IMG/VR virus record: IMGVR_UViG_3300042905_003249
Span: 1-24,094 of that record
Source of the DNA: a virus
Reading direction: 5' to 3' (one strand)
Length of the DNA: 24,094 nucleotides
A model generated the notes under the pieces. The model saw only the letters and a program-made list of their open reading frames with translations. It was not told the DNA's origin and made no database searches. A program made the translations under genes and the position numbers. Numbering within the stretch: position 1 is the stretch's first letter; each line of letters begins with the position of its first letter. Of the stretch, positions 1-24,094 are shown in pieces.

Positions 1-912
1 AACAAAGCAAAGGCTGACAAGGCTGCTGCTGATGCTGAACTTGCTCAAAAGAGCGAAGAGATTAGAAAGCGTTTTGCTGGAATGACGCCTCAACAGATTG
101 AGTCCGTAGCTGGAACTGGGCCTAAAGAGATGCAGGACATTCTGGCGCAGCGTAAAGAAGCGCTAGCTGGATTTAATGCCCCACAGTTGGCCGCCATGCA
201 GGCTCAGATGGCAGGTGGACAGCAAGCCGCTGAACAGCAGCGCAACAGGGCGCTTCAAGCTGCGTTGGCTAGACAGGGAGTCCGTGGTGGGGCTGCCGCA
301 TCCCTTCAGGCTCAAGCCGGACAGATGGCAGCTAGAGAGAAGGCTGCAGCAGATACTCAGCTGATGCTTCAACAGGCTGCACAGCAAGAGAAGGCTCTCG
401 GAGCTTATGAGCAAGGGGTGTCTGGAGCGCTTAGCTCTGAGCAGGCCCGTCAGTTCCAAGGCCTTGCAGCTCAACTAGCAGCAGAGCAACAGATCGCAGC
501 CCTTGAAGCCGCTGGACTACAAAAAGAAGCTACTGAGACCTATGGCAAGAGCATGGAAAAGGCTTCTAGCAAGGGAAAGATCATCTGTACCGAGCTTCAT
601 GCTCAAGGGTTGATGGATACAGAAACCTTTGAAGCTGACCAAGTCTTTGGAGCGGAGCTAATGAAGACAGACCCAGAGGTGATGATCGGCTATCACTCAT
701 GGGCTACTGGCGCAGTTGAGCTTATGCAGCGCTCTAGGTTCTGGACGCTTGTAGCTTATGTCATCGCCACACCATGGGCTAAGCAAATGGCTTATCAAAT
801 GGGTGTGGCAAAAAGCCCTAATCTTATCGGTTGGGTGATGATGAAGGCCGGGATACCGCTTTGCAGAATGATCGGGCGGTTTATTGCAAAACGGGGGCTT
901 GCAAATGGTTGA
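1..912 (+). CDS. Virion-associated helical protein (5' truncated)
   Basis: The frame is open from base 1, so the true start is upstream; the first ATG inside the window (82) is internal. The visible N-terminal two thirds are Ala/Gln-rich and predicted almost wholly helical or coiled coil. The C-terminal ~110 residues form a distinct module beginning KGKIICTELHAQGLMD, with GYHSWA and a hydrophobic stretch around FWTLVAYVIATPW, ending in a basic amphipathic tail (MIGRFIAKRGLANG). I recall this C-terminal module from hypothetical proteins near phage virion genes, but know no assigned function. The next two genes are also Ala-rich and helical, which suggests a set of internal head or DNA-ejection proteins. 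The end overlaps the next gene's likely ATG by 8 bases. Virion role is inference. Confidence 0.7.
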   Translation, partial: NKAKADKAAADAELAQKSEEIRKRFAGMTPQQIESVAGTGPKEMQDILAQRKEALAGFNAPQLAAMQAQMAGGQQAAEQQRNRALQAALARQGVRGGAAASLQAQAGQMAAREKAAADTQLMLQQAAQQEKALGAYEQGVSGALSSEQARQFQGLAAQLAAEQQIAALEAAGLQKEATETYGKSMEKASSKGKIICTELHAQGLMDTETFEADQVFGAELMKTDPEVMIGYHSWATGAVELMQRSRFWTLVAYVIATPWAKQMAYQMGVAKSPNLIGWVMMKAGIPLCRMIGRFIAKRGLANG

Positions 913-2041
913 CGTTCTCTCGGCACTTCAAAGCGCTGGACTGAAGGGGAAAGCCTTAGAAAAAGGGCAAGCTATCTTGGCCGATGCCGAAACAGGCAAA
1001 GCGCCGGATGAGAAGACTTTTTCTGGAGCTGAAAAGATTGTTTCAAGATTCGAAACAACCCTCAACAAAAAGCCAGAATATCAAAAAGCATCAGCTCCAG
1101 AGAAAGCCGCTTTAGTTCAAGAAGAGCTTGAGGCGACTTCCAAAGAGAGTATGTCGAATAAAGAGCTGGTCGCTAGGCTCTTGATCGGGTTCGTTCCACA
1201 GGTGCTAGGAGCTGCCATCGGCGCAAGCACCGGGATGGGGGCCATCGCTGGCGGTGTAGCTGGTGGAGAAGCGGCTACTGCGGGTCTCAAGCAGCTTGAT
1301 GAGCTGAAAAGGCGCCAAGAGGAAAAGGAAGAGAAGCTTGCAAAGTCTGACCTTGAGAAGCTGAAGCTAATTCAAGAGAAGGCCAAGGCTGCAGCAGAAG
1401 AGCGCAGAAAAGAGCAGGAGCTGCAGCTTAGAGGCCGTGAAGTAGCGGCTAAAGAGCGGGAAGCCGGAAAGAAAGGCGCTGAAGTAGCGGCTGGATCAAA
1501 GTTGACCGCTGAGCAAACAGCGCTTCTTTCTGGAATTGATACTTCTAGTAAGCAGCTTGAAAAGATTGAAAAAATTATCGATGAGTCATCGCCTTTAATG
1601 GGTCCAGTAAAGGGCGCTCTTACCTCACTTAGTCCATACGCTACAGAGACCAGGACTTTTGATGCTCAGATGAAACTTGCGGCTCAAAAGATTGGCGTTT
1701 CTCTTGAGCGCGGTAAGCTGACTGACGCCGATATTGAGCGTTATCGTAAGATGCTTCCAAACATTACTGACACTCCAGAGGTAGCCAAGGGAAAGATCGC
1801 CATCGTTAAGCAGCTTCTCGCTGACGAAAAAATGGCTCAAATTGAGACCCTTGGGAAAAGCGGTTACAATGTCTCGAAGCTTATGGATGAACCTCAGACC
1901 GCTGCCGCCGAGCCTTCTGTCAAAGAAAGCGCCCCTGCTATGTTTGGGATGAAGGAAGCCGTTGCCGCTGAAAAGCCTAAGCGTATCATTCAAAACGGAC
2001 ACGAGTATATTTACAACCCAAGAACCGGAACCTACGAGTAA
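905..2041 (+). CDS. Internal virion/ejection-like helical protein
   Basis: This encodes 378 residues. I chose the ATG at 905 because GGGGG lies about 8 bases upstream; an in-frame TTG at 884 would add seven residues. Residues ~95-130 are a Gly/Ala-rich hydrophobic stretch (VLGAAIGASTGMGAIAGG) typical of membrane-interacting segments in phage ejection proteins. A long charged Lys/Glu coiled coil follows (~130-195). The C-terminus is a small terminal motif (NGHEYIYNPRTGTYE). It lies 3 bases before the next virion-like gene. No enzyme motif is seen. An internal virion or ejection role rests on composition and context; a chaperone or neck protein is possible. Confidence 0.65.
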   Translation: MVDVLSALQSAGLKGKALEKGQAILADAETGKAPDEKTFSGAEKIVSRFETTLNKKPEYQKASAPEKAALVQEELEATSKESMSNKELVARLLIGFVPQVLGAAIGASTGMGAIAGGVAGGEAATAGLKQLDELKRRQEEKEEKLAKSDLEKLKLIQEKAKAAAEERRKEQELQLRGREVAAKEREAGKKGAEVAAGSKLTAEQTALLSGIDTSSKQLEKIEKIIDESSPLMGPVKGALTSLSPYATETRTFDAQMKLAAQKIGVSLERGKLTDADIERYRKMLPNITDTPEVAKGKIAIVKQLLADEKMAQIETLGKSGYNVSKLMDEPQTAAAEPSVKESAPAMFGMKEAVAAEKPKRIIQNGHEYIYNPRTGTYE

Positions 2042-2044
2042 ACT

Positions 2045-4657
2045 ATGGCTAAACCTGCTTTCGATCCGAAGATGCCCTTTGAAGAAGCTAAAGCAAAGCC
2101 AGCCTTTGACCCTTCTAAGCCGTTTGAAGTGGTGGCTGAAGAAAAAGGGCCATCTCTGGCAGAAAAGATCGAGACGGGCGGACGCTCTGCAGTTGAAGGG
2201 ATTACCGGAGGCTTGTCAGAGCCTGTATTCAGCGGGATTAACGCTGTAGTCGGTAACCTTATTGACGCTGGTTTTGATGCGGAAAGTATCGGCGAGTTCG
2301 CAAAGCAAGCGGTTAGTAAAGAAGCGATAAAGCAGGAGTATGAAAAGGATATAGCTCGCAGAAGGCGCCTTGAGGCTGAAATGCCAGAGGTGGCTCTTCC
2401 CGCTGAGATTGGTGGGGCTGTCCTTGGAGGTCTTGCCTCTGGGGGCCTAGCGGCTGCTGGCAGGCTTGGCACGGCTGGCAAAGTTTTGACGGCTGCTCCT
2501 AGAGCGGTTGAAGCGGTTGCTGGGGCTGCCGCTGGGAAGGTTCCCACCGCTATTGGTCAGGCTATTGCTCGCGGGGCTATCTCTGCAGGGGGGGCTGAGG
2601 CTGCCAAGGGCGCCGCTCAGATTCCTACCGGTGTAATGACGCCAGAAGAAATGGATATCGCTAGCGCTGCAAAGTTCGGGGGCCTGCTGGGCGGAGGCGC
2701 TCAAGCTCTGGTTAGCGGCATTAAAGCTGCTCCAGGCGGTGCTAAAAAGGTTCTTTCTGCCCTTGGTGGAGTTAATGAGGGCGCTATTGAGAAGTATCTT
2801 AAAGACCCTCAAGCCCTGGTAAGAGCCAAATCCCCAGAGGCCATCAAGGACATTATCGACGCTCAGGTTGATGAGCTAACAAAGGCTGTCGAGGCTGGAG
2901 AAGTTTCGGCTAAACAGGCTCAAAGCGCGCTTGATGCAGCTAAGAACGCTCTCAAAGAAGAAGTGGCTAAGCGTACCGATGAGTTTAACGCGGCCAAGTT
3001 TAACGCCAGAGAAACGCTGGCTAAAGCTCAAACTAAGTTTAATGAGGCTGTAAAGCTTTCTAAACAATCTACAGAAGCTGCAATGACTGGCGGCAAGGCA
3101 GCGCTTCGAGATGATGCGGTTCAGGCTGTAACCGATCTTAAAGAGAAGGTCGTTCAAGGCTCGAAGAAGAGTTATGAGATTCTCCTTAAGTCTGGCCGTA
3201 GCGTTGAGGCTAAGCCAGCTATTCAGGCTGCAGAGCAGGCGCTAGAAGAGCTTAAGGTTCAAGGAAAGGCGCCTAAAGCTGGTGCCTCTGCTGCCGCTTA
3301 CGCAAAGATTCAAAGCTACATCGACGACTTAAAGCAGTATAAAAAGCCTCTGAGCGCCTCTGACGCTAAAAAGAAGATTCAGCAGCTTGACCAGGACTGG
3401 CGAGCCGCCACTGACGCTGGCGAGTTCACCGATTCTGAGCAGCGTGCGCTTCGGTCTATCCGTAAGGCCTTCGATGAGCAGCTTAAAAGCATCCCTGAAT
3501 ATGCGGCTGTGATGGATGAGGTCGCTACAGATACAGACCTTTTAGGCCGGGCTAATAAGCTTTTCGGTAACGTGGAAAGGGCAGCGCCTAAGATTGCAAG
3601 GATTGATCTTCCAGCAAGAGACCTGGATCGAGCGGTGCTTTTGGAGCTTGGGACTCGTGTGGGAAGGCCGTTTGAGAGACAGGTCCAAGCCATTCAAGTT
3701 GGGGCAAAGATGGCGCTACCTGGAGCTGCAGAAGCTGCTTTAACGATGAGTCCAGAAGCTGAGGCACTGAGGAAGGCTGAAATGCAAATGGCTCGCATGA
3801 AGCGTCCCGGCGCTCTTCAGCAGGCTTTGGGCAAAGTAGAGACTGCTAGTCCTGAAGCTATGGCAGTCATGAAAGCTCAACAGAGGGCTGCTCAGACGCA
3901 GCAAATAGTTCAGGCAGCTCAGCAGAAGATTAAAGACGTCGGGCCATTTGCTCGACCACTTAGCAACATTAGTGCAATCCGCACGGCTGTAAGCGGTAAG
4001 AATCCTGAATATGTTAAGTTTCTTCAGAACCTGACTAAGCTCAGCGGCGAAGACTTCGTTCAGATGATTAGCGACCTTAAGCTTGCTCAAGAGTTCCAGA
4101 AAGAATTCCGCATCGGCTCAAGGAACGTAAACCTCTGGGGCCTTGGGGCGGGTGGAGCTGTCTACGCCCTGACTGGCGATCCTACCTCATCCTTGGTTAT
4201 TGCAGGTCTTGGCGGTGGCTTCGGTGGTATGGTTGACCGCTTTGGCCCTGCCATGACTCAAAAGATTCTGGATGGTTACTTGAAGGTCCAGGGGATGCCT
4301 ACCGTTCAGAAGATTGAAGCGGCCTTTGCTGGGATGCCCGTTGAGGTCATTAACCAAGTTAAAAACGACTTCATTAGGACTATCCCCGCAGTTTCAAGCG
4401 AGCAGATTCTGATCCAGCCAGACCAAGTAGAGTCAGTTAAAAAAGACGTCATGGATAGCCCCTTAAGCAGTCTTAAGAAGGCTAAAATGATGAAGGCTAT
4501 TCAAAGCAACAAGCCTGTCGAGTCTGGAGACTTAGCTGCTGTTATGCTTGGTCAAAAGCCAAAGGCCCCGATGATTTTGGAAGCGCCAAAAAAGGATGAT
4601 CTTAAGATAGATCGTCCAGACGTTTTAAAGGCGCTAGAAACTAGAGCGAGACAATGA
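2045..4657 (+). CDS. Large internal virion/ejection-like protein (870 aa)
   Basis: This is the largest gene in the window. The N-terminus carries an imperfect tandem motif, KPAFDPKMPFE then KPAFDPSKPFE. Gly/Ala-rich hydrophobic patches follow (about residues 120-200), then a long helical Ala/Lys/Glu region (about 255-500). A second Gly-rich hydrophobic segment lies near residues 695-735 (LWGLGAGGAVYAL and the following GGGFGGM). Size, composition and position just before a lytic transglycosylase fit the largest of a set of DNA-ejection proteins, as in podoviruses, but there is no direct sequence match I can name. Its stop overlaps the next start as ATGA, so the transglycosylase is probably translationally coupled. 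A tape-measure role is an alternative. Confidence 0.65.
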   Translation: MAKPAFDPKMPFEEAKAKPAFDPSKPFEVVAEEKGPSLAEKIETGGRSAVEGITGGLSEPVFSGINAVVGNLIDAGFDAESIGEFAKQAVSKEAIKQEYEKDIARRRRLEAEMPEVALPAEIGGAVLGGLASGGLAAAGRLGTAGKVLTAAPRAVEAVAGAAAGKVPTAIGQAIARGAISAGGAEAAKGAAQIPTGVMTPEEMDIASAAKFGGLLGGGAQALVSGIKAAPGGAKKVLSALGGVNEGAIEKYLKDPQALVRAKSPEAIKDIIDAQVDELTKAVEAGEVSAKQAQSALDAAKNALKEEVAKRTDEFNAAKFNARETLAKAQTKFNEAVKLSKQSTEAAMTGGKAALRDDAVQAVTDLKEKVVQGSKKSYEILLKSGRSVEAKPAIQAAEQALEELKVQGKAPKAGASAAAYAKIQSYIDDLKQYKKPLSASDAKKKIQQLDQDWRAATDAGEFTDSEQRALRSIRKAFDEQLKSIPEYAAVMDEVATDTDLLGRANKLFGNVERAAPKIARIDLPARDLDRAVLLELGTRVGRPFERQVQAIQVGAKMALPGAAEAALTMSPEAEALRKAEMQMARMKRPGALQQALGKVETASPEAMAVMKAQQRAAQTQQIVQAAQQKIKDVGPFARPLSNISAIRTAVSGKNPEYVKFLQNLTKLSGEDFVQMISDLKLAQEFQKEFRIGSRNVNLWGLGAGGAVYALTGDPTSSLVIAGLGGGFGGMVDRFGPAMTQKILDGYLKVQGMPTVQKIEAAFAGMPVEVINQVKNDFIRTIPAVSSEQILIQPDQVESVKKDVMDSPLSSLKKAKMMKAIQSNKPVESGDLAAVMLGQKPKAPMILEAPKKDDLKIDRPDVLKALETRARQ

Positions 4658-5160
4658 ACCAAAACGCATGGGTCATGAGGCTACCCTGGCAGCTTATTGA
4701 AGACGTAGCAGACGCAGAGAACGTACCGAAGAATCTGCTTGCTGCTATTATTCAAACGGAAAGCTCTAACAACAGGTGGGCCGTCCGCTTTGAGCCTCAT
4801 TACAAGTGGCTTTTTAAAACGAAAGATCATGCAAAAGACAACGGAGTCACCGAAGCTACTGAGACCGTCCTGCAGATGACGAGCTACGGCCTTTGTCAGA
4901 TTATGGGAGCAGTGGCTCGCGAGCTTGGCCTTAAGGGTCCGATGTTTCAGCTTTTGGATGAGAAAACTAATCTTGAATACTGCGCAAAACTTCTAAAGCG
5001 CCTTGCCTCAAAGCATAAAGAGCGTGACGATATTATAGCATCATACAATGCTGGTAGCCCAATTAAGGGGCTAAATGGTGCGTATAAGAATCAGGCTTAC
5101 GTGGATAAAGTGAATCTTTACCTGTCGGCTATTGATCTTGCTCAAAGGGGGAAGGCTTAA
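4654..5160 (+). CDS. Lytic transglycosylase (SLT domain)
   Basis: This 168-residue protein has the soluble lytic transglycosylase (goose-lysozyme-like) signature. QTESS holds the likely catalytic Glu36, SYGLCQIMGAVAR matches the conserved SxGLMQI-type block, and ASYNAGS matches the AYNAG motif. Such enzymes cleave the MurNAc-GlcNAc bond of peptidoglycan, leaving 1,6-anhydro ends. There is no signal peptide. The start overlaps the preceding gene as ATGA and a Gly-rich ribosome-binding site of the next gene sits at its end. It could be the endolysin, because small membrane genes follow directly, or a virion enzyme that opens the wall during DNA entry, because virion-like genes precede it. The domain call is firm; the choice of role is not. 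Confidence 0.88.
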   Translation: MNQNAWVMRLPWQLIEDVADAENVPKNLLAAIIQTESSNNRWAVRFEPHYKWLFKTKDHAKDNGVTEATETVLQMTSYGLCQIMGAVARELGLKGPMFQLLDEKTNLEYCAKLLKRLASKHKERDDIIASYNAGSPIKGLNGAYKNQAYVDKVNLYLSAIDLAQRGKA

Positions 5161-5337
5161 ATGGAAAAGGCTATCGAAGTTGTGAAGATGGTTATTGAAA
5201 AAGGCCCAGAGATTGTCTCGGCAGTCGTTGCGTTACTTTCTGGGGTTACGGCTTTGGCGCTTCTTATTCCTGGTGAGCAGCCAGAAAAAGCGCTTCAGGG
5301 TGTGGTTGAGTTTTTGAAGAAGTTCTCCAAGAAGTAA
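5161..5337 (+). CDS. Small membrane protein, holin candidate (58 aa)
   Basis: This short gene starts directly after the transglycosylase stop, with GGGGGAAGG about 5 bases before its ATG. It encodes 58 residues with one clear hydrophobic segment (IVSAVVALLSGVTALALLI), a short acidic/Pro turn (PGEQPEK) and a basic C-terminal tail (FLKKFSKK). This one-segment layout with a positive tail, beside a peptidoglycan hydrolase, fits a small holin, which would form lethal holes in the inner membrane. I recall similar small phage proteins containing the IPGEQPEK turn, but none with an assigned function. The reading frame and membrane segment are seen; holin function is inference. Confidence 0.7.
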   Translation: MEKAIEVVKMVIEKGPEIVSAVVALLSGVTALALLIPGEQPEKALQGVVEFLKKFSKK

Positions 5338-5340
5338 ATC

Positions 5341-5562
5341 ATGCAATTCTTCACGGGCCTTTTAGCCCTTCTTAAAGCTATTCCCGCCATGGTCAGCCTC
5401 ATGACCGAAATAGCGTCATGGATGAAATCTACTTTTGGTGATGATCCAGCCACCTTCCTACTGGATGCAGCCGAAACATTCAAGAAGGCCCGTGAAGCCA
5501 AAACACCAACGGAGCGCAGAGATGCCGCTGTCCAAATTAGTCAGCTTATTCGTCGCCTGTAG
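5341..5562 (+). CDS. Small amphipathic/membrane protein in the lysis cluster (73 aa)
   Basis: This gene starts 3 bases after the previous stop. It encodes 73 residues: an N-terminal hydrophobic stretch (FFTGLLALLKAIPAMVSLM), then a helical soluble part (FLLDAAETFKKAREAK) and a basic end (QLIRRL). The N-terminal segment may be a membrane helix, which would make this a second holin-like or antiholin-like protein. Its last 41 bases overlap the start of the lipoprotein gene in another frame. No named family is recognised. The dense packing and length argue for a real gene. Confidence 0.6.
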   Translation: MQFFTGLLALLKAIPAMVSLMTEIASWMKSTFGDDPATFLLDAAETFKKAREAKTPTERRDAAVQISQLIRRL

Positions 5563-5773
5563 CTTAGTGGTTAGCGGCTGCAAGAAGGATGGACCAGAAG
5601 TAACGGTCTGCTTTCTTGACGTGAATACTCAGACTTTAGAGTGTGGCAAGGCTGATGGAAGCAAGTTCTCGCTACCGTTTGCTGATATTCCGGCTTCAAC
5701 TAATTACGCATGTCTTACTGTTGACGACTGGCAAGCTCTGTTAACGTATGTAAAGGAGCGGTGCCAGAAATGA
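5522..5773 (+). CDS. Phage lipoprotein, possible outer-membrane spanin
   Basis: The frame is open from 5435, but the ATG at 5522 gives an ideal lipoprotein signal peptide: MPLSKL, a hydrophobic core (VSLFVACSLV) and lipobox VSGC, with Cys20 as the lipidated residue. Signal peptidase II would release a mature protein of 64 residues anchored in the outer membrane. The mature part has further cysteines (TVCFLD, QTLECG, NYACLTV, KERCQK) and the motif VDDWQALL. The stop overlaps the next gene as ATGA. The pairing of a lipoprotein with a membrane-anchored coiled-coil protein resembles a two-component spanin, but the order is reversed relative to lambda Rz/Rz1, and the mature part is longer and not Pro-rich. 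It could instead be an exclusion lipoprotein. The lipoprotein call is strong; the spanin call is tentative. Confidence 0.75.
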   Translation: MPLSKLVSLFVACSLVVSGCKKDGPEVTVCFLDVNTQTLECGKADGSKFSLPFADIPASTNYACLTVDDWQALLTYVKERCQK

Positions 5774-5967
5774 ACGATGAATTCATCAGGCTTTTGGGGC
5801 CTTGGCTTGGCGGAATTAGTGCTTTGATTGCGTCTGCTATGGCTCTAGTCTCGTGGAGTTACGAAACTTTTGAGACAAAGGAAATAAGCCGTGAACGTCA
5901 AACGCAAATCGAGAGGCGTCTTGAGCGCATCGAAAACAAAATTGACTCCATCAGAACGAGAAATTGA
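5770..5967 (+). CDS. Membrane-anchored coiled-coil protein, possible inner-membrane spanin (65 aa)
   Basis: I chose the ATG at 5770, which overlaps the lipoprotein stop as ATGA; an in-frame GTG at 5761 is the alternative. The protein has a short N-terminal tail, one membrane segment (about residues 9-29, LGPWLGGISALIASAMALVSW read loosely) and a charged coiled coil (about 33-62, with ERRLERIENKI). A membrane anchor plus coiled coil is the general plan of inner-membrane spanins, and the partner lipoprotein is immediately upstream. It is shorter than lambda Rz. The gene shares its last 77 bases with the nuclease gene in another frame. Confidence 0.62.
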   Translation: MNDEFIRLLGPWLGGISALIASAMALVSWSYETFETKEISRERQTQIERRLERIENKIDSIRTRN

Positions 5968-6307
5968 GCGCTCTATCCTAGCGTGGCTCAACTACCAGCC
6001 GAAGACTAAGGCTTGGAAAAATAAAAGCATAGGTACCTTTGATCCGACTAGGAAGGTGTTCAGACGCTCAAACGATCCATTCTCTCAAAAGGGAACAAGC
6101 GACATTCTTGGCATATGGTCTGGTAAGATGCTTTGTATTGAAGTGAAGAGCGCTAAAGGGCGTATAACTCCAGAGCAAAAGCAGTTCTTGAGTGAAATGG
6201 CATCCCTTGGCGCGCTCTGTTTGGTCGCTAGAAGTCTTGAAGACGTGATAGCTGTTTTCGACGCTTTAACCGGCACCGAGAACAGTGGTCAGACTGATCT
6301 TTGCTAA
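5891..6307 (+). CDS. VRR-NUC type nuclease (PD-(D/E)xK fold)
   Basis: This 138-residue protein has the core of the VRR-NUC family: KGTSDILGIWSGK (Asp71), then LCIEVKSAKG (Glu84, Lys86) and an EQKQFL helix with Gln96. These are the metal-binding and catalytic residues of the PD-(D/E)xK nuclease fold. Family members are structure-selective DNA nucleases, often in phage replication, recombination or packaging. I kept the GTG start at 5891 because AAAGGA lies 8 bases upstream, inside the previous gene. In-frame TTG codons at 5921 and 5942 would give shorter proteins that still contain the domain. It is the last plus-strand gene of the left block, and its 3' end overlaps the convergent zinc-ribbon gene by 80 bases. 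The exact substrate is unknown. Confidence 0.8.
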   Translation: MNVKRKSRGVLSASKTKLTPSEREIERSILAWLNYQPKTKAWKNKSIGTFDPTRKVFRRSNDPFSQKGTSDILGIWSGKMLCIEVKSAKGRITPEQKQFLSEMASLGALCLVARSLEDVIAVFDALTGTENSGQTDLC

Positions 6308-6425
6308 ACTTAAAAGTTTTACCGCATTTTTTGCACGTTGCTGTTCTGCATGGGACGCATAAGCCCATAGCGTTAAGGTTTACGACCTTTTCGCACTTGA
6401 GGCAGATCATGTCATCGCCGTTCAT
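6228..6425 (-). CDS. Small zinc-ribbon protein (two Cys4 sites)
   Basis: This encodes 65 residues with two CxxC-CxxC pairs: CLKCEKVVNLNAMGLCVPC and CKKCGKTFKFSKDQSDHCSRC (shown in part). The spacing predicts two zinc-binding knuckles. The start at 6425 is chosen because it overlaps the upstream stop as ATGA; a GTG at 6452 would add nine residues but lies inside the upstream gene. It is the last gene of the long minus-strand operon and runs 80 bases into the end of the convergent nuclease gene. The function is not known. Such small zinc proteins are common among early phage genes and may bind nucleic acid or host proteins. Confidence 0.65.
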   Translation of the reverse strand: MNGDDMICLKCEKVVNLNAMGLCVPCRTATCKKCGKTFKFSKDQSDHCSRCRLKRRKQLSRLQDF

Positions 6426-6580
6426 TTCTGAGGCTTCCGCTTCTCTTTCCACTTCCGCTGAGCTTCACGTTTAGTAGCTAGTGCGATGGCAATGGCTTGC
6501 TTCTGGGGCTTACCGCTCTTTACGAGTTCTGAGATATTCTCAGACACTACTTCTTTTGACTTACTTTTAATCAAAGGCAT
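6422..6580 (-). CDS. Small basic phage protein (52 aa)
   Basis: This 52-residue, strongly basic protein begins MPLIKSKSKEVVSENI and has KSGKPQKQAIAIAL in the middle, ending in a Lys/Arg-rich tail. A GGGGGG ribosome-binding site lies 6 bases before the ATG, and the stop overlaps the next start as ATGA. I recall a recurrent small phage family with this KSKSK...SENI...GKPQKQAxAIAL pattern, often close to structural or early genes and without known function. Nucleic-acid binding is plausible from the charge. Because it is short it is easily missed, but the conserved-looking pattern and both flanking signals make it convincing. Confidence 0.75.
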   Translation of the reverse strand: MPLIKSKSKEVVSENISELVKSGKPQKQAIAIALATKREAQRKWKEKRKPQK

Positions 6581-6598
6581 AACATTCCCCCCGGATGG

Positions 6599-6880
6599 TT
6601 ATGAATTGTCTATGAGCTTTTTCAATCGCTCAATCTTGAAATCAATACGTTCAGAGACTGCCGCGTAACCAAACATGCACGCGAGCTGATGGTTCATGAT
6701 TGCCACGTCTGCAATCTCATCAATGATGGGTTCAGCAGATAAGTATCGTGCTGGCTCATGATTGTATCTGGCTAGAATTAGTTGAAGCTCTGCTAGCTCT
6801 TCAAGGGCCTTGGTCAGTTGAGAATGGTGACCTAAGTAGAGAGGAGCTTTGGAAATTGTTTCGTGATGCTTACTGGTCAT
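6599..6880 (-). CDS. MazG-like nucleotide pyrophosphohydrolase
   Basis: This 93-residue all-helical protein contains the paired metal-binding motifs of the MazG/dUTPase-like all-alpha NTP pyrophosphatase superfamily: ALEELAELQ (Glu28, Glu31) and IIDEIADV (Glu55, Asp58). Enzymes of this fold hydrolyse NTPs or dNTPs to the monophosphate and pyrophosphate. Phage versions are proposed to clean non-canonical nucleotides or to lower (p)ppGpp. The length matches single-domain phage MazG-like proteins. The start overlaps the stop of the 24-residue gene as ATGA and is served by GGGGGAG. Substrate cannot be told from sequence. Given the possible DNA-modification genes elsewhere, a nucleotide-pool role would make sense (inference). 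Confidence 0.8.
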   Translation of the reverse strand: MTSKHHETISKAPLYLGHHSQLTKALEELAELQLILARYNHEPARYLSAEPIIDEIADVAIMNHQLACMFGYAAVSERIDFKIERLKKLIDNS

Positions 6881-6951
6881 TTACTCCCCCTGATAAAACA
6901 CATAACCACGACTGCCCCGAGCAGCCATGTTATCCCCCCGATGCTCATCAT
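6877..6951 (-). CDS. 24-residue membrane peptide
   Basis: This tiny frame starts with two ATGs and encodes a hydrophobic stretch, GGITWLLGAVVVMCFI, followed by RGSK. It fits the gap between its neighbours exactly: its first ATG overlaps the stop of the upstream gene as ATGA, and its stop overlaps the MazG-like start, again as ATGA. That double coupling, plus the membrane segment with a basic end, supports a real gene. An alternative small frame from the ATG at 6928 (15 codons, GGGGGG upstream) is less protein-like. A single-helix membrane peptide of unknown role. Confidence 0.55.
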   Translation of the reverse strand: MMSIGGITWLLGAVVVMCFIRGSK

Positions 6952-7187
6952 TGGCTCAGAAGATTAGGCGCCTGGTCGCCAAGGCGGTGCAAAGGCTTAC
7001 AGTATTCCTTCTCTGGATGGTAAAGCAGCGTGATTTCTCCGGTGAGAGACGCTGTAACTGATTGCCCTGGATAGCAGGTTTCCATGGCTGCCTGTTTCAG
7101 CCTATGGCCCAGCTCGATTAGCTTGTCTGGGTCACACTCGATGAAACGAGTTACTTCGGTGGCTTGAGTGTCGATCGTTTTGTCCAT
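6948..7187 (-). CDS. Hypothetical protein (79 aa)
   Basis: This encodes 79 residues with no recognised family. It has a helical centre (CDPDKLIELGHRLKQAAME) and a beta-like segment (SVTASLTGEITLLYHP). The ATG overlaps the upstream stop (TAATG) and is preceded by AGAGGGG. Its stop overlaps the 24-residue gene. It begins with MDKTI, the same first five residues as the DUF6948-like protein two genes upstream, which may reflect duplicated gene starts. A real gene by spacing; function unknown. Confidence 0.68.
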   Translation of the reverse strand: MDKTIDTQATEVTRFIECDPDKLIELGHRLKQAAMETCYPGQSVTASLTGEITLLYHPEKEYCKPLHRLGDQAPNLLSQ

Positions 7188-7495
7188 TATCCCCTCTTAT
7201 CCAATGCGCCGGAGCCGGAGCCGTAGCCGGATCCGTCGCGGTAGCCGTCGCCGTCGCCGTAGCCGGAGCCGTAGCCGTAGCCATCGCCGGAGCCGGAGCC
7301 GGAGCCGGAGCCGTAGCCGTCGCCGTAGCCGGAGCCGTAGCCGTAGCCATCGCCGTAGCCGGAGCCGTAGCCGGATCCGTCGCGGTAGCCGTAGCCGTAG
7401 CCATCGCCGTAGCCGGAGCCGTCGCCGTAGCCGGAGCCGTAGCCGTAGCCATCGCCGTAGCCGGAGCCGGAGCCGCTAAAAAAAATTAGCTCCAT
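7187..7495 (-). CDS. Glycine-dipeptide repeat protein (Gly-Ser/Tyr/Asp)
   Basis: After the leader MELIFF, residues ~7-96 are about 45 dipeptides in which every second residue is Gly and the partner is Ser, Tyr or Asp, with two Arg exceptions in a repeated YRDGSGYGSG block. The protein ends ALDKRG. This frame is preferred over the other two open frames of the repeat because its ATG lies 10 bases inside the upstream gene's end, its stop overlaps the next start as TAATG, and GAC/GAT variants are synonymous only here. I recall similar Gly-Tyr-Asp repeats in phage and metagenomic proteins, but no known function. The composition suggests a disordered, possibly phase-separating or adhesive protein (inference). 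Confidence 0.68.
   Translation of the reverse strand: MELIFFSGSGSGYGDGYGYGSGYGDGSGYGDGYGYGYRDGSGYGSGYGDGYGYGSGYGDGYGSGSGSGSGDGYGYGSGYGDGDGYRDGSGYGSGSGALDKRG
7207..7476 (-). repeat. GC-rich hexanucleotide repeat array
   Basis: About 45 copies of a degenerate hexamer, read on the plus strand as GCC + GGA, GTA, GTC or ATC. Two segments containing GGATCCGTCGCGGTAGCC lie 144 bases (24 hexamers) apart, so there is a higher-order duplication. The array encodes the dipeptide repeat of the overlapping gene. Unit length is a multiple of three, so expansion or contraction would keep frame. Confidence 0.92.
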
Positions 7496-7821
7496 TTTCC
7501 GTTCCGGATACTAGCTGTTGCGCGCTCGCTACACTCGATGACCTCTACTGCTTCGGTCAATTCGATGACTGATACCGCGTTCCCTATTTTACTACCCGGC
7601 CCTACGCCGTGCTGCGAAACAGCGGAAAGACTCCCGGTGTTTGTCTCCGCTTGGGTCCACGACCAAATGCGATAACTGTCAACAAGCCGGACCTCTTTAC
7701 CTTTTTTGCAAACCAAAATACCCGCATGCACGCCAGCGGAATAAGTTCGCACCACTACAAATTTACCTATTAACGCGGATTTCATGTGTGTCGGTTTTTT
7801 TGAGATTATTGTCTTATCCAT
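7486..7821 (-). CDS. DUF6948-like phage protein
   Basis: This encodes 111 residues. The core, with VVVRTYSAGVHAG, then EVRLVDSYRIWSW, then LSAVSQHGV and a C-terminal ECSERATASIRN, matches my memory of the phage DUF6948 family (AGVHxG, RxWxW, LSxLxxxGV, E-C-x-x-A-x-x-SI). The function of that family is not known. The predicted fold is beta-rich. The ATG overlaps the upstream stop (TAATG) with GGAAGG before it. The last 10 bases overlap the glycine-repeat gene. It begins MDKTI, like the 79-residue protein downstream. The family call is from recall, not from a search. Confidence 0.72.
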   Translation of the reverse strand: MDKTIISKKPTHMKSALIGKFVVVRTYSAGVHAGILVCKKGKEVRLVDSYRIWSWTQAETNTGSLSAVSQHGVGPGSKIGNAVSVIELTEAVEVIECSERATASIRNGKWS

Positions 7822-8057
7822 TATTCCTTCCCCTCCAGTGCGGCGCGGGCATCACTCGCACACTCATTGAAACCGCGATTCACGCCGTACTGAAATAGGC
7901 AGTGCCCAACTTTTTCCGAATCAAAGAAGACCGGCACACAGGATCGGTCTACACAACAGTCGTGAAGCTGCGTCTTCCCTGCCCGCTTTGCGATTTCTTC
8001 CAGCGCTTCTCGCAACCTGGCATTTTCAGCTTTTAGGTCATCAACATACGGATTCAT
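7821..8057 (-). CDS. Coiled-coil Cys-containing protein (78 aa)
   Basis: This encodes 78 residues: an N-terminal coiled coil (VDDLKAENARLREALEEIAK), a Cys/His-containing centre (QLHDCCVDRSCVPVF and VGHCLF) and the tail ARAALEGKE. It looks paralogous to the next upstream protein, which has LQEENQRLRESLRKI and the same tail. Start overlaps the upstream stop as ATGA with AGGGGAAGG before it; stop overlaps the DUF6948-like start. The cysteines may bind a metal. Function unknown. Confidence 0.68.
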   Translation of the reverse strand: MNPYVDDLKAENARLREALEEIAKRAGKTQLHDCCVDRSCVPVFFDSEKVGHCLFQYGVNRGFNECASDARAALEGKE

Positions 8058-8077
8058 TCCTTCCCCTCCAGTGCGGC
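7823..8077 (-). repeat. Two near-identical gene-junction repeats
   Basis: A 22-base sequence beginning ATTCCTTCCCCTCCAG occurs at 7823-7844 and 8056-8077. Each copy covers the last codons of a gene (ending ALEGKE), its stop region and the Shine-Dalgarno site of the next gene. A third, diverged version occurs near 7190-7210 at the end of the glycine-repeat gene. Confidence 0.8.
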
Positions 8078-8326
8078 ACGAGCAATTTCTTCAGTAGTTC
8101 CATATTTACCACAACTACACGAGAAGGATTCAAATCCCTTGTCGCACAATTCACACTTGTGAATTATTTTGCGCAGAGATTCTCTAAGCCTTTGGTTTTC
8201 TTCCTGAAGCTTTCTAGCTACCTCGCGCATCTTTTTGTGCTCGATATAGTGAAACTGGTTTGATCTAGAAAGTGCTTCTTCCATGTGTCGCCTTGTGTAA
8301 GTAATGTGTTTATATTCGTCGCTCAT
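8054..8326 (-). CDS. Coiled-coil zinc-site protein (90 aa)
   Basis: This encodes 90 residues with a central coiled coil (LQEENQRLRESLRKI), then a Cys cluster (HKCELCDKGFESFSCSCGK) that could hold one zinc ion, then the tail ARAALEGKE shared with the downstream protein. The ATG overlaps the upstream stop (ATGA) with AGAGAGAAG upstream of it. The order coiled coil, metal site, shared tail suggests it and the 78-residue protein arose by duplication. No named family. DNA or protein binding is plausible only by analogy. Confidence 0.68.
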   Translation of the reverse strand: MSDEYKHITYTRRHMEEALSRSNQFHYIEHKKMREVARKLQEENQRLRESLRKIIHKCELCDKGFESFSCSCGKYGTTEEIARAALEGKE

Positions 8327-8571
8327 TCTTCTCTCTCCATATATTCACGTTCACGCTCCCAGCGCGCGTCCTCTTCCATCCACTCCTCGCCGCTCATGTC
8401 CTTACGGCGCTTGCCGGGCTTAGATGGATGATCCTTCACTTTCCCTGATCCATTGCAGTGCTCGCAAGGAGTCTTGGAGGGTATCCATTTCCGCCCCGAC
8501 TTCTCTATGCGCTTCCTGAAAGCTTCCACTGCTTCGCAGGTCGGGCATCTCTTTAGCTTTGTCACACACAC
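8323..8571 (-). CDS. Zinc-knuckle protein (82 aa)
   Basis: This frame encodes KRCPTCEAV early and CEHCNGSGKVKD in the middle. The latter is a CxxCxGxG knuckle of the DnaJ zinc-finger type, followed by a charged C-terminus (MSGEEWMEEDARWERER...). The stop overlaps the next start as ATGA. The start is uncertain: GTG at 8571 or at 8565, both within a GGGGTGTGTGTG tract. The frame shares 152 bases with the preceding gene, which is far more than elsewhere in this operon. The preceding frame also begins with a CxxCxGxG knuckle, so the two may be halves of one protein joined by a frameshift at the TG tract. Confidence 0.62.
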   Translation of the reverse strand: MCVTKLKRCPTCEAVEAFRKRIEKSGRKWIPSKTPCEHCNGSGKVKDHPSKPGKRRKDMSGEEWMEEDARWEREREYMEREE

Positions 8572-8641
8572 ACCCCGTCTTTATGAAAAGGACCGGACAC
8601 TGATACGAACCGGTCCCGTTGCACCTCTTACAGCTTGTCAT
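8420..8641 (-). CDS. Zinc-knuckle protein or N-terminal part of a frameshifted gene (73 aa)
   Basis: The frame begins MTSCKRCNGTGSYQCPV, a DnaJ-like CxxCxGxG knuckle, and continues IKTGCVCDKAKE before a Ser-rich, less protein-like C-terminus. The ATG lies 14 bases inside the end of the RecT-like gene, in keeping with coupled translation. Only the first ~25 residues look like a folded motif. The part after the GTGTGTG tract overlaps the 82-residue zinc-knuckle frame. Either this is a short complete protein, or ribosomes (or a sequencing error) pass from this frame into the next at the tract. Confidence 0.5.
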   Translation of the reverse strand: MTSCKRCNGTGSYQCPVLFIKTGCVCDKAKEMPDLRSSGSFQEAHREVGAEMDTLQDSLRALQWIRESEGSSI

Positions 8642-9389
8642 CGGTATATTGACTTACTGCAGTTGGCATATCCATAGACTCAACCGTAGTAACAAACTGT
8701 TCAAGCTGCTCGATGGTAAGGTCTTTCGATGCTTGGACGCCAAACGCCACCCCGCAGTAATACTTCAGGTCTTCTCTAGCCCATGTGCAGGCAGCCAGGC
8801 GCTTCATAAGAGAGTCACGGTCAGCTTTAGGCTTCTCTAATTTAGGCTCTTGAACCAGTACGGGTTCTGACTGGACTTCTTTGATGACTGGCTTTGAGTC
8901 CATGTCTTGAAGCTCCTCAGGAGTATAAACACCAACAGAGACCCCAGGATAAACGGTGCGAATTCCTTCGCTAATGACACGGGCACGAAGCATGGCTCTT
9001 GGGTACTGGCGCCATACGTCCTTGCTGGTGAGTCCTGCTGCCTTGGCTTGTTGGATTGTCCACTCGACTGTTGCCGAGCCGCCTGCTGGGTGGCTGAAAG
9101 TGCCAGATACTGCGCTATCAGTGTACGCATTCCAAACTACCTTCCCACCCGCTGCCTGGAAGCGAGCGAGCATTGCATCTGCCTTAAGAGCCGGACGACC
9201 TTGAATAACGTGATAATCACGAGCCGCGATCGCTGGGTGCATTCCTTCAGCTTGAGCGATGAGCATGAGAGCGACACCCTGCTCAGGGGTCTTGATCCCG
9301 AAGAGTCCGCTTTTAGCGAAGGCTACGGCCATGCGCTCGATCTGATCGACTCCGAAGTATTGCTGAGTAACTACTTGTTTCGTGTCCAT
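8628..9389 (-). CDS. RecT-like single-strand annealing protein
   Basis: This 253-residue protein has a conserved core of about 170 residues: GIKTPEQGVALMLIAQAEGM, HVIQGRPALKADAMLARF, FSHPAGGSATVEW, QYPRAMLRARVISEGIR and PGVSVGVYTPEEL. This pattern belongs to phage proteins annotated as RecT-family recombinases, which anneal complementary single strands during recombination and replication repair. The C-terminal ~80 residues are a Lys/Glu linker and a small helical domain (ADRDSLMKRL). It follows an SSB-like gene, which is the usual partner, and overlaps the ribbon-helix-helix gene by 19 bases. No exonuclease partner is visible beside it. Confidence 0.78.
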   Translation of the reverse strand: MDTKQVVTQQYFGVDQIERMAVAFAKSGLFGIKTPEQGVALMLIAQAEGMHPAIAARDYHVIQGRPALKADAMLARFQAAGGKVVWNAYTDSAVSGTFSHPAGGSATVEWTIQQAKAAGLTSKDVWRQYPRAMLRARVISEGIRTVYPGVSVGVYTPEELQDMDSKPVIKEVQSEPVLVQEPKLEKPKADRDSLMKRLAACTWAREDLKYYCGVAFGVQASKDLTIEQLEQFVTTVESMDMPTAVSQYTDDKL

Positions 9390-9568
9390 TTTCTATTTGC
9401 CTCTTTGTACTGCTCTAGGAACTGTTCGATTAACCCACGGACTGCTTGAGATACGTTGCCGTTAATGGCCTTAAGGTCTTCAAAGTCTTCCTGTGGGATT
9501 CGAAGACAGATCGTCTTGTCGTTCGTCTCAGTGGTCTGTAGCTGTTTAAGATTGAGTTCTATCTTCAT
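9371..9568 (-). CDS. Ribbon-helix-helix-like DNA-binding protein (65 aa)
   Basis: This encodes 65 residues. TICLRIPQEDFEDLKAI resembles the beta-strand and first helix of ribbon-helix-helix (Arc/MetJ/CopG) proteins, and NVSQAVRGLIEQFLEQY the second helix. Such proteins bind operators as dimers of dimers. The ATG has GAGG 7 bases upstream; the stop lies 19 bases inside the RecT-like gene. It is the second gene of the minus-strand operon, so it could be the regulator acting on the dyad element in front of the SSB-like gene (inference). Confidence 0.65.
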   Translation of the reverse strand: MKIELNLKQLQTTETNDKTICLRIPQEDFEDLKAINGNVSQAVRGLIEQFLEQYKEANRKWTRNK

Positions 9569-9576
9569 TGATAACC

Positions 9577-9966
9577 TCAGAATGGAAGATCAGCGTCGTC
9601 CCATTCGCGCTCAGGGGCTTGTGGTGCTGTTATTTTGGTCTTAATTGACTCAAGGTGAGTCTTTGTCTCTTCGAACGTCTTAGGGGCATCCAAAGCGTCT
9701 TGGATTGCATCCTTCACAAACGTCGTAGTGAGCCAGAGTTTATCGCTTCCAGCCCAAATGAAACGAGGGAAACGCTTAGAGGTGTCGAAGGCTGCGTAGA
9801 GCACGGGTCTATCTAGGTTCTTCTGAAGACTCGTCATCTGCTTATGACTGACCCAATAGTTAGACGGCTTATCAGAATCCTCTGTCGTGATGCTGGCTAC
9901 CCATTTCCCTTCATACTCAGGATGAGGCTCTAGCGTGTGTACTTTAATTTTCATTACTTTGTTCAT
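9577..9966 (-). CDS. Single-stranded DNA-binding protein (SSB-like)
   Basis: This 129-residue protein ends EWDDADLPF, the acidic tail with terminal Pro-Phe typical of SSB proteins, which recruits replication and repair partners. A Gly/Pro/Gln linker precedes the tail. The N-terminal ~100 residues are beta-rich (IKVHTLEPH, KWVASITTE, FPRFIWAG, KLWLTTTFV) as expected of an OB-like fold, but are not a close match to bacterial SSB that I can name. It heads the recombination cassette with a RecT-like gene, a common phage pairing. There are two in-frame ATGs (9966 and 9954). The upstream region holds a dyad-symmetric element. Confidence 0.7.
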   Translation of the reverse strand: MNKVMKIKVHTLEPHPEYEGKWVASITTEDSDKPSNYWVSHKQMTSLQKNLDRPVLYAAFDTSKRFPRFIWAGSDKLWLTTTFVKDAIQDALDAPKTFEETKTHLESIKTKITAPQAPEREWDDADLPF

Positions 9967-9977
9967 ATAACCGACAG

Positions 9978-10006
9978 TTATAAGATGTGTAATACAATGT
10001 CTATAA
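9978..10006 (-). promoter_or_regulatory. Dyad-symmetric operator candidate before the SSB-RecT operon
   Basis: TTATA (9978-9982), a central TGTAATACA (9988-9996) and TATAA (10002-10006) are symmetric about base 9992. On the minus strand, TAGACA (10003-9998) and TATAAC (9982-9977) resemble -35 and -10 boxes but are only 15 bases apart. The element lies 11 bases before the SSB-like start and directly after a terminator, so it is well placed to control the operon. Candidate only. Confidence 0.4.
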
Positions 10007-10007
10007 G

Positions 10008-10040
10008 AAAAAGGGGCTAAAGGAAAAAACCTTTAACCCC
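10008..10040 (-). terminator. Rho-independent terminator of the 64-residue gene
   Basis: On the minus strand GGGGTTAAAGG (10040-10030) pairs with CCTTTAGCCCC (10023-10013), with one mismatch and a 6-base loop, followed by TTTTT (10012-10008). It lies 31 bases after the stop of the minus-strand gene at 10072 and separates that gene from the SSB-RecT operon. Confidence 0.8.
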
Positions 10041-10071
10041 TCGACCTAAGAGAAACGGCTCACAGGAACGA

Positions 10072-10266
10072 TTACTCGTCCTTACATGCCTCTTTGTACT
10101 GCGACTCGTCCTTTTTCGCAACACCACCAGCACTGTCGAGCTTTGCACCCTTGCGAGCTGCACCAGCTTGAGCGCCTGCTTTCTCTGAATAAGCAGAGGC
10201 GTCTTTGCCTCCGCCACCCTTTGACTTCATTGAAGCCGCCTGGCTTCCGTAACCTGATTCTTTCAT
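10072..10266 (-). CDS. Small Gly/Ala/Lys-rich protein (64 aa)
   Basis: This encodes 64 residues, low in hydrophobics and rich in Gly, Ala, Ser and Lys (MKESGYGSQAASMKSKGGGG, KAGAQAGAARKGAKLD), probably disordered. GGAGG lies 9 bases before the ATG, a promoter-like pair lies at 10315-10288, and a strong terminator follows the stop, so this looks like an independent single-gene transcript. No family assigned. A small, abundant nucleic-acid-binding or head-associated protein is possible from the charge (inference). Confidence 0.68.
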   Translation of the reverse strand: MKESGYGSQAASMKSKGGGGKDASAYSEKAGAQAGAARKGAKLDSAGGVAKKDESQYKEACKDE

Positions 10267-10287
10267 ATTTGGAGTCCTCCGGGCTTT

Positions 10288-10315
10288 AGAATAGCATTTC
10301 GTAAGTCAAAGACAA
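10288..10315 (-). promoter_or_regulatory. Sigma70-like promoter candidate for the 64-residue gene
   Basis: On the minus strand TTGTCT (10315-10310) and TATTCT (10293-10288) are 16 bases apart and lie 22 bases before the ATG at 10266, leaving room for a short leader with the GGAGG site. Four of six bases match at -10. Weak but well placed. Confidence 0.35.
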
Positions 10316-10854
10316 TAGTAGCCAATTCCCCTACCTACCACGAATGATAGCTAGTAAGCGTTAAAGGCTATGTCCGTCTATCAACTCACTGCCCGTCCAG
10401 GGGGCTAACTCAAGGCTCGACTGCTCAAACCTTCAGGTATTCCCCTGTCACTGTCTAACGGTATGGCTAGTCCCGCACGATAGGTATTTTCAGCTCGTCT
10501 CAAGTTCGTTCTCTACTACTGGATCAGTCCTCTAGCCCGCTGTACCGATATCCCCTGCCCGCAATTATTAGAGTCCTTCCGTTAACGAGCGGCACTTCAA
10601 GCGAAGAGGTCTAATGACCGCATCTGTTCGCCTTGGCATGGCAACTAAAGCTAATCCTGTCGGTAATGGAAGTCTTTCGACAACCTGGCCCCGGCGTTGG
10701 CCAAGTAACCGTGTTTTATAAGCTACGGTTAAATCCTTAACGAATCTTCTTGATGAGGTATGACGAGTGTGTCACAAATGAATCCTCATCAAGAATTGAT
10801 CCGCAAATCGTTCTTACCCCGGCAGTGACTGAAAAGTCTAGCCGGGGTTTTTTT
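10316..10854 (+). ncRNA. About 540-base region without a protein gene; non-coding RNA candidate
   Basis: No credible reading frame is seen on either strand. The plus strand ends in a strong intrinsic terminator (10817-10854), and no plus-strand gene lies upstream of it for over 4 kb, so a transcript must start within the region or just before it. Hairpins cluster toward the 3' end: GCGAA/TTCGC around a GGTC-TAAT-GACC hairpin (about 10601-10631), TGTCG/CGACA (about 10658-10681), TAACCGT/ACGGTTA (10706-10731) and a perfect 12-bp stem (10747-10758 with 10784-10795). The middle is C-rich on the plus strand. I see no tRNA, tmRNA or intron core. Orientation is inferred from the terminator; a leader or origin role cannot be excluded. 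Confidence 0.4.
10817..10854 (+). terminator. Strong rho-independent terminator at the end of the non-coding region
   Basis: CCCCGGC (10817-10823) pairs with GCCGGGG (10841-10847), with an inner GACT-GAAA-AGTC stem and tetraloop, followed by seven Ts (10848-10854). The T run reaches the stop codon of the convergent zinc-finger gene. On the other strand the stem has no U tract, so the signal acts for plus-strand transcription. Confidence 0.85.
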
Positions 10855-11104
10855 ATTCCTCGTGCATAATCTCAGTGACACTCAAGATCGAAAGCTTACC
10901 CTTAAAGCACTTCTCGCAGAGTAGCTCGCGCCGACTTAGCGTGGGGGTATTTCTCGTAAATTCGTACAGGCCAGGGTTCTTACAGCTCACCCCGTAGCAA
11001 TTCTTAGCAGGTGTTAACAGTTTTAAGGCTGACCATCCTCGGCCTAAATAGTCCTTAAAGAACCGTTGCTTGTTGTCTAACTCTTTGTTAACTTTCTTAA
11101 CCAT
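10853..11104 (-). CDS. Small zinc-finger-like protein (83 aa)
   Basis: This encodes 83 residues with four cysteines in two pairs: NCYGVSCKN and LLCEKCFKG, about 25 residues apart, suggesting one zinc-binding unit. The N-terminus is Lys-rich (MVKKVNKELDNKQRFF). AGGAAG lies 7 bases before the ATG. Its ATG overlaps the ATG of the divergent gene on the other strand (CATG at 11102-11105). It ends on the U tract of the convergent terminator. No named family; nucleic-acid binding is plausible. Confidence 0.65.
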   Translation of the reverse strand: MVKKVNKELDNKQRFFKDYLGRGWSALKLLTPAKNCYGVSCKNPGLYEFTRNTPTLSRRELLCEKCFKGKLSILSVTEIMHEE

Positions 11105-11381
11105 GAGCTACTTCCTAAAAAAAGATAAGGCATCGTGCCTAAACGAGATTAAGGCAGCCTCAGACCATATTAGTCAAATATTTAACGCTGAGATGAACCT
11201 GCTCAAGCTTAAAGAGCAGGTAGACTTGCTCATTGAAGGCAAAATCGAGAGCTACCTTCATCAGCGTTTCAAAGACTGGTCAGTATCCGATCTCATCCTT
11301 CTAGCTAAGACAATCGAGCATCAGACCGAGCTTGAAGGAAAAACGGATCAAAAAGGCAGGAAGCAACGAGAGCGAGTATGA
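11103..11381 (+). CDS. Helical protein upstream of the ParB-domain gene (92 aa)
   Basis: Starting at ATG 11103, the protein is MSYFLKKDKASCLNEIKAAS..., mostly helical with a charged C-terminus ending RKQRERV. No good ribosome-binding site precedes the ATG. An in-frame TTG at 11070 would add 11 residues, so the start is uncertain. The stop overlaps the ParB-domain start as ATGA. No family recognised. It is the first gene of the three-gene set with the ParB-domain protein and glycosyltransferase. Confidence 0.6.
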   Translation: MSYFLKKDKASCLNEIKAASDHISQIFNAEMNLLKLKEQVDLLIEGKIESYLHQRFKDWSVSDLILLAKTIEHQTELEGKTDQKGRKQRERV

Positions 11382-12145
11382 TTGTCCATTGCCCGCATGA
11401 CGCGCTCGTAAGCATTAAAGATTTAAAGCCTAACCCTCTAAACAGAAATAGCCACCCAAGGGACCAGATCGAGCGGCTTGCAAAGATCTTGGAATACCAG
11501 GGATGGCGCTACCCGATCAAGGTCAGTAAGAGATCTGGCTTTATTACGTCCGGTCATGGCCGGCTTGAAGCAGCAAAACATTTAGGTTGGAGAGAAGTTC
11601 CTGTTAGTTTTCAGGATTACGAGAGCGACGAGCAGGAATACGCTGATTTACAAGCCGATAACGCTATCGCGACTTGGAGCGTTTTAGATTTATCGGGAAT
11701 TAACGCAGACTTAGCGCATCTTGGGCCTGACTTCGATATCGACTTTCTTGGTATTAAAGACTTTGAAATCGAGCCAGCTGATAAAGAAGAAGAACCAGAA
11801 AGCATTTATACAACTAAAATCGAAAGTCCTATCTATGAGCCAAAGGGTGAAAAACCAGCACCAAGAGAGCTTTACGATCGGACTAAGACGGATAGCTTGA
11901 TTGAAAAGATTCATGCAGCGGAGTTGCCGCACGAGATCGAAACATTCTTAGAGTTTGCAGCACAGCGGCATACAGTCTTCAGTTACGAAAAAATTGCCGA
12001 GTATTACGCCCACGCTCCAAAAGAAGTTCAAGAGTTGATGGAAGACTCGGCGCTTGTGATTATTGATTTTAAAAAAGCGATTGAGCACGGATTCGTGCAG
12101 CTTACAAAAGACTTAGCAGAGGCTTACTCCGATGACGAGCAATGA
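11378..12145 (+). CDS. ParB/sulfiredoxin-domain protein with phage-type C-terminal domain
   Basis: This 255-residue protein has an N-terminal ParB/Srx-like domain (about residues 10-100): LKPNPLNRN, HPRDQIERLAKIL, then FITSGHGRLEAAKHLGW with the GHGR box (59-62), and EQEYADLQADNAIA. The linker is acidic (PADKEEEPES). The C-terminal ~105 residues, with LPHEIETFLEFAAQRHTVF and EKIAEYYAHAP and DSALVIIDFKKAIEHGFVQL, match a domain I recall in phage ParB-like proteins, which in other phages often sit beside or are fused to DNA methyltransferases. No methyltransferase is seen here. The ParB fold can act as a nuclease, NTPase or DNA clamp. The end overlaps the glycosyltransferase start by 14 bases, so the two probably act together. 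Confidence 0.82.
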   Translation: MIVHCPHDALVSIKDLKPNPLNRNSHPRDQIERLAKILEYQGWRYPIKVSKRSGFITSGHGRLEAAKHLGWREVPVSFQDYESDEQEYADLQADNAIATWSVLDLSGINADLAHLGPDFDIDFLGIKDFEIEPADKEEEPESIYTTKIESPIYEPKGEKPAPRELYDRTKTDSLIEKIHAAELPHEIETFLEFAAQRHTVFSYEKIAEYYAHAPKEVQELMEDSALVIIDFKKAIEHGFVQLTKDLAEAYSDDEQ

Positions 12146-12998
12146 GGAACTAAGCGACTTTGCGGCTTTCATTCTGACTAACGGTAGACCTGATCGTGTT
12201 TATACCTACGCAACTTTGAGGCGCTCGGGATATACGGGTAAGATAGTTTTACTTGTCGATAACTTAGATAAAACCAAAGACCAATATATTGAACGCTACG
12301 GCTCAGAGGTTGAAATCTTTGATAAGAAAGCTATCGCCAAGACCTTTGATCAAGCCGATAACTTTAATGATATGCGGGCGATTATTTACGCTAGGAACGC
12401 AAGTTTTGAGGTCGCTCAAAGGTTAGGGATTAAGTATTTTATTCAACTGGATGACGATTATAGGCATTTTCAGTTTAGGTTTAATAAACGCTTAGATTAT
12501 GCGCCTAGAGTCATTAAAAGGCTCGACGATATCTTTTCAGCGCTGCTTAGGTTTTATAAACAAACACCGGTCTCCTCTGTTGCAGTAGCTCAAGGAGGCG
12601 ACTTTATTGGTGGCGAAGGAAGCGCGATGGCGAAAGCTATCAAGTTAAAACGCAAGTGTATGAATTCATTTGTGTGTAGTACTGATAGAAAGTTTCAGTT
12701 TGTCGGAAGGATTAATGAAGACGTAAATACTTACACGTACAAGGCGAGCACAGGGCTATTGCTATTCACGGTTAATCAATTGACTTTAGAGCAGATGCAA
12801 ACACAGACCAACGCCGGAGGTATGACCGAGCTTTACCTTGACTCGGGCACATACGTTAAAAGTTTTTATTCGGTTATGTTTCAGCCGTCATCGGTAAAGG
12901 TCAAAGTAATGCAGGCAAAAAATGCCCGGCTCCATCATAGCGTTAATTGGAAAACGACAGTCCCTTTGATTTTGTCCGAAAGGCACAAAAAACTATGA
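12132..12998 (+). CDS. TET-associated-type glycosyltransferase (TAGT)
   Basis: This 288-residue protein fits a GT-A glycosyltransferase. The N-terminus reads AAFILTNGRPDRVYTYATL and GKIVLLVDNLDKT, the nucleotide-sugar binding Rossmann-like half. The acidic metal site is FIQLDDDYRHF (Asp107-109). The C-terminal half carries INEDVNTY, NAGGMTELYLDSGTYVKSF and RLHHSVNW. This order matches the TET-associated glycosyltransferase family of phages, which glycosylates modified bases (for example hydroxymethylcytosine made by TET/JBP dioxygenases) in phage DNA, a known defence against restriction. No TET or methyltransferase gene is in the window. The enzyme may act on DNA once the other genes are present elsewhere, or on another substrate. 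Its end overlaps a small convergent gene by 6 bases. Confidence 0.83.
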   Translation: MTSNEELSDFAAFILTNGRPDRVYTYATLRRSGYTGKIVLLVDNLDKTKDQYIERYGSEVEIFDKKAIAKTFDQADNFNDMRAIIYARNASFEVAQRLGIKYFIQLDDDYRHFQFRFNKRLDYAPRVIKRLDDIFSALLRFYKQTPVSSVAVAQGGDFIGGEGSAMAKAIKLKRKCMNSFVCSTDRKFQFVGRINEDVNTYTYKASTGLLLFTVNQLTLEQMQTQTNAGGMTELYLDSGTYVKSFYSVMFQPSSVKVKVMQAKNARLHHSVNWKTTVPLILSERHKKL

Positions 12999-13229
12999 GT
13001 TGCAGCAAACGAGGAGCTCAACAAGCTCCTTCCAATGCTTTGGCCGAGTCGAGCTGTTATCGACAAAAAGGCGATTGGCCTCATGTGCAAACTCGTCTTT
13101 TGACAGATTCTGGTGCGCCTCACAAAACTCAACCGCAAATTCTCTCTCGGATGAGGACAGTCGGAGAAAAATCTTTTTTAAATACGGGTGAGACTCGTAA
13201 CTTTTAAACTTCAGTAAGCGGGCGTTCAT
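12993..13229 (-). CDS. Small minus-strand orphan protein (78 aa)
   Basis: The ATG at 13229 gives a plausible 78-residue helical protein: MNARLLKFKSYESHPYLKKI, then SSSEREFAVEFCEAH, SKDEFAHEANRLFV and HWKELVELLVCC. The longer open frame upstream of this ATG is only antisense to the small terminase. It lies in a plus-strand block, fills the gap between the glycosyltransferase and terminase genes, and overlaps the former by 6 bases. No ribosome-binding site is clear (TATCATATT precedes the ATG). It could be an early or regulatory gene inserted into the late block. Function unknown. Confidence 0.52.
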   Translation of the reverse strand: MNARLLKFKSYESHPYLKKIFLRLSSSEREFAVEFCEAHQNLSKDEFAHEANRLFVDNSSTRPKHWKELVELLVCCNS

Positions 13230-13266
13230 AATATGATAATAACACAATGCGTTAGAAAAGGAAAGC

Positions 13267-13632
13267 ATGGCTAGACCGCGTAAGGTAATCGACCCGAAGC
13301 TCGTCCAGGACCTAGCCTCAATTGGCTGCAAAACGACAGACATCTCCCGTATTGTAGGTGTGAGCGTTGACACGCTTGATCGTCGTTTTGCGGCGGAAAT
13401 TGAGAAAGGGCGGGCCAACCTCCGCACCAGTCTAAGACGCTGGCAGCTTGAGGCAGCTAAGAAGGGCAACGTCGCCATGCTAATCTGGTTGGGTAAGCAA
13501 TACCTCGAACAGACTGAGAAGGTCGAGCAGGTGCAAGAGATCACGGTCAGGGAAACGCTTACACCAAAACAGGTTCAAGAGATTATTGAGGCCGACCCCT
13601 TTTTGCTCAAGAGTAAAACTGAGACTAAATGA
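13267..13632 (+). CDS. terS: Terminase small subunit
   Basis: This 121-residue protein begins MARPRKVIDPKLVQDLAS. An N-terminal helix-turn-helix follows (CKTTDISRIVGVSVDTLDRRF), then a helical oligomerisation region (RTSLRRWQLEAAKKGNVAMLIWLGKQYL) and a charged tail. This is the usual small-terminase plan; the protein recognises the packaging start on phage DNA and stimulates the large subunit. AAGGAAA lies just before the ATG. The stop overlaps the large-subunit start as ATGA. Position and architecture make the call secure even though small subunits diverge quickly. Confidence 0.86.
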   Translation: MARPRKVIDPKLVQDLASIGCKTTDISRIVGVSVDTLDRRFAAEIEKGRANLRTSLRRWQLEAAKKGNVAMLIWLGKQYLEQTEKVEQVQEITVRETLTPKQVQEIIEADPFLLKSKTETK

Positions 13633-15038
13633 TTTACAACCCGCACCCGGAGATTGAGCGCATCGCTAGAGGGGTCAAGAGGCTTCACGAAATGTGGACG
13701 CCTCATCCTGCTCAGATTCAAATCGGACGCGCTCTCATCGGTGAGCACGTTAAAGACGTATTCGCTCAGTGTGGTCGTAACCTTGGAAAGTCTGAGCTTA
13801 CAGCCTACCTCATGTGGCGGTGGGCATGGACCTATCCTGGAAGCGAGAACTACTACTTCAGCCCATTCATGAAGCAGTCCAGGGAGATTATGTGGGCGTC
13901 GAGAAGAATGCAGACCCTTGGACCTGAAGACTGGATCGAGAAGATCAATGACCAAGAGATGCGGATTACCTTCAAGAACGGCTCTTGGTTGAAACTTGAC
14001 GGCTCAGACAACGTAGAGGCCTACCGGGGCGTTAAGCCTCGTGGGCTGACCGTATTCGACGAGTTCAAGGACTTCCGGCCTGAGTTCTTTGACGCTTACG
14101 ACCCAAACCGCGCAGCTCACGACACCCCACTCTTCATCATCGGTACTCCTCCTGAGTTCGAGGGCCAGTTCACCGAGATCGCAGCCTCATGGGCTAACGA
14201 TAAGACCAAGCGGTTCTTTAAGTTTCCAAGCCACGAGAATCCTCATATTTCACGTAAATGGTTAGCCGATAAGAAGACTGAACTCTACGCTAGGGGTGAG
14301 GGCGACAAGTGGGAGCGGGAATACCTAGCTGAGTTCGTTCGAGGAGGATCTAAGCGCATCTTCCCGATGCTAAAAGAGGCCATGATTATTCCACACGCTC
14401 AGCTCCTCCAATCCATCGAGAAGGATAAACGCAAGCTTGAATGGTTCTGTTGGGCTGACCCTGCTGGAGCGTCTACCTTTGCCGTTCTGTTCGCCGCTAT
14501 CAATCCATACACAAGGCACGTCTACTTCTTGGATGAGATTTATGAGCAGCGTCAGGAAGAGATGACCGTTCAGAAGATCGGCGCTAGAATCATGCGCATG
14601 ACCAAGGAGCTTTATCCTGGTGAGTGGCGCTTTGGTTACGATGAGGCTGAGGCATGGTTTAGGAACGAGATGCTAGAGCATTTCGATCTTTCCTTTGAGC
14701 CTACGCAGAAAGCCAAGAACGATAAGACTAGCGGTTTATCTTTGCTCAAGGATATCATGCTAGCAAACAAGCTGACCGTTTCGAGCAGATGTCAGAAGCT
14801 GTTCTGGGAGCTAGACAATTACCGCAAAGATGACGAAGGCAGGATCATCAAGAAGAACGATCACCTTATTGACGATGCGCGCTACATATTGTCTGCAGCT
14901 CATTACTCTCTGAATGAAACGGTAGAAGTTAATAAAGAAAAAGACCCGATGTTTAGGGGCGCAAGGATTGAAGATGATTTCCCCGGCTTTAATGAAGTCG
15001 GTGAACCAGTAGACGAATGGGGAGGTTCTGAATGGTAA
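13629..15038 (+). CDS. terL: Terminase large subunit
   Basis: This 469-residue protein is the DNA-packaging motor. The ATPase half has Walker A CGRNLGKSE (Gly49-Ser55), Walker B LTVFDEFKD (Asp144, Glu145) and the coupling motif IIGTPPE (172-174). The nuclease half has the three acidic clusters of the RNase H-like fold: WADPAG (Asp277), FGYDEAEAW (Asp338) and HLIDDARY (Asp415-416). The enzyme pumps DNA into the prohead through the portal and cuts concatemers. Length is normal. It overlaps both neighbours by a few bases. The C-terminal tail (EPVDEWGGSEW) is acidic, as portal-binding tails often are. Confidence 0.96.
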   Translation: MIYNPHPEIERIARGVKRLHEMWTPHPAQIQIGRALIGEHVKDVFAQCGRNLGKSELTAYLMWRWAWTYPGSENYYFSPFMKQSREIMWASRRMQTLGPEDWIEKINDQEMRITFKNGSWLKLDGSDNVEAYRGVKPRGLTVFDEFKDFRPEFFDAYDPNRAAHDTPLFIIGTPPEFEGQFTEIAASWANDKTKRFFKFPSHENPHISRKWLADKKTELYARGEGDKWEREYLAEFVRGGSKRIFPMLKEAMIIPHAQLLQSIEKDKRKLEWFCWADPAGASTFAVLFAAINPYTRHVYFLDEIYEQRQEEMTVQKIGARIMRMTKELYPGEWRFGYDEAEAWFRNEMLEHFDLSFEPTQKAKNDKTSGLSLLKDIMLANKLTVSSRCQKLFWELDNYRKDDEGRIIKKNDHLIDDARYILSAAHYSLNETVEVNKEKDPMFRGARIEDDFPGFNEVGEPVDEWGGSEW

Positions 15039-15238
15039 TGCTGACAGGTGCTGTAATGGCTATCGCGATTGTGCAAATTGCTTGTGTCTTGGGCCTTTTC
15101 TGGGGCCTAGTCGAGCTAAGGGCTATGCAAAAAAGCACTCATTCCGTACAGTTGATTCCAGCCGACCAGAGCTTCCAGCGCATGACCGATGAAGTGAAGG
15201 ACGCGCTTGGAAAAGAACTCTTCGATAACGTGGGATAA
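15032..15238 (+). CDS. Small membrane protein between terminase and portal (68 aa)
   Basis: This encodes 68 residues (66 if the second ATG at 15038 is used) with one N-terminal membrane helix (GAVMAIAIVQIACVLGLFWGLVEL) and a soluble helical tail (DQSFQRMTDEVKDALG). GGGGAGG lies 6 bases before the first ATG. It sits 13 bases ahead of the portal gene. No named family. A membrane anchor in this position is unusual. A role in head assembly at the membrane or in lysis timing is possible but not shown. Confidence 0.68.
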   Translation: MVMLTGAVMAIAIVQIACVLGLFWGLVELRAMQKSTHSVQLIPADQSFQRMTDEVKDALGKELFDNVG

Positions 15239-15251
15239 CGGGGGCATCTAA

Positions 15252-17468
15252 ATGGATCAGTTCTACAGCTTCGACGACATGAATGAGCAGCAATACAACA
15301 AGCCTGCTCGCCCTATCTATGAACTTGATCTTGATGACCCAAAGAATGAAGACGCTATCCTTCAGTGGCTGAAAGGCGAGAAGGACTACCTCCAAGAAGA
15401 TGCCCGTGACCGAATTCGTGTCATGCGTCGTAACCTTGCTCTCTATAAGGGTATCCAATACCAAGAGCTTGAGACCCGTATTGATGCACGCGATCGGGCT
15501 GCTGACCGCTCTCAGTTCCTTCGGAAGGTCGTCGCTAATCATCTGTATGACCTGACTAAGAACCGTGCTTCACGCTTGGTTAAGTTTCGTCCTGCAGTGG
15601 CTATTATGCCGACTAATGATGAGCTGGAAGATAAGCTCGCTGCTAAGTCCTGTAAGATGCTGCTCGATCATATCTGGTATGAGAATGACTTTGAAGGAGT
15701 CATGCAAACTCAGCTTGCTACCTATGCTCAGATCATGGGCGAGGTTTACTGCTTTATCCTTTGGGATGAAGACAAGGGCGATTTGTCTCCTGCCTATGTA
15801 GAAGCGAAGAAGCGGTCTAAAGAAGGCCGTATTCCTATGCTGGATGAGAACGGCCAGCAGGTGCAGGACCCTAACGGTAACCCTATCTTCGTCGATAAGG
15901 CTGTTCGTATTGGGGACGTAGACTACAAGATCGTCCTTCCTATGGATGTCCTGCTTCAGAAGAAGAAGAAGTGGGAAGACGTAGACTACTGCTTCCAGGT
16001 GGACGTGATTTCCACAGATGCTCTGAGAGCTAAGTATCCAGACCTAGCTGCTAAGATTAAAGATCAAGACGTTCAGGTCTATAACTACGAAAAGATGCAG
16101 CTTGAGAGCACCAAGCGGGAAGCCTTGGTCTATACGTTCTGGCATCGCCGCTCGACTCAGATGGATAAGGGCCGGAAGATTGTCTTCACTGGCGAGACCA
16201 TCCTTGAAAATACTGAGTATCCGTTCTCTCACTCGCAGCTTCCATGTATCCGCTTCACGGACCAAGACCTGCCTGGTGAGCTACATGGGATGTCCTTCTA
16301 TGAGCAGATCAAGGGTCTGACCGGAACCTATAACAACCTGACGAATATGCTCATCCGCAATATCGTCATGGTGTCTCATCCTAAGTGGTATGTGCCTGCC
16401 GGAAGTGTGTCGCTTGATCGCCTTGGTAATGATATTACCATCGTTCAATACAAGGGACCGACACCCCCTCAACTTGCTACTGCTCAGAGCGTTCCTGCTG
16501 ACGTATTTTCGTTCCGCGATAAGCTGAAAGAGGAGTTCCAGCAGATCAGCGGCGTCTTCGGCGTGTCCCGTGGTGAGCCGCCTCCCGGTATTAAAGCAGG
16601 CGTAGCCCTTCAGTTCCTGTCTGAGCAGGAGTCTGAGCGTTACAATGAGCTAGTTCTTAAATGGAATGAAATGGTTAGGCAGATAGCTGAAATGACCATA
16701 GCCGTGGCTGGAGACTATTACGACCAGTCTGACAGGCGCATGGTCCGTATCCTTGGGAAAAATAACGAGTATATGACCGAGTTCTTTAAGGTCAGCGCTC
16801 TTGAGAAGGATTACGATATTCGCGTTCAGAATAGCTCAGCCCTGCCAAAAAGCGTTGCAGCCCGTACTCAGACACTCCTTGACCTGTCTGAGCGGTTTCC
16901 TGACCAGTTCACGGGTGAGCAGGTTATCGAGATGCTGGACCTTGCTCAGAGCGATAAGTTCACCGATGCGGCTACCGTATCTGTCCGTACCGCTGAGGCT
17001 GAGAATGAGAAGCTCTATGAGGTAGAAGAGCCTGAGGATATGGCTCCTGCTGACTTTGAGAACCACATTCTGCACTGGAAGATCCACACCCGTCAGATGC
17101 AGGAGTTCCGCTTCAAGTACAAAACCAGCCCTGAGATTCAGGAGCGGTTTAAGGACCATGTGCTCGCTCATGAGATGCTGATGGTTGAGCAGGCTAAGCG
17201 GTCCCCAGGGTTCGCTGAACAGCTTGGACAGCTTCCCATGTTCCCGATGTTCTTCACTCCTCCTGCTCCTCCGGCAATGGCTCCAGAAATGCCTATGCCT
17301 GCAGAAGCGCAGCCAGTCTCGGAAGGTATGGCTCCAATGCCCGGTCTTCCAGTAAACCCTATGGTCGGCGGGGAACCTCAACAGCCGACTCTTGAACCTC
17401 AACTCCCGATGGAAGCTCAGCAGGCTGGCGGCATGATGCCTCCTGTAGAGCCGACCAAGGGCATTTAA
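15252..17468 (+). CDS. Portal protein
   Basis: This 738-residue protein has the size and pattern of large portals of short-tailed phages. An N-terminal clip/wing region includes FLRKVVANHLYDLTKNRASRL (part). A central region carries YAQIMGEVYCFILWDED and PMDVLLQKKKKWEDVDYC, then GLTGTYNNLTNMLIRNIVM and GVFGVSRGEPPPGIKAGVAL, typical of the stem and crown. The last ~100 residues are Pro/Met/Gln-rich and probably disordered. Twelve copies form the vertex through which DNA is packaged and ejected. Position right after terminase and before the scaffold-like and capsid genes supports the call. Confidence 0.9.
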   Translation: MDQFYSFDDMNEQQYNKPARPIYELDLDDPKNEDAILQWLKGEKDYLQEDARDRIRVMRRNLALYKGIQYQELETRIDARDRAADRSQFLRKVVANHLYDLTKNRASRLVKFRPAVAIMPTNDELEDKLAAKSCKMLLDHIWYENDFEGVMQTQLATYAQIMGEVYCFILWDEDKGDLSPAYVEAKKRSKEGRIPMLDENGQQVQDPNGNPIFVDKAVRIGDVDYKIVLPMDVLLQKKKKWEDVDYCFQVDVISTDALRAKYPDLAAKIKDQDVQVYNYEKMQLESTKREALVYTFWHRRSTQMDKGRKIVFTGETILENTEYPFSHSQLPCIRFTDQDLPGELHGMSFYEQIKGLTGTYNNLTNMLIRNIVMVSHPKWYVPAGSVSLDRLGNDITIVQYKGPTPPQLATAQSVPADVFSFRDKLKEEFQQISGVFGVSRGEPPPGIKAGVALQFLSEQESERYNELVLKWNEMVRQIAEMTIAVAGDYYDQSDRRMVRILGKNNEYMTEFFKVSALEKDYDIRVQNSSALPKSVAARTQTLLDLSERFPDQFTGEQVIEMLDLAQSDKFTDAATVSVRTAEAENEKLYEVEEPEDMAPADFENHILHWKIHTRQMQEFRFKYKTSPEIQERFKDHVLAHEMLMVEQAKRSPGFAEQLGQLPMFPMFFTPPAPPAMAPEMPMPAEAQPVSEGMAPMPGLPVNPMVGGEPQQPTLEPQLPMEAQQAGGMMPPVEPTKGI

Positions 17469-17482
17469 GACAAGGAAACTAG

Positions 17483-18619
17483 ATGGAAACTAATGCCGCA
17501 CCGTTTTCTGGAGATACCGCGCCTGCAGCGGAGCCTATCGTTTTAGGAGGGGGGGAATCCCCCGCCTCTTGGGACGAGCTGGAGTCTGTTACTAGCAAGC
17601 CTAAGCAAGAGCCTAAATCCGAACCGAAAGAGTCAACTAAGAAGGCTAAAGAAGATAAGCCTGAAGAGAAAGAGGAAAAGGTTGAGGCTTCAAAAGGAAA
17701 AGAGGCCAAGGCTCTTGAAAAGTCTGACGCCCCTGCCAAACTATATAAGTTGAGAAGTGGTGAGACAGAGTTCGACGTGGCTGCAGATGCTCTCGTCCCC
17801 GTCAAAGTTGACGGTAAAGTCGTAGAGGTCCCGCTACAGGAGGCTATCAATCGCTACTCTCAGCAGAGCCACTTGGATAAGCTTTACAAGACTTACAAAG
17901 CTGAAAAAGAAGGCTTTGAGAAGGAACGTAAGGGTATCTCTGAGGCTTTGAATAAGTCCTATGACTACCTTGTGAACCAGAAAGACCTTAGGGGCTTCCT
18001 GGACTATCTCGGGGAAGCTATGGGCGTAGACAGTCAGACACTTTATCAAGATGCGATTGGAAATATCCAAAAGCAGATTGAAGAGTATCAGACGATGAGT
18101 CCCGAAGAACGGAAGTTTCGGGAAGTAGAGGCAGAAAATGCCTACTACAAAAAGCGAATGGATACGCAAAAGCAGACTCAAGAGGCCGCTAAATCTAGGG
18201 CTGCCCTAGAAAGCAAGGTCCAGCAGGTGATGGAAAGTCACGGCATGGACCAGGCCGCACTGGTTAAAGCATGGGACGATCTTACAAAGATGGGGCATAA
18301 CGCTGACGAGATTACTCCGGAGTTTCTCGGCACGTATTACGCCAACACTAAAAAGATCGATTTCATCGAGACCAAGCTGCAGGAGCTTAATCCTGAACTG
18401 GCTTCTGATGCGAAAACTGTAGAGCAACTGGCTACTTATGCAATCCAAACCGAAGCAAGTGAGGCGGAGATGGCAGAGGTAATCGCTCAGCTCTACGGAG
18501 AAACTCCAGAACGGAAGCTGTCGAAAAAGATTGAGAAAAACATGAAGTCTAACAGGCAGGGCGGCTCAAAAGCCGTTAAAAACGCTGGTTCTGACCCACT
18601 GTTTTTCGATGACATTTAA
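17483..18619 (+). CDS. Scaffold-like protein
   Basis: This 378-residue acidic and helical protein lies between portal and capsid, the usual place for a scaffold. The N-terminus is disordered, rich in Lys/Glu/Pro (KPKQEPKSEPKESTKKAK). A small region with KLYKLRSGETEFDV and KVDGKVVEVPLQEAINRY follows, resembling the RSGETEFDV-type block of phage scaffolding proteins. Long coiled coils come next, then a basic C-terminus (KIEKNMKSNRQGG) that could bind capsid subunits, ending DPLFFDDI. Scaffolds guide prohead assembly and then exit or are cleaved; no protease domain is seen here. Confidence 0.82.
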   Translation: METNAAPFSGDTAPAAEPIVLGGGESPASWDELESVTSKPKQEPKSEPKESTKKAKEDKPEEKEEKVEASKGKEAKALEKSDAPAKLYKLRSGETEFDVAADALVPVKVDGKVVEVPLQEAINRYSQQSHLDKLYKTYKAEKEGFEKERKGISEALNKSYDYLVNQKDLRGFLDYLGEAMGVDSQTLYQDAIGNIQKQIEEYQTMSPEERKFREVEAENAYYKKRMDTQKQTQEAAKSRAALESKVQQVMESHGMDQAALVKAWDDLTKMGHNADEITPEFLGTYYANTKKIDFIETKLQELNPELASDAKTVEQLATYAIQTEASEAEMAEVIAQLYGETPERKLSKKIEKNMKSNRQGGSKAVKNAGSDPLFFDDI

Positions 18620-18638
18620 CTAAATAACTGGAGGGCCT

Positions 18639-19823
18639 ATGGCTCAATTTAACCTGACCACTGCGTCGAACTTGTTCAAAATCAAGTACGGCAAACTTTC
18701 TGAAAACACCTACAACTCTGCGAACGTGCTCCTTGGCCGCGTGAAGAAAGATTTCAACTTCACCGGTAAGCGCATGGATATCGCTGTGCCTACCTCTTTC
18801 GCTGGCGGCGTGGGTTCTGGATCACTCCCAACCCCTAACTACGCAGCGGTGCAAGATGCAGTTATCACCTCGAAGAAGATGTACTCGGTCATTCAGATCG
18901 ACCGTGAAGCCATCAAAGCTTCGAGCCAGAACGAAGGCGCTTTCGTTGAGCTGACCAAATACTCAGTTCAAAAGGGCGTTGAGAGCTGGATGCGCAACAT
19001 GAGCCGCGCTCTGTTTAACGACGGATCAGGATCGCTCGGAACCATCGCCGCTGGCGGTGTTTCTGGTGCAGGCCCTTGGGACGTCGTTATCTCTGACGCT
19101 ACCTGGAAAGAAGCCAACTTCGAAGAAAAGGACTATGTGAACCTTGCTTCATCTTCGGCTGTCTTCGAAATTACTGCAGTGGTTCCAGCGACCAAAACCG
19201 TCACCTTGACGGCTGTCTCTGGCTCCTACACCCCACTCGCTGGGGATGTAATCTATATGCAGAACTCGAAGCTCAATGACCCAAGCGGCCTCAAGGGCGT
19301 CTTGGATGCTACCTCAGGCTCCCTCTACGGCATCACCGTGGGCCGTCGTTGGCAGGCAGGTGCTCAGGTGGCTGCTGCTGGTGCAGGTCTTACGACTGAC
19401 CTCATGAACCAGACGATGCTTGAGATTCAGCGCAAGAGCGGTAAGGTTCCTAACCTCATCCTCTGCTCGTTCACTCAGTATCGTAAGCTCCTGAACGTGC
19501 TCGAAGACCAAAAGCAATACATTGTTGAGCCACGCTCTCCTGAGCTGGTCGGCAAGGTGTCGTTCAAGGGCGTCGAGTTCATGTCGTCCGCTGGTCCAGT
19601 GGCCGTCATTCCAGAGCGCTTTATTGAAGACGATCGTATGTACCTCCTGAATGACAACTACATTCAGATTCACCATCGCCCAGACTTTGGCTGGTTCGAT
19701 GATGATGGTTCGGTCTTCCTTCGTACGGCTTCTTCGGATGCTTACGAAGCTCGCTTCGGTGGATACTTGGAAGCTTATATCGTTCCATCGTTCCACGGCG
19801 TGATCAGCGGGTTGGCTATCTAA
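18639..19823 (+). CDS. Major capsid protein (HK97-like fold expected)
   Basis: This 394-residue protein begins MAQFNLTTASNLFKIKYG. The N-arm is followed by segments matching HK97-type capsids of short-tailed phages: KMYSVIQIDREAIKASS, KYSVQKGVESWMRNMSRALF, then MLEIQRKSGKVPNLILCSF and EARFGGYLEAYIVPSFHGV. It forms the icosahedral shell. The GGAGG ribosome-binding site 5 bases upstream of its ATG and a strong terminator right after it fit a highly expressed gene. Codon use is also more biased to C-ending codons than in neighbouring genes. The family fold is inferred, not computed. Confidence 0.92.
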   Translation: MAQFNLTTASNLFKIKYGKLSENTYNSANVLLGRVKKDFNFTGKRMDIAVPTSFAGGVGSGSLPTPNYAAVQDAVITSKKMYSVIQIDREAIKASSQNEGAFVELTKYSVQKGVESWMRNMSRALFNDGSGSLGTIAAGGVSGAGPWDVVISDATWKEANFEEKDYVNLASSSAVFEITAVVPATKTVTLTAVSGSYTPLAGDVIYMQNSKLNDPSGLKGVLDATSGSLYGITVGRRWQAGAQVAAAGAGLTTDLMNQTMLEIQRKSGKVPNLILCSFTQYRKLLNVLEDQKQYIVEPRSPELVGKVSFKGVEFMSSAGPVAVIPERFIEDDRMYLLNDNYIQIHHRPDFGWFDDDGSVFLRTASSDAYEARFGGYLEAYIVPSFHGVISGLAI

Positions 19824-19838
19824 TCTGCTAGCAGTACT

Positions 19839-19870
19839 GGGGGGCTGGGATTGTCCTGGCCTCCCTTTTT
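19839..19870 (+). terminator. Terminator after the major capsid gene
   Basis: GGGGGGC (19839-19845) pairs with GCCTCCC (19859-19865), one G-U pair, with an inner GGGA/TCC, followed by TTTTT (19866-19870). It lies 15 bases after the capsid stop. Partial read-through would lower expression of the following minor structural genes. Confidence 0.75.
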
Positions 19871-19894
19871 AACCCGAGTTTAACCGGAGGTTTT

Positions 19895-20224
19895 ATGCTT
19901 CGTTCTATTAAGTCCCCTCAGCGTCTCCCTAGACAGCTTCACTTTAAAGTCGATGGCGTTTCCACGTCTTCGCTCTTGGTCGGTGCCCTTGATGGCGTCC
20001 TGACCGTGAACGGAACTGGAGACTATACCGTTACTTTCGCCCAGCCATTTGCCCGCGTTCCAGTTGTATCGGCTACGGTTGGCGGAGCTGCTATCGGAGT
20101 CGCCTTGGTTGATTCTGCCAGCGCAACGGCTGTCACTGTGAAGGCCTTTGATCTTGCAGCCTCTGCGCTTGACGTGGAGCTTCACTTGATCGTTCAAGGT
20201 TTTGACGCTGCTGACGAATACTAA
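19895..20224 (+). CDS. Small beta-rich structural protein (109 aa)
   Basis: This encodes 109 residues after a basic N-terminus (MLRSIKSPQRLPRQ). The body is beta-rich with NGTGDYTVTFAQPFARVPVV and SATAVTVKAFDLAASALDVELHLIV, a pattern common in C-terminal beta-sandwich domains of phage fibres and in head decoration proteins. CCGGAGG lies 8 bases before the ATG. Its place right after capsid and before other small structural genes suggests a head decoration or fibre-like protein, but no family is named. Confidence 0.65.
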   Translation: MLRSIKSPQRLPRQLHFKVDGVSTSSLLVGALDGVLTVNGTGDYTVTFAQPFARVPVVSATVGGAAIGVALVDSASATAVTVKAFDLAASALDVELHLIVQGFDAADEY

Positions 20225-20233
20225 GGCTAGTCA

Positions 20234-20311
20234 GGCCCGGTAGCTCAGGGGTAGAGTAGCTTTAAGCGCGGCACTTAAAGCGGGTCAGAGGTTCGAATCC
20301 TCTCCGGGCCG
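20234..20311 (+). tRNA. tRNA-like gene with an extended anticodon arm
   Basis: A full cloverleaf can be drawn: acceptor GGCCCGG/CCGGGCC, D arm GCTC-AGGGGTA-GAGT, variable GGGTC, T arm AGAGG-TTCGAAT-CCTCT, discriminator G at 20311, no encoded CCA. The anticodon arm is abnormal: 23 bases instead of 17, pairing as an 8-bp stem GCTTTAAG/CTTAAAGC with a 7-base loop CGCGGCA. The middle of the loop would read CGG (Arg CCG codon), but U33 is missing. A 5-bp stem would leave a 13-base loop. Identity is therefore uncertain. It lies between two small structural genes. Confidence 0.78.
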
Positions 20312-20328
20312 CCTAACGGGGGTTTAAA

Positions 20329-20682
20329 ATGGCAAGCGTGCAAAGACTTGTATTGCAGAGCGGGGCAATTTCTGGAGCATCTGGACAGACGACTCCAGTT
20401 AGCTTGGAAGCTTACGTGATGGATGTAATCGGTTCAGTGGTCTGCTCCGCTGCTGGGTTTACTACTTTTGACGCCTTTCTTCAGCACTCTCCAGACGGAA
20501 CGACCTGGTTCGACGTCGTGCAGCTTGCGAAGCCGGGGGGCGGTTCTTTGACAACCACTGGAGCTATGATCGCATCTACGACTAGCCCTATCTTGGGCAA
20601 GATTCGGATGCGGTGGGCACTTACGGGTGGCGCGCAGACGGCTACCGCTGACTTTGTAGTCTATTACGATAAGAGGAAGTAA
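20329..20682 (+). CDS. Small structural protein (117 aa)
   Basis: This encodes 117 residues, mostly beta-strand, with VMDVIGSVVCSAAGF, DAFLQHSPDGTTWFDVV and IRMRWALTGGAQTATADFVVYY. The QHSPDGTTWFDV block resembles beta-sandwich domains in phage virion proteins. GGGGG lies 6-10 bases before the ATG and the stop overlaps the next start (TAATG). Likely a minor head or neck component; no specific family assigned. Confidence 0.62.
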   Translation: MASVQRLVLQSGAISGASGQTTPVSLEAYVMDVIGSVVCSAAGFTTFDAFLQHSPDGTTWFDVVQLAKPGGGSLTTTGAMIASTTSPILGKIRMRWALTGGAQTATADFVVYYDKRK

Positions 20683-21110
20683 TGGCTAAGGTCGATCTAT
20701 ATCCGACAAAAACAGCTTCTCCATCTCAGGCGGAAGTCCAGACTGGCACTTCCATTCCTGGTAATAAGGTGGCTGCTGATACGGTCGTGCTTAATGAGAT
20801 CGACGGAGATGTTTACATTAAGGGTTTAGAAGGTGGGGCTAGCTCGTCTAGGGTTACGTTATTAAATAACCAATGGCGAGCACTCCCAACTGTGAAGCTC
20901 ACTGATCGCCGCGTCGTTATTGTTCAGAATCAGAGCAATAACGGGGGGGTCATTCTTTTAAATTATTCTAACACCGCCGCAGCAAACTTAGGATTTCGTC
21001 TACTCGACGGAGGCCACAGGGAGATTCTTCTGGGAGATGGGTTAACCCTCTACGGAAGAATGGAAGCTCCCACTGTTACCGGCACGGCCTACGTTGAGGA
21101 GCTGGCTTGA
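20682..21110 (+). CDS. Small structural protein (142 aa)
   Basis: This encodes 142 residues. The N-terminus is polar (KTASPSQAEVQTGTSI), followed by beta-rich segments (VLNEIDGDVYIKG, TDRRVVIVQNQSNNG, GDGLTLYGRMEAP). The ATG overlaps the preceding stop and the stop overlaps the next TTG start. Position in the run of minor structural genes suggests a virion protein, perhaps a decoration or fibre-attachment subunit. Not identified. Confidence 0.6.
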   Translation: MAKVDLYPTKTASPSQAEVQTGTSIPGNKVAADTVVLNEIDGDVYIKGLEGGASSSRVTLLNNQWRALPTVKLTDRRVVIVQNQSNNGGVILLNYSNTAAANLGFRLLDGGHREILLGDGLTLYGRMEAPTVTGTAYVEELA

Positions 21111-21508
21111 GCCTTTTAACCAGTGCATTTAATCCAGCGGGAAACTCCGCCAACGCAATCCTGACCGGGGTTCCTTGTGATCCTACGGTTATGGTCGGTG
21201 ATTTTGTGAGGATGGATGCTGGAATAGCAGTCAAGGCTTTGGCTGACACCTTCGAAAACTCAAACGTGCTCGGGCTTGTGGAGCAGGTGAACCTAGACGC
21301 TACCTGCACGGTCAGGATTAACGGGGTGAGCGCGTCGATCTTTTCCGGTCTCGACACCGCTGCTGAGTATTACCTGAGCGAGACTGTACCGGGTGCAATT
21401 ACGGTTTTGGCGCCTATAGCAAGCGGGACAGTGGTCCTGAAGCTCGGTCAGCCTTTTGATGACACGAGATTGATTGTACTGAAAGGATCAAGAATAGTGC
21501 GGCTATGA
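21107..21508 (+). CDS. Small structural protein with TTG start (133 aa)
   Basis: I take the TTG at 21107 as the start: it overlaps the preceding stop (TTGA) and has GAGGAG a few bases upstream, and no ATG fits better. The 133 residues include FNPAGNSANAIL, VGDFVRMDAGIAVKAL and INGVSASIFSGL, beta-rich with a small-ligand-like loop pattern seen in phage head proteins. The end overlaps the next ATG. Possible decoration or stabilising protein; unassigned. Confidence 0.62.
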   Translation: MSLLTSAFNPAGNSANAILTGVPCDPTVMVGDFVRMDAGIAVKALADTFENSNVLGLVEQVNLDATCTVRINGVSASIFSGLDTAAEYYLSETVPGAITVLAPIASGTVVLKLGQPFDDTRLIVLKGSRIVRL

Positions 21509-22098
21509 AAGTCCTACGCATTGATCCAAATGGAACCCTTCGAGAGGTTAATGTCTCTGGCGACTTTGGAAGCATCAACTTCACCAAGGAGCCTAGGACG
21601 GTAACGCTTACCGAGGAACTATCTGGATACCTGGAGCTGTTAGATGCTCCCGTGGAAAACTCGCTTTCATTTCAGGTGGATGGAGTAGTCCAGATCGAGG
21701 GATTGGACTTCACGATATCCGAGGTTTCCGGCGTTCACAGGATTAATCTAATAGGTGAACTGGCCACTGGTGGGGTCTCTGAGATCGTCTCTGGAGACAA
21801 GGTGCTAATCAATTATGCCGTTAACCCAATAGTACCCACAGTGGAGTTTAGAAAAGAAACCGTGACTCTATCTCCGATTGATATTGTCAACCAATACTTT
21901 GATATTCCGGAAGTGGTTATCGACCTGTCGGAAAAATTTATTTGCTCAGGGCTATCGTTCACAGAGGGGCTTCATTACACTTTAGAAAACGTGGGTGGGT
22001 CAACTAGGGTGCATTTTGCCGGATCACTCGCCGTAAGTGGACTTTCTCCTCTGGAAGCTGGCGATATAATTCATATAATCTATGCCGTGAACGTGTAA
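21505..22098 (+). CDS. Protein of two tandem beta-domains (197 aa)
   Basis: After about 28 N-terminal residues the protein is two copies of a ~80-residue beta domain. Copy 1 ends with FTISEVSGVHRINLIGEL and GDKVLINYAVN; copy 2 with YTLENVGGSTRVHFAGSL and GDIIHIIYAVN. A third copy ends the next protein (YTLSTVSSVTRITFAGSL, GDVVRVKYAKV). Such repeated beta-sandwich units are usual in fibres and adhesins. ATG overlaps the preceding stop. Likely part of a fibre or fibre-attachment complex. Confidence 0.68.
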   Translation: MKVLRIDPNGTLREVNVSGDFGSINFTKEPRTVTLTEELSGYLELLDAPVENSLSFQVDGVVQIEGLDFTISEVSGVHRINLIGELATGGVSEIVSGDKVLINYAVNPIVPTVEFRKETVTLSPIDIVNQYFDIPEVVIDLSEKFICSGLSFTEGLHYTLENVGGSTRVHFAGSLAVSGLSPLEAGDIIHIIYAVNV

Positions 22099-22113
22099 AC
22101 CTAGGGGGTACTA

Positions 22114-23025
22114 ATGTCTCAAATTCAAAAGAAGTTTATTAAAGATGATGCAGTCGACGAGTCCAAAATCCTGCTCTTGAACAGCGGTGCGCTTAAAGCT
22201 CGTAACGCTGCTGACAGCGCAAACGTCGAGCTTCTGGAGCTGGACGGATCTGATGTCCTTAAGCTCCTTAAGCGCCCTCGCATGGACGCTTCTGTCGCTG
22301 TTGTCTCCGATGACGCAGACGTGATTACGAAAGGCTTCTTCGACGAGGGCGTCACCGACGTTCTCGGACAGCCGTCTGGGATCGCGACCCTCGACGTTAA
22401 CGGCAAGCTGGAGTCTTCTCAGGTTCCTGCTATCGCCATTACCGACGTTTTCGTGGTGGCTGACATCGCCGCTCGCGATGCTCTGACGGGCATCGAAGAG
22501 GGTGATGTTGCTAAAGTCTTGGATGCAGGCGCTGGCCTTCCCAAGACGTACATCTACGACGGTTCTGCATGGGTTGAAATTGAGTCTGGTTCGGACGTTG
22601 ACACTGTTAACGGGCAAACTGGAACGGTTGTTCTTGAGTCGGACGACATTAACCTGCCTACCGCAGTCCGTGGAGCTACTGAAGTCCAGGCTGCTCTCGT
22701 GCAGCTTGATACGGATCTTGGCACTGCTGAGTCTGCGATCACCGCTCTCGAAGGTGCGTCGGTTGAGTTCGTCCAGGAGAAGTTTGTCCTCTCGGCAGGC
22801 GACATCACCAACGGGTACATTGACCTCGCAAACCTTGCGATTGCCGCCTCGATCAACGCTTTTGTCGATCGTTTGGCAATCCATTCGACCGACGACTACA
22901 CCTTGTCTACGGTTAGCAGCGTGACTCGAATCACGTTCGCTGGATCGCTGATCACTGTCGGACAGGAGAAGCTGTCTGCCGGTGACGTGGTTCGCGTGAA
23001 GTACGCTAAAGTCGCAATCGTCTAA
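22114..23025 (+). CDS. Tail fibre-like protein (303 aa)
   Basis: The N-terminus (MSQIQKKFIKDDAVDESKIL) resembles fibre-base sequences. The centre has GIATLDVNGKLESSQVP and AKVLDAGAGLPKTYIYDGSAW, then VDTVNGQTGTVVLESDDI, a phrase common in phage fibres. A coiled coil (LVQLDTDLGTAESAITALEG) and the beta domain shared with the previous gene complete it. AGGGGG precedes the ATG. It probably forms a trimeric fibre or adaptor that holds the spike encoded next. Target receptor unknown. Confidence 0.75.
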   Translation: MSQIQKKFIKDDAVDESKILLLNSGALKARNAADSANVELLELDGSDVLKLLKRPRMDASVAVVSDDADVITKGFFDEGVTDVLGQPSGIATLDVNGKLESSQVPAIAITDVFVVADIAARDALTGIEEGDVAKVLDAGAGLPKTYIYDGSAWVEIESGSDVDTVNGQTGTVVLESDDINLPTAVRGATEVQAALVQLDTDLGTAESAITALEGASVEFVQEKFVLSAGDITNGYIDLANLAIAASINAFVDRLAIHSTDDYTLSTVSSVTRITFAGSLITVGQEKLSAGDVVRVKYAKVAIV

Positions 23026-23037
23026 TCTGAAATGAGG

Positions 23038-23064
23038 CCGGGGGGGAGCAATCCTCCCCGGTTT
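23038..23064 (+). terminator. G/C hairpin before the spike gene, weak terminator or translational control
   Basis: CCGGGGGGG (23038-23046) pairs with CCTCCCCGG (23053-23061), one G-U pair, with a 6-base loop, followed by only TTT. It lies between the fibre gene stop and the ATG at 23070, and no Shine-Dalgarno site follows it. It may end part of the transcription or control translation of the spike gene. Confidence 0.5.
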
Positions 23065-23069
23065 GCCGC

Positions 23070-24094
23070 ATGGGTTTTCTTGAGCAATACGCGCGTTACA
23101 ATAACTTCCTAGAGTCTACCAAGATCGAGTTTATCGATAAGGTCGAAGACTTTCCCGAAGCGGTATCGGGCGTTATTACGCTTCTAGACAACCAGACCTA
23201 TTTCATCACGGCGACGGTAGATCTTTTAGGCGCTCGCATTGTTTGCGGCCAGAACACGACTATCATCGGTGGAAGCTCAGAAAACTGTGTACTAAAGTCC
23301 ACAGGTTTAGCGGCTGCGACTGCGCTGATTACCTCGCAGTACAGTCTCCCGATGCGGAACCTGACCATTACTCACGGAACGGCGCTAGACCTTAATGGCT
23401 CTGGTACGCCCACGGCTGCGCTCGATTGGTTTGGCGTAAACTTTCTTGACTGCAACTCCTCTGGTGGCGGTTCAGGAGTAGGTACGGTCCAGAACTACTC
23501 AAACTTCATCATGTCAGACTGCGCATTACTGAACAGCTCGGGCATGACCTTCAACGGAACGATCGGCACTGTTGGCTTCGTTCAGTGCCTGTTCTCGGGC
23601 GTAGCTGCTCAGACGACGCTCAACTTCCCCTCAACTCTCACGATTACCAGGCGGATCAGGGTTACTTATAGCTCTTTCGTCGCCTTCGGTGGGGCTACCG
23701 CGATCAACGTCAGCACTTCTGCTGTCATACCTGTCGAGGGCTATATCCTCGACACTTGTAACTTCTCGGGTGGAGCAACCTACACAGCAGGCGTGCAGTT
23801 TAATGACAATAAGGCTCTATTCACCAACTGTAAGGGCATCGGAAACTCGGCTGAAATCGGACAGTGCTACTTCACCAACAACACGACCCAAAACACGATC
23901 GCGACCACAGGGGTTTTCGAGAAAATCTTAGGGACCACCACGGCAAGCTCAGTTAACCAGAAGTTCGATCATACTAATAACCGGCTGACCTATACCGGCG
24001 GCATCACTCGATCTTTCCGGGTGACAGCCTCCTGCTCTGCGCAAGCAATTACAACCAACAATACTATTATTCTGGTCAGGGCTGCCAAGAACGG
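23070..24094 (+). CDS. Tail spike-like protein, parallel beta-helix (3' truncated)
   Basis: The frame from ATG 23070 stays open to the window end (341 codons seen). After MGFLEQYARYNNFLEST the sequence is a run of short beta-strand turns rich in Asn, Gly, Ser, Thr and Cys (TTIIGGSSENCVLKST, NFLDCNSSGGGSGV, YILDTCNFSGG, ALFTNCKGIGNS), the pattern of right-handed parallel beta-helices such as phage spikes and pectate-lyase-like folds. Near the visible end, SFRVTASCSAQAITTNN begins what looks like a C-terminal beta-sandwich cap. Spikes bind and often cleave host surface polysaccharide. Catalytic residues cannot be assigned from this fragment. The start has no Shine-Dalgarno site. Confidence 0.78.
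   Translation, partial: MGFLEQYARYNNFLESTKIEFIDKVEDFPEAVSGVITLLDNQTYFITATVDLLGARIVCGQNTTIIGGSSENCVLKSTGLAAATALITSQYSLPMRNLTITHGTALDLNGSGTPTAALDWFGVNFLDCNSSGGGSGVGTVQNYSNFIMSDCALLNSSGMTFNGTIGTVGFVQCLFSGVAAQTTLNFPSTLTITRRIRVTYSSFVAFGGATAINVSTSAVIPVEGYILDTCNFSGGATYTAGVQFNDNKALFTNCKGIGNSAEIGQCYFTNNTTQNTIATTGVFEKILGTTTASSVNQKFDHTNNRLTYTGGITRSFRVTASCSAQAITTNNTIILVRAAKN

What the first reader, a model, noticed from the sequence alone, without database searches (positions are those of the whole stretch)
20234..20311. tRNA with an 8-bp anticodon stem and no U33
Every part of the cloverleaf is normal except the anticodon arm, which has 6 extra bases that extend the stem to 8 perfect pairs (GCTTTAAG/CTTAAAGC) around loop CGCGGCA. 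The symmetry of the extra bases (AAG/CTT) argues against random decay. Such a tRNA should decode poorly if at all, so it may serve another role, for example a decoy for tRNA-cutting defence nucleases, a primer, or a processing signal in the late transcript.
Basis: partly seen in the sequence, partly recalled or inferred. Interest (0 to 1): 0.66.

Follow-up and report, generated by a model that had tools for sequence, protein, structure and literature searches.

The report
Non-decoding tRNA-like element after capsid genes
A clade of uncultured phages keeps a tRNA-shaped RNA between two of its virion genes whose anticodon arm is lengthened so that it cannot read codons as tRNAs do, which suggests that the tRNA fold has been reused as a signal in the phage's own messenger RNA, most likely a cutting site.

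Summary
At 20234-20311 (+) there is a complete cloverleaf whose anticodon arm is 23 nt (8 bp, loop CGCGGCA, no U33) instead of 17 nt. The same element lies in the same slot (major capsid gene, small ORF A, element, next gene) in 42 related loci and nowhere in about 90 more distant relatives. I found 34 different sequences. All have a 23-27 nt arm and none has a normal one. Covariation is very strong. Most arms end in a conserved GACG loop; the window's subclade has GCGGC. C74 and C75 are kept but A76 usually is not. Three carrier phages also have an ordinary tRNA-Asn with U33 and an encoded CCA, so this is not how these phages build tRNAs. One phage deep in the clade has exchanged the element for a terminator-type hairpin, and the gene after the element is swapped while the element stays. 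Best reading: a non-decoding tRNA-like structure that punctuates the late mRNA, probably as an RNase P site. The processing step is inferred, not shown. Rivals are a cis-acting translation booster or an excised RNA acting in trans. Decay, sequencing error and ordinary decoding are excluded or very unlikely.

The parts
20234..20311 (+). tRNA-like structure: acceptor GGCCCGG/CCGGGCC, D arm, extended anticodon arm, T arm, position 73 = G
   Evidence: (own model R1: 82.5 bits, E=6.7e-20)
20259..20281 (+). extended anticodon arm GCTTTAAG-CGCGGCA-CTTAAAGC (8 bp, 7-nt loop, no U33)
   Evidence: family-wide
20312..20313 (+). encoded CC at positions 74-75 after G73; position 76 is T, so no CCA
   Evidence: over 34 sequences C74 32/34, C75 27/34, A76 7/34
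18639..19823 (+). major capsid protein gene (SU10-type major capsid protein)
   Evidence: PF17236 above its cut-off; PHROG 14242 major head protein
19839..19870 (+). terminator-like hairpin (12 pairs, then TTTTT) between the capsid gene and ORF A; a hairpin in this gap is found in nearly all relatives with or without the tRNA-like element
19895..20224 (+). ORF A, 109 aa, always directly upstream; its stop codon lies 9 nt before the element here, 6-13 nt in relatives
20329..20682 (+). ORF B, 117 aa, start codon 17 nt after the element's last base (20311); replaced by an unrelated gene starting MTIQQ (up to 594 aa) in some relatives that keep the element

Best explanation
The element is a conserved, non-decoding tRNA-like structure inside the late capsid transcript of one phage clade. 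Shown here: a cloverleaf under selection, always on the coding strand, in one slot, with a lengthened anticodon arm, no U33 in the window and usually no encoded CCA. Inferred: it works as a punctuation mark in the mRNA. Host RNase P recognises the acceptor/T-arm stack and the N73-C74-C75 end and cuts at the 5' side of the element. A 3' tRNA-processing nuclease may then cut behind it. This separates the capsid/ORF A message from the message of the following virion genes, so that their amounts and lifetimes can differ. The long anticodon arm would keep the released RNA out of translation. Its conserved tip (GACG or GCGGC) probably has a further binding role that I cannot name. I put about 0.93 on 'conserved non-decoding tRNA-like structure' and about 0.5 on processing as its main function.
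For: Same strand and slot in all carriers, 6-13 nt after the ORF A stop and 10-22 nt before the next start codon. Helix pairing: acceptor 95%, D 99%, T 99%, with strong covariation against shuffles and slid controls. RNAalifold predicts the cloverleaf. The D- and T-loop elbow is nearly invariant. C74 and C75 are conserved (32/34, 27/34) while A76 is not (7/34). Positions 73-75 are exactly those that pair with bacterial RNase P RNA (PMC11143913; PMC12710915). The element can be exchanged for a terminator-type hairpin: L039 lies deep in the carrier clade, is 92.8% identical in capsid protein to L037, aligns to L037 up to the element's first base and again just behind it, and has a 14-bp hairpin plus T8 instead. 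More distant relatives have hairpins, some terminator-like, or nothing in this slot. The downstream gene is swapped while the element stays. Three carriers hold canonical tRNA-Asn(GTT) genes with a 5-bp stem, U33 and encoded GCCA.
Against: No transcript or cleavage data exist and the host is unknown. RNase P does not need a special anticodon arm, so processing alone does not explain the conserved arm length and tip loop. A strong hairpin already follows the capsid gene in nearly all relatives, so the capsid message may not need a second 3' element. Cutting at the element would leave ORF A with a bare 3' end. The L039 replacement is one event, and some relatives have nothing in the slot.
Confidence: 0.5

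Rival explanations
1. A tRNA-like leader that raises translation of the gene directly behind it, without being cut out.
For: The element sits 10-22 nt before a start codon. tRNA folds placed before a Shine-Dalgarno sequence raised translation 2- to 6.3-fold in vitro, and the yjdF riboswitch works through a tRNA-like fold (PMC9142559).
Against: The downstream gene is exchanged (ORF B or the MTIQQ gene) while ORF A upstream is constant. L039 keeps the downstream gene but has a terminator-type hairpin instead. C74-C75 conservation is not needed for this: changing the end had little effect in that study.
Confidence: 0.2
2. The element is cut out as a stable small RNA that acts in trans through the tip of its long arm, for example by binding a protein or a host RNA.
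For: The tip is conserved as GACG in 25 of 34 with different closing pairs, and as GCGGC in 7 of 34, while the stems change by compensation.
Against: No conserved complementary partner was found near the capsid stop, the ORF A start or the element's flanks. L024 and L136 have other tips. It may simply be a stable loop.
Confidence: 0.15
3. A 3'-end block: the element stays on the capsid/ORF A message and protects it from 3' exonucleases, like a plant-virus tRNA-like end.
For: Slot shared with terminator-type hairpins; compact, highly paired fold.
Against: An embedded cloverleaf with an N-C-C end is expected to be cut on its 5' side by RNase P. The window's element has no T run behind it, so it is no intrinsic terminator.
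Confidence: 0.1
4. A real but unusual tRNA that is charged and decodes.
For: ARAGORN and Rfam call it a tRNA. Allo-tRNAs with 8/4 or 9/3 acceptor domains can be charged and used (PMC7609411).
Against: No U33; mostly 8-10 bp arms, commonly with 4-nt closed loops; the called anticodon varies without pattern; discriminator base varies; canonical tRNA-Asn is present in three of the same phages.
Confidence: 0.03
5. A decaying tRNA copy or a sequencing error.
For: None beyond the odd arm.
Against: 34 distinct sequences with compensatory changes and near-constant arm length, from many separate samples.
Confidence: 0.01

Closest known systems
Canonical bacterial and phage tRNA (Rfam RF00005)
   Same: Cloverleaf, T8/A14, G18G19 D loop, TTCRANT T loop, 7-bp acceptor in the window; above the curated cut-off
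   Different: Anticodon arm 23-27 nt instead of 17, no U33, no consistent anticodon, usually no CCA, fixed place in a late operon
RNase P-cut tRNA-like structures in other RNAs (TYMV and TMV 3' ends, tmRNA precursor, processed polycistronic mRNAs)
   Same: tRNA-like acceptor/T half and N-C-C end embedded in a longer RNA
   Different: Here a full cloverleaf between two virion genes of a DNA phage; cleavage not shown
yjdF riboswitch (tRNA-like fold controlling translation)
   Same: tRNA-like fold in an mRNA leader directly before a gene
   Different: Does not match its Rfam model; downstream gene not constant; always behind the capsid/ORF A unit
tRNA-Sec, selC* tRNA-Cys and allo-tRNAs
   Same: 23 of 34 homologues can pair position -1 with 73 (8-bp acceptor); lengthened anticodon stem
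   Different: 5-bp T stem, no long variable arm, arm of mostly 8-10 bp, no usable anticodon loop
MALAT1 mascRNA (eukaryotic tRNA-like RNA that sets an RNA 3' end; from my own knowledge)
   Same: tRNA-like fold possibly used to make an RNA end by RNase P
   Different: Unrelated, here in phages, mechanism not shown

Membership tests
Decoding tRNA | Cloverleaf with conserved D/T-loop elbow | tested here: met
Decoding tRNA | Anticodon arm of 5 bp with 7-nt loop | tested here: not met
   0 of 34; arms 23-27 nt, median 8 pairs
Decoding tRNA | U33 and a consistent anticodon | tested here: not met
   G33 in the window; called anticodons vary widely
Decoding tRNA | Aminoacylated CCA end | tested here: inconclusive
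   CCA encoded in few homologues; charging is not testable here
RNase P substrate | Acceptor and T stems stacked, with intact T loop | tested here: met
   acceptor 95%, T stem 99% of cells paired; T loop TTCRANT in nearly all; stacking itself inferred from the tRNA layout
RNase P substrate | N73-C74-C75 able to pair with RNase P RNA | tested here: met
   C74 32/34, C75 27/34; role of these positions
RNase P substrate | Actual cleavage at the 5' side | not testable with these tools
   no RNA data for these uncultured phages
Allo-tRNA / tRNA-Sec group | 12-13 bp acceptor domain in 8/4, 9/3 or 8/5 form with a long variable arm | tested here: not met
   T stem 5 bp and short variable region of about 5 nt; window acceptor 7 bp
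yjdF riboswitch | Matches the yjdF family model | tested here: not met
   only RF00005 matches the window at E<=1 in all of Rfam
Intrinsic terminator | G+C-rich hairpin followed by a T run | tested here: not met
   window: CCTAACGGGGG follows, not found by the scan

The most novel reading that the evidence does not exclude
A dedicated class of phage tRNA-like RNAs, derived from tRNA but stripped of decoding, that phages use as an exchangeable punctuation module between virion genes, with a lengthened anticodon arm whose tip is recognised by a phage or host factor.
Probability: 0.45. Interest if true: 0.8.

Novelty: new variant of a known kind. Interest (0 to 1): 0.66.

Why it matters
tRNA-like structures with jobs outside decoding are known in plant RNA viruses, tmRNA and a few mRNAs. 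I found no report of a clade-wide one fixed inside the capsid operon of DNA phages (eight literature searches, open-access papers only). It gives a direct test of whether phages borrow the host's tRNA-processing enzymes to divide late messages. It also warns that tRNA finders label such elements as Pro, Ser, Leu or Arg tRNAs, so virome counts of phage tRNAs contain RNAs that probably never decode.

Tried and rejected
A distant-mode DNA search and protein searches in annotated phages gave no close isolate, and one genome-contig scan gave only a 47% relative in a Campylobacterota MAG, so the host stays unknown. Intrinsic termination by the element itself was rejected: no T run. An attachment-site role was set aside: no integrase among the window proteins that I identified, and a conserved full-length fold. 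A decoy for anticodon nucleases was set aside: no normal anticodon loop in most members. I looked for a conserved partner complementary to the tip loop near the capsid stop, the ORF A start and the element, and found none. I searched all viral contigs for the two tip classes: all but four of the contigs belong to the carriers already found. The four others (L252, L255, L257, L262) are odd tRNA-like genes that do not fold with the same arm; L255 and L262 lie outside any recognisable capsid context. Literature searches found no description of this element.

Full report
1. Observation. The window is a 24,094-base virus record. At 20234-20311 (+) it holds a full cloverleaf: ARAGORN calls tRNA-Pro(CGG) and Rfam RF00005 scores 48.6 bits. 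The anticodon arm is GCTTTAAG-CGCGGCA-CTTAAAGC, 8 bp with G at position 33. The lowest-energy fold of the window's element shows exactly this.

2. Surroundings. The element lies in a block of virion genes: terminase (PF03237), P22/SU10-like portal (PF16510, PF23899), SU10-type major capsid protein (PF17236), a terminator-like hairpin at 19839-19870, ORF A (19895-20224), the element, ORF B (from 20329). No other tRNA is found in the window.

3. Relatives. Five scans with capsid proteins brought in loci from well over 100 viral contigs. ARAGORN finds a 'tRNA' at the same place in 36 of the first 81 loci, with labels Pro, Ser, Leu, Arg, Ala, Val or undetermined. A descriptor scan that also accepts normal arms found 34 distinct sequences, all on the coding strand; where the flanking genes could be read, all lie in the slot between ORF A and the next gene. 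The stretch from position 26 to 48 is 29-33 nt in all of them, where a normal tRNA has 23. A covariance model built from the 34 finds the element in 42 loci plus the window, apart from one weak chance match, and in 93 other loci finds only L136 and L142, both already carriers.

4. Selection on structure. In the CM-fitted alignment 92% of cells are paired, 237 cells have changes on both sides with pairing kept (77 in shuffles), and slid controls fall to 37-47% paired. An alignment made without structure gives nearly the same, and RNAalifold on the CM-fitted alignment predicts the cloverleaf including a long anticodon stem. The stem is not one perfect helix in all: many have a bulge or small internal loop. 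The tip is GACG in 25 of 34, closed by CG, GC or TA pairs in most, and GCGGC in 7, including the window. Positions 74 and 75 are C in 32 and 27 of 34, while 76 is A in only 7. A pair between positions -1 and 73 is possible in 23 of 34.

5. Internal control. Three carriers (contigs of L009, L015, L023) also hold one ordinary tRNA-Asn(GTT) elsewhere, with a 5-bp anticodon stem, U33 and an encoded GCCA end. These phages can therefore carry normal tRNA genes with CCA, and the long arm and missing CCA are special to the capsid-slot element.

6. Evolution. On a capsid-protein tree, 31 of 33 carriers fall in one group of 32 (support 92/99); the other two are L047 and L029. L029 and L017 share the window's element letter for letter while their ORF A is diverged (58-62%), with homology starting just before the element, so recombination junctions lie at it. 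The single non-carrier inside the group, L039, aligns with L037 up to the first base of the element and again just behind it, and has a 14-bp hairpin with eight T instead. In more distant relatives the slot holds hairpins or nothing. Behind the element the gene may be ORF B or an unrelated gene starting MTIQQ, while ORF A stays.

7. Mechanism. The slot, the exchange with a terminator-type hairpin, the indifference to the following gene and the kept C74-C75 point to a role in dividing the late message. Positions 73-75 pair with RNase P RNA in bacteria (PMC11143913; PMC12710915). Cleavage itself is inferred. Against a pure processing role stands the conserved tip, for which I found no partner. 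A real rival is a translation-raising leader: tRNAs grafted before a Shine-Dalgarno sequence raised translation 2- to 6.3-fold in vitro (PMC9142559).

8. Comparison. It works like the known tRNA-like RNase P substrates, and it is a tRNA by fold, but it fails defining features of a decoding tRNA. It is not an allo-tRNA or tRNA-Sec (5-bp T stem, short variable region; compare PMC7609411), not a yjdF riboswitch and not an intrinsic terminator. I file it as a new variant of tRNA-like structure.

9. Limits. The relatives are metagenomic contigs and most are fragments; the host is unknown. Counts of sequences are not counts of independent events. The hairpin search used simple rules and an automatic choice of ORFs, and a few tree labels (L039, L051, L058, L076 as hairpin, L136 as carrier) were set by hand from the sequences. 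The literature held is open-access only.

Noticed in passing
L091:3001-4431, L045:2423-3869, L142:3001-4447, L108:3001-4452, L125:2931-4343 (insert after codon 18/19 of the capsid gene); L136 about 883-1154 (other position): In several relatives the major capsid gene is interrupted by a 230-270 nt, stop-filled, highly structured insert with a shared core (CGGTGAACCCTGARATGGGAATACCGAG ... GTAACGCRTAG ... TRYGCTGA; L091 differs in the first part), at two different positions in the gene. It reads like a small group I-type intron (P4-P5 hairpin, covarying GCATA/TATGC helix), but Rfam gives only a junk match on it even at E<=10.
   Followed up: partly
L267, L268, L269, L271 (cores at 11962-12031+, 951-1013-, 7359-7428+, 648-714-): The same intron-like core occurs in other phage contigs, at least some of it inside open frames that resume behind it; L268 has two copies a few hundred bases apart. 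Possibly a widespread intron family that Rfam's group I model misses.
   Followed up: partly
window 7208-7475: A 6-base tandem repeat (GCCGTA, about 45 copies) with long open frames on both strands.
   Followed up: no
L255:4339-4396, L257:115-172, L262:9961-10018: Another set of tRNA-like genes with an overlong anticodon region (GGGAATATGGCGGCCGAGGAAGCCC) in other phages, not beside recognisable capsid genes in L255 and L262.
   Followed up: partly
L252:5267-5324: A tRNA-like gene with a possible 5-bp stem and 14-nt anticodon loop, near five ordinary tRNA genes in a 77.7-kb viral contig.
   Followed up: no
window 20181-20322 compared with L004, L017, L029: The element lies at recombination junctions: homology starts just before it in L017 and L029 and ends shortly after it in L004.
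   Followed up: partly
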